A model generated the notes under the pieces. That model ran no database searches, was not told where the DNA came from, and worked only from the letters and a program-made list of their open reading frames with translations. The position numbers and the translations under genes are program-made. Shown here in pieces: positions 1 to 44,413 of a stretch of DNA of 44,413 bases. Within the stretch, counting starts at the first letter, position 1. Each line of letters begins with the position of its first letter. The DNA comes from Candidatus Cloacimonadota bacterium (lineage in GTDB: Bacteria > Cloacimonadota > Cloacimonadia > Cloacimonadales > Cloacimonadaceae): NCBI GenBank assembly GCA_020532215.1, contig JAJBBF010000023.1:1-44413 (forward strand), given 5' to 3'.

Positions 1-121
1 AGATACTCTGTCGCCAACTGACTGTGAATGCCTACGACGAACTTTGTCGGGAAGCCGTGTGCGGGAAAACCGCATGCACGGTTTGATGAGGGGGGCAGGC
101 TAACCCCTGCCTCTACTCGAC
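1..121 (+). mobile_element. Group II intron, 3' end only (domains V and VI)
   Basis: The sequence at 52-84 folds like group II intron domain V: an AGC triad near the 5' side (AAGCCGUG), a matching 3' strand (CACGGUUU), and a GC-rich upper stem (UGCGG/CCGCA) closed by a GAAA-type loop. It is followed at 85-121 by a domain VI hairpin (GAGGGG with CCCCUGCCUC) that has an unpaired A at about 115, the expected branch-point position about 7 nt before the intron end. The intron probably ends at the AC at 120-121. Domains I-IV and any maturase gene lie left of the window. The intron points toward the 3' end of the SNF2 gene. Domain identification rests on known group II consensus, and the exact 3' splice site is inferred. 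Confidence 0.85.
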
Positions 122-183
122 TGTAATTCGCGGACAGTCCCTTTTCTTTTCCCATCTCAGCGTCTCTGTGTTAAAAACCGGCG

Positions 184-3100
184 TCAGTAGCTGAAGAGGG
201 CGCTGATCTCATCCCGGCTGAGGGAGGCCAGCACGGTCTGGGATTCGGAAACCACCTCGTCAAAAAGCTGGAGTTTGTGCTGCTGCAGGTTCATGATCTT
301 TTCTTCCACGCTGCCTTTGGTGATCAGGCGGAAAACCTGGACCTTGCGGACCTGGCCGATGCGGTGGGTGCGGTCCACGGCCTGGTTTTCCACCATCGGG
401 TTCCACCAGGGGTCGTAGAGGATCACGGTATCCGCGGAAGTGAGGTTGATCCCCGTTCCGCCGGTCTTGAGGCTGATCAGGAAAAGTTTCAGCTCCGGAT
501 CGCTTTCGAAGCGGCGGACCTCGTCCATCCGGTTTTTGCTGTGGCCGTCCATGTAGGCGTAGCGCAGGCCCTGTTCGTCAAAGACCCGGCGAATGATCTT
601 CAGCATCTGCACGAACTGGGAGAAAACCAGGATCTTGTGGCCGCTGTCCAGGGCGTCGGTAACCAGTTCCAGCAGCTGCTCCAGTTTGGCGGAGGCCTCC
701 AGCTCAGGCAGGATGTCGGAATTGGCCAGATGCGGATGGTTGCAGATCTGGCGCAGCTTCATCAGCGCGGCCAGGACGTGCACGAAATTGAGGTTGTTGT
801 CCCGGGGCTGGTTGAGCAGCTTTTTCTGCACCGTGTCGATGATCTGGAGGTAAAGCTTTTCCTGCACCGGATGCATTTTACACCAGGAAACCTGTTCCTG
901 TTTGTCCGGAAGCTCCAGCAGCACCTCTTTTTTCGCCCGGCGCAGCAGGAAAGGGGCCACGGCGCGCTTGAGCTTCGCAGCGCCGGATTCCGGCTCTTCC
1001 AGGAATTCCTGTTTGAAGCGTTTGAGGGAGCCCAAATAGCCCGGCATCAGGAAATCGTAGATGGACCAGAGCTCGGTGAGGTTGTTTTCCACGGGGGTGC
1101 CGGTGAGGGCCAGGCGATGGCGGGAAGGGAGTTTTTTGATGGCGTAGGTGCGTTTGGCGCCAACGTTTTTGATATTTTGCGCCTCATCCAGGATGATCCA
1201 CTCAAAGTCCTTCTCCCTGAGGGCGGCGATGTCGTTCAAAACCACCGTGTAGGAGATGATGAAGAGTTTCACGTTGGGGTTTTTAAGCAGTTCCAGGCGC
1301 TCGGATTTGCCGCCTTCCACAATCTGGTAAGAGATGTTGGTGTGAAATTTCTCGATCTCTGCTGCCCAGTTGTAGAGCAGGGTTTTGGGGCAAACCACCA
1401 GGTTTTGGCTGCCTTCGGGCGCGGCGATGAGCATGGCCAGCGCCTGGATGGTTTTACCCAGGCCCATCTCGTCGGCAAGGATCCCGCCCAAGCGGTAATG
1501 CTGCAGCATCCTGATCCAGGCGATGCCGGCTTTCTGGTATCCGCGCAAAACCGTCTGCAGGTAGGCCGGAAGCGGAGCCTGGCGTTCCAGGTGTCCCCGC
1601 ACGAGATCGCGCGAAAGCGCGGCCAGCCAGTCGTCGCCCAGCATGCGGAAGGCCGGGTTTTCGCGCATATAGCGTTGGTAATAGGGCAGATTCACCAGCC
1701 GGGAGCGGTAAACGGCGTCGGCGATCCTCTCGCTGCGCTGCAGCAGGCGCTCGGTTTCGCTGAAAACCTCCGGATTGGAGATGAAGAGGATGCGGCCGTC
1801 GGCGGTATGCAGAAAATCCTCTTCCGAGCGGAAAAAGCGGCTCAGTTCTTCATGGCTGAAACTCAGATCCCGGTGGTGGTAGCTGATCTCATATTCAAAC
1901 CAGTCGATCTCTTCGCTGCGGCGGGCTTTGATCTCCACCTGCAGGCCGATCTTCTGGATGAATTCGCCCCGCAGTTCCGGCGCGATCTCGATATCCAGGG
2001 CATCGGATTCCAGTTCGAACAGGCTCTGGCGCAGCCGGGCCAGGTTTTCCCCGCCGCTGAAAACCAGCTGGGAATAGCTGTCCAGGCGGCTCAGATCGGC
2101 CGCGGCCAGCTTGTTCATCAGCTGCTCCACCTGGCTGAAGATCTCCGGCGGCAGATAGAACCAGGCGTTGCCGCCGCCCTCTTCCGAACTGTAATCGCTG
2201 CGGACCAGGGGGGCGTCGAAGCTGGTTACGGAAAGGGGAATTTCCAGACGCTGATCCTCCTCCGTGGGATGAACTGCCGGATAGCTGAGCCTGCCTTCCA
2301 GGGAGACGTTGGCGCCCAGTTTTTCCACCTTGAGCCGGATCCGCGGCTCGCCGGAAATGATGGTCGGGAGTTCGATCGAGGCGTCGAAATCCAGATAGAT
2401 GTCCTGTTTGTGCAGTTCGCGGTGCACCACGGTGCGCCAGTAGATCAGGTCTTTGGCGCTCAGGATCAGGTCCTGGTTGAAAAGCTGGTTCAGGGTGGAA
2501 TTGGCCAGGGGCAGCCAGACGGGGCGGACCTCGTTGCGGAAAAAGAGCCAGCTGGGAAAGCCGGGATAGACCACGGAAAGCTCGTCCAGGATCACCGGGA
2601 TGACGCGGAAATTTTTCCTGCCGGCGGGCTCCACGCGCAGGCTGAGCGGATAGGGCTGGGAATTGAAGACCAGGGCTTCGCCGGTCTCGCGCACCTGAAG
2701 CCTGCCGTCCAGATCCTGCATCAGCACCAGCGCCGGGGCCAGGTCTTTTTTATACAGGGACCAGAATTTCGCCTTGGCGCTGTAGGCGGCCTTGTGCGCG
2801 CTCAGATAGCGGAAAAAGGCCAGTTCGGCGTCGGACAGCACCTCGATCTGGGAGAGATATTCCTCCAGCTTTTTGCGGGAAACGCCTTCCGGCCGGACGC
2901 CAGCTTCGATCTGCAGCAGCTGGGGCAGGTCCAAGGATCCGTATTTGCCGTGGTAAAAGCGCACCTTGTCCGTTTCCGGGTCGTAAAGCCGCGCCACCTC
3001 GATCACGGCGCTGTCGTGCTCTTTCCGCCAGTATTCGCTGCCCCGCAGAACACTGCCGTCGCAGGTCTCCACGGCGGGCTGGTCGAAGATCTCCGTTTTC

Positions 3101-3396
3101 AGGTAGAGATAGGCATAGCGCAGCACGGAAAGGTAATGGCGGCAGCTCTCCTCGTCGCGGCATTCGTGGCAGTGGTGGCTCAGAACGGTCTGGCTGCCGG
3201 GGTCGTAAACGATGTCCAGCTGGGGGGCAAAGAATTGGCGCCGCTCCGGAACAGCCACGAAGTGCAGATGGTAAAGGCCGTTTTCGTCGATGGATTTCCA
3301 GTATTGCAGGTCGCCCCGGTCCAGGGCGATCACGGCATGGTTGAAATACCACGAAGCCGATTTCTCATGGTAATCCTTGCTGAACAGGCGGGCCAT
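184..3396 (-). CDS. SWI2/SNF2-family DEAD/H ATPase (helicase-like)
   Basis: This is a 1070-aa ATP-dependent DNA translocase of the Snf2 type, presumed cytoplasmic and acting on protein-DNA complexes, as known for bacterial RapA/HepA relatives. The C-terminal half has the full helicase core: Walker A MGLGKT with Lys at about 648, the DEAQ box at about 737, an LTGTPVENN motif, and a helicase C domain with YMDGH, the GGTGINL region and the Snf2-typical QAVDRTHRIGQ motif. The N-terminal half has a Cys/His cluster at about 76-90 (CHEC, then CRH) resembling a SWIM zinc finger, as in other bacterial SNF2 proteins with an N-terminal SWIM-like domain. The start ATG at 3396 has a good Shine-Dalgarno (AAGAGGAAAG). 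The substrate and target are unknown. The gene is convergent with the group II intron. Confidence 0.93.
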   Translation of the reverse strand: MARLFSKDYHEKSASWYFNHAVIALDRGDLQYWKSIDENGLYHLHFVAVPERRQFFAPQLDIVYDPGSQTVLSHHCHECRDEESCRHYLSVLRYAYLYLKTEIFDQPAVETCDGSVLRGSEYWRKEHDSAVIEVARLYDPETDKVRFYHGKYGSLDLPQLLQIEAGVRPEGVSRKKLEEYLSQIEVLSDAELAFFRYLSAHKAAYSAKAKFWSLYKKDLAPALVLMQDLDGRLQVRETGEALVFNSQPYPLSLRVEPAGRKNFRVIPVILDELSVVYPGFPSWLFFRNEVRPVWLPLANSTLNQLFNQDLILSAKDLIYWRTVVHRELHKQDIYLDFDASIELPTIISGEPRIRLKVEKLGANVSLEGRLSYPAVHPTEEDQRLEIPLSVTSFDAPLVRSDYSSEEGGGNAWFYLPPEIFSQVEQLMNKLAAADLSRLDSYSQLVFSGGENLARLRQSLFELESDALDIEIAPELRGEFIQKIGLQVEIKARRSEEIDWFEYEISYHHRDLSFSHEELSRFFRSEEDFLHTADGRILFISNPEVFSETERLLQRSERIADAVYRSRLVNLPYYQRYMRENPAFRMLGDDWLAALSRDLVRGHLERQAPLPAYLQTVLRGYQKAGIAWIRMLQHYRLGGILADEMGLGKTIQALAMLIAAPEGSQNLVVCPKTLLYNWAAEIEKFHTNISYQIVEGGKSERLELLKNPNVKLFIISYTVVLNDIAALREKDFEWIILDEAQNIKNVGAKRTYAIKKLPSRHRLALTGTPVENNLTELWSIYDFLMPGYLGSLKRFKQEFLEEPESGAAKLKRAVAPFLLRRAKKEVLLELPDKQEQVSWCKMHPVQEKLYLQIIDTVQKKLLNQPRDNNLNFVHVLAALMKLRQICNHPHLANSDILPELEASAKLEQLLELVTDALDSGHKILVFSQFVQMLKIIRRVFDEQGLRYAYMDGHSKNRMDEVRRFESDPELKLFLISLKTGGTGINLTSADTVILYDPWWNPMVENQAVDRTHRIGQVRKVQVFRLITKGSVEEKIMNLQQHKLQLFDEVVSESQTVLASLSRDEISALFSY

Positions 3397-3625
3397 CTTT
3401 CCTCTTAAATGCTTTAATCAGTCCATCGGCAAGGGATTGTGGATTTTTGTCAACCAATTTCCGCGCCTGTTTTTGTTTGGAGGCAGATTCCTGCCACTCG
3501 TTCTTACTTTTCTTGAGGTAATCCTGTGCTTGTTTCTGCTCCCGCCAGTTTGTTGCCCGCCATATATGAAGGGACTTGTGGCGCTGCGCGGCTGTCTTGA
3601 GCGGAACCGTGCGGGCTTCGTCCAC
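3365..3625 (-). CDS. Possible small hydrophilic protein, 86 aa (doubtful)
   Basis: This open frame begins at an ATG at 3625 and ends 32 bases inside the SNF2 gene, so it would be translationally coupled to it. The product is very polar (rich in Lys, Gln, Arg and Glu) with no membrane segment, signal peptide or family I recognise. The ribosome-binding site is weak (GGATAA). The SNF2 Shine-Dalgarno lies within its last codons, which would fit an operon. It could equally be a chance frame in a 396-bp gap, or the remains of a degraded gene. Confidence 0.3.
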   Translation of the reverse strand: MDEARTVPLKTAAQRHKSLHIWRATNWREQKQAQDYLKKSKNEWQESASKQKQARKLVDKNPQSLADGLIKAFKRKDGPPVQQGLP

Positions 3626-3792
3626 AGCCGCAGCTTATCCGCTTCCTGTTTGCCTCCCGCCAAGTTCCCCCCTATGAGGCGGGAACTCAGGGAGAGGCGC
3701 ACAAGAGGCGTATAAGAGAGGGCTAAGTACGGGTTCAGCAAAAATTTCCGGAGCCACAGGCAGCCGGGCTGAATTGAATCATGAAACCAGCA
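3397..3792. other. Intergenic gap between SNF2 and PDZ genes
   Basis: This 396-bp stretch has no recognised gene apart from the doubtful 86-aa frame. It contains a short GC-rich inverted pair (CCCGCC at 3656-3661 with GGCGGG at 3678-3683) and a purine-rich tract after it. No rho-independent terminator with a T-run was seen downstream of the PDZ gene. Confidence 0.5.
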
Positions 3793-4932
3793 TCAGAAGC
3801 CGATCCAGGGGCCGACGCTGAAGCTGAGGCCGTGGAAGGGGGTATCCGGGGAACCCGCGATCTGGAAATCGTCGCCGGTGGTGGAATCCACTTTCCAGCC
3901 GTCATAGGTGGGCAGGCCGTAAACGTAGCCCACTTCGGCGCGGAGGGAGAGCCAATCCACCAGGCGCAGCATCAGCTCGGCGCGGGGCTGCACCACCAGG
4001 TATTCGCGCCGGAGGGTGGCGGTGAAATTGCTGTCCGTGAAGGTTTCGGGCCAGGTGAAGCCGCTCTGGGTCTGGGAATATTTGAGCAGATGGCCGCCCG
4101 CGCCCAGCATCACGCCCAGAGACGCTCCGAAGCCGGGGGCGATGAGGAACCTCTTGTCCAGGGTGGCGCCGCCGAAGGAAGCTTCATAGACGATGCTGGC
4201 ATCGGTGTTGGGGTCGCGGGCCTTGTATTCGTAACCGGCGCCAAGCCCGCCGATGAAGAATCCGTTGCCGATGTGCCCCTTGCCGGCGCCGCCGTTCATG
4301 AAGACCCCTTTCGAGTCGATGGGGCTGATCCCGAAATCGTTGTCATGGATGGCGGTGTCGCCAATTCGGTTGATGAGCTGGTTCACGTCGCCGGTTTGGA
4401 AGACGAACCAGTAAGGCACCCAGCTGCCGCCGCCCCAGCCGAGGTCTTTTTTGCGCCGGGGTGAGCCTTCCCCGCTGAAGATCTCTTTACGGATCTCGCG
4501 GGAGATGGTTTGCGGCCCTTCGGGGCGGGGCTGGAGCACCATGGCGATATCCGTGATCTCCGAGCCGCGCCAGACGCGGATGCTGATCTGCTCGCCCGGC
4601 TTCATTTCAGCGCGCAGGCGGTCAAACTCGGCCAGGTTGGTAACCGGTTTGTCGTCGATCTCCATCATGATGTCTTTGGCCAGCAGGCCCGCCTCGTCTG
4701 CCGGAGAATCCTCCACCACCCCGGTGATCAGAATGCCGTAAAGGTATTTGTAGCCGATTTCGTGGGCCTGGGAAAAATCCAGGTCCTCCACATAGATGCC
4801 GAAATAGACCGAAACCGGCGCTGCGGGCGCCTCGGTGATCTCCAGTTCCACCTCGTAGTCCGTGTCGTTTTGGGCAAACGCGGCGCCCAGCGACAGGACC
4901 AGCACGGCCAAAACCAAAAGCATCGCTTTCAT
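3793..4932 (-). CDS. Secreted PDZ-domain protein with beta-rich C-terminal domain
   Basis: The 379-aa product starts at an ATG at 4932, chosen because AAGGAG lies 8 bp upstream and a clean signal peptide follows (MKAMLLVLAVLVLSLGAAFA, cleavage before Gln). An in-frame upstream start at 4980 has no such support. Residues about 55-135 form one PDZ domain (GILITGVVEDSPADEAGL, then DIMMEIDD), as in DegP- or Ctp-type proteins, but no protease domain follows. The rest (about 160-379) is Gly- and aromatic-rich, with alternating strands and a terminal Phe, reminiscent of an outer-membrane beta-barrel; this part is inference. It may tether or scaffold envelope partners. Exact function unknown. Confidence 0.85.
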   Translation of the reverse strand: MKAMLLVLAVLVLSLGAAFAQNDTDYEVELEITEAPAAPVSVYFGIYVEDLDFSQAHEIGYKYLYGILITGVVEDSPADEAGLLAKDIMMEIDDKPVTNLAEFDRLRAEMKPGEQISIRVWRGSEITDIAMVLQPRPEGPQTISREIRKEIFSGEGSPRRKKDLGWGGGSWVPYWFVFQTGDVNQLINRIGDTAIHDNDFGISPIDSKGVFMNGGAGKGHIGNGFFIGGLGAGYEYKARDPNTDASIVYEASFGGATLDKRFLIAPGFGASLGVMLGAGGHLLKYSQTQSGFTWPETFTDSNFTATLRREYLVVQPRAELMLRLVDWLSLRAEVGYVYGLPTYDGWKVDSTTGDDFQIAGSPDTPFHGLSFSVGPWIGF

Positions 4933-5443
4933 AAGGAACTCCTTGAAAGGTTTTACTGCCAGATATGATAAAGCAAGCATGGCCGGATAACAAGCAGAAC
5001 ATAGGCAAAAATCAAAATTGCCCCCTGAAGGGACACTATCCCCGCGGGCCTGAAGAGCCGCCGGTCCGGAGCCCCATCAATAGAGGGATCGAAGCCCGCA
5101 GACTTGGCCCGTGATATCACAGCATGGGATCTGGTTCAATCAAGTTGAGTAGAAATAATTCAACAGATTAATGAGAAATAATGCGATTAGCTAAATTTTT
5201 AGCTTGACGTCAGGCGAAACGGCGTGATAGGTGAAAAATAGTGTTTTCATCTACCGGTGACGGAACATTGACATTCGTACCGCGGCGGAAAGCCCCTGTT
5301 TATAGCTGATCAAAGGAGGCCGCGGCTACCGAGCGTTCCGGGCGCCTCAACGTCGAAATCGTTCAATCTTGCTTTGGGCGGTCCGCGGATCACAAGCGGG
5401 GATTGTGCCCAAGCGTTATCCACAAATCAACAAAGGAGCTATC
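4933..5443. other. Divergent intergenic region with several stem-loops
   Basis: This 511-bp region separates the minus-strand PDZ gene from the plus-strand C25 peptidase gene. It holds inverted repeats: GCGGGC (5044-5049) with GCCCGC (5094-5099); AGCTAAA/TTTAGCT (5189-5204), which ends where a possible -35 TTGACG (5204-5209) begins; a hairpin at 5229-5252 (AGGTGAAAA/TTTTCATCT); and CCGCGGC (5280-5286) with GCCGCGG (5319-5325). The left half is GC-rich and a middle stretch (5130-5200) is AT-rich. No riboswitch class could be matched. A structured leader or operator for the C25 gene is possible. Confidence 0.5.
4965..4993 (-). promoter_or_regulatory. Candidate sigma70 promoter for the PDZ gene
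   Basis: Read on the minus strand there is TTGTTA (4988-4993) and TATCAT (4965-4970) separated by 17 bp. It would start transcription about 25 bp before the chosen ATG at 4932. The -35 is only 4/6, so this is a candidate. Confidence 0.4.
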
Positions 5444-8400
5444 ATGCGTTGTGTTCCAGTTATTATCTTGCTGTTAGCGCTCACCCCCCTCCTTGCCGCG
5501 GAAACGGTTGTGGTCGGGGCTGGAGTGAACGCGGCGGAAGTGATCTCGTCAACCGGAACTGAAACAGTGATCCAATTCCAGCTTGGAGAATATGAAAAAA
5601 ACAGGGTGGAGATCGAAGGAGAGGAGTGGTTCCAGGTCTCCCTCCGCAAAGAGGGGAAACTCTTGGATGCCGGCTATCCGGAACTCCCGGTTATGAACAG
5701 AAGCATCATCATCGACGACCAGGCGCGGATGCAGCTTGAGGTTTTCGATCTGGAGTATGTGGAGACCGAGCTTCCCATCGCCCCCTCCAAGGGCGACCTC
5801 ACGCGTGACATCGATCCCGCCACGGTTCCCTTCACCTTCGATGCCATGTATCAGAAAGACGAGTTTTATCCCGCGGCGGCGGCGACCCTTTCCGAGCCCT
5901 ACATCATGAGGGACTACCGCGGCATAGTGGTCAGGACGGTGCCTTTCGCCTATAATCCCGTGACCCGGACCCTGAGGGCCTATACTTCCTTCAAGGTGCG
6001 CGTGTACGCGGAAGGCCTGGATACGGTCAACGTTCTGACCAGATCCCGCGAAGCCATATCCAGGGAGTTTATGGGAGTTTACGAGAACCATTTCCTGAAC
6101 TGGGACGATTCGCGCTACACCTCGGTAAGCGATACGTTTGGCAAGATCCTGATCATCTATTACGACGCTTATGAGGACGCCACCGCCCCCTTTATGGCCT
6201 GGAAACGCCAGAAGGGGGTGCCCACCTATTTCATACCTTTCAGCAGCGTGGGGACAACGGCGACCGCTCTGCAGTCATATATCCAGAGCATGTACAATAA
6301 CGATTCCGCCATCACATTCGTCCAGCTCGTGGGCGACGCGGCCCAGATCCCGACCCTGAGTGTCGGCGGCGGCGGTGCGGATCCCGTTTTTGCCTTGGTT
6401 TCCGGCACGGACAACTATCCCGATATCTTCATCGGGCGCTTTTCCGCTTCCTCGGCGGCGGACGTGACCACCCAGGTCAACAAGGTCATCACTTATGAAA
6501 GGGATTATACCACTTCCCAGACCTGGATGCAGTGGGCGACCGGCGTTGCTTCGGACGAGGGCCCCGGCGACGATGGGGAGTATGACTGGGTACACATGGA
6601 CAATATCCGTAATGACCTGCTTGGTTATGGCTACACGATCGTGGACAGGGTGTATCCCAATAATCCGCCTTGCACCGATGCCCAGCTTGCCAGCTATTTG
6701 AATGGCGGCAGCAGTTTGCTGAATTACTGCGGGCATGGCTGGACCTATGGAATCTCCACCACCGGTTTCGACACGAATGACGTCGCGGCTCTGAGCAATG
6801 GGGTTAAAACTCCTGTGATCTGCAGCGTTGCCTGCCTGAACGGCAATTTCGTAAGCTACACCTGCTTGGCGGAGGCCTTCCTGCGCAAATCCGGAGGAGG
6901 TGCCATCGCCTTCTACGGCAGTTCCGTGAACCAATCCTGGAGCCCGCCCATGGCGGGACAGGACGAGGTTGTGGACCTGCTGGTGGCGGATGCCAAGAAG
7001 ACCGTCGGCGGCCTCTTCTTCAACGGTTCCTGCAAAATGATGGACGATTATCCCACCTCCGGGGATATGTACAAGACGTGGAATATCTTCGGCGACGCAT
7101 CAATGCTGATGCGGACCAAAAACCCGATGTCCATGACCGTCAGCCACACCACCAGCATCAATGTGGGGGAGACCTCCACGATATCTGTTACCACGGGAGT
7201 CCCCTATGCCTATGTGGGAATAACCTATAGCACATCGATCTACGCGCATGGTTATGCAAACTATCTGGGTAACTTCAGCGCGACCCTGACGCCCGGCACG
7301 TTCCAGAAATACACCATCACGGTGACCGCCCCTAACCGGGTTACCTATGTGGGCACGATCTACGCCGGCTATGTCTGGGACGGAAGCTCATCAACGGTCT
7401 GGAGCACGGGCTCGAACTGGAACACGGGTTCGGCCCCCACCAGCTCCAAGGACGTCCTCATTCCCAACGGCTGCCCGCGCTATCCGAGCACGTCGGCAGC
7501 TGCCGGTTACGCCAGGAACCTCACTGTTGAGAGTTCCGCGAGTTTCACGGTCGATGCCTATGATCTCATTGTTTCCAGCGACGCGACGATCTGGGGCCAG
7601 TTGAACATGAATCAGGGCACGGATTTTGAGGTTCTGGGCAACGTTGTCTGGAAAAACAGCTCAACTGCTTCGATAACCTCGACAACATCGGAAATATACT
7701 GCAAGGGCAACATGGTGTTCGAGCCCGGCTCCGACGTCCAGTTCGACATGGGATACCTGGAGTTTTGGGGAGACGCGATCGCGTGCTTTATCACCAATAA
7801 AAGCCCCAACACCGAGCTCTATAACCTGAGGTCGGACATGGATGACGGAAAAGCCCTGGTCATTTCTGACGATTCGACCTACGACCTCGTGATCAACGGC
7901 AGCGTTTGGAACTACGAGGGAAGCGGCTTCTACTGCTGGTACACAGGCAACGTCTATATCAACGGGCTTTATTTCAGGGATTACAATTCAACCACCACCC
8001 ACGGCATCAAGATGGACTTTCCCACCGTGATCATGGACGGAGCCACCCAATACATCGATTTCCAGGGGTCCAATTGCTACCTGAACAACCTCACCATCAG
8101 TTCCACGGGAGCCGTATTCCTGCAAGCCGATCTTACCCTGAACAACGACCTGGTGATCGAAAGCGGAATCTTCGATCCAGGCGGATGGGGCATCACGATC
8201 GGGGGCAACTGGGCAAACATGGTGGGCCCCGTGGCCTTCAACGAAGGGACTTCCACCGTAACCTTCAATGGCGATACCCACCAGTATTGCAATTACTCAG
8301 AGAATTTTTACAACCTCGCTGTGGATTGCGTGGCGGCGCTGAGGGTCAACAATGCCTCCGCGGTGGTCACCTGCGCCCATTACGACTGGATATCCGGCGC

Positions 8401-10555
8401 CATTGATGTCCTCACGGGGACATTCACTGCCCTCGACCTCGTCGATAACGGCCTCTACGGCGCTTACTACGTCAATCCCGGAGCAACGATCAACCTCACC
8501 AACACCGACGGATATGTGGACCTCAACGGCGACCTGATCTTCTCCAGCGGAGGCACGATCAACGTTTATGGCGGCACGACCGATTCCTACTGGCCGTATG
8601 TGCAGGACGCTTCGATCACGATGAGCGGGGGAACCCTGGATTTCAAGGACCAGGGGATCCGCGTGTCCACCGGCCATGGTCTTACCACTAATATCACCGG
8701 GGGGACGATCCGAACTGCTGAAAGTTTCCAGGTGTACAGGACGGACTTCAATCCCACCGGCGGATTGATAGAATTGGTCGGGGATTATGACAGTTACATC
8801 AACCATGATGCTGGTTCCAACCTGTACTCGGTCAAGATCAATAAATCCAGCGCCCGCGGCGAAGGAACTGAAGTTCTGTATGAAACGGACAGGGAAGGCC
8901 GGACCAGGGAGATCACGCGCACAAACAATGTGACCGTGAACAGCAATCTGGATATCAACGGTTACATGATGATCTCGGCCGGAAGTTTCAACGCTGAGGA
9001 CCACACCCTGTATGTCCGCGGAAGCTGGTACAACTACGATGACGCCGCGTTCAATGAAGGCACCGGCATGGTGGTCTTCGACGGCAATGCCAACACGACC
9101 GTTTACGCGGATGAGGTCTTCAACGCCATCGAACTGAACAAAACCCTGGCGACCATTAACCTCAACATTCCCAGCTCGCGCAGCCTAACCTGCAATTCCT
9201 ACGACTGGACCCAGGGCCGCCTGAACGTTACCGGAGGCGATTTCACCGCGCTGGACCTCGTGGATAGCGCTGTCATGGGCGAGATCATCCTGACCGGCGG
9301 AACGATCAATCTCCATCAGGATGCAAGCCAGTACATCGACATGCGCGGAACCTGGAACATCTCTGGCGGCGAAATGCACCTCTGGGGCAGCAATGGTTAT
9401 TCCTACTGGCCCTGGGGCACAAGCGGAGAGTTAAACATGAGCTCCGGCCTGATCCAAATGCACGATTCCGGCATCTATATCCCATCAACCTACACTCTGA
9501 CGGAAAACATCACGGGCGGCACGATCTGCACCGATAGCGGTTTCCTTTGCTTCCGGAGCGATTTCACGCCCAGCGGCGGAACCCTGGAGTTATTGGGGAG
9601 CGCTGATGGCAATCTGAGCAATGCCACAGGTACGCTCCACCATGTGGTGATCGATAAGACCGGAACTCCCGCTTTATCCAACGCTACGCCCGTGTTTGTA
9701 ACCGAAAGGGACGGAAGCCAGACCGAACTGACGCGCACCAATACGATCCAGCTTGGGACGGACATCACCTGCACCGGAAACCTGACAGTTGAGGCCGGAA
9801 CCCTCCTAAACACTGGACACGCGCTCAATTGCGCCGGAAACGTCAACATCAACGGAACGATGGATCTGATGAATGGCGGAGCGCTGATCATGGCATCGGG
9901 CAAGACCCTCAACGTGAACAACGGCGGTTATCTTGGCGTAACGGGATCACCGGCCGCGGCATGCATGATCAGCAGTTCTTCCGGATATTACGGTTTCGAC
10001 GTGGAGTCTGGCGGGACCATCGGCGCCAGTTACTCAATATTCGAAAAGATGAATACCAGTGGTGTTTACATCAAGAATGGCGCTACTGTCGACCTGGATG
10101 CCCCGTTCGATTACTGCACCTTCCGCCTGGGCGCGGCCGGGGGCAGATTGCTCCGGATCGATAACGACCAGGCGTTCATAATCACAGGAGCCCAGTTCCC
10201 AGCCAATACCTGGGGCGGCGCTTACAACGTGACCAAGTATATGGCTCAAGGCACGGTATATTTTTCCGGCTGGAGCGGAGATTTCGGAGGCCCCACCTAC
10301 GAGCAGGATCCATACGGACGCCTGTATTGGGAAGGAAGCGGCTTCCCGCCCATTGCCGACCTTACGATCAGCCAGGTTGGGACAAACATCGTTCTTGATT
10401 GGTCCTATCCCCTCACGGTCAACCAATACAAGATCTATCGAAGCGCCAATCCCTACGGTACATTCAGTTACGTAGGCTCAACAAGCAATACGACCTGGGC
10501 ACAACCTGTGCCAGGGGACATTTACTTCTACCGGGTGACGGCAGACCTGCCCTGA
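5444..10555 (+). CDS. Secreted C25 (gingipain-like) cysteine peptidase with beta-solenoid-like repeats
   Basis: The product is 1703 aa. The start at 5444 follows AAAGGAG and gives a signal peptide (MRCVPVIILLLALTPLLAA). A C25-type propeptide region (about 20-225) precedes the catalytic domain (about 230-560). That domain shows the catalytic His in NYCGHGW (His431) and the nucleophile in VACLNGNF (Cys464). Their spacing of 33 residues equals that of His211/Cys244 in gingipain R. A gingipain-type Ig-like domain follows (about 563-645), then a WSTGSNWNTG-type domain (about 645-725) and about 900 aa of Gly/Thr/Asn-rich, beta-helix-like sequence containing two copies of a roughly 273-aa module. 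An FN3-like domain ends the protein (about 1635-1703). Unlike its neighbours it has no FlgD-like sorting domain at the C-terminus. Likely role: extracellular protein degradation or surface processing with Arg/Lys-type specificity unknown. Confidence 0.92.
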   Translation: MRCVPVIILLLALTPLLAAETVVVGAGVNAAEVISSTGTETVIQFQLGEYEKNRVEIEGEEWFQVSLRKEGKLLDAGYPELPVMNRSIIIDDQARMQLEVFDLEYVETELPIAPSKGDLTRDIDPATVPFTFDAMYQKDEFYPAAAATLSEPYIMRDYRGIVVRTVPFAYNPVTRTLRAYTSFKVRVYAEGLDTVNVLTRSREAISREFMGVYENHFLNWDDSRYTSVSDTFGKILIIYYDAYEDATAPFMAWKRQKGVPTYFIPFSSVGTTATALQSYIQSMYNNDSAITFVQLVGDAAQIPTLSVGGGGADPVFALVSGTDNYPDIFIGRFSASSAADVTTQVNKVITYERDYTTSQTWMQWATGVASDEGPGDDGEYDWVHMDNIRNDLLGYGYTIVDRVYPNNPPCTDAQLASYLNGGSSLLNYCGHGWTYGISTTGFDTNDVAALSNGVKTPVICSVACLNGNFVSYTCLAEAFLRKSGGGAIAFYGSSVNQSWSPPMAGQDEVVDLLVADAKKTVGGLFFNGSCKMMDDYPTSGDMYKTWNIFGDASMLMRTKNPMSMTVSHTTSINVGETSTISVTTGVPYAYVGITYSTSIYAHGYANYLGNFSATLTPGTFQKYTITVTAPNRVTYVGTIYAGYVWDGSSSTVWSTGSNWNTGSAPTSSKDVLIPNGCPRYPSTSAAAGYARNLTVESSASFTVDAYDLIVSSDATIWGQLNMNQGTDFEVLGNVVWKNSSTASITSTTSEIYCKGNMVFEPGSDVQFDMGYLEFWGDAIACFITNKSPNTELYNLRSDMDDGKALVISDDSTYDLVINGSVWNYEGSGFYCWYTGNVYINGLYFRDYNSTTTHGIKMDFPTVIMDGATQYIDFQGSNCYLNNLTISSTGAVFLQADLTLNNDLVIESGIFDPGGWGITIGGNWANMVGPVAFNEGTSTVTFNGDTHQYCNYSENFYNLAVDCVAALRVNNASAVVTCAHYDWISGAIDVLTGTFTALDLVDNGLYGAYYVNPGATINLTNTDGYVDLNGDLIFSSGGTINVYGGTTDSYWPYVQDASITMSGGTLDFKDQGIRVSTGHGLTTNITGGTIRTAESFQVYRTDFNPTGGLIELVGDYDSYINHDAGSNLYSVKINKSSARGEGTEVLYETDREGRTREITRTNNVTVNSNLDINGYMMISAGSFNAEDHTLYVRGSWYNYDDAAFNEGTGMVVFDGNANTTVYADEVFNAIELNKTLATINLNIPSSRSLTCNSYDWTQGRLNVTGGDFTALDLVDSAVMGEIILTGGTINLHQDASQYIDMRGTWNISGGEMHLWGSNGYSYWPWGTSGELNMSSGLIQMHDSGIYIPSTYTLTENITGGTICTDSGFLCFRSDFTPSGGTLELLGSADGNLSNATGTLHHVVIDKTGTPALSNATPVFVTERDGSQTELTRTNTIQLGTDITCTGNLTVEAGTLLNTGHALNCAGNVNINGTMDLMNGGALIMASGKTLNVNNGGYLGVTGSPAAACMISSSSGYYGFDVESGGTIGASYSIFEKMNTSGVYIKNGATVDLDAPFDYCTFRLGAAGGRLLRIDNDQAFIITGAQFPANTWGGAYNVTKYMAQGTVYFSGWSGDFGGPTYEQDPYGRLYWEGSGFPPIADLTISQVGTNIVLDWSYPLTVNQYKIYRSANPYGTFSYVGSTSNTTWAQPVPGDIYFYRVTADLP
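8381..9870 (+). repeat. Intragenic repeat: about 273-aa module, two copies plus a fragment
   Basis: Inside the C25 gene, markers recur at near-constant spacing: YDW at 8381 and 9200 (819 bp), then FTALDLVD, SYWPY/SYWPW, NITGGTI, DF-P-GG and TERDG/TDREG followed by a TRTN motif. The sequence before the first copy (FNEGTSTVTF near 8236) matches the end of the first full copy (FNEGTGMVVF near 9047), so the array is about 2.5 units. The copies are diverged at DNA level, implying an old duplication. Confidence 0.8.
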
Positions 10556-10578
10556 TCGAACAACGGATAAAGATACCT

Positions 10579-10608
10579 GGGGGACCGCCTTGGCGGATCC
10601 CCCTTTTT
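10579..10608 (+). terminator. Rho-independent terminator after the C25 gene
   Basis: GGGGG-A-CCGCC pairs with GGCGG-AT-CCCCC across a 2-nt TT loop and is followed by five T residues. It lies 24 bp after the stop codon of the C25 peptidase gene, so the following M28 gene is likely transcribed separately. Confidence 0.85.
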
Positions 10609-10714
10609 CTAAAGGGCATTTATCCCTGAGGCTGGATCCCGCACTCCGGAACTGAGCGGCGCTTTCTGCGCGGCCATGCAACGCTGCGCCCCGGTGGCGG
10701 CAGGAACAATTCGC

Positions 10715-10742
10715 TTGACTGGAACAGCTTGTGCTTCAAAAT
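10715..10742 (+). promoter_or_regulatory. Weak candidate promoter for the M28 peptidase gene
   Basis: TTGACT (10715-10720) and CAAAAT (10737-10742) are spaced by 16 bp, 39 bp before the ATG at 10782. The -10 box is poor (4/6). It is proposed mainly because a terminator separates this gene from the upstream one. Confidence 0.3.
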
Positions 10743-10781
10743 GGCAAAGCAATGATTGTTTGGATAAGAACTGGAGACCCG

Positions 10782-13676
10782 ATGAAAAGATATTTAGCGA
10801 CTGCGGCTTTACTGCTGCTCTGCCTTGGCCTCTGGGCCGGCGAATTTGTGGCCGGAATCCCGGTGAGCCGGATCCGCGCCGACGCCCCCCAAAAAAGCCT
10901 GAACGAGGCCATGCGCCTGTTTGGCCAGGAAGGCTGCGGCATCCTGCACTATGATCCCCAATACGCCATCGCCCTGGTTCCTCAGGGCAAAAGCCAGTAC
11001 CTTCCCTATCGGCTGACCGAGCTTTCAGGCGCTCTGCAGCTTTACCTGGTGGGAAAGGTGCCCGGTTACGCGCAGCCGGAACTTGGCGCCGGGGGCAGGA
11101 TCCTGCTGGAGCTGGAATCCGCCTGGCTTCTGGAAAGCCCTCTGGATGAGATCCAGCTGCGGGAAAGGATAGCCCACCCCTTCACCCGGCTGGGCCCGGA
11201 GCCGCTGCGCTTTCCCCAGAGTTCGCTGCCACCGCGGGCCAGCCACAATCAGCGCACCGACATCGACCAGATGATCGCGCTGGTGAACGCCACTTCGGTG
11301 CAGAGCACCATCCAGAGCCTGCAGGACTTCCAAACCCGCTACGCGAGAGCGGACAACCGCCTCCAGGTGGCCCAGTGGATCCAGCAGCAATTCATCAGCT
11401 ACGGGGTCACCGACGCGGTTTTGCAGCAATTTCTGTGGCAAAACACCACCCAATACAACGTGGTGGCAACCATCCCGGGCACCATCTATCCCAACCAGTT
11501 CATCGTGGTGGGCGGGCATCACGACTCGATCTCCAACAACAGCGATCCCTATGTTTTCGCACCTGGCGCCGACGACAACGCCAGCGGCAGCGTGGCCGCC
11601 CTGGAAATGGCGCGGGTGATGATGGCCAGCGGTTACCAGCCCCGCACCTCGATCCGCTTTGTGACCTTCGCAGCCGAGGAATTTGGCCTCTGGGGCTCCA
11701 AACACCATGCCCAGACCGCATACTTGGCCGGAGACAACATCCGCCTGATGATGAATCACGACATGATCGCCAACGAAACCGGGCCCCAGCCCTGGCAGGT
11801 GCGCCTGATGCCTTATGACGGCTCCCTGGACCACAGCGCTTATGCCGCACAGATCACCGAGCAATACACAGACCTGGACGCCTATTACGGCAGCATGAAC
11901 AGCGGCAGCAGCGACAGCCATCCCTTCTGGCAAAACGGCTATCACGTGATCTACTTCTTTGAAAGCGACTTTTCCCCGGTCTATCACTCCGCCCAGGACC
12001 TCGTGGTGAACCTAAATCCGGCTTACTGCGCCGAAGTGATCAAAGCCTCCGTGGCCTGTGCCGCTTCTTTCGCGGACATGCCATCCGCGCCGGTGGGCCT
12101 TACAGCGCAGGATTACGGCAACGGATCCACCATTCTGCTGAGTTGGGAGGACCTGAACGATCCCCTGATCAGCTCCTACAACGTCTATTACAGCACGGTT
12201 TTTGGCGGCTGGGGCGATCCGCTCAGCACTTCCGGGAATTCGGTTTCCGTGACCGGCCTCACCCAAGGCCAGCTTTACCATTTCGCGGTGGGCTCCGTGG
12301 ACAGCTTTGGCAATGAAAGCTATCTGGTCTATACCACCGGCGTCCCGCTGTCCGTCCCGCTTCAGCCCCAGAACTTCAGCGATCAGCCCCAGTACCAGAG
12401 CATAGCGCTGGATTGGGACGACAACGGCGAATACGACCTGGCCGGCTACCAGCTATACCGCTCCCAGGATCCCAACCAGCTGGGAACACAGATCGGCGGC
12501 CTGATCGGCGTGAGCGAATATCTGGACAACGATGTGGAGGGATCGCTTCAGTATTACTATTACAGCCTCTGCGCGGTGGATGCCGGCGGCAACTGCAGCG
12601 CTTTCACCCAGGTGCTGAGCAGCCGGCCCGTCTCGCTGGACCAGGGCATCCTGATCGTTGACGAAACCGAAAACATGAGCGGCACCAATCCCTTCCAGCC
12701 CAGCGACCAACAGGCGGATGATTTTTACGCCCTCATCAGTTCGAGTTTCGAGACCACAGAGCTGGATCTGTATTCTCTGGATGACAACCTGCGCCTGGCC
12801 GACCTCGGCGTCTTTTCCTCCATCCTCTGGCACGGCAACGACCAGGCCAGCATGGATTATCCCTACTTCGTCCGATCGGCTCTGCAGCAGTACATCCAGG
12901 CCGGCGGCAACGTTTTCTTCAGCGTCTATTCGCCCTCCCTGGCCTTTGACCTCAATTCCAACTATCCCGCCTGGTTTAACAGCGATTCCTTTATCTACGA
13001 CGTGATCGGGATCGGAGAAACGGATTATGCAAACTCGGCCCGCTTCAGATTTGCCACTCCCGTGCATGACCAGTTTCCCCCCGTGGCAGTGGATCCTGAC
13101 AAAACCTCAGCCAGCCTGAACGGACACATCCTGCGCGTGGAGAGCATCGGCCCCAGCCCGGATTGCGCCACCATCTACAATTACGGCTCGGATTACGCCG
13201 CCGATACGCCCCAGGGCGTGATGAACGGAATGCCGGTGGGGGTGCTGAACCTGAACCAGAGCGGCAAGGTCTGCGTGGTGAGTTTCCCGCTTTACAACAT
13301 CTATCAGAACGACGCCCGGAACCTGGTGGATTACGTTTTCAGCGAGTATTTCAACGAGAGCTTCAGCTCGGCTGACGATCCCGGTCTGGTGCCCGGGCCG
13401 GGAATCTCCCTGACACCGAACCATCCCAATCCCTTCAGGGGCGAAACCAGCTTCCGGGTGGAGCTGAAAAACAACGCCCAGCCCTTGCGGGTGGAGATCT
13501 ACAACCTGCGCGGCCAGCTGGTGAAAACCCTCTTTGCCGGCAACAGCCCCAAATCCGTGGTTCACCGCTGGGACGGCCTGGATGAGAAGGGAACCCCCGC
13601 CTCCAGCGGGATCTACATCCTCCGCGCCAGCCAGGCTGGGATATCAGCGCAGCGCCGGATCGCCCTGATCAAATAG
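10782..13676 (+). CDS. Secreted M28 zinc peptidase with FN3 domains and C-terminal sorting-type domain
   Basis: The product is 964 aa. The start at 10782 follows GGAG and opens a signal peptide (MKRYLATAALLLLCLGLWAG). The M28 domain (about 175-430) keeps all expected di-zinc ligands and the general base: His246 (GGHHDS), Asp265 (GADDNASG), Glu299/Glu300 (AAEEFGLWGS), Asp327 (NHDMI) and His380 (SDSHPFW). Two FN3-like domains follow (about 435-620), then an uncharacterised domain (about 620-870) opening with GILIVDETEN that resembles a Rossmann-like fold. The last 85 residues have the NHPNPF motif and an IYNLRGQLVKTL/ASSGIYILRA pattern of FlgD-like Ig C-terminal domains, used as sorting signals by type IX-like secretion in Bacteroidetes-related phyla. 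Likely an exported amino- or carboxypeptidase acting with the C25 protease upstream. Confidence 0.93.
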   Translation: MKRYLATAALLLLCLGLWAGEFVAGIPVSRIRADAPQKSLNEAMRLFGQEGCGILHYDPQYAIALVPQGKSQYLPYRLTELSGALQLYLVGKVPGYAQPELGAGGRILLELESAWLLESPLDEIQLRERIAHPFTRLGPEPLRFPQSSLPPRASHNQRTDIDQMIALVNATSVQSTIQSLQDFQTRYARADNRLQVAQWIQQQFISYGVTDAVLQQFLWQNTTQYNVVATIPGTIYPNQFIVVGGHHDSISNNSDPYVFAPGADDNASGSVAALEMARVMMASGYQPRTSIRFVTFAAEEFGLWGSKHHAQTAYLAGDNIRLMMNHDMIANETGPQPWQVRLMPYDGSLDHSAYAAQITEQYTDLDAYYGSMNSGSSDSHPFWQNGYHVIYFFESDFSPVYHSAQDLVVNLNPAYCAEVIKASVACAASFADMPSAPVGLTAQDYGNGSTILLSWEDLNDPLISSYNVYYSTVFGGWGDPLSTSGNSVSVTGLTQGQLYHFAVGSVDSFGNESYLVYTTGVPLSVPLQPQNFSDQPQYQSIALDWDDNGEYDLAGYQLYRSQDPNQLGTQIGGLIGVSEYLDNDVEGSLQYYYYSLCAVDAGGNCSAFTQVLSSRPVSLDQGILIVDETENMSGTNPFQPSDQQADDFYALISSSFETTELDLYSLDDNLRLADLGVFSSILWHGNDQASMDYPYFVRSALQQYIQAGGNVFFSVYSPSLAFDLNSNYPAWFNSDSFIYDVIGIGETDYANSARFRFATPVHDQFPPVAVDPDKTSASLNGHILRVESIGPSPDCATIYNYGSDYAADTPQGVMNGMPVGVLNLNQSGKVCVVSFPLYNIYQNDARNLVDYVFSEYFNESFSSADDPGLVPGPGISLTPNHPNPFRGETSFRVELKNNAQPLRVEIYNLRGQLVKTLFAGNSPKSVVHRWDGLDEKGTPASSGIYILRASQAGISAQRRIALIK

Positions 13677-13734
13677 ACCTTCGTATCTTTAATTAAGGTA
13701 AGCTCTCTGTCTATCCGAGAGGGTAAGAGGCGGC

Positions 13735-14063
13735 GTGTCATTCCGGGGAGGCGTGCGCCAGCACGCGGGGCCCCGGAATCCAGGCCGAGGCACAAAAAGA
13801 TGATCAAAACAGAGGCACAGAGAGACAGAGAGATGATGGGACCGAGGGAAAAGATATATGTGTGTCATTCCGGGGAGGCGTGCGCCAGCACGCGGGGACC
13901 CGGAATCCAGGCCGAGGCACAAAAAGATGATAAAAACAGAGGCACAGAGAGACAGAGAGATAATGGGACCGAGGGAAAAGATATGTGTGTGCCATTCCGG
14001 GGCCCCTACAGCACCCCACGGTCTCGCTGCGCTCATCCGCGAGGACCCCGCCACCCCGGAATG
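13735..14063. repeat. 127-bp tandem repeat, two full copies and one partial
   Basis: Copies start at 13735, 13862 and 13989, exactly 127 bp apart. Each opens with a REP-like palindrome (GTGTCATTCCGGGG, GGCGTGCGCC, then CCCGGAATCCAG) and continues with a low-complexity tract rich in CACAGAG and GACAGAGAG. The first two copies differ at only a few positions. The third keeps the opening but diverges after CCGGGG and closes with CCCCGGAATGAC. The array sits in the 517-bp gap (13677-14193) between the M28 gene and argF, which holds no gene. Short open frames across it are products of the repeat. Confidence 0.9.
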
Positions 14064-14134
14064 ACAATCCAGGGCTTGTCGGTTGAAAGTTCTGCGGTTA
14101 TCCTGTACCTTCACCCACTCGATTAGTAAGAAAG

Positions 14135-14169
14135 CAAAAAAAAGCCGGCAGAGTTTTTCCGCCGGCTTT
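14135..14169 (-). terminator. Rho-independent terminator of argF
   Basis: On the minus strand, GAAAGCCGGC pairs with GCCGGCTTT across a loop of about 12 nt and is followed by a run of eight or more T residues. It lies 25 bp after the argF stop codon. Confidence 0.88.
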
Positions 14170-14193
14170 CTGCTGTTATGATGACAAGGGCGC

Positions 14194-15195
14194 TCAGCTG
14201 CCGAGGGTGGCAACCATCACGGCCTTGATCGTGTGCATGCGGTTTTCAGCTTCATCGAAGACCACGGAGTTGGGAGATTCGAAGACCTCGTCGGTAACCT
14301 CCATGGCGCTGAGTTTGAATTTATCGTGGATCTGCCTGCCGATCACGGTCTTGAGGTCGTGGAACGAGGGCAGGCAGTGCATGAAGAGGGTTGTGGACTT
14401 GCCGGTCTTTTTCAGCATGGCGGCGTTCACCTGATAGGGTTTGAGCAGCTTGATGCGCTGGGCCCAAACGCTGTCCGGCTCGCCCATGGAGACCCAAACG
14501 TCGGTGTAGATCACGTCGGCGTTCTTCACGCCTTTACTGATGTCCTCGGTGGTGGTGATGCTGGCGCCTGTCTCTTTGGCCACGTCTTTGCATTTCTTGA
14601 GCAGCTTGGCATCCGGGAAGAGGGATTTGGGGCTCACAATGCGGAAGTCCATCCCGGTTTTGGCGGCGCCGATCATCAGGGCGTTGGCCACGTTGTTGCG
14701 TCCGTCTCCGGCATAGACGAAGACCATCTCGTTCAGCGGCTTGTGCAGGTGTTCCATGGCGGTGAGGAAATCTGCCAGCACCTGGGTGGGGTGGTCTTCG
14801 GTGGTGAGCCCGTTCCAGACCGGCACGCCGGCGTATTGGGCCAGTTCTTCCACGATCTCCTGGCCGTAGCCGCGGTATTCTATGCCGTCGTACATGCGGC
14901 CCAGCACCCTGGCGGTGTCGGCGATGGATTCTTTTTTGCCCATCTGGCTGCCGGTGGGGCCCAGATAGGTTACGTGCGCGCCCTGGTCGAGGGCGGCCAC
15001 TTCAAAGGCGCAGCGGGTGCGGGTGCTGTCCTTTTCAAAGATCAGGGCGATGTTTTTGCCTTTGAGGCGCTGCTGTTCGGTTCCGGCGTATTTGGCTTTT
15101 TTCAGCTCCAGCGAAAGGTCCAGCAGGAATCCGATCTCCTGCGGCGAAAAGTCCATCAGGGTCAGAAAATGGCGGTTTCTGAGATTGTAGGGCAT
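14194..15195 (-). CDS. argF: Ornithine carbamoyltransferase
   Basis: The 333-aa enzyme transfers the carbamoyl group from carbamoyl phosphate to ornithine to give citrulline (arginine synthesis), or runs in reverse in the arginine deiminase pathway. Motifs are complete: carbamoyl-phosphate site STRTR (57-61), HPTQ (135-138), ornithine-loop VSMGE (235-239) and catalytic HCLP (273-276). Length and sequence closely track E. coli ArgF/ArgI (334 aa). The start at 15195 is chosen for AAGGAG 6 bp upstream; a longer frame starts at 15354 but its extra 53 residues are not family-like. No other arg or arc gene is adjacent, so biosynthetic versus catabolic use (argF or arcB) cannot be decided. A poly-A run of about 10 lies upstream at 15230-15240. 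Confidence 0.95.
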
Positions 15196-15423
15196 GATTT
15201 CTCCTTGTCTTGATTTTGTCTTTGGATACCAAAAAAAAAAGATCAGCTTTCCCGGCAAGATTTTTTCCTTGTCTGTATCGCGGCCTTCAAAAATAATGCG
15301 TCCTGAAGATAGTTTAAGCAAAAAGATAAATTGCAGGAAAGGCTCCCAAGACAAGTATCAAATATCGTGGGCCCATCCTGTGTGACGCGATCAGACACCT
15401 CTTATAAAGGAACATATCAGATT

Positions 15424-16674
15424 ATGAAACACTTTTTTACCCTCCTGCTGTTGCTGCCGCTGGCCCTGCTGGCCCGGCAATACACCCTGGACGAGCTGGT
15501 GGACCACGGCCTTGAGAACAGCTATGGCATGCTGAAAAGCGAGCTCAGCTATGAATCCAGCCGCTCCAACCTCAGCAGCGCCACCTGGAATCTGCTGCCC
15601 GAGGCCAACCTTAATTTTGGGATCACCAACGACTTTTACCATCCCAACACCCCCACAGCCGCCGATCTGAGCAGCCAGGCAGGGTTTTCCATCAGCAAGA
15701 CCATCAGCCTCAACGACGACGCCTGGTTCAACTACAGATATGCCAAGCTGGACGCCGCCAAGGCGGAACTGACGCGCCAGGCCAGCGCCAGCGCCTATGC
15801 CTACAGCGTTTTCAGCGCCTATCTGGACGTGCTGAGCACCCAGAGGCAGCTTTCCTCGCTGCAAAAGAACCTGGAGATCCAGAACCGGGTCTGGGAACAG
15901 GCCCAGGTGCTGAACCAACTGGGCAAGAACACCAGTTTCGACGTCAAGGAAAGCGAGATCGCCGTGATGAACGCCCGCATCTCCATCCTGCAGTTGGAAA
16001 ACTCCATCGCCACCAAGCGCGCGGATCTCTTCAGCCTTGTGAGAATGCCGGACGCCGGCTATGAGCTGGCTGAGCTCACTTTGGAAAAAAACTACAGCCT
16101 GCCTCAGGCCAGCCCGGAACAGAGCAACCAGGTGAAGCTGCTCAAGGCTGACCTCAAACGCGGCGAATTGGGCCTCACCCAGAGTTTTCTGAACTATTTT
16201 CCCCGCGTGAGCCTGGCCTACAATTTCAACCGCAATGTGGGCGGCGACAACTTCGATTTCGACACCTACGTCACCAATCACACCCTGGGGCTGAACTTCA
16301 GCTACTCGCTCTGGAACCAGTTCAAACAAGGCCAGACCAACAAACGCAACGACCTGGCCCAGCGCCTGGCCGAGCTGGAGGTGCTGCAGCAGATCGAAGA
16401 CATCGAGCGCCAATACGCCACCCTCAACCAGGAACTGGCCTATCTGACCCGCCTCGACGAGCTTTACGGCGAAAAACTCGCCCAGAGCGAAAACCAGATC
16501 CGCATCGCCGAAGAACGCTTCCGCCTGGGCTTGATCGAGCTGCTGGAACTGGACAAGACCCGGGTGGAATACATCAATTCCGAGATCGCCTACAACACCA
16601 ACCGCTACCAGATCCTGGCCCGCCGGGAGGCCATCAACAACCTGCTTTCCCAAAAGATCCAGGGCAAGTGGTAA
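15424..16674 (+). CDS. TolC-family outer membrane efflux protein
   Basis: This 416-aa protein forms the outer-membrane channel of a tripartite exporter. It has a signal peptide (MKHFFTLLLLLPLALLARQ) and two OEP-type halves built of long amphipathic helices rich in Gln, Leu, Asn and Ala, e.g. the segment around EIQNRVWEQAQVLNQLGK and the C-terminal RIAEERFRLGLIELLELDKT, which is typical for this family. The start at 15424 is chosen because the signal peptide begins there; AAAGGAA lies about 12 bp upstream. It is the first gene of an operon with macA and the two macB genes; the gap to macA is 13 bp. It diverges from argF. Confidence 0.9.
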   Translation: MKHFFTLLLLLPLALLARQYTLDELVDHGLENSYGMLKSELSYESSRSNLSSATWNLLPEANLNFGITNDFYHPNTPTAADLSSQAGFSISKTISLNDDAWFNYRYAKLDAAKAELTRQASASAYAYSVFSAYLDVLSTQRQLSSLQKNLEIQNRVWEQAQVLNQLGKNTSFDVKESEIAVMNARISILQLENSIATKRADLFSLVRMPDAGYELAELTLEKNYSLPQASPEQSNQVKLLKADLKRGELGLTQSFLNYFPRVSLAYNFNRNVGGDNFDFDTYVTNHTLGLNFSYSLWNQFKQGQTNKRNDLAQRLAELEVLQQIEDIERQYATLNQELAYLTRLDELYGEKLAQSENQIRIAEERFRLGLIELLELDKTRVEYINSEIAYNTNRYQILARREAINNLLSQKIQGKW

Positions 16675-16687
16675 TTAGGACCCACCC

Positions 16688-18031
16688 ATGAAAAAATACC
16701 TCAAATACATCATTATAGCGCTTGTGGTTATCGCCGCCGTGATCGTTTACGCCCAGGTGCGCAAAAATAGCAACCGCCCCGAATGGAAGGCCGACAACCC
16801 CTCCCGGGGCACCATACGCGACGTGGTTACCGCCACCGGTTCGCTCAATCCCACCATTCTGGTGGAGGTGGGCACAGAGGTTTCCGGCACCATCCTTACC
16901 CTTTACAAGGATTTCAACGACCACGTGCGGAAGGGCGAAGTGCTGGCCAAGCTGGATACCGAGATCCTGGCCGCGAACGTCGCCTCGGCCCAGACGGAGG
17001 TCAGGAAAGCCCTCAACTCCCGCGATGAAGCGCAAATGGAATACACCAACAGCAAATCCCTCGCCGGGCGCGACATGATCTCCGAGTACGAGATGCAGAA
17101 GGATAAATACAGCCTCGAGCAGGCCGAGCTGAACCTCTCCACCGCCCAGCTCAAGCTCCAGACCGCGCAGAAGAACCTCCGCAACGCCACCATCACATCG
17201 CCCATCGACGGCGTGATCGTTTCCCGCGAGGTCTCCGAAGGCCAGACCGTGGCCGCCAGCATGAATTCACCCACCCTCTTCACCATCGCCAACAACCTCG
17301 ATCAGATGGAGATCACGGCCAGCGTGGACGAGGCTGACATCGGCAAAATTTCCGTGGGCCTGCCGGTGGAATTCACGGTTGATTCCTACGCCGGGCAGAT
17401 GTTCAGCGGTTCCGTGCAGCAGATCAGGCTCAAATCCGTGACCGAACAGAACGTGGTGAGCTACAGCGTGATCATCGACGCCGCCAACCCGGACCACAAG
17501 CTGCTGCCCGGCATGACCACCAACGTCACCATCATCACCCAATCCAGGGAAAACGCCCTCCGCATCCCCGAAACCGCCACCCGCTTCACCCCCAGCAAAG
17601 AAGTATGGGAACTTTTCGGCCTCAAATGGGAGGACGACCTGATCTCCAAAGCCCGCAAAGCCGCGCTGGATAAGGCGATGGCAGCCGTCAGCACAGACAA
17701 GCCTGCTCCCGGCGGAACTCCGGAGCCCGACAGCGCCCGGGCAGCCTCCAAACGCCCTTCCGGACGTCCCTCCGGTGCAATGCCCACTGGGTTTTCCCGT
17801 CCCGGCGGCAATGGGCGCAGTGGCGGTTCAGCCCTGATCTGGGTGCTGAGGGACAAGACCCCTGAACTGATCATGGTGCGCACCGGCGTTTCCGACGGCG
17901 CTTTCGTGGAAGTGCTCAGCCCTCTCGATCCGGATACGAAGATCATCACCGGGGTCACTTACAAGGATCCCGCCCAAGCCAGCCGCGCCAGTGCCCTTCA
18001 TGGCGGGCCGGGCATGGGGCCGAGGTTCTGA
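16688..18031 (+). CDS. MacA-like periplasmic adaptor (HlyD family)
   Basis: The 447-aa membrane-fusion protein links the inner-membrane ABC transporter to the TolC-type channel. It has an N-terminal membrane anchor (about 5-22), a biotinyl-lipoyl/HlyD region split by a coiled-coil hairpin (about 95-155: repeated Ala, Glu and Leu with AQLKLQTAQKNL), the ATITSPIDGVIVSREVSEGQ motif, and a beta-barrel domain. Between about 325 and 375 it carries an unusual Pro/Gly/Ser/Arg-rich low-complexity insert (GRPSG, FSRPGGNGRSGG) before the membrane-proximal domain. The stop codon is 3 bp before the ATPase start. Substrate unknown. Confidence 0.9.
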   Translation: MKKYLKYIIIALVVIAAVIVYAQVRKNSNRPEWKADNPSRGTIRDVVTATGSLNPTILVEVGTEVSGTILTLYKDFNDHVRKGEVLAKLDTEILAANVASAQTEVRKALNSRDEAQMEYTNSKSLAGRDMISEYEMQKDKYSLEQAELNLSTAQLKLQTAQKNLRNATITSPIDGVIVSREVSEGQTVAASMNSPTLFTIANNLDQMEITASVDEADIGKISVGLPVEFTVDSYAGQMFSGSVQQIRLKSVTEQNVVSYSVIIDAANPDHKLLPGMTTNVTIITQSRENALRIPETATRFTPSKEVWELFGLKWEDDLISKARKAALDKAMAAVSTDKPAPGGTPEPDSARAASKRPSGRPSGAMPTGFSRPGGNGRSGGSALIWVLRDKTPELIMVRTGVSDGAFVEVLSPLDPDTKIITGVTYKDPAQASRASALHGGPGMGPRF

Positions 18032-18034
18032 TCC

Positions 18035-18796
18035 GTGGCCGGTAAAACCCTGCTCAGCGTGCGCGGGATCACCAAAACCTATCAGATGGGGGAGATCCAC
18101 GTCCACGCCCTGCGCGGTATCGACCTGGACATCCGCTCGGGGGAATTCATCGCCATCATGGGCGCCAGCGGCTCCGGCAAGACCACTTTCATGAATCTGA
18201 TCGGCTGCCTGGACAAACCCAGCTCCGGATCCTACATCCTTGACGGCATCGACGTGCACGGCATGGATGACGCTGCGGTCACCCAGGTGCGCAACCACAA
18301 GATCGGCTATGTGTTCCAGAGCTTTTACCTCCTGCCCCGCACCACCGCGCTGGAAAACGTGGAGCTGCCCCTGCTCTATTCCAAAAAGCTCCACGCCAAA
18401 GACCGCCACGCCATGGCCCTTAAGGCCCTGAAAACAGTTGGCCTGTCCGACCGGGCCCACCACTTCCCCAACCAGCTTTCCGGCGGACAGCAGCAACGCG
18501 TCGCCATCGCCCGCGCCATCGTCAACGACCCCGTTTTCCTGCTCGCGGATGAACCCACCGGAAACCTGGACACCCGCACCAGCGTGGAGGTGATGGAGTT
18601 TTTCCAGAAGCTGCACTCTGAGGGCAAGACCGTGATCCTGGTGACCCACGAATTCGACATCTCGCAATACGCCACCCGGATCATCACTTTCCGCGACGGC
18701 CGGATCATCTCTGACGTTCCCAATCCCGAACCCCGCAATGCCGCGGAAGATTTGCAGAAATTGCCCCGCCTGGATGACGGCGAGGAGGTGGCCTGA
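18035..18796 (+). CDS. MacB-type ABC transporter ATP-binding protein
   Basis: This 253-aa cytoplasmic ATPase starts with GTG at 18035, with a GAGG site 9 bp upstream. It has Walker A GASGSGKTT (Lys49), Q-loop Gln95, signature LSGGQQQR (148-155), Walker B LLADE (169-173) and the H-loop His205. It belongs to the LolD/MacB type that powers mechanotransmission transporters. The ATPase and permease are separate genes here, whereas E. coli MacB is a fusion. The TGATG junction overlaps the permease start by one base. Confidence 0.93.
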   Translation: MAGKTLLSVRGITKTYQMGEIHVHALRGIDLDIRSGEFIAIMGASGSGKTTFMNLIGCLDKPSSGSYILDGIDVHGMDDAAVTQVRNHKIGYVFQSFYLLPRTTALENVELPLLYSKKLHAKDRHAMALKALKTVGLSDRAHHFPNQLSGGQQQRVAIARAIVNDPVFLLADEPTGNLDTRTSVEVMEFFQKLHSEGKTVILVTHEFDISQYATRIITFRDGRIISDVPNPEPRNAAEDLQKLPRLDDGEEVA

Positions 18797-20013
18797 TGTC
18801 CGTTATCGGGATCCTCCGCATCGCCCTCAAATCCCTCACCCGCAATAAGACGCGCACCTTTCTCACCATGCTGGGCATCATCATCGGCGTGGCCGCCGTG
18901 ATCACCATGATCGCCATCGGCCAGGGCGCCAAGAAAGTGGTGGACGACCAGATCAGCACCATGGGCACGAACGTGATCTCCGTGATGTCCAATTTCACCA
19001 ATACCCAAAGCACCGCCCGCCAGGCCGCGGGCTCCGGAAACACCCTCGAGGAAGCGGACGTCGAAGCCATCCTGAACCAGGTGGACGGCGTGCTCTACGC
19101 CTCACCGGTATACAACACCTGGGGCCAGCTCAAATACGGCAGCAACAACTGGCGCGGGCGCATCATGGGTGTGGATGTGGATTATTTCCTCATCCGCGAC
19201 ATGCAGCTGGAATCCGGCGACTTCTTCTACCCCTCCGAAGTGGAAAACGGCGCCAAGGTCTGCGTGATCGGCAAGACCGTCGCGGACAACCTTTTCGTGG
19301 GAGTCGATCCCATCGGCAAGATCATGCGCATCCGCAACATCCCCTTCACCGTGAAAGGCGTCCTCAGATCCAAAGGCCAGAGCACCTCCGGCAACGACCA
19401 GGACGACGTGGTGATCGCTCCCTATTCCACCGCTTCCACCCGGCTGATCGGAGCGCGCTGGCGCTTCCTCACCATCATTGTTTCCGCCGAATCCAAGGAA
19501 AGCATACCCATCGTCCAGGCAGAGATCTCCAACCTCATGCAGGCCCGCCACAGCGGCACCACCGCCGCCGATTTCATGGTGAGTTCCCAGACCGACGTCG
19601 CCGAGGCCGCCAGCACCGTTTCCAACACCATGACCATCCTCCTGGCCAGCATTGCCGGGATATCGCTGCTCGTGGGCGGGATCGGCATCATGAACATCAT
19701 GCTGGTCTCGGTTACCGAGCGCATCAAGGAGATCGGCATCCGCATGGCCGTGGGCGCCGGAAAACGCGACGTATTGCTGCAGTTCATCATCGAAGCCATC
19801 ACCATCAGCATCCTCGGCGGGCTCATCGGCATCGCCCTGGGCTGGGGGCTGGCCGTGATCCTGGGCAAAACCATGGGCTGGAGTATTGTGGTCACCACCT
19901 GGTCGATCCTGCTCTCCGTCGGTTTTTCCTGCGCGATCGGCGTCTTCTTCGGCTGGTATCCAGCCCGCAAAGCCGCGAACCTGAACCTCATCGACGCCCT
20001 CAGATACGAATAG
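18796..20013 (+). CDS. MacB-like ABC transporter permease
   Basis: The 405-aa inner-membrane protein has one TM helix near residue 20-42 (FLTMLGIIIGVAAVITMIAI), a large periplasmic MacB-PCD domain (about 45-285), and three C-terminal TM helices ending in the FtsX-like domain. The conserved RIKEIGIRMAVGAGKRDVLLQF coupling segment lies before the last helices. It pairs with the ATPase and MacA to export a peptide, macrolide, lipid or other substrate; the substrate is not evident. It is the last gene of the operon. Confidence 0.92.
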   Translation: MSVIGILRIALKSLTRNKTRTFLTMLGIIIGVAAVITMIAIGQGAKKVVDDQISTMGTNVISVMSNFTNTQSTARQAAGSGNTLEEADVEAILNQVDGVLYASPVYNTWGQLKYGSNNWRGRIMGVDVDYFLIRDMQLESGDFFYPSEVENGAKVCVIGKTVADNLFVGVDPIGKIMRIRNIPFTVKGVLRSKGQSTSGNDQDDVVIAPYSTASTRLIGARWRFLTIIVSAESKESIPIVQAEISNLMQARHSGTTAADFMVSSQTDVAEAASTVSNTMTILLASIAGISLLVGGIGIMNIMLVSVTERIKEIGIRMAVGAGKRDVLLQFIIEAITISILGGLIGIALGWGLAVILGKTMGWSIVVTTWSILLSVGFSCAIGVFFGWYPARKAANLNLIDALRYE

Positions 20014-20031
20014 CGAAGTAAAATGAATTCC

Positions 20032-20057
20032 GGGTGGATCCGTTTTCGGATCCGCCC
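20032..20057. terminator. Hairpin between convergent macB and GLUG genes
   Basis: Eleven base pairs (GGGTGGATCCG with CGGATCCGCCC) close a TTTT loop. There is no strong T-run on either side, so it is a probable but atypical bidirectional terminator. Confidence 0.55.
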
Positions 20058-20066
20058 CAGCCAGTC

Positions 20067-22583
20067 TTATCTTAGCAGTATCGCCCTGGCCAGTTTGCTT
20101 TCTTTGCCTGATCGCACGCGGATAAGATAGATGCCGGCCGCGACCTTGCGTCCGGTTTCATCGTGCCTATCCCAGACGACGCTGTGCTCGCCCTCCCTGA
20201 TCCCCGAAAACTGGTAGGAGCGCAGTTTCTGGCCGCGCAGATTGAATATTTCCAGGCTGCAGTTGCCGGTTTTGGGCAGGCTGAAGCTGAGAGTGGCATT
20301 GCCAAAGAAGGGATTGGGGCTGATGCTGAGCCCCAGGGCCAGAGGGATGGCCGCGGGGTCGTCTTCGAGTGAACCGGGGATCGTATCTCGCAGATAGGGA
20401 TAGCCGTCGTTGCGCTGGTGCTGGTAGTCGGGGGCCCACACGCTGCCGAAGTTCCAGCCCACGTAGGTGTCCGTTGAATGGGGAAAGGTCATCTGGTCTG
20501 TAGTCCTGCCCGCACCGACGATGCTGGCGGATTGCCCGGAGGTCTGGATGTCCCAGTAGCCCCCGCCGCTGGAGCCGGAACCGTAGGAACTTCCCACCAG
20601 GCCGCCAACCTGGGTGCCGCTGCCGCTCACAGCGCCCGTGCTGTAACTTTTTTCAAGGCTGCCCCATGAGTAATAATAGCCCGTGAGCGCGCCCAGCAAG
20701 CCACCCACTTGGTCTGTTCCGCTCACCGCTCCGCGGGCGTAGCAGTTGTCGATCGATCCGTATGTGACCCCCACCAGGCCGCCCACCTGGGTGGAGCCGG
20801 AAACGGCCGCGTTGCTGCAGCACCCGGAGATCTCGCCATCTTCATAATTCATGCCCACCAGGCCTCCGGCTTCGGTGGTCCCCTGAACGGTGCCGGAGCT
20901 GTGGCAGCGGATGATCAGGCTGTTGTTGTCACCCACCAGGCCACCCACCTTGAACTCTCCGGAAACCTCAGCCTGGGTGTGGCAGGCCGTGATCTCCGTC
21001 TCGTCGGCATCCCCCACCAAACCTCCGGTCGCGGGTGAGGTGCCGCCCACGTGGGTGCCCAGGTTGGAGATCGTTCCCTGGTAATAGCTGCCCAGGATGT
21101 CGCTATATTCCGCCCTGCCGATCAAGCCGCCGGCCTTGTAAACAGTGTTTCCCGGCACGGAAATGTTCACGGTGCTCTGGCAGGAATCCACCACGGCGTG
21201 TTCCGCGTATCCGATCAGGCCTCCCACAGCGGAATCGATGATCAGCATATTGCCGCCGTGGATGGTTCCGCTGGCTTGGCAATTTCTGATTTCCGCATGG
21301 TAGGTGCTCCTCCCGGCCAGGGCGCCGGTCTGCATGCCGCCGGTAATGTTGCAGCCGCTTATCTGCAGATCTCGCACCACAGCGTCGTGCACTATGCCAA
21401 AGAAGCCCACGCCGGTCCTGGCGCTGGAGCTGATGTTCAGATTCGCGATGCTGTGTCCGCCGCCGTCAAAATCACCTTTAAGCAGGGGGATGTAATAGCC
21501 GGGCAAACCGCTGAGGTCGAGATCGGCGGTCAGCCTGTAATGATAGCCGGCATTCTGGCCAAAGGCCATGAGCGGGAAAATGTCCTCTTCGTTCTGGATC
21601 AAGTGGCGTCCGTTTTCCAGCGTGAGAAATTCATCGATGTCCAGATTTCTGTTTGAGGACAGCCATTGGCTGAACAGAACCGCCGGCAACGCGCCCATGG
21701 TTATCTGGTATTCATTGTTTATTGTGTAGTCATCGAGGTCATAGTAGCTATTGGTGATAGTGTACTCCAGATAGTTGCATCCCCCAACCAGAGCTCCCAA
21801 AAAATACCCGTTACCCGTCAGGGAACCGGCACTGTAGCAATTGCTTACCGTTCCCGACAGTGTCCCCACCAGGCCTCCGACGTTCGCGGTCCCGTTTCCG
21901 CTGATCTGGCCTTCCGCCTGACACCAGTCGAGGACAGCTCCGCCTTCCAGCCAACCAACCAGGCCGCCCATGCTGTGGGCGGTAGGATAATATCCAGGCT
22001 GGATCTGCGCCGTACCGATAACCGTGGCGGTGGAGCCGCAATTGTAGATCGTGGTGCCTGGGTAGGCATGTGCGATCAGGCCGCCCTGGATATGTCCGGA
22101 GCCGTTGACAGTTCCGCTTACCTGGCAGTTGCTGATGTAGCTTTCCCGGGCGCTGTAGGCCAGAAGCGCCGCGTAGCCGGCTGAGGCGGTGATCGATCCG
22201 TTTTCGAGCTCCAGATCGGTGACGGTGGCGGAGAGGAGGTTGCCAAACAGGCCGCATTCCCCTGTCTCGTTCAGGTGCAGGTTGGAGATCGTGTGCTGGT
22301 TTCCGTAATAGTGCCCTGTAAAAGGCGTCAGGCCGGATCCGATGGGGGGCCAGCCCTGCCCGTCGAACCAGGTGGAGGTCTCGGCAGCGTCGATGTCTAG
22401 CGTTTGCCGGTAGATAAAACTCCAGCGGGCGGGGTTTTCGGCGATCCAGTAAAGGTTGTTGAGATTGGCGATGCGATAGGGGGAAGCCACCGTGCCCGAG
22501 CCAGCGGGCTGCTGGGCGATCTGGGCCCTTAGAAAACCGGTTAAAATCAGGCTGGCCAAAATAGCGGGTATGATCTTGCGCAT
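20067..22583 (-). CDS. Secreted GLUG-repeat surface protein with C-terminal sorting-type domain
   Basis: The 838-aa product begins at 22583, 7 bp after AGAGGAG, with a signal peptide (MRKIIPAILASLILTGFLRA). Most of the protein consists of GLUG-motif repeats: about ten GGLVG or GGLIG units (for example VGGLVGDNN, AGGLVGMNY, VGGLVGVTYG) spaced by stretches with conserved Cys in N-C-Y/S-G patterns. GLUG repeats are thought to form a beta-helix and occur in adhesins and M6/M26 proteases; no protease motif is visible here. The last 85 residues form the same FlgD-like Ig domain (SPNPFFGNATLSFSLP, IFNLRGQKL, AAGIYLIRV) as in the M28 protein, suggesting the same export or anchoring route. Likely an adhesin or matrix protein; the role is inferred. 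Confidence 0.9.
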   Translation of the reverse strand: MRKIIPAILASLILTGFLRAQIAQQPAGSGTVASPYRIANLNNLYWIAENPARWSFIYRQTLDIDAAETSTWFDGQGWPPIGSGLTPFTGHYYGNQHTISNLHLNETGECGLFGNLLSATVTDLELENGSITASAGYAALLAYSARESYISNCQVSGTVNGSGHIQGGLIAHAYPGTTIYNCGSTATVIGTAQIQPGYYPTAHSMGGLVGWLEGGAVLDWCQAEGQISGNGTANVGGLVGTLSGTVSNCYSAGSLTGNGYFLGALVGGCNYLEYTITNSYYDLDDYTINNEYQITMGALPAVLFSQWLSSNRNLDIDEFLTLENGRHLIQNEEDIFPLMAFGQNAGYHYRLTADLDLSGLPGYYIPLLKGDFDGGGHSIANLNISSSARTGVGFFGIVHDAVVRDLQISGCNITGGMQTGALAGRSTYHAEIRNCQASGTIHGGNMLIIDSAVGGLIGYAEHAVVDSCQSTVNISVPGNTVYKAGGLIGRAEYSDILGSYYQGTISNLGTHVGGTSPATGGLVGDADETEITACHTQAEVSGEFKVGGLVGDNNSLIIRCHSSGTVQGTTEAGGLVGMNYEDGEISGCCSNAAVSGSTQVGGLVGVTYGSIDNCYARGAVSGTDQVGGLLGALTGYYYSWGSLEKSYSTGAVSGSGTQVGGLVGSSYGSGSSGGGYWDIQTSGQSASIVGAGRTTDQMTFPHSTDTYVGWNFGSVWAPDYQHQRNDGYPYLRDTIPGSLEDDPAAIPLALGLSISPNPFFGNATLSFSLPKTGNCSLEIFNLRGQKLRSYQFSGIREGEHSVVWDRHDETGRKVAAGIYLIRVRSGKESKLARAILLR

Positions 22584-22699
22584 GACTTATCTCCTCTGCG
22601 TGGCTAGAACGCGGCCAGAGACGGGCTTCCAACCGCGGCTCCCTGCCAGCTCTGGCACCCCAGGGAGAAACATCCCGGAGCACCACAGGCTTGAAATTC

Positions 22700-22727
22700 A
22701 CTTTATTCCTTCCCTGGTATCTGTCAA
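22700..22727 (-). promoter_or_regulatory. Candidate sigma70 promoter for the GLUG gene
   Basis: On the minus strand there is a perfect TTGACA (22722-22727) and TAAAGT (22700-22705, 4/6) with 16 bp between them. It would give a 5' leader of about 110 nt before the ATG at 22583. Confidence 0.45.
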
Positions 22728-22761
22728 CCAATATTCCATTTTTCCCTGACCGGCTCCTGCG

Positions 22762-22832
22762 ATCATTACGGGATCAATACGGGATCATTACGGATGAAAT
22801 CCGTATTGATCCCGTATTGATCCCGTAATGAT
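22762..22832. repeat. 71-bp near-perfect palindrome built of 11-bp units
   Basis: Arms 22762-22795 and 22799-22832 are 34 bp each, with one mismatch and a 3-base GAA centre. Each arm is made of three consecutive 11-bp units of the form ATCAWTACGGG (the last unit ends in GGAT). It lies in the gap between the divergent GLUG gene and the acyl-CoA ligase, outside the likely promoters of both. There is no T-run. Confidence 0.93.
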
Positions 22833-22888
22833 AATAGGAGCCAAACAGCTTGGATGCCTAACGTTTTCAACTGAAGAACCAAAAACAC

Positions 22889-23071
22889 GTGTCATCCCGG
22901 GAAGCGTGCGCCAGCACGCTGGGGCCCGGGATCCGGGCCTTCGGGGTAATGCCCTCAAAGGGTTTCGATTCAGACTGCGTCTGGATCGAACCCGCCTTGT
23001 GGGTGATGTTGTTTTGGTTTGACCGCCTGGATTCCGGGGCCCGGGGGTTGAAACCCCCACCCCGGAATGAC
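22889..23071 (+). repeat. Dispersed palindromic element, copy A
   Basis: The element opens with GTGTCATCCCGGG, GCGTGCGCCAGCACGC and CCCGGGATCC, has a central unique-looking part (GGGTTTCGATTCAGACTG, then GATGTTGTTTTGG), and closes with GGATTCCGGGG and CCCCGGAATGAC. The inverted partner is at 30293-30463, with roughly a dozen differences over about 155 comparable bases. Its first about 50 bp also resemble the start of the 127-bp units at 13735. Its terminal inverted repeats (GTCATTCC/GGAATGAC type) and lack of a gene fit a REP/MITE-like non-autonomous element. Confidence 0.85.
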
Positions 23072-23215
23072 AGGTCGGGTCTGGGGGTGGGTGTTTCTGG
23101 ATTCCGGGGCCCCGGGGGTTGGAACCCCCACCCCGGAATGACAGGTCGGGTCTGGGGGTGGGTGTTTCTGGATTCCAGGGTCCCAGGGGGTTGGAACCCC
23201 CACCCTGGAATGATA
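23029..23215 (+). repeat. 70-bp tandem repeat of hairpins, three copies
   Basis: Units start near 23029, 23099 and 23170 (70 and 71 bp apart). Each is a hairpin: GGATTCCGGGGCCC, GGGGGTTG, then CCCCCACCCCGGAATGA, joined by a linker CAGGTCGGGTCTGGGGGTGG. The third copy is slightly diverged and loses its linker. The first unit is also the right end of element copy A. Together with the palindrome and copy A, these fill the 733-bp gap 22584-23316, which contains no gene. Confidence 0.88.
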
Positions 23216-23253
23216 CAGCGGGCAGCTACGGCTATCCCCGCGGATAAAAATTC

Positions 23254-23282
23254 TTGACAGCCAAAGCCGCTTCAGCGATAAT
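23254..23282 (+). promoter_or_regulatory. Strong sigma70 promoter for the acyl-CoA ligase gene
   Basis: TTGACA (23254-23259, 6/6) and GATAAT (23277-23282, 5/6) are separated by exactly 17 bp. The predicted start is near 23290, about 27 bp before the ATG at 23317. It probably also serves the downstream genes. Confidence 0.8.
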
Positions 23283-23316
23283 AGATTTTTGAAGATTTTT
23301 GGATTTGGAGAAGAGT

Positions 23317-24957
23317 ATGATCACAGAAAAACTGATACCCTACCTGTTGGATTCCATCAAGCAATACTGGGACCTCCTGGCTTTCACGGACTATCCCGGG
23401 CCCGCCATCACTTACGGCGAGGTTGGACGGCAGATCGCCTGGCTGCACTCATTGTATCGGGAATGCGGGCTGAAAAAGGGCTCAAAGATCGCCCTGGCCG
23501 GCAAGAACGGCAGCAACTGGGCCCTGGTTTGGTTCTCCGCGGTCACCTACGGCGCCACTATCGTGCCCATCCTGGCCAACTTTTCGCCGGAGGACACCGC
23601 CCACATCGTGAACCATTCGGAAGCCGGGATCCTCTTCATCGCCAGGGACAAATTCGAAGGCATCGATGAGGAGCAGCTGCGGCGGGTGAAATACATTTTC
23701 CGCTTGGAGGACCTCCAACTGCTGGCCAATAAAGCCGACAAGCGCACGGAACTGGTGCCCGCGCTGAAAGACAACCCCGAACTGCAAAACCTGGGCAAGG
23801 ACCAGCTGGATTTCCCCGATGTCTGCGACAACGAGGACATCGCCTCGATCATCTACACCTCCGGCACCACGGGCTTTTCCAAAGGCGTGATGCTGGCGCA
23901 CCGCTCGCTGCTGGCGAATCTGATCTACGCCCGGGAGAACCTGACCTTCAGCGTGGGAGCCAAAGTTCTCTGCTTCCTGCCTCTGGCCCATTCCTTCGCC
24001 AGCGCTTTCGACCTGCTTTATCCCTTCACCCGCGGCAACCACATCAATTTCCTGGACAAGATCCCGGCGCCGAAGCTGCTGCTGAGCGCGCTGCAGGACC
24101 TGAAGCCGGAAGTGGTGATGGTGGTTCCGCTGCTGATCGAGAAGATCTATAAAAAGCAGCTGCAGCCAGTGATCGAAGAACCCAAGATGAAGGTGCTGAT
24201 GAAGGTTCCGCTGCTGAACAAGGTGGTCTATAAAAAAATCAAAGACAAGCTGATGACGGCCTTTGGCGGCAACATCGTGGAACTGATCGCCGGCGGAGCG
24301 CCGATGAACGCCGATGTGGAGCAGTTCATGATGAAGATCAAATTTCCCTTCACCATCGGCTACGGCATGACGGAATGCGGGCCGCTGATCAGTTACGCCC
24401 GCTGGTTTGACCGCCGCTTCGAATCCAGCGGCAGGATCGTTGATTCGCTGCGCTGCAAGATCGATTCGAGCGACCCGGCGAACATCCCCGGCGAGGTGGT
24501 CCTCACCGGCGACAACCTTTTCTCCGGCTATTACAACAACCCCGAGGCCACCGCCGAGACCCTGCGCGCGGGCTGGCTTTACACCGGCGACATCGGCACC
24601 CTGGACAAGGACGGCTTCATCTACCTGCGCGGCAGAAGCAAAAACATGATCCTGGGCCCCAGCGGCGAAAACATCTATCCCGAGCTGGTGGAACAAAAGG
24701 TGAACAACCTGCCCTATGTGCTGGAATCCGTGGTCCTGGAGCGCGACCGCCAGCTGCACGCCCTGGTCTATCCGGATCTCGACGCCCTCGATCAGGAGAA
24801 AATCCCCGAAGCCAAGATACCCCAGATCATGGAGGAAAACCGCCAGGCGGTGAACAGCACCCTGGCCGATTTCAGCCGCATCGTCAAGTTCCACATCGTG
24901 AACGAAGCTTTCCAGAAAACCCCCACGCAAAAGATCAAACGCTATTTGTACCGCTGA
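23317..24957 (+). CDS. AMP-forming long-chain acyl-CoA ligase family protein
   Basis: The 546-aa enzyme belongs to the ANL adenylating family, which activates a carboxylate (typically a fatty acid) with ATP and ligates it to CoA. Visible motifs: P-loop YTSGTTGFSKGV (180-191), GYGMTE (348-353), YTGDIG and the hinge LRGRSKNMILGPSGENIYP, followed by a short C-terminal domain with a QKTPTQKIKR segment carrying the catalytic Lys near the end. The ATG at 23317 has GGAG 6 bp upstream and is preferred over an in-frame TTG at 23299. The substrate chain length is not readable; fatty acid incorporation into phospholipid is plausible. Confidence 0.9.
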   Translation: MITEKLIPYLLDSIKQYWDLLAFTDYPGPAITYGEVGRQIAWLHSLYRECGLKKGSKIALAGKNGSNWALVWFSAVTYGATIVPILANFSPEDTAHIVNHSEAGILFIARDKFEGIDEEQLRRVKYIFRLEDLQLLANKADKRTELVPALKDNPELQNLGKDQLDFPDVCDNEDIASIIYTSGTTGFSKGVMLAHRSLLANLIYARENLTFSVGAKVLCFLPLAHSFASAFDLLYPFTRGNHINFLDKIPAPKLLLSALQDLKPEVVMVVPLLIEKIYKKQLQPVIEEPKMKVLMKVPLLNKVVYKKIKDKLMTAFGGNIVELIAGGAPMNADVEQFMMKIKFPFTIGYGMTECGPLISYARWFDRRFESSGRIVDSLRCKIDSSDPANIPGEVVLTGDNLFSGYYNNPEATAETLRAGWLYTGDIGTLDKDGFIYLRGRSKNMILGPSGENIYPELVEQKVNNLPYVLESVVLERDRQLHALVYPDLDALDQEKIPEAKIPQIMEENRQAVNSTLADFSRIVKFHIVNEAFQKTPTQKIKRYLYR

Positions 24958-25033
24958 GCGATTATCCCTTTGACATAAATGCGGGGACCGGAAAAGTAGT
25001 TCCCAACTGCTTTAAAGATTGGAGTACGCCCAC

Positions 25034-26305
25034 ATGGACAAACACATCGAAGACCTTCTCGCATTTCTGGATGGCTCGCCGACCTCCGCCCAGGCCGAGG
25101 GCCAGATCAGCCAACGCCTTGAGGCCAGCGGATTCAAGCGCCTCAATGAAGATGCAAGCTGGGAGCTGAAGCCCGGAGGCAAATACTATGTGATCCGCTA
25201 TACCAGCGTGATCGCCTTCGTGGCCGGCTCCGAACCCCTCACCCGGGCCGGCTGCCACATCGCCGCCTCCCACACCGACAGCCCCGGCCTCAAGCTCAAG
25301 CCCGAGAGCGTGAAAACCGAAAAAGGGATCACCCGCGTGGCGGTGGAAGTTTACGGCGGCCCCATCCTGGCTACCTGGACCGACCGCGAGCTGGGTATCG
25401 CCGGACGCGCGGCCACCAGGCTGGGCGAGGAAATGGCCGATCTCAAGCTGGTGGACCTGAAAAGGCCCGCGGCGATCATCCCGAACGCCGCCATCCACCT
25501 CAACCGCGAGGTGAACAAAGGTTTTGAATACAACAAGCAGACCCATCTGCAGGCCATCCTGACCTCCGCTGCCGGCGGCGGCGATCCCCTCAGGGCGGCG
25601 GTTGCGGCCAGCCTGGAACGGGATCCGGAAGACATCCGCGAACTGGATCTTTTCCTCTATGATTTTGCCAAAGCCCGGATCGGCGGCTTGGATGACAGCC
25701 TCATCTTCAGCGGCCGGCTGGACAACCTGGGCATGACCCACGCCATCCTCAGCGCCATCCGCTCTGCCGAAGCGCCGCGCCTCACCTGCGTGGCCGCTTT
25801 CTACGACCACGAGGAGATCGGCTCCCGCACCCTCCAGGGCGCCGAATCGTCTTTCCTGGCCAGCGTGCTGGAGCGCGTCGGAATCTGTATGGGCCTTGGC
25901 CGCGAGGATCAGCTGATCGCGCTGGACCGCTCTTTCCTGGTTTCCGGGGACATGGCCCACGCCTACCATCCCAGCTATCCGGAAAAATACGACTCCAGCT
26001 ACGCTCCGGTGATGAACGGCGGACCTGTGATCAAATGGAACGCCGGGCACAAATACACCACCACCCTGGAGAGCAGCCAGACCTTTGCCCTGAATTGCGA
26101 GGCGGCGGGGGTTTCCTACCAGAAATTCGCCATGCGCAGCGACCTGCTCTGCGGCAGCACGGTGGGCCCTGTTCTGGCCGCCCAGCTGGGCCTGAACACC
26201 GTGGATGTGGGAAACCCGCTCTGGGCCATGCACTCCGCGCGCGAGACCGCCGGCGTGAACGACCATCTGGACATGATCAAGGTCCTTTCCCACTATTATC
26301 ATTAA
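25034..26305 (+). CDS. M18-family zinc aminopeptidase
   Basis: This 423-aa cytoplasmic metallo-aminopeptidase (ApeB/aspartyl-aminopeptidase family) cuts N-terminal residues, often acidic ones, from peptides. Family residues are in place: His80 and Asp82 in ASHTDSPG, bridging Asp230 in GRLDNLG, Glu260/Glu261 in DHEEIGS, and a C-terminal His near HSARE. M18 enzymes form dodecamers. The ATG at 25034 has GGAG 9 bp upstream. A possible weak promoter (TTGACA at 24970) lies between it and the ligase gene, 76 bp upstream. It probably completes degradation of peptides produced by the secreted proteases. Confidence 0.93.
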   Translation: MDKHIEDLLAFLDGSPTSAQAEGQISQRLEASGFKRLNEDASWELKPGGKYYVIRYTSVIAFVAGSEPLTRAGCHIAASHTDSPGLKLKPESVKTEKGITRVAVEVYGGPILATWTDRELGIAGRAATRLGEEMADLKLVDLKRPAAIIPNAAIHLNREVNKGFEYNKQTHLQAILTSAAGGGDPLRAAVAASLERDPEDIRELDLFLYDFAKARIGGLDDSLIFSGRLDNLGMTHAILSAIRSAEAPRLTCVAAFYDHEEIGSRTLQGAESSFLASVLERVGICMGLGREDQLIALDRSFLVSGDMAHAYHPSYPEKYDSSYAPVMNGGPVIKWNAGHKYTTTLESSQTFALNCEAAGVSYQKFAMRSDLLCGSTVGPVLAAQLGLNTVDVGNPLWAMHSARETAGVNDHLDMIKVLSHYYH

Positions 26306-26330
26306 AGAATAAACATATCAGGAGCGCCTC

Positions 26331-27581
26331 ATGGCAGTTTTCAAACCCTTCCGGGCCCTGCGTCCGGTTCCGGAGCTGGCGGCGGAGATCGCTTCGCTGC
26401 CCTACGACGTGATGGATTCCGACGAAGCGCGGATCGAAGTCCGAAAACACCCCCTCAGCTACATCCACGTGGAAAAACCAGAAGTGGACCTGCCCCCGGG
26501 GACCGATCTCTACGATCCCGCCGTTTACGCCAAAGCGAAGGGAAACCTGGACAACTACAGCCGCCGGGGCCAGATGCGGCAGGATCCGCAACCCATGTAC
26601 TACATCTACCGCCAGACCATGGACGGCCGCGAGCAGAACGGCCTGGTGGGGCTCACCTCCGTGGACGAGTATATGGAAGGCAAGATCAAGAAACACGAAT
26701 TCACCCGGGCCGACAAGGAAGCGGACCGCATCCGCCACGTTGACGCCTGCGACGCCCACGCTTCGCCGGTCTTTTTCACCTATCCCCACCAGGACGCCAT
26801 CGACGCCGTGGTGGAGCACGTCAAACAGGCCAGGGACCCCGTTTACGACTTTGTTTCGGACGACGGCATCGGCCACTCGCTCTGGCTGCTGGACGATCCC
26901 GAGGATATCGCCGCCGTCCAGGCCGCTTTCGCCGCAATGGACTGCCTCTACGTGGCCGACGGGCACCACCGCACCGCCTCCGCCGCCAAGGTGGGCCTCC
27001 TGCGCCGGGAGCAGAATCCGGACTATAGCGGCGGGGAGGAGTTCAACTTCTTCATGGCGGTGATCTTCCCGGACAACCAACTCAAGATCTTCGACTACAA
27101 CCGCGTGGTTAAAGACCTCAACGGCCATTCCCAGGCGGATTTCCTGAAGCTGGTGGAGCAGAAATTCGAGCTCACACCCATCCGGGAAGCGGGCAACTTC
27201 CACCCCGCCAAAACCCACCAGATCGGCATGTATCTGGACCGCAGCTGGTACCGCCTGGTGCCGAAGGAAGGCAGCTGGGACGCCGCCAATCCGGTGGCTT
27301 CGCTGGATGTTTCCATCCTTCAGGACAACCTTTTGCACCCCATCCTGGGGATCGGCGATCCGCGCCGGGACAGGCGCATCGATTTCGTTGGCGGCATCCG
27401 CGGCCTGGACGAGCTGGTCCGCCGCGTGGACAGCGGCCGGGAAGCCGTGGCTTTCGCCATGTTTCCCACCTCCATGGACGAACTGCTCAGCATCGCCGAC
27501 GCCGGCCTGATCATGCCGCCCAAATCCACCTGGTTCGAGCCCAAGCTGCGTTCCGGGCTCTTCATCCATCCGCTTTCATGA
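26331..27581 (+). CDS. DUF1015 family protein
   Basis: The 416-aa cytoplasmic protein matches DUF1015, a conserved family of unknown reaction, by its start (FRALRPVPELAAEIASLPYD), the DGHHR motif (210-214) and its typical length of about 410 aa. It has no signal peptide or TM helix. The start follows AGGAGC. The ATGA overlap with rimO suggests coupled translation. In other bacteria this family is found near serine biosynthesis genes; here it sits between an aminopeptidase and a ribosomal modification enzyme, which gives little functional hint. Confidence 0.88.
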   Translation: MAVFKPFRALRPVPELAAEIASLPYDVMDSDEARIEVRKHPLSYIHVEKPEVDLPPGTDLYDPAVYAKAKGNLDNYSRRGQMRQDPQPMYYIYRQTMDGREQNGLVGLTSVDEYMEGKIKKHEFTRADKEADRIRHVDACDAHASPVFFTYPHQDAIDAVVEHVKQARDPVYDFVSDDGIGHSLWLLDDPEDIAAVQAAFAAMDCLYVADGHHRTASAAKVGLLRREQNPDYSGGEEFNFFMAVIFPDNQLKIFDYNRVVKDLNGHSQADFLKLVEQKFELTPIREAGNFHPAKTHQIGMYLDRSWYRLVPKEGSWDAANPVASLDVSILQDNLLHPILGIGDPRRDRRIDFVGGIRGLDELVRRVDSGREAVAFAMFPTSMDELLSIADAGLIMPPKSTWFEPKLRSGLFIHPLS

Positions 27582-28888
27582 ACAGCTATTACCTCGAAAG
27601 CCTGGGCTGCGCCAAAAACCTGGTGGACAGCGAGATATTTGCCGCGATCCTGCAGCGGGCCGGGCTGGCGGGGGTGGAATACCCGGAAGAGGCCGACCTC
27701 GTTTTGGTGAACACCTGTTCGTTTCTGGAGGATTCGCTGCGGGAGCTGGACCTGGTGCTCAGCGAGCTGGCGCTGCTCAAGCAGGAAGGCCAGTTCGAGC
27801 GGCTCTGGGTTACAGGTTGCGTGATGAACCGCGGCTTGGATGAGTTCAAAGAGCTGTTTCCGGAGGTGGACGCCTGGATCGGGCTGAAGGATTTTGCCGC
27901 GCTGGAACGCCGGCTGGGTCTGGAGCACTCTTCTGACCAGACCAGATTTCCCATCCAGGGTGGTTTCCACCGCTATCTGCGCATCAGCGACGGCTGCCTG
28001 AACAACTGCAGCTACTGCGCCATTCCCTCCATCCGGGGCGCCATGCGCAGCGTTCCCATCGAAGCTCTGATCAGCGAAGCGGAGGCTTTGGCCACCGCAG
28101 GCGATGATGAATTTCTGGAACTGGTGGTCATCGCCCAGGATACGGCGAACTACGGGCTGGACATCTATGGCAGAAAGGCCCTGCCGGAGCTTTTGGAGCG
28201 CCTGGCCGCCCTGCCGCGGTACCGCTGGATCCGCGTGATGTACATGCATCCGGACCACTTTGAGGCCGGCTGGCTGGAGCTCTGGAAGGCCCATCCCAAG
28301 CTGCTGCCCTATTTCGAGATCCCCATCCAGCACAGCGAAGACCGCGTCCTGAAAGCCATGAACCGCCACAAGGGGCGCCGGGAACTGGAGGAGCTCTTCG
28401 CCGCCATTCTCAAGGAAATCCCCCACGCGGTCCTGCGCACCACAGTTATCAGCGGCTTCCCCGGCGAAACCCGGGCCGAAGCCCTTGCCCTGAGGGACTT
28501 TGTGGCCAGAATACCTTTCCTCCACCTGGGCGTTTTCAGCTATTCCCGGGAGACGGGAACTCCGGCTTATGACCTGCCGGACCAGGTTCCGGCCCGCACC
28601 GCGGAGAGGCGCCGTAACGCCCTGCTGGCCTTCCAGGCCCAGCGCCGCGAGCTGATGCTGGAAGATCTGGTGGGCAAAAGCCTGGAAGTGCTGGTCGAAG
28701 AGACCGAGGACGAGGAAGAGGGGAACTCCTGGATCGGACGCGCCTGGTTCCAGGCTCCGGAAATCGACGGCGTAACCTTCATCGAAGGCCCCGGCCTGCA
28801 AGCGGGGCAGATACTCCGCGCGGACGTCACCAACGCCGTGGACGCCGATCTTTTCGCCACAGTTTACCCCCAGGAGGCAGAACAATGA
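27578..28888 (+). CDS. rimO: Ribosomal protein uS12 methylthiotransferase RimO
   Basis: The 436-aa radical SAM enzyme adds a methylthio group to a conserved Asp of ribosomal protein uS12. It has the N-terminal MTTase domain with cluster-ligating Cys11, Cys47 and Cys81, the radical SAM motif CLNNCSYC (Cys140, Cys144, Cys147), and a C-terminal TRAM domain. RimO rather than MiaB is favoured by the opening LESLGCAKNLVDSE and by GGFHRYLRISDGC. It overlaps DUF1015 and trpS by 4 bp each. Confidence 0.93.
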   Translation: MNSYYLESLGCAKNLVDSEIFAAILQRAGLAGVEYPEEADLVLVNTCSFLEDSLRELDLVLSELALLKQEGQFERLWVTGCVMNRGLDEFKELFPEVDAWIGLKDFAALERRLGLEHSSDQTRFPIQGGFHRYLRISDGCLNNCSYCAIPSIRGAMRSVPIEALISEAEALATAGDDEFLELVVIAQDTANYGLDIYGRKALPELLERLAALPRYRWIRVMYMHPDHFEAGWLELWKAHPKLLPYFEIPIQHSEDRVLKAMNRHKGRRELEELFAAILKEIPHAVLRTTVISGFPGETRAEALALRDFVARIPFLHLGVFSYSRETGTPAYDLPDQVPARTAERRRNALLAFQAQRRELMLEDLVGKSLEVLVEETEDEEEGNSWIGRAWFQAPEIDGVTFIEGPGLQAGQILRADVTNAVDADLFATVYPQEAEQ

Positions 28889-29877
28889 AAGTGGCCCTCA
28901 CCGGCATCAAACCCACCGGGATCCCCCATATCGGCAACTATCTGGGCGCCATCAAGCCCGCCCTGGAACTGGCCCAAACCTGCGAGGCGCGCTATTTCAT
29001 CGCCGATTACCACGCCCTCAATTCCTGCAAAGATCCCGCCGCCATCCGCGCCATGACCCTGGAGATCGCCGCCGCCTGGCTGGCCTCGGGGCTCGATCCG
29101 AACAAGGCGCTCTTCTACAAGCAATCCCTGGTGCCCCAGACCTTCGAGCTGCTCACCATGCTGCTGGCCTTCACGCCCAAGGGACTGATGAACCGCGCCC
29201 ACGCCTACAAAGCCATCCTGCAGGCCAACAGCGAAAGCGGCCGCGATCCCGACGACGGCGTGAACATGGGCCTTTTCACCTATCCGGTGCTGATGGCCGC
29301 GGACATCCTGCTCTTCGATACCGACCTCGTGCCCGTGGGCAACGACCAGTTCCAGCACGTGGAAATGGCTGTGGATATCGCCCAGAGCTTCAATTTCACC
29401 TATGGTCAAGAGTGTTTCCGCCTGCCCCAGCCCATCGCCACCCAGCACAGCAAAACCCTGCTGGGGCTGGACGGGCGCAAAATGTCCAAAAGCTACGGCA
29501 ACACCATCCCGATGTTCGCCCCGGAAAAGGAACTCCGCAAGCTGGTGATGCGCATCGTCACCAATTCCCAGGGCGTGGACGAACCCAAGGACCCCGCCAC
29601 CTGTACCATCTTCTCCCTCTACCGCAATTTCGCCTCTCCGGAGCAGGTGGAAAACCTCCGCCGGCGCTACCTGGCCGGGGGTATGGGCTGGGGCCATGCC
29701 AAACAGGAGCTTTTCGAGGTGATGAACGCCGCCCTGGCCCCGCTGCGTGAGCGTTACGCCGAACTGATGTCAGCCCCGGAAGAAATATCCCGGATCCTGG
29801 AAACCGGCTCCGCCCAGGCCAGCGAACTGGCCGCCCGGAAGATCAAAGAACTGCGCGCCGTGATCGGCATGGACTGA
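28885..29877 (+). CDS. trpS: Tryptophanyl-tRNA synthetase
   Basis: This 330-aa class I synthetase charges tRNA(Trp). Its HIGH-type motif is PHIGN (14-18) and its KMSKS loop is KMSKS (199-203), with the TrpRS-type GNDQFQHVEMA segment. The length fits the family. It is the last gene of the plus-strand block, overlapping rimO by ATGA. No clear terminator follows; the downstream gap is repeat-rich. Confidence 0.95.
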   Translation: MKVALTGIKPTGIPHIGNYLGAIKPALELAQTCEARYFIADYHALNSCKDPAAIRAMTLEIAAAWLASGLDPNKALFYKQSLVPQTFELLTMLLAFTPKGLMNRAHAYKAILQANSESGRDPDDGVNMGLFTYPVLMAADILLFDTDLVPVGNDQFQHVEMAVDIAQSFNFTYGQECFRLPQPIATQHSKTLLGLDGRKMSKSYGNTIPMFAPEKELRKLVMRIVTNSQGVDEPKDPATCTIFSLYRNFASPEQVENLRRRYLAGGMGWGHAKQELFEVMNAALAPLRERYAELMSAPEEISRILETGSAQASELAARKIKELRAVIGMD

Positions 29878-29908
29878 ATAAACCCGCTGGGGTGAAAGGG
29901 GCAACCTC

Positions 29909-29940
29909 CGCTGGAGTCGAGCGACGCTGGAGTCGAGCGA
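29909..29940 (+). repeat. 16-bp tandem duplication after trpS
   Basis: The 16-mer CGCTGGAGTCGAGCGA occurs twice back to back (29909-29924 and 29925-29940). It marks the start of the repeat-rich gap 29878-30696. Confidence 0.9.
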
Positions 29941-30009
29941 GGAACGAGCATCGACTACAGCCGCATTGCGCCGATCCCGTCGATACTGTCATCCGCGTTC
30001 CATTCTTTT

Positions 30010-30245
30010 TCCCTACGGATTCAACGGACTTAACGGATTATACGGATTTCTTTTTTACACAGAAGCACAGAGAAATGATCCGCGTCAATCCGCGTTTTTT
30101 TCTGCGTAAATCTGCGTGAACCCTTCTTTTCCTGTGCCTTTCAGCGTCTTTTCCGTGCTTTTCCTCATTACCATTTTCTTCCTTTTTTTCAAAGCATTTT
30201 CCCTTTTTCCGCGCTTTTCCGTGACCCATTCTTTCCCACAGGATT
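30010..30245. repeat. Degenerate low-complexity tract (ACGGATT, CACAGAG, CGCGT words)
   Basis: About 235 bp of imperfect short words follow each other: four CGGATT-type units at 30017-30050, then ACACAGAAGCACAGAGAAA, then CCGCGTCAATCCGCG and CTGCGTAAATCTGCGTG, then C/T-rich TTTTCC words. Related CACAGAG words occur in the 127-bp array at 13735 and in TCTCAGCGTCTCTGTG near 155-172. No convincing gene is present; a 75-aa frame on the plus strand and a 63-aa frame on the minus strand are low-complexity. Confidence 0.7.
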
Positions 30246-30292
30246 CAACTGACTATACGGATCTGAATATCCACCACCCAGACCAAACCTAA

Positions 30293-30463
30293 GTGTCATT
30301 CCGGGATAGGGGCCCCGGAATCCAGATGGTCAATCCAAAACAACATCACGCACAAGGCGGGTTCAATCCAGACGCAGTCTGAATCGAAACCCTCTGGGGG
30401 CATTACCCCAAAGGCCTGGATCCCGGGTCCCCGCGTGCTGGCGCACGCTTCCCGGGATGACAC
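30293..30463 (-). repeat. Dispersed palindromic element, copy B (inverted relative to copy A)
   Basis: Read on the minus strand it matches copy A at 22889 from its opening GTGTCATCCCGGG through the shared core (GGGTTTCGATTCAGACTG, GATGTTGTTTTGG) to the closing GGATTCCGGGG. The right-hand end is shorter than in copy A (GGGGCCCCTATCCCGG). Confidence 0.88.
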
Positions 30464-30504
30464 AGATGTCGAGCTTTCCGGTGCAAAAAGCCCAAAACGC
30501 CGCC

Positions 30505-30602
30505 CACCGGAAGGTCGACCTCCCGGTCGACCAAAAGCCCGGAGGGTGCTCTGATCTCCACAAGTCCCTGCGGGACTTTGGTCAACGGGGACGCTGACCA
30601 CC
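30505..30602. repeat. Cluster of short inverted repeats
   Basis: Two identical 8-bp palindromes (GGTCGACC at 30513-30520 and 30525-30532), a hairpin AGTCCC/GGGACT (30563-30577) and a hairpin TGGTCA/TGACCA (30579-30600) follow one another. They look like another dispersed intergenic element. No gene is supported here. Confidence 0.7.
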
Positions 30603-30632
30603 CTTCCCGGTCAAGCCCGATTTTTCAGCCAT

Positions 30633-30671
30633 AAACAAAGGGACAGCGGTTCGGGGCCGCCGTCCCTGTTT
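30633..30671 (-). terminator. Rho-independent terminator of the small secreted-protein gene
   Basis: On the minus strand AAACAGGGACGGCGG pairs with CCGCTGTCCCTTTGTTT across a loop of about 7 nt. It ends in a short T-rich tail and lies about 25 bp beyond the stop codon at 30697. Confidence 0.8.
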
Positions 30672-30696
30672 AAATGAGGAGATGGATGGGAACCGG

Positions 30697-31035
30697 TTAT
30701 TTAAGGATCATGGAAGCGGATTTCTTCCCGCCTTTGTTGCAGATGAGGGTGATCTCGATCTTGTCGTTCTTTTTAAGGTTGGGGATCTTGTAGATGTATT
30801 CACCGCCGGAGGCGGTATCCTGGCCGGTGGCCACCTGGGAGATGATCATGGTGCCGTTGAGGCGGATCTCGATGCTTTGGATGTAGTGTTCCTGGGCGTT
30901 TCTGACGCTGTGGTCAAAGCTGAGCTCCAGGGTTTGGGTGGCGGCCTTGTAAGAGGCCCTCAGATCGCTGGCGGCGTGGGCATAGGCGCTGAGGCTGATG
31001 ACCAGCAGGGCAAAGATGATGAGCAGGTTTTTCAT
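30697..31035 (-). CDS. Small secreted beta-rich protein, unknown function
   Basis: The 112-aa product starts at 31035 with AAGGAG upstream and a signal peptide (MKNLLIIFALLVISLSAYAHA). The mature part of about 90 residues is rich in alternating beta-strand patterns (TLELSFDHSV, HYIQSIEIRLNG, KIEITLICNKGG). The layout resembles SoxZ- or desulfoferrodoxin-like small Ig-fold periplasmic proteins, but I cannot assign it to any family. It has its own terminator and is separated from ctp by 160 bp, so it is probably a single-gene unit. Confidence 0.8.
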   Translation of the reverse strand: MKNLLIIFALLVISLSAYAHAASDLRASYKAATQTLELSFDHSVRNAQEHYIQSIEIRLNGTMIISQVATGQDTASGGEYIYKIPNLKKNDKIEITLICNKGGKKSASMILK

Positions 31036-31195
31036 GGTTCCAAACTCCTTGTGTTTATTTATAACAGGCGCATATAGCCGGGACAGCCCGGAAGATTGAA
31101 GCCCTTGGGGCCAGGCTCCCCTCCGGTCGATCCCAGAATTTGTTTCACTCTATGTTACTCCGCAGTATATACCTGCCGGGAGGATTAATCCTGCA

Positions 31196-32794
31196 TCAGT
31201 TTTCGATCTGGGCCGAAGCATGGGCGAAGAGATCGTCCAGAGTGCGGAAGCGGGAGATGAGGGCCACGGCCTCCTGGAACTGGTTATCGAGCTGGATGGT
31301 GGTTTTATAGGCCTCAAGGTCGCCATACACGGTGCGCAGGAGTTCGCTTTTGATCATGGTGCGGAGATAGGTGTCCGTGCTGTCCAGATCGGCCTGGGTG
31401 TAGCTGATGTCGTGGGCGGAGGCGTAGCCGAGGAAGCGATTCAGCAGTTGGTCGCCCACCACCACGTCCTTGCTGATGCTGTGGTCTTGTTCCACCATAT
31501 AATCCACGGCGAAATTGAAGAAGATGTTCTGGCGGCGGAGTTCCATGGCTAAATTGGTGAGGGGGACGCCTTCGACTTCGATATCCGGGGTGATGCCGCC
31601 GCCGCCGTAGACCTCGCGGTTGTTGACGGTGTAAAAGATCTGTTTGAGGTTGAGTTCCTCCTCGGCGGAGATGTCGGATTGGGTGATCTCTTTGCCCAGC
31701 AGGATCTTGTCGTTGCTTTTCTTATGGATGCAGCGGCCGGATTTGATGTAATAGTAGGCGGTGGTGATCTTGACGCCGTTGCCGTTGATGAGGGGGATCA
31801 GCTGCTGGACGCTGCCTTTGCCGAAGGTGGTTTTGCCCATTACCAGGGCTTTGTCCCAGTCCTGCAGCGATCCGGCGAAGATCTCGGAGGCGCTGGCGGA
31901 AGCTTCGTTCACCAGCACGATGATGGGGTAGTCGCGGCTTTGGGTGAAGTTGCGGGTGAAATACTGGCGGTTGGCGGAGGGCATGCGTCCCTTGGTTTCC
32001 ACCACCAGTTTGCCGGAGCCGATGAATTCGTTGACGGTGTCCACCGCCTGGTCCAGCAGGCCGCCGGGATTCCAGCGCAGGTCGATGATGAGGCCGTTGA
32101 TGCCTTCGGTTTCGAGGGCGGCGAGGGCGGAGCGGAGCTCCAGGGTGGTGTTTTCGTTGAACTGGCTGAGGCGGATGTAGCCGGCGCCGTTATCCAGTTT
32201 GAAGCTGTAGGGGACGCTCTTGATCTTGATGGTTTCGCGGGTGATCTTAAATTCCAGGGGTTTGGACACGCCGGGGCGGCTGATGGTGATCACCACGGTG
32301 GTTCCCACCTCGCCGCGCATGTATTTGATGGCCTCTTCGGTGCTTGCTCCCACGATGCTCTTGTCGTCCACACGGATGATCTTGTCTCCGGCGGTGATGC
32401 CCATCTTGAACGCGGGGGTGCCCTCGATGGGGGAGATCACGGTTACGTAGTCCCCGATCTTGTCGATCTGGATGCCGAGTCCGCCGAAGGAGCCCTTGGT
32501 GGAGGTGGTGAAATCTTCATATTCGCTTTTGGTGAAGTAGTTCGTGTGGGGGTCGGTGGAGCCCAGCATGCCGATGATCGCGGCTTTGATCAGCTCTTCG
32601 TCGTTGAGTTCGGTTACGTAGCTTTGTTTGAGCTTGCTGAGCACTTCGCTGAAAAGCCCCAGCTGGGAATAGAGGTCGGTGCCGTTGGCCTGGTTTTGGG
32701 CAAAGACACTGGTGGCGGTGAAGAGCATCGCCGCGGAGAGGATCCACACGGCGGCGATCGTGATCAGGGCGGTTCTTTGTTTCTTTTTATTCAC
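31196..32794 (-). CDS. S41 carboxy-terminal processing protease
   Basis: This 532-aa periplasmic serine protease (CtpA/Prc family) has an N-terminal membrane or signal segment (about 9-32), a PDZ domain (about 100-178) and the S41 catalytic domain. The Ser/Lys pair is visible: Ser301 in NEASASASEIFAG and Lys326 in GKTTFGKGSVQ, spaced by 25 as in E. coli Prc. It trims C-termini of envelope proteins. The start is GTG at 32794, with AGGAG 6 bp upstream; the start overlaps tmk by 8 bp. It is the last gene of the long minus-strand operon. Confidence 0.93.
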   Translation of the reverse strand: MNKKKQRTALITIAAVWILSAAMLFTATSVFAQNQANGTDLYSQLGLFSEVLSKLKQSYVTELNDEELIKAAIIGMLGSTDPHTNYFTKSEYEDFTTSTKGSFGGLGIQIDKIGDYVTVISPIEGTPAFKMGITAGDKIIRVDDKSIVGASTEEAIKYMRGEVGTTVVITISRPGVSKPLEFKITRETIKIKSVPYSFKLDNGAGYIRLSQFNENTTLELRSALAALETEGINGLIIDLRWNPGGLLDQAVDTVNEFIGSGKLVVETKGRMPSANRQYFTRNFTQSRDYPIIVLVNEASASASEIFAGSLQDWDKALVMGKTTFGKGSVQQLIPLINGNGVKITTAYYYIKSGRCIHKKSNDKILLGKEITQSDISAEEELNLKQIFYTVNNREVYGGGGITPDIEVEGVPLTNLAMELRRQNIFFNFAVDYMVEQDHSISKDVVVGDQLLNRFLGYASAHDISYTQADLDSTDTYLRTMIKSELLRTVYGDLEAYKTTIQLDNQFQEAVALISRFRTLDDLFAHASAQIEN

Positions 32795-33416
32795 TGGGTT
32801 CTCCTAAATGGCTTAGAACATGGGTGAGCACCTGGGCGTGGATCGCCTCGCGGGAGAGCGAGCCGTCCAGCACCACAAAGCGGCCGGCATGGGCCCTGGC
32901 CAGATCCAGGTATTGGGCCCGGACCTGCTCGTGAAAGGAGATATCCTCCTGTTCAAGGCGGTCGAGCTGGCGGCTGGTGATGCGGGCCAGGCCCTCGGAA
33001 ACCGGCAAGTCGATGAGAAAAGTGAGGTCGGGCACGGCATTGAAAGTGGCAAAGGCCGTGAGCAGGCGGATGAAATCCATATCCTGGGAGCGGGCCGCGC
33101 CCTGGTAGGCAAAGGTGGAATCGTAATAGCGGTCGCAGAGGACGACCCTGCCCTCTTTCAGGGCCGGCAGGATCAGTTCCCCGGTGTGTTGGGCCCGGCT
33201 GGCGGAATAGAGCAGCAGCTCGGTTTGGGGCAGCATTTCGCCGCGCTGGGGATCCAACAGCAGCGAGCGGATCGCCTCGGAGATGGGCGGCCCGCCGGGT
33301 TCGCGGCTCAGCAGGATGGGCAGGCCGCGCTCGGAGAGTTTCTGGCCCAGCAGCACCATCTGGGTGCTTTTGCCGCTGCCCTCGATGCCTTCAAAAGTGA
33401 TGAAAAGTCCTTTCAT
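32787..33416 (-). CDS. tmk: Thymidylate kinase
   Basis: The 209-aa kinase phosphorylates dTMP to dTDP. It has the P-loop GIEGSGKST (10-18, Lys16), the DRYYDSTFAYQGA segment (about 97-109) and a C-terminal lid-type region with Arg residues. The ATG at 33416 has AAGGA 5 bp upstream. A longer frame to 33731 would run antisense to nadB with low-complexity Pro/Arg/His sequence, so it is rejected. The gap to nadB is 8 bp. Confidence 0.94.
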   Translation of the reverse strand: MKGLFITFEGIEGSGKSTQMVLLGQKLSERGLPILLSREPGGPPISEAIRSLLLDPQRGEMLPQTELLLYSASRAQHTGELILPALKEGRVVLCDRYYDSTFAYQGAARSQDMDFIRLLTAFATFNAVPDLTFLIDLPVSEGLARITSRQLDRLEQEDISFHEQVRAQYLDLARAHAGRFVVLDGSLSREAIHAQVLTHVLSHLGEPSE

Positions 33417-33424
33417 TAGATCCT

Positions 33425-35023
33425 TCAGATGATGGTGTCGATCTTGTAAAGGGCGTCGTCGCGCCCAGGGTTGTCGATCAGGAAATGGGCGCCGCGGCTT
33501 TCCCGGCGCATCAGGGCGCTGCGGATCACGGCGATGGCGATGATGGCCAGGTTGCGCGTTTCCACCACTTCGCGGCGGACGGCGTTGTGCTGGTAAAAAT
33601 TGTTGACTTCGTTGTAGATGTTTTCCATCCGGGACAGGGCGTATTTGAGCAGGCGGCGGGAGCGGCGGATGCCCACGTAGCCGTCCATGATGGTGCCGAT
33701 GATCTCGCGGTTGTGGGAGATCACCACCCACTCGTTTTCGTTGAATTCCTCCAGCTGTTTCCAGGGCGGCAACTCGGGAAAGCTAACCCCGTCCTGGTTG
33801 GAGGGGTGGTTGCCGGCGTGCCAGCCGATCACCAGGGCTTCCAGCAGCGAATTCGAAGCCAGGCGGTTGGCGCCGTGGAGGCCGCTGCAGGCCACCTCGC
33901 CGGCGGCAAAGAGGTTGCGGATGTCCGTGATGCCGTCGATGGTGGAAAGCACTCCGCCGCAGAAATAGTGGGCGGCCGGGGCCACGGGGATGGGATCGCG
34001 GGTAAAATCGATCCCCTGTTCCAGCAGGCGCTTGCCGATATAGGGGAAGTGGGCGCGCAGCTTTTCCGCCGGGATGCCGGTGGCGTCCAGCCAGCAGAAC
34101 TTTTCCCCGCGTTTTTTCAGCTCGGCGTCGATGGCCCGGGAAACGATGTCCCGGGGAGCCAGATTGCCCTGGGGATGGTAGTTTTCCATGAAAGCGGTTC
34201 CGTCCTGGAGCTTCAGGACCGCGCCTTCGCCGCGCACAGCCTCGCTGATCAGGAAAGTCTCGCCGCCGGGGCTCCAAAAGGCGGTGGGGTGGAACTGGAC
34301 GAATTCCATGTTTGCCAGCCTCGCGCCAGCCAGCCTGGCCATCGCCATGCCGTCGCCGGTGGAAACTTCCGGATTGGTGTTGTGGGCGTAGATCTGGGAG
34401 GCGCCGCCGGTGGCCAGCATGGTCTTGCGGGCGCGGAAAATGCGCACCTCGTTGCTGGTTTCGTCCAGCACGTAAGCTCCCCAGCAGGAGATCCCGGGCA
34501 CGAAGCCGTTGGTCTGCACCACGTGGTGCTGGGTGATCAGGTCGATGGCGATGCTGTTTTCAAAGATATCGATACTGGCGTTTTCGCGGCAACGTTCGAT
34601 CAGGGCTTCCATGATCTGATGCCCGGTGGAATCGGCCGCGTAGGCAACCCGGCGGTGGGTGTGGCCGCCCTCCAGGGTGAGGGAAAGGTTTTCCAGGCGG
34701 TTGTCGTAGCTTTCGTCCCGCAGGGTGAAGTCCGTGCCCAGGTCGATCAGATACTGGATGAGTTTGGGGCCTTCGCTGATGATCTTTTCGATCACCTGTT
34801 TCTTACCCAGCTCGGCGCCAGCCGCGAAGGTGTCCTCGCAATGCTTCAGGAAAGAATCCTGGGCATCCAGCACGGCCGCGATGCCGCCCTGGGCATAGTC
34901 TGTGTTGCAATCGTACAATCCGCGTTTGGTGACCACTGCCACCCGGCCCAGCTTGGAGACCTGGAGGGCGTAAACCAAGCCGGCGATGCCGCTGCCCAGC
35001 ACCAGAAAATCGTAGTCTTTCAT
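33425..35023 (-). CDS. nadB: L-aspartate oxidase
   Basis: The 532-aa FAD enzyme oxidises aspartate to iminoaspartate, the first step of de novo NAD synthesis. It has the FAD fingerprint GSGIAG (10-15), the substrate-flavin region DYAQGGIAAVLD, the HTHRRVAYAAD segment, and the typical HYFCGGV and GEVACSGLHGANRLASNS motifs. The start at 35023 is the first ATG. nadA and nadC are not adjacent. The gap to rimI is 4 bp. Confidence 0.95.
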   Translation of the reverse strand: MKDYDFLVLGSGIAGLVYALQVSKLGRVAVVTKRGLYDCNTDYAQGGIAAVLDAQDSFLKHCEDTFAAGAELGKKQVIEKIISEGPKLIQYLIDLGTDFTLRDESYDNRLENLSLTLEGGHTHRRVAYAADSTGHQIMEALIERCRENASIDIFENSIAIDLITQHHVVQTNGFVPGISCWGAYVLDETSNEVRIFRARKTMLATGGASQIYAHNTNPEVSTGDGMAMARLAGARLANMEFVQFHPTAFWSPGGETFLISEAVRGEGAVLKLQDGTAFMENYHPQGNLAPRDIVSRAIDAELKKRGEKFCWLDATGIPAEKLRAHFPYIGKRLLEQGIDFTRDPIPVAPAAHYFCGGVLSTIDGITDIRNLFAAGEVACSGLHGANRLASNSLLEALVIGWHAGNHPSNQDGVSFPELPPWKQLEEFNENEWVVISHNREIIGTIMDGYVGIRRSRRLLKYALSRMENIYNEVNNFYQHNAVRREVVETRNLAIIAIAVIRSALMRRESRGAHFLIDNPGRDDALYKIDTII

Positions 35024-35027
35024 CCCG

Positions 35028-35471
35028 TTATCCAGCAAAATTCCGCACCATCACGATGGCGTCTTCGGGCGGCTCGGAATAATAGTTCTTTCTCACGCCC
35101 AACCGGCGGAATCCGTATTTGCCGTAGAGATCGAGGGCGGCCTGATTGGAGCGGCGCACATCCAGGTAGAAGGTGTTGACGCCCTCGGCCCTGATCAGCC
35201 CGAGGGTGTGGCCCAGCAGGTGGTTGCCCAGGCCCCGGCGCCAGAAATCCGGGTCGATGGCAAAATTGACTATCACCGCCTCATCCGGCACCACATGGTA
35301 GATGATGTAGCCCAGCAGCTTATCCCCGGAGCAGAGCACCCAGAACCGGGTGAAGTCGTTCTCCTGGAAAGCTTCCTCCGGCCAGGGCGGGCGGAACACC
35401 TGGTTTTCGATCTTCAGGATCTGGGGCAGGTCGGAATCCTGCCGGGGCCGGATCTGGGGTTCGAGTTCCAT
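35028..35471 (-). CDS. rimI: Ribosomal protein alanine N-acetyltransferase RimI-like
   Basis: This 147-aa GNAT protein has the acetyl-CoA loop RRGLGNHLL and C-terminal NQAALDLYGKYGFR, both typical of RimI, which acetylates the N-terminus of ribosomal protein bS18. The length is standard. The start could be the ATG at 35471 or a GTG at 35474; both overlap the argS stop. Other GNAT specificities cannot be excluded. Confidence 0.88.
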   Translation of the reverse strand: MELEPQIRPRQDSDLPQILKIENQVFRPPWPEEAFQENDFTRFWVLCSGDKLLGYIIYHVVPDEAVIVNFAIDPDFWRRGLGNHLLGHTLGLIRAEGVNTFYLDVRRSNQAALDLYGKYGFRRLGVRKNYYSEPPEDAIVMVRNFAG

Positions 35472-37123
35472 CACATTTTCTCGGGGGCGCTGATGCCCAT
35501 CAGATCGAGGCAGATGGCCAAAACATCCTTAACGGATTCGATGAGCAGAAGCCTGGCTTGGGAGAGTTCCTTGTTCTTGGCGCTGACCACCTGGTGTTTG
35601 TTGTAGAAACGGTGGAAAAGTCCGCAGAGTTCCTCGGTGTAGGTGGCCAGGCGGTGGGGTTCGCGGTGCTGGGCGATCAGCTCCAGCAGTTCCGGCAGGT
35701 CGGTCATCTTTTGGATCAGGGCCAGCTCGTCCGGCTTGTTCAGCTTGTGGGTGAGTTCTTTCTTGAAGCTGCGGGGGTAAACCTTGTCTTTGCGCGCTTT
35801 TTTCAGGATGGAACAAATGCGGGCGTGGGCGTACTGGCAGTAGTAGACCGGATTCTCATTGTTCTGCTGCAAGGCCAGCTCGAGGTCGAAATTCAGGTGG
35901 GCGTTGGCCTTGCGGGCGATAAAGAAATAGCGGGCAGCGTCTTTGCCCACCACGTTCACCAGATCATCCATGGTTACGATCTTGCCGGCGCGCTTGCTCA
36001 TTTTCACCCGCTCGCCGCTCTCGAAGAGATTGACCTGCTGCAGGAAAATGATCTCCAGCATGTCCTCGTCGTATTTAAGCGCTTTGAAGGCCGCCTTGAG
36101 GCGGGGCACGTAACCATGGTGGTCTGGCCCGAAAACGTCGATCAGCTTGGTGTAGCCGCGCTGGATCTTGGTGAGGTGATACGCCAGGTCCGGCACGAAG
36201 TAAGTGATGGAACCGTCGCTTTTCATCAGCACGCGATCCTTGTCATCGCCGAATTTGGTGGAGGAAAACCAGATGGCGTCTTCCTTTTCATAGGTGCAAT
36301 CGGCCTCGGTGAGGTAACTGAGCACCTCTTCCACCACTCCTTCCGCGCGCAGGGTCTTTTCCGAGACCCAGCCTTCAAAGATCACGTCGAAACGCTCCAG
36401 GCTGAGGCGCTGCATCTCCAGAAGCTCGTTGAGGGCAAATTCCTTGAGGCGTTCGGTGCGCTCTTTTTCAGGCAGCATGAAGATGCGCACGCCCTCGGCC
36501 GCGTTCAGCTTGTGGGCCAGGTGCCGCACGTATTCGCCGTGGTAGGCCTCGTAGGGAAATTCCCCGATGTTTTCGCCGTGAAGCTCCCGCAACCGGAGTT
36601 CCAGGCTTTCGGCCAGGATGTCCACCTGGTTGCCGGCGTCGTTGATATAGAATTCCCGGGCGGGTTCGAAACCCACTTTTTTCATGATCCTGTACAGGGT
36701 GTCGCCATAAGCGGCGGCGCGGGCGCTGACGATGTTCAGCGGCCCGGTGGGATTGGCGCTGACAAATTCCAGCAATACCTTCTCTTTCTGGCCATAGTCT
36801 GAGCTGCCGAAATCACAACCCAGCTTGCGCAGGTCCCACAGCATCTTCTGATAGAGGGAGGCGGAGATCTTGAAATTGATGAAGCCGGGGCCGGCGATCT
36901 CGACGGATTTGTAAAACTTGTTCCGGCGCAGTTCCTTGGCCAGCTTTTCCGCCAGCTTTTTAGGCGCGGCCTTGTTCTCCCGGGCCAGGATCATCGCGGC
37001 GTTGGTGGAATAATCGCCGTTTTCGGGGTTGTTGGGCACCTCCACCGTGAAGTCTTTTTCACAGCTTAGCTCCAGGCTGCTCAGGATTTCCCTGATGTTG
37101 TCATGCAGTAGGTGCTTGATCAT
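35471..37123 (-). CDS. argS: Arginyl-tRNA synthetase, divergent HIGH motif
   Basis: The 550-aa class I synthetase charges tRNA(Arg). It has the ArgRS-type N-terminal domain, then VSANPTGPLNIVSARAA (121-137) where the canonical HVGH signature (expected at 130-133) reads NIVS. The KMSKS region is KMSKRAG (about 374-380) and the C-terminal DALR anticodon-binding domain is present. Overall order and length are normal, so it is not truncated. The absence of both HIGH histidines is notable; some bacterial ArgRS appear to share a replaced signature of this sort, from memory. The start at 37123 lies inside the end of rsfS (23-bp overlap). Confidence 0.93.
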   Translation of the reverse strand: MIKHLLHDNIREILSSLELSCEKDFTVEVPNNPENGDYSTNAAMILARENKAAPKKLAEKLAKELRRNKFYKSVEIAGPGFINFKISASLYQKMLWDLRKLGCDFGSSDYGQKEKVLLEFVSANPTGPLNIVSARAAAYGDTLYRIMKKVGFEPAREFYINDAGNQVDILAESLELRLRELHGENIGEFPYEAYHGEYVRHLAHKLNAAEGVRIFMLPEKERTERLKEFALNELLEMQRLSLERFDVIFEGWVSEKTLRAEGVVEEVLSYLTEADCTYEKEDAIWFSSTKFGDDKDRVLMKSDGSITYFVPDLAYHLTKIQRGYTKLIDVFGPDHHGYVPRLKAAFKALKYDEDMLEIIFLQQVNLFESGERVKMSKRAGKIVTMDDLVNVVGKDAARYFFIARKANAHLNFDLELALQQNNENPVYYCQYAHARICSILKKARKDKVYPRSFKKELTHKLNKPDELALIQKMTDLPELLELIAQHREPHRLATYTEELCGLFHRFYNKHQVVSAKNKELSQARLLLIESVKDVLAICLDLMGISAPEKM

Positions 37124-37490
37124 CTATCTTCTCTTCATCGCCGAGGCCGGCCAGTTCCTGGAACAGCTCGTCGATCTTGTAGTATTCCCTTTTCTGGGGC
37201 ATAAAGATGTGGATCACAACGTCGCCGAGGTCCAGCAATACCCACAGTCCAAAATCCAGGCCGGCTTTGCCGAGCACCTGCAGTTTGTTTTCCTTGGCCA
37301 TATCCAGCAGGTGGTTGGCGATGGCTTTGTTATGCAGGTCCGCGGTTCCTTCGCAGACCACGATAAAATCTGTGTAGGCGCTGGATTTGGCCACATCGTA
37401 CACCCGAATGTTATCGGCCTGTTTTTCCGCGAGCCAGGTGAGCACGGCTTCGAGCTTTACGTTCTCCGCCAAATTTTCCTCCTTGTTCAT
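37101..37490 (-). CDS. rsfS: Ribosome silencing factor
   Basis: The 129-aa protein (DUF143/Oligomerisation family) binds ribosomal protein uL14 and blocks subunit joining during nutrient stress. Its core shows the family pattern YTDFIVVCEGTADLHNKAIA and GDVVIHIFMPQKREYYKIDELF. The C-terminal tail is a short acidic extension. ATGA overlap with the preceding gene. Confidence 0.94.
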   Translation of the reverse strand: MNKEENLAENVKLEAVLTWLAEKQADNIRVYDVAKSSAYTDFIVVCEGTADLHNKAIANHLLDMAKENKLQVLGKAGLDFGLWVLLDLGDVVIHIFMPQKREYYKIDELFQELAGLGDEEKIDDQAPTA

Positions 37491-37933
37491 TGGGTCATGT
37501 ACTCTTCAAAATCTTCCCCCAGGATGATCACAAAGGGGGCAGGGGCATCGGGGTCCACAGCCAGGGTGAAGCGTTTGATGCCGGTCATGTTCTGCAGCCG
37601 AGCGAGGTCCTGCCGGTCGTCAGTTTTTGCCTCGATCACGCTTTTGTTGTAGATCGGTTGGGGTGTGTCTCCCAAACTGACCACATCGATGTTTTTATCC
37701 TTGATGTAGCTTGCGTAGTCCGTGGCCAGATTCTCGATCCCGCAGCCGTTTTTCACCACGACCTTGAGCGCGGGCAGGTTTTCCTCGGCCAGGCTCACGG
37801 TGTTTCTGCCCGGAACTATGATCCGGATATAGGCCAGATAAGCCAGAACGAGGGCCAGCAATACGATCAGCAGCCAAAGCAGGTTCCGTTTCAGGGAATT
37901 ATTGCGCGCTGAGCTTTTACGTGGGCCAGCCAA
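37487..37933 (-). CDS. LytR C-terminal domain-like membrane protein
   Basis: The 148-aa product has one TM helix (about 17-37: NLLWLLIVLLALVLAYLAYI) and an extracytoplasmic domain of about 100 aa that resembles the LytR_C domain (LKVVVKNGCGIENLATDYASYI). I choose TTG at 37933 because GGAGG lies 9 bp upstream and it starts 4 bp after the HIT gene stop; an ATG at 37999 would lie inside the HIT gene with no ribosome site. LytR_C domains occur on cell-wall ligases and as stand-alone proteins; the role here is unknown. It precedes rsfS, a pairing also seen in other bacteria. Confidence 0.8.
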   Translation of the reverse strand: MAGPRKSSARNNSLKRNLLWLLIVLLALVLAYLAYIRIIVPGRNTVSLAEENLPALKVVVKNGCGIENLATDYASYIKDKNIDVVSLGDTPQPIYNKSVIEAKTDDRQDLARLQNMTGIKRFTLAVDPDAPAPFVIILGEDFEEYMTQ

Positions 37934-37937
37934 GATA

Positions 37938-38441
37938 TTATTCCTCCGGCTCCAAATACTTCGCGTATTCCCGGCGCAGGCGCTGGTAGCTGAGCTCAAA
38001 GGCTTCCGGGATCACCCGTTTGCCGCCGATCACGCTCATGAAGTTGCAATCCCCGTTCCAGCGCGGGACCAGATGGATGTGCAGATGTTCGTCGATGCCG
38101 GCTCCCGCGGCCCGGCCCAGATTGATGCCGATATTGATCCCGTCGCAGCCATAGGCGGCGCCCAGCACCTGTTCGCTGATCTGCAGCAGGCGCCCCAGTT
38201 CGTTCATCACCCCGGGGGGCAGGTCGTTCAGGTTTTTGGCGTGCAGATAGGGCACCAGCATGATGTGGCCGTTGTTGTAGGGAAAGCGGTTGAGCATCGC
38301 GTAGCAATTCTCCCCGCGGAAAACGATCAGGTTTTCCGCGTCCCGTCCGCTTTGCCGGTAGCGGCAGAGGACACAGTCGCCGGGTTTTTCGCCCTCGATG
38401 TAGTCCAGCCGCCAGGGCGAATAGAGATAGCCGTCAGTCAT
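37938..38441 (-). CDS. HIT family hydrolase/phosphorylase
   Basis: The 167-aa protein has the histidine triad HLHIHL (119-124), an upstream zinc-type CVLC pair (Cys23, Cys26) and the FPYNNGHIMLVPYLH segment. This matches the Ap4A phosphorylase-like HIT branch, which acts on nucleotide alpha-phosphates. Its natural substrate is unknown. It starts 8 bp inside the end of the glmU-like gene. Confidence 0.92.
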   Translation of the reverse strand: MTDGYLYSPWRLDYIEGEKPGDCVLCRYRQSGRDAENLIVFRGENCYAMLNRFPYNNGHIMLVPYLHAKNLNDLPPGVMNELGRLLQISEQVLGAAYGCDGINIGINLGRAAGAGIDEHLHIHLVPRWNGDCNFMSVIGGKRVIPEAFELSYQRLRREYAKYLEPEE

Positions 38442-39462
38442 TGAAAGTCTCTTCGATCACTTGCTCGCCGAATTCCAGGATATGCCCTTCGGGGATATGG
38501 GCGTCGATCAGGATGTTATGGCCTTCCAAAACGCCGTTGTCGCTCACGTAGCTGTTGTCCAGATAACATCCGGGGCCGATGTAGGCATCGCGGCAGATCT
38601 GGCTGTGGCCTTTGATCACGGCATTCTGGCAGATCTCCACGTCTGGCTCCAGGATCACGTCATCGTCGATGTAAACGGTCTGCGGATTGTGGATCACCAC
38701 GCCGCTGTTCAGCCAACGCCTGCGGATAGAATCCACAAACTTGTCCTCCAGCTCGGCCAGCTGTTCCTGGGAATTCACTCCGGCGACCTCGATCAGGTTT
38801 TCCAATACTACTCCGGAGACTTTTTTGCCTTGCGAATGCAGGATGGAAACCACGTCCGTGAGGTAATATTCCCGCTGCTGGTTGGCGTTCGAGATCTGTT
38901 TCAGGGCACCGAAGAGCTCGCCGGAACGGAAGCAGTAGATCCCGGTGTTCCATTCGCGCAGGGAGCGCTGCTCCCCGGTGGCGTCCTTGAATTCCACGAT
39001 GCCGCTGATCTGCCCGTCCGCGCCGCGCAGGATCCGGCCATACTTGCCGGGATCGTCCAGCAAGGCTGTGAGCACCGTGCAGGCAGAGCCGGATTCACGG
39101 TGGGTACGGTGGATGAGATCCAGTGTCTCCGAGCCCAGCAGGGGAACGTCGCCGCTGAGGATCAGCACATCCTGCTGTGGATCCGTGCACAGGTGTTCCG
39201 CCATCATCACGGCGTGCCCGGTGCCCAGCTGTTCGGATTGCTCAGCGAACTGCAGGCGCTTGTCGTTTTCCAGGCAGGCGACCACACTTTCCTTCTGATA
39301 GCCCACCACCACGATGATGCTTTCGCAGCCGGCCTTGGAGGCGGTATCCACCACCCTCTGGACCATGGGCTTGCCCGCGATGGGGAAAGTTACCTTGGCC
39401 CGGTTCGATCTCATCCTGGTGCCTTTGCCGGCAGCCAGGATAATCGCGGTCAGGCTCTCCAT
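38434..39462 (-). CDS. GlmU-like UTP sugar-phosphate uridylyltransferase, short form
   Basis: The 342-aa protein has a complete nucleotidyltransferase domain (LAAGKGTRM at 9-17, LSGDVPLL, GTGHAVM, EFKDATGEQRSLREWNTGIYCF) and only the first few turns of a left-handed beta-helix (about 260-320). The rest of GlmU, with the acetyltransferase active site, is missing; E. coli GlmU is 456 aa. It probably makes UDP-GlcNAc from GlcNAc-1-P but cannot acetylate GlcN-1-P. A GGAGG site 7 bp upstream supports this start; longer in-frame starts lie inside folK. Confidence 0.9.
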   Translation of the reverse strand: MESLTAIILAAGKGTRMRSNRAKVTFPIAGKPMVQRVVDTASKAGCESIIVVVGYQKESVVACLENDKRLQFAEQSEQLGTGHAVMMAEHLCTDPQQDVLILSGDVPLLGSETLDLIHRTHRESGSACTVLTALLDDPGKYGRILRGADGQISGIVEFKDATGEQRSLREWNTGIYCFRSGELFGALKQISNANQQREYYLTDVVSILHSQGKKVSGVVLENLIEVAGVNSQEQLAELEDKFVDSIRRRWLNSGVVIHNPQTVYIDDDVILEPDVEICQNAVIKGHSQICRDAYIGPGCYLDNSYVSDNGVLEGHNILIDAHIPEGHILEFGEQVIEETFND

Positions 39463-39464
39463 CG

Positions 39465-39932
39465 TTAATCCTCCGGATCTCCCAGTTCGCTGAGCAGTTC
39501 GGCCATGGTTTTGTCCAGCACCGGGTGCCGGAGTTGGGGGTCGATCTCGCACAGCAGTTCGAGCACGAAGCGGCGGTTGTGAAAATCCGGATGCGGAAGG
39601 GTGAGCGACATCGTTTGCATCACTTCGTCCCCCTGCATCAGGATGTCGATATCGATCACCCGCGGGCCCCAGCGTTCCTTGCGCGCCCGGCCCATCTCCA
39701 TTTCCACGGTGAGGGCTTTTTGCAGCAGGTCCAAAGGCGAATACTTGGTTTCTATCTTAACCACCTGGTTGCGAAAATCAGGCTGGTCCTCTTTGCCGTA
39801 GGCTTCCGTGCGTACCAGGGAGGATTTTTCCAGGATGTGGATCTTGGGATCGGCGGCCAAAATGCGCACCGCTTTTTGCACTTGAGTGCGGGGTTTCAAC
39901 TGATTTGATCCGAGGCATAGCCAGGCGATCAT
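39465..39932 (-). CDS. folK: 6-hydroxymethyl-7,8-dihydropterin pyrophosphokinase
   Basis: This 155-aa HPPK transfers pyrophosphate from ATP to the pterin in folate synthesis. It has LGSN near the N-terminus, RWGPR (87-91) and the Mg-binding aspartates Asp94 and Asp96 in the IDIDIL strand. It overlaps folB by ATGA, so the two consecutive folate steps are coupled. Confidence 0.94.
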   Translation of the reverse strand: MIAWLCLGSNQLKPRTQVQKAVRILAADPKIHILEKSSLVRTEAYGKEDQPDFRNQVVKIETKYSPLDLLQKALTVEMEMGRARKERWGPRVIDIDILMQGDEVMQTMSLTLPHPDFHNRRFVLELLCEIDPQLRHPVLDKTMAELLSELGDPED

Positions 39933-40288
39933 GGGCGACTCCTTGTCAATTCAACTTCCACGCTGCGCAATATCCCCCGGATGGGCACCGAGGGTTTCTG
40001 GATACGCAGGGTTATCTGCCAGATCAGCGGAAAATCCGCCAGCAGTTTATCGGCCACCATGTTCGCGCAGGCTTCCAGAAGCTGGAACTGGTGGGTTTCC
40101 ATTATCTCGCGGATCTGGGCGTAAACCTTGGTGTAATCCACCGTGTCGTCCAGATGCCGGATGTTTGCATCGGTTTCCGGCCGGGTCTGCATTTCCAGGC
40201 TAACTATGAAACGCTGGCCCAGGGTGCGCTCTTCGTCGTGAACGCCGTGAAAGCCGTAAAAAACCATCTCGTTCAGTCTGATGATCAT
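39929..40288 (-). CDS. folB: Dihydroneopterin aldolase
   Basis: The 119-aa FolB cleaves dihydroneopterin to hydroxymethyl-dihydropterin. Family residues are visible: Glu in HDEERTLGQRF (about 20-21) and Lys98 in RIQKPS. Length is typical. It precedes folK directly in the operon. Confidence 0.93.
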   Translation of the reverse strand: MIIRLNEMVFYGFHGVHDEERTLGQRFIVSLEMQTRPETDANIRHLDDTVDYTKVYAQIREIMETHQFQLLEACANMVADKLLADFPLIWQITLRIQKPSVPIRGILRSVEVELTRSRP

Positions 40289-40707
40289 ATCTTGCTCCCG
40301 ATCCGCACCTGCAGCCGGTTGCCGAATTTCTTGTCTATCTTTCTCATAATAAAAAAACTAAGCGCCGTGGCGGCAAAAGCAATGCCGATGGAGGGTAGTT
40401 CCGCCAGCCAGAGGCTCCCGATCAGATACCCGGCGAAAAGGCAGAGCAGCGGCAGCCCAAAGACCATTAATGACGTAAGCACCCGGGTGGAAGGGGCTAT
40501 CATCAGCTGCACCCGGTCGCCGGGAACCAGCTCCAGGTCGCTTTCCAGCTCGAAAACCGCCGGGGTGTTCCGCCCGAAGCACATGCCCCGCAGGGAACAG
40601 GACTTGCAGCCGGAACCGCGGACCAGCTCGACTTTCACCAGCTTGCCGCGCACGGAAACGACCGTTCCAATATCTTCCTGAGGCACAGTTTGCTGTTCTT
40701 CTGTCAA
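40285..40707 (-). CDS. RseC/MucC-like membrane protein
   Basis: The 140-aa protein matches SoxR-reducing-system/RseC proteins: a short N-terminal beta domain with Cys34, Cys37 and Cys43 ([10 protein letters not shown]) and two TM helices (about 78-98 and 106-126). RseC family members act in electron transfer (Rnf-associated) or sigma-E control; which applies here is unknown. It overlaps hldC and folB by 4 bp. Confidence 0.85.
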
Positions 40708-41198
40708 TTTCCGTGTTCCTTTTCCAGGTCCGCGATCCGCTGGAGCAGCCTGGTGGTTGAATATCCCGCTTTGAAAGGCAGGCTGATCACTTCCCCGCCG
40801 CCGGCCAAAACCAGGTCCGCGCCCACAATGTCTTCTGTTTTCCAGTCGCCGCCTTTAACCAGAACGTCGGGCCGGATCAGGTCGATCAGTTCATAAGGGG
40901 TTGGCTGGCTGAAAATGACGACCAGGTCCACGCATTCCAGGGCTGCCAGCAGCAAGGCGCGGTCGGCCTCAGCCAGGATGGGGCGCCCTTCGCCTTTGAG
41001 CCCGCGCACGCTGAGGTCGCTGTTCAGGCCCACGATCAGGATGTCGCCCAAAGCTTTGGCCTGCTCCAGATATTGGGTGTGGCCGGAGTGCAGCAGGTCG
41101 AAACAGCCGTTGGTGAAGACGATCCTGGCCCGGGCGGCTTTGAATTCGCCGGCCAGGAAAGCTGTTTCCTCCCAACTCTTGATCTTATCTTTGCTCAC
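40704..41198 (-). CDS. hldC: D-glycero-beta-D-manno-heptose 1-phosphate adenylyltransferase
   Basis: This 164-aa nucleotidyltransferase has the GFxxxH-type start [13 protein letters not shown] (28-40) and ends with [10 protein letters not shown]. It corresponds to the C-terminal half of E. coli HldE (RfaE2). It makes ADP-heptose for LPS core. The GTG at 41198 is preferred (it gives the usual family length); an ATG at 41258 would extend 60 bp further into hldA without a ribosome site. It overlaps the hldA end by 14 bp. Confidence 0.9.
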
Positions 41199-42156
41199 GG
41201 TAACTCGCCAAGACCTGGGCCGGGGAAACGCTGGCCGTTCCTTTGATGCCGCAGACAACTCCCGCGGCGTGATTGGCCAGTTCGGCGGCCAGGTCGATGT
41301 CCGCGCCGCTGATGAGAGCCAGGGTGAGGGCGGAGATCACGGTGTCGCCGGCGCCGGAGGGGTCGAACACCTCTCTGGCGTAGGTGGGGATCCGCCGCGG
41401 CGGGCCGTCGCCGTTGAAAATATACATCCCCAGGCTGCTGCGGGTAACGATCAGGTTTTTGATCCGCAGGTCCCGCCGCAGTTGCAGGGCGGCCTGGAAG
41501 AATTCTTCGTCATTGCCAAAAACTGTCCCGCTAACAGCTTGCAGTTCTTTGTAATTAGGCTTAAAAATGTCCACCCCGGCATAAGCTTGGAAATGCTTCA
41601 GCTTGGGGTCCACCGCCACGGGAATCTGCTGGCGGGAGGCCAGTTCCAGAGCCACCGAGATCAAGCCGCTGGTCATCAATCCTTTGTCGTAATCCTCGAT
41701 GATCAGGGCCTGGCAATCAGGCATTAGTTCTTCCAGCCTGGCCAAAATCAGGTCCCGTACCGGAGCGCTCAGGTCTTCGTGGTTTTCATAATCGATCCGC
41801 ACAATCTGCTGGTTCACCGCGCCGATCCTCATCTTGCGGGTGGTAGAGCGGCCGGGATCGCTTACCAGGCCGTCGCCGGAAATTCCGCTGGACTCCAAAA
41901 GTTTCTTCAGTTCGGAAGCGGCATTGTCAGCGCCGGTAACTCCAACCAGCAGCGGGATCCCGCCCAGGGAGCGGATGTTGAGGGCCACGTTGGCCGCCCC
42001 GCCCAGCCGCAGTTCTTCGCTTTGCGCTTCCAAAACGGGCACCGGCGCTTCCGGCGAGATCCGTTCCACCCTGCCCCAGACATACTGGTCCAGCATCACA
42101 TCGCCCAAAACCAGCACGCGTTTGCCTTTGATTTGCTCCAAGAGGTCGCCGATCAT
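41185..42156 (-). CDS. hldA: D-glycero-beta-D-manno-heptose-7-phosphate kinase
   Basis: The 323-aa PfkB kinase corresponds to the N-terminal half of HldE (RfaE1). It has GGAANVALN (substrate site), IIEDYDKG, and the catalytic DPSGAGD motif with Asp271. Together with hldC it supplies ADP-heptose, implying heptose-containing LPS. ATGA overlap with purF. Confidence 0.92.
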
Positions 42157-43520
42157 TGAATCTCCAGGGGATAATGCCCGTCAAAGCAGGCATAACAGTA
42201 TTCTTCAGGTTTATCCAGGCATTTGGCCAGGCTTTCCAAAGAAAGGTGTTTCAGGCTGTCCACCCCGGTCCGCTGCCGGATCTCGTCCAGGGAATAGCGG
42301 TTTGCCGCCAGTTCCTCAGGATGGGGTGTGTCGATCCCGAAATAGCAGGAAAACTTCACTTGGGGCGAGCCGATGCGCAGATGGATCTCTTTGGCTCCGG
42401 CGGCTTTGATCATCAGCACGATCTTGCGGATGGTGGTCCCCCGCACGATCGAGTCGTCCACCAGCACCACCCTTTTGCCGGTGAAAAAGTTGGGCAGCGG
42501 ATTGAATTTCTGGCGCACGCTCTCGTCGCGGATGGTCTGTTCCGGTTTGATGAAGGTGCGGCCGATATAGTGATTGCGGATCAGGCCCAGAGAGAGAGGG
42601 ATGCCGCTGGCCGCGGCATAGCCGACGGCCATGAAATTGGAGGAATCCGGAACCGGCACCACGCAATCGGCTTTGAGCCCCTGGTCCTCTGCGGCCAGCA
42701 GGGCGCCGATCTTTTCACGCACGGCATAGACGTCCTCGCCAAAATGGAAGCTGTCCGGACGGGAAAAGTAGATGTGTTCAAACACGCAATAGCTGTTGTG
42801 CCGGCGGCTGCGGTAGAGGTTGGGGTCGTTTTCCAGGATGGTGATCCCCTCTTTGTTCACGCGGATCATTCCAGCCGGGGGAACTTCGCGGCGGTCGCTA
42901 ACTTTCAGGATGTCCAGCGCGCAGCTTTCCGAAGCCACCACCACCGCGCCTTCCGCGGTTTTTCCCCACACCATGGGCCGCATGGAAAGAGGATCACGAA
43001 AGAGGTAAAGCTCTCTCTTGGTTACAAATACGCAGGAATACGCGCCCTTGATCTCGCGCATTAAAGCCCGGATGGCATCGGCGGGCTCATCACCCTGCGC
43101 GATCCGCCAGGCGATGAATTTCACCAGCAATTCGCCATCGTTATCGCTCTTGAAATACACATTTTCGGCTTCCAGCCTGGCCCGGACGGAGGCGTAATTC
43201 ACCAGGTCGCCATTGCTGGCCAGGGCGTATGAGGGACCGAACAGGGTTTCCACCAGATGGGGTTGGGAATTGAAGGAGGAGGCTGAACCCTTGGTGGGAT
43301 AGCGCACATGGCCGATGGCGATGGTTCCGGGCAGGGTTTCCAACACTTCGGGAGTGAAAACTTCCTTCACCAGGCCCATGCTCTTGTGCAGGCGCAAGAT
43401 CTTGCCGTCGCAGACCGCCATGCCGCAGCTTTCCTGGCCGCGATGCTGCTCCGCGAACATCCCCAAAGCGGCCATGCTGGCGGCTTCCGGGCTGCCGTAA
43501 ACTCCCATTATCCCGCACAT
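42153..43520 (-). CDS. purF: Amidophosphoribosyltransferase
   Basis: The 455-aa enzyme makes phosphoribosylamine from PRPP and glutamine, the first step of purine synthesis. The nucleophile Cys2 follows the initiator Met (MCGIMGVYG), with NTN glutaminase features QHRGQESCG and the PRPP loop VVLVDDSIVRGTT (about 350-362). Cys residues near CYFG and CYACFDGHYP suggest an Fe-S-cluster type PurF as in Bacillus. The start shares one base with the plsY stop. Confidence 0.95.
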   Translation of the reverse strand: MCGIMGVYGSPEAASMAALGMFAEQHRGQESCGMAVCDGKILRLHKSMGLVKEVFTPEVLETLPGTIAIGHVRYPTKGSASSFNSQPHLVETLFGPSYALASNGDLVNYASVRARLEAENVYFKSDNDGELLVKFIAWRIAQGDEPADAIRALMREIKGAYSCVFVTKRELYLFRDPLSMRPMVWGKTAEGAVVVASESCALDILKVSDRREVPPAGMIRVNKEGITILENDPNLYRSRRHNSYCVFEHIYFSRPDSFHFGEDVYAVREKIGALLAAEDQGLKADCVVPVPDSSNFMAVGYAAASGIPLSLGLIRNHYIGRTFIKPEQTIRDESVRQKFNPLPNFFTGKRVVLVDDSIVRGTTIRKIVLMIKAAGAKEIHLRIGSPQVKFSCYFGIDTPHPEELAANRYSLDEIRQRTGVDSLKHLSLESLAKCLDKPEEYCYACFDGHYPLEIQ

Positions 43521-44182
43521 CAGCTTTTGTCCTTGGGCTGGAAACTCAGCTTGTTTTCCCTGCCTTCCAGCAGGCGCAGGATGTTCTGGTTGTGTTTATA
43601 GATCACCAGCAGGGCCACGATCAGCGTCAGCCAGGGGAATTCCGGCTCTCTGATCACCAGGATGTTCCACAGCAGTTCCACCCCGAACAGCGAAGCCGCG
43701 GCCACGATCGAGCCCAGCGAAACGTAGCGGGATAGCGCTGTCACGGTCAAAAAGATCAGTATTGCGAGCAGCAGCGGCACCGGGGCCAGGATCAGAAACA
43801 CCCCGGCGGCGGTGGCGACGCCTTTGCCGCCCTTGAAATTCAGAAACACCGGGTACATATGCCCCAGGATCACAGCCAGAGCGGGCAGCAGGAACACAAA
43901 GCGATCCTGCGGCAGTTCGGTAACAAAGTTACTCACCAGGCCTGGAACAACGTTATAGAGCAGCCAGGCCACCGCCAGGCCTTTCAGGAGGTCCAGGATC
44001 AGCACGATCACGCCGGTTTTCAGGCCGTATTGGCGCAGGGCGTTGGTGGCGCCGATGTTTCCGCTTCCGCCCTCACGGATATCCTTTTTGTGCAGCAGCT
44101 TTCCGGCCAGCCAGCCAAAGGGGATGCTGCCGATCAGATAGGACGCCAGGCAAAGCAGGGTCCAAACCACTGTCAGGCTCAT
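43520..44182 (-). CDS. plsY: Acyl-phosphate:glycerol-3-phosphate acyltransferase
   Basis: This 220-aa integral membrane enzyme acylates glycerol-3-phosphate to start phospholipid synthesis. It has about five to six TM helices and the three PlsY motifs: GSIPFGWLAG, REGGSGNIGATNALR and HMYPVFLNFKGGKGVAT. It overlaps der by ATGA. Confidence 0.94.
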   Translation of the reverse strand: MSLTVVWTLLCLASYLIGSIPFGWLAGKLLHKKDIREGGSGNIGATNALRQYGLKTGVIVLILDLLKGLAVAWLLYNVVPGLVSNFVTELPQDRFVFLLPALAVILGHMYPVFLNFKGGKGVATAAGVFLILAPVPLLLAILIFLTVTALSRYVSLGSIVAAASLFGVELLWNILVIREPEFPWLTLIVALLVIYKHNQNILRLLEGRENKLSFQPKDKS

Positions 44183-44413
44183 GTTTCCACCTCTCCTTCC
44201 TTGCGGCCCCGGAAGATCAGCTTGATGCTTACGCCTTCAAAGGTGAACATTTCCCTGATCTGATTGTGCAGAAAGCGGCGATAGTTTTCACTGATCAGGG
44301 CGGGCTGGTTGCAGAAAAACACAAAGGTCGGCGGTTTCACGGCGTCCTGGGTAAGGTAGAAGATCTTTACGTGTTTGCCGGTGCTGTGGGTGGGCGGACG
44401 GTGTTCCACCACA
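44179..44413 (-). CDS. der: GTPase Der (EngA), C-terminal part only
   Basis: The 77 visible residues match the C-terminal KH-like domain of the double GTPase Der, needed for 50S assembly: PPTHSTGKHVKIFYLTQ, then PPTFVFFCNQ, NYRRFLHNQIREMF and the final IKLIFRGR. The start and both GTPase domains lie beyond the right edge. The Der-PlsY gene order is common in bacteria. Confidence 0.95.
   Translation of the reverse strand, partial: VVEHRPPTHSTGKHVKIFYLTQDAVKPPTFVFFCNQPALISENYRRFLHNQIREMFTFEGVSIKLIFRGRKEGEVET

Follow-up and report, generated by a model that had tools for sequence, protein, structure and literature searches.

Families of short repeats in bacterial genomes are usually accounted for by a tagged REP sequence together with a linked transposase. 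ERIC sequences are multi-copy intergenic palindromes of about 100 bp, which are not built from iterated units and whose sequence is common across genera. REPINs and BIMEs, i.e. REP doublets with RAYT (PMC3116915, PMC3733652), are short, multi-copy, intergenic, inverted hairpin doublets. They are uniform inside one genome but differ from lineage to lineage and are probably non-autonomous, all of which also applies to the element described here. In Drosophila, the foldback transposons FB and Galileo have internally repetitive terminal inverted repeats, and recombination or conversion between these long inverted repeats has been proposed (PMC3573991). Prokaryotic MITEs and the Rickettsia palindromic elements, many of the latter lying inside open reading frames, are further small, dispersed palindromic or inverted-repeat elements of bacteria (PMC10969869).

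The palindrome analyzed in this work is located at positions 22762-22832 of the window, i.e. of the whole 44,413-nucleotide stretch of DNA, which is part of a Candidatus Cloacimonadota MAG assembly. Unlike a REPIN arm, which is a single REP, the arms of this Cloacimonadota element are arrays of 11-bp direct units. The element differs from REPINs and BIMEs also in that it has no linked RAYT, the local RAYTs having other REPs, in that its solitary monomers in the genome of the window occur at contig ends only, and in that it is concerted at orthologous positions. Furthermore, the family consensus contains no unpaired GTAG/CGTC tag; a GGAG string is present only inside the paired outer stem. With the foldback transposons the element shares inverted repeats made of short tandem direct repeats with a varying number of units, but it is bacterial, about 100 bp long, has a strict 11-bp period and no internal region, and no transposase was found for it. 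It is small, dispersed and palindromic as are MITEs and Rickettsia palindromic elements; unlike for MITEs, however, neither a target-site duplication nor a parental IS with the same ends is demonstrated, and in contrast to many Rickettsia palindromic elements it was never found inside an ORF here and has 11-bp iterated arms. Like ERIC it is an intergenic multi-copy palindrome of about 100 bp, but its arms are iterated and its sequence is replaced by lineage. In the way it works, the element is comparable to a REPIN or to a foldback element in miniature, while the REP tag and a linked RAYT are absent and MITE features are not demonstrated. What is conserved is period and symmetry, not sequence. 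A class of bacterial repeats that is characterized by an 11-bp period and in which the units are interchangeable is not known to us. A literature search, with most subscription journals outside its coverage, found no such class and nothing relevant on Cloacimonadota repeats.

The palindrome has the structure ATCATTACGGG ATCAATACGGG ATCATTACGGAT / GAA / ATCCGTATTGAT CCCGTATTGAT CCCGTAATGAT. As described in the earlier note, three 11-bp units face three inverted ones in arms of 34 bp each, with a three-base centre and a single mismatch, between 22788 and 22806. The inverted similarity reaches outward to 22752-22842 (44 bp, 91%) via GGCTCC...GGAGCC (Table 1). The folding energy amounts to -76.7 kcal/mol as RNA and -45.2 kcal/mol as DNA, with z about -13, and 0 of 200 shuffled sequences folded as well. 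Thus, the palindrome is not due to chance. It lies in a gap of 715 bp between a minus-strand GLUG gene and a plus-strand AMP-binding gene. A second repeat family adjoins it at 22889-23220 and is also present at 13737-14065 and 30295-30463 of the window; this family is rich in GTCATTCCGGG/CCCGGAATGAC, forms tandem copies of 71-72 bp and recurs at many other places in the genome.

Table 1. Features of the palindrome and its surroundings in the window.
Feature	Position	Strand	Remark
GLUG-motif secreted-protein gene	20067-22583	-	one side of the palindrome gap
Probable full element extent	22745-22849		pooled-arm conservation fades past position -17
Outer stem, left, GGCTCC	22752-22757	+	positions -10 to -5 conserved in the family
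Variable tetranucleotide TGCG, outer stem/core junction	22758-22761		family: CATT, CAGC, TGCG, CAGT, others
Left arm, three 11-bp units ATCATTACGGG, ATCAATACGGG, ATCATTACGG(AT)	22762-22795	+	
Loop GAA	22796-22798		family: GAA in 49/55 oriented copies, AAA in 5, TAA in 1
Right arm, three inverted units	22799-22832	-	one mismatch vs left arm
Variable tetranucleotide AATA, right side	22833-22836		
Outer stem, right, GGAGCC	22837-22842	-	
AMP-binding enzyme gene	23299-24957	+	other side of the palindrome gap

The recurrence of the palindrome was assessed in the window's own assembly (G000; 80% complete), with other G numbers denoting related genomes. A search with the 201 bp around the palindrome yielded 80 matches at about 40 places. 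The half-arm pattern occurred 59 times in forward and 57 times in reverse orientation as compared to 0 for the reversed control, and at least 56 complete palindromes were verified. In addition, two copies are cut by contig ends, and these are the only solitary arms present. Over 110 arms, the columns are almost invariant; variation is found mainly at the A/T position in unit 1 and at base three of unit 2, which is A or C. Beyond the core, a variable tetranucleotide is followed by a conserved GGCTCC-like block, after which conservation fades. On either side of the core, the tetranucleotides at -4 to -1 are drawn from a single small set, and in G000 and G009 they pair with each other less than expected from random pairing of copies (z of -3.3 and -3.1, respectively); this reduced pairing is absent in G003 and G012.

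When 50 genomes of the same family were searched with the strict palindrome pattern, 114 matches were obtained in G000, 117 in G003, 95 in G007, 80 in G012 and 74 in G009, while the pattern is almost absent from the remaining genomes. As each element gives about two matches, half of these counts was taken as the copy number, i.e. about 57, 58, 48, 40 and 37 copies, respectively, in these five genomes of the genus. Two of the four carrier species other than that of G000 are independently named Candidatus Cloacimonadota MAGs, JAKQNV and JAGOIS. The shape of the palindrome alone would fit a one-off template-switch product or an assembly artefact, and a lack of recurrence had been named in the earlier note as the outcome that would speak against its reading. 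However, the search for unit arrays proposed there revealed at least 56 complete copies in this genome and further ones in the MAGs of the four other species. A one-off origin is therefore refuted and is given practically no weight, and with the recurrence in the genome and in JAKQNV and JAGOIS an assembly error is not tenable. No match to the element was detected among the phages, plasmids and viral contigs searched.

As judged by simple ORF scoring rather than a full gene finder, 0 of 56 copies in G000 are contained in predicted ORFs. The flanking genes are arranged in tandem in 31 cases, convergently in 12 and divergently in 8, compared to 35, 12 and 10 for other gaps in the same loci. This similarity to the control gaps argues against a terminator-like preference. 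An intrinsic terminator was rejected, as the element has no T-run after its stem and no preference for positions downstream of genes, in agreement with the doubts already voiced in the earlier note. The genes recurrently present beside the elements are mainly members of large host families, orthologues and a few Y1 genes, the latter from loci that had been selected for these genes.

The 11-bp unit consists of a 9-bp core, TCAWTACGG, and a 2-bp linker. Each arm contains three units in G000 and four to five in other genera; in G018 there are four per arm and in G029 four to five. Within G003, one copy has three units facing four and another has three facing twelve. The arm of twelve units spans a contig break between the end of C25 (L271) and the start of C58 (L287), and the assembly breaks inside it. 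With respect to template switching, which the earlier note had suggested as a source of the palindrome, a single event is rejected by the recurrence, but slippage of units does occur, as in the G003 arm of twelve units.

Furthermore, the units differ between species, with ATCATTACGGG ATAAATACGGG ATCAATACGGAT being used in G000 and ATCAATACGGT ATCAATACGGA ATCAATACGGAT in G003. When compared with the G000 consensus, four pair positions are changed in G003 and three in G012, in each case in both arms. In an alignment of 29 sequences, 24 of the 34 pairs, mostly in the cores, never vary and 8 of the 34 change on both sides; 56 cells were doubly changed as compared to 19.4 in shuffled alignments, and 0 of 500 shuffles had as many. 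The 9-bp core is fixed between species, and the 2-bp linkers are altered jointly in the two arms. Thus, the core is constrained in its sequence, the linkers only in their symmetry. The W position does not have to be paired, one pair there being open in 13 of 29 sequences. A putative multi-site protein target, as proposed in the earlier note, fits these 9-bp cores, which hardly vary and recur every 11 bp, with varying linkers. Overall, the interpretation given in that note is partly supported. A transcribed RNA hairpin acting in processing, stability or termination and being cut or bound as double-stranded RNA would also account for covarying linkers and for the very stable fold. An A-form helix has a repeat of 11 bp, which matches the length of the unit. 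We nevertheless regard such a hairpin as very improbable, since there is no T-run and no preference for 3' ends according to the flanking-gene counts given above, the W position need not pair, and no Rfam family reached its gathering score for the element, hairpin matches being found below threshold only.

To compare positions between species, loci of G000 were set against G003, the loci having been picked regardless of the presence of elements in G003. Four loci share an element, and its distance from the upstream stop codon is 21 vs 23, 16 vs 27, 134 vs 135 and 169 vs 169 bp. In G003, no element is present in the stretches that are orthologous to L034, L221, L044, L215 and L209. In 16 pairs of positional orthologues, 3-9 of the 71 bases differ between the species. 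In all 16 pairs this difference exceeds the mean difference of the G000 copy from the other G000 copies, and in nearly all of them it also exceeds the difference of the partner from its own species. Pairwise differences average about 2-3 within species and 4-8 between the closer species. Copies at shared positions are no further from the G000 consensus than the others, with 0.79 as compared to 1.38 mismatches. As orthologues are less alike than copies from the same genome, the family evolves in concert. Thus, in each species some copying process keeps dozens of copies in line with each other, including some whose positions are old.

When taken together, the palindrome is a copy of a multi-copy, non-coding, intergenic element of about 90-105 bp, and we consider it about as probable as its opposite (roughly 0.5) that this element is non-autonomous and is copied by a protein in a REPIN-, MITE- or foldback-like manner. 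This reading builds on the observed recurrence, intergenic placement, fixed core with complementary linkers, variable number of units, concerted evolution and use of other units in the same layout. A protein reading the cores would drive the copying or conversion. Such a putative trans-acting protein, which may act on an extruded hairpin, would recognize one 9-bp core per helical turn of 11 bp in both arms. It would place copies of the element at new intergenic sites or overwrite copies already present, as in REPINs or MITEs. Copying of this kind would spread a master sequence and keep the arms complementary. The unit would drift along with the protein, so that the units would come to differ between lineages. 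Support for the family is strong, whereas we infer the factor and the mechanism. Homogenisation in place could also be due to plain gene conversion without mobility, and, less likely, the shared positions might stem from insertions that hit the same hot spots independently.

The nearly invariant cores at 11-bp spacing, the partial conservation of element positions between species and the occurrence across the family with lineage-specific units would also be expected from a fixed chromosomal platform, i.e. host sites for nucleoid organization, segregation or replication which are under selection and coevolve with a repeat-binding protein without any transposition. However, positions are gained or lost, as seen in the five G003 stretches without an element, and coevolution alone would require about 57 copies to acquire identical paired substitutions, each on its own, which is hard to achieve without a copying process. 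We therefore regard a fixed platform as rather unlikely.

G000 encodes three Y1_Tnp proteins, and two of their genes adjoin a copy of the element. Every member of the genus with many copies also has Y1 genes. These findings would suit an ordinary REP or REPIN mobilised by the RAYT of the genome or by another Y1 (IS200-like) transposase. However, the gene for the 210-aa RAYT-type Y1 transposase on contig C54 (L025:800-2383) sits in a different REP array, with its own CCGGATGAATCCGGTGTTCCG arrays on both sides, and this RAYT is 98% identical in G003, with the same REP arrangement, although the element sequence differs. IS200-like TnpA genes are located among other short palindromes (GTCCC..GGGAC; AGCCCC..GGGGC). 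No single Y1 class is present in all carriers. As the Y1 genes here and in relatives have their own, different flanking repeats, the element was rejected as a REP of these proteins and the link to RAYT was dropped; mobilisation by a Y1 transposase thus appears improbable. Several IS200-like genes with their palindromes (L020, L099, L103, L015, L091, L104, L100) resemble REP/RAYT pairs, though they encode proteins of the short IS200 type.

Signs of mobility were also looked for. Target-site duplication statistics over 139 copies gave a weak CA/TG dinucleotide signal, part of which may be explained by base bias. Within G000, no empty site spanning a junction was found. Sites without the element were seen in G003 and G002, with flanks too diverged for a junction to be defined, and G009, G012, G003 and G002 yielded no clean empty site, as intergenic flanks diverge too far between species for clean junctions to be obtained. 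No autonomous IS with the same terminal repeats was found in the 80% complete G000, and a search by solitary arms, which occur at contig ends only, revealed no transposase-coding relatives of the element in this genome. A cognate protein was not found either, the Y1/RAYT genes examined carrying other repeats.

The same layout is also found with different units. In G009, a palindrome located close to a transposase gene is built from the unit TTAATCAAG, and one in G013 from CTTAGTATAAC. Twelve relatives, most of them without the TCAWTACGG element, were surveyed in stretches no longer than 20 kb, in which 27 of the 34 palindromes with a clear period had a period of 11. This period was found in none of the 12 palindromes from 200 kb of E. 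coli, none of the 14 from shuffled sequence and none of the 15 from 200 kb of other families of the order. Some of the 20-kb samples (G005, G013, G016, G029) had been picked near known arrays or transposases, so that the densities in these genomes are biased; the 240 kb of G002 were not picked in this way. The lineage-specific units include GACTTCCCG in G002, TTAATCAAG and TCATTGCGC in G005, CTTAGTATAAC in G013 and TGTCCCGAAGA in G029, among others. The unit TTAATCAAG gave counts of 33/37 in G001, 34/37 in G005 and 31/30 in G020 with 0 in the control, is also multi-copy in G009 and G004, and is absent from G000, G003, G007 and G012. Thus, the layout is common across this bacterial family, while the sequence of the unit is rewritten from species to species.

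That the layout is kept while the unit changes suggests a DNA-copying or DNA-binding system. The copies being in step within each species, active copying or conversion would be at work, together with a recognition protein that would have changed its specificity several times. As related genomes use at least four different units, this protein should be findable by phylogenetic profiling, and the persistence and homogenisation of short intergenic repeats becomes directly testable in these genomes. Only tentatively do we extend our reading to a family-wide Cloacimonadota foldback class, in which period and symmetry are conserved and the units are replaced and re-homogenised in each lineage by a putative coevolving protein that rewrites copies in place. 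If true, this would be a form of intragenomic drive or conversion undescribed in bacteria.

Individual palindromes of related genomes with an 11-bp period and unrelated units (TTAATCAAG; CTTAGTATAAC) are located at L103:2520-2620, L306:15520-15600 and L072:3080-3170. In G021, whose contig C1 is a single contig of 2,246,820 bp (L325, L326), chimeric 11-bp arrays mix the TTACCCATTGC unit with the CAATACGGACT type.
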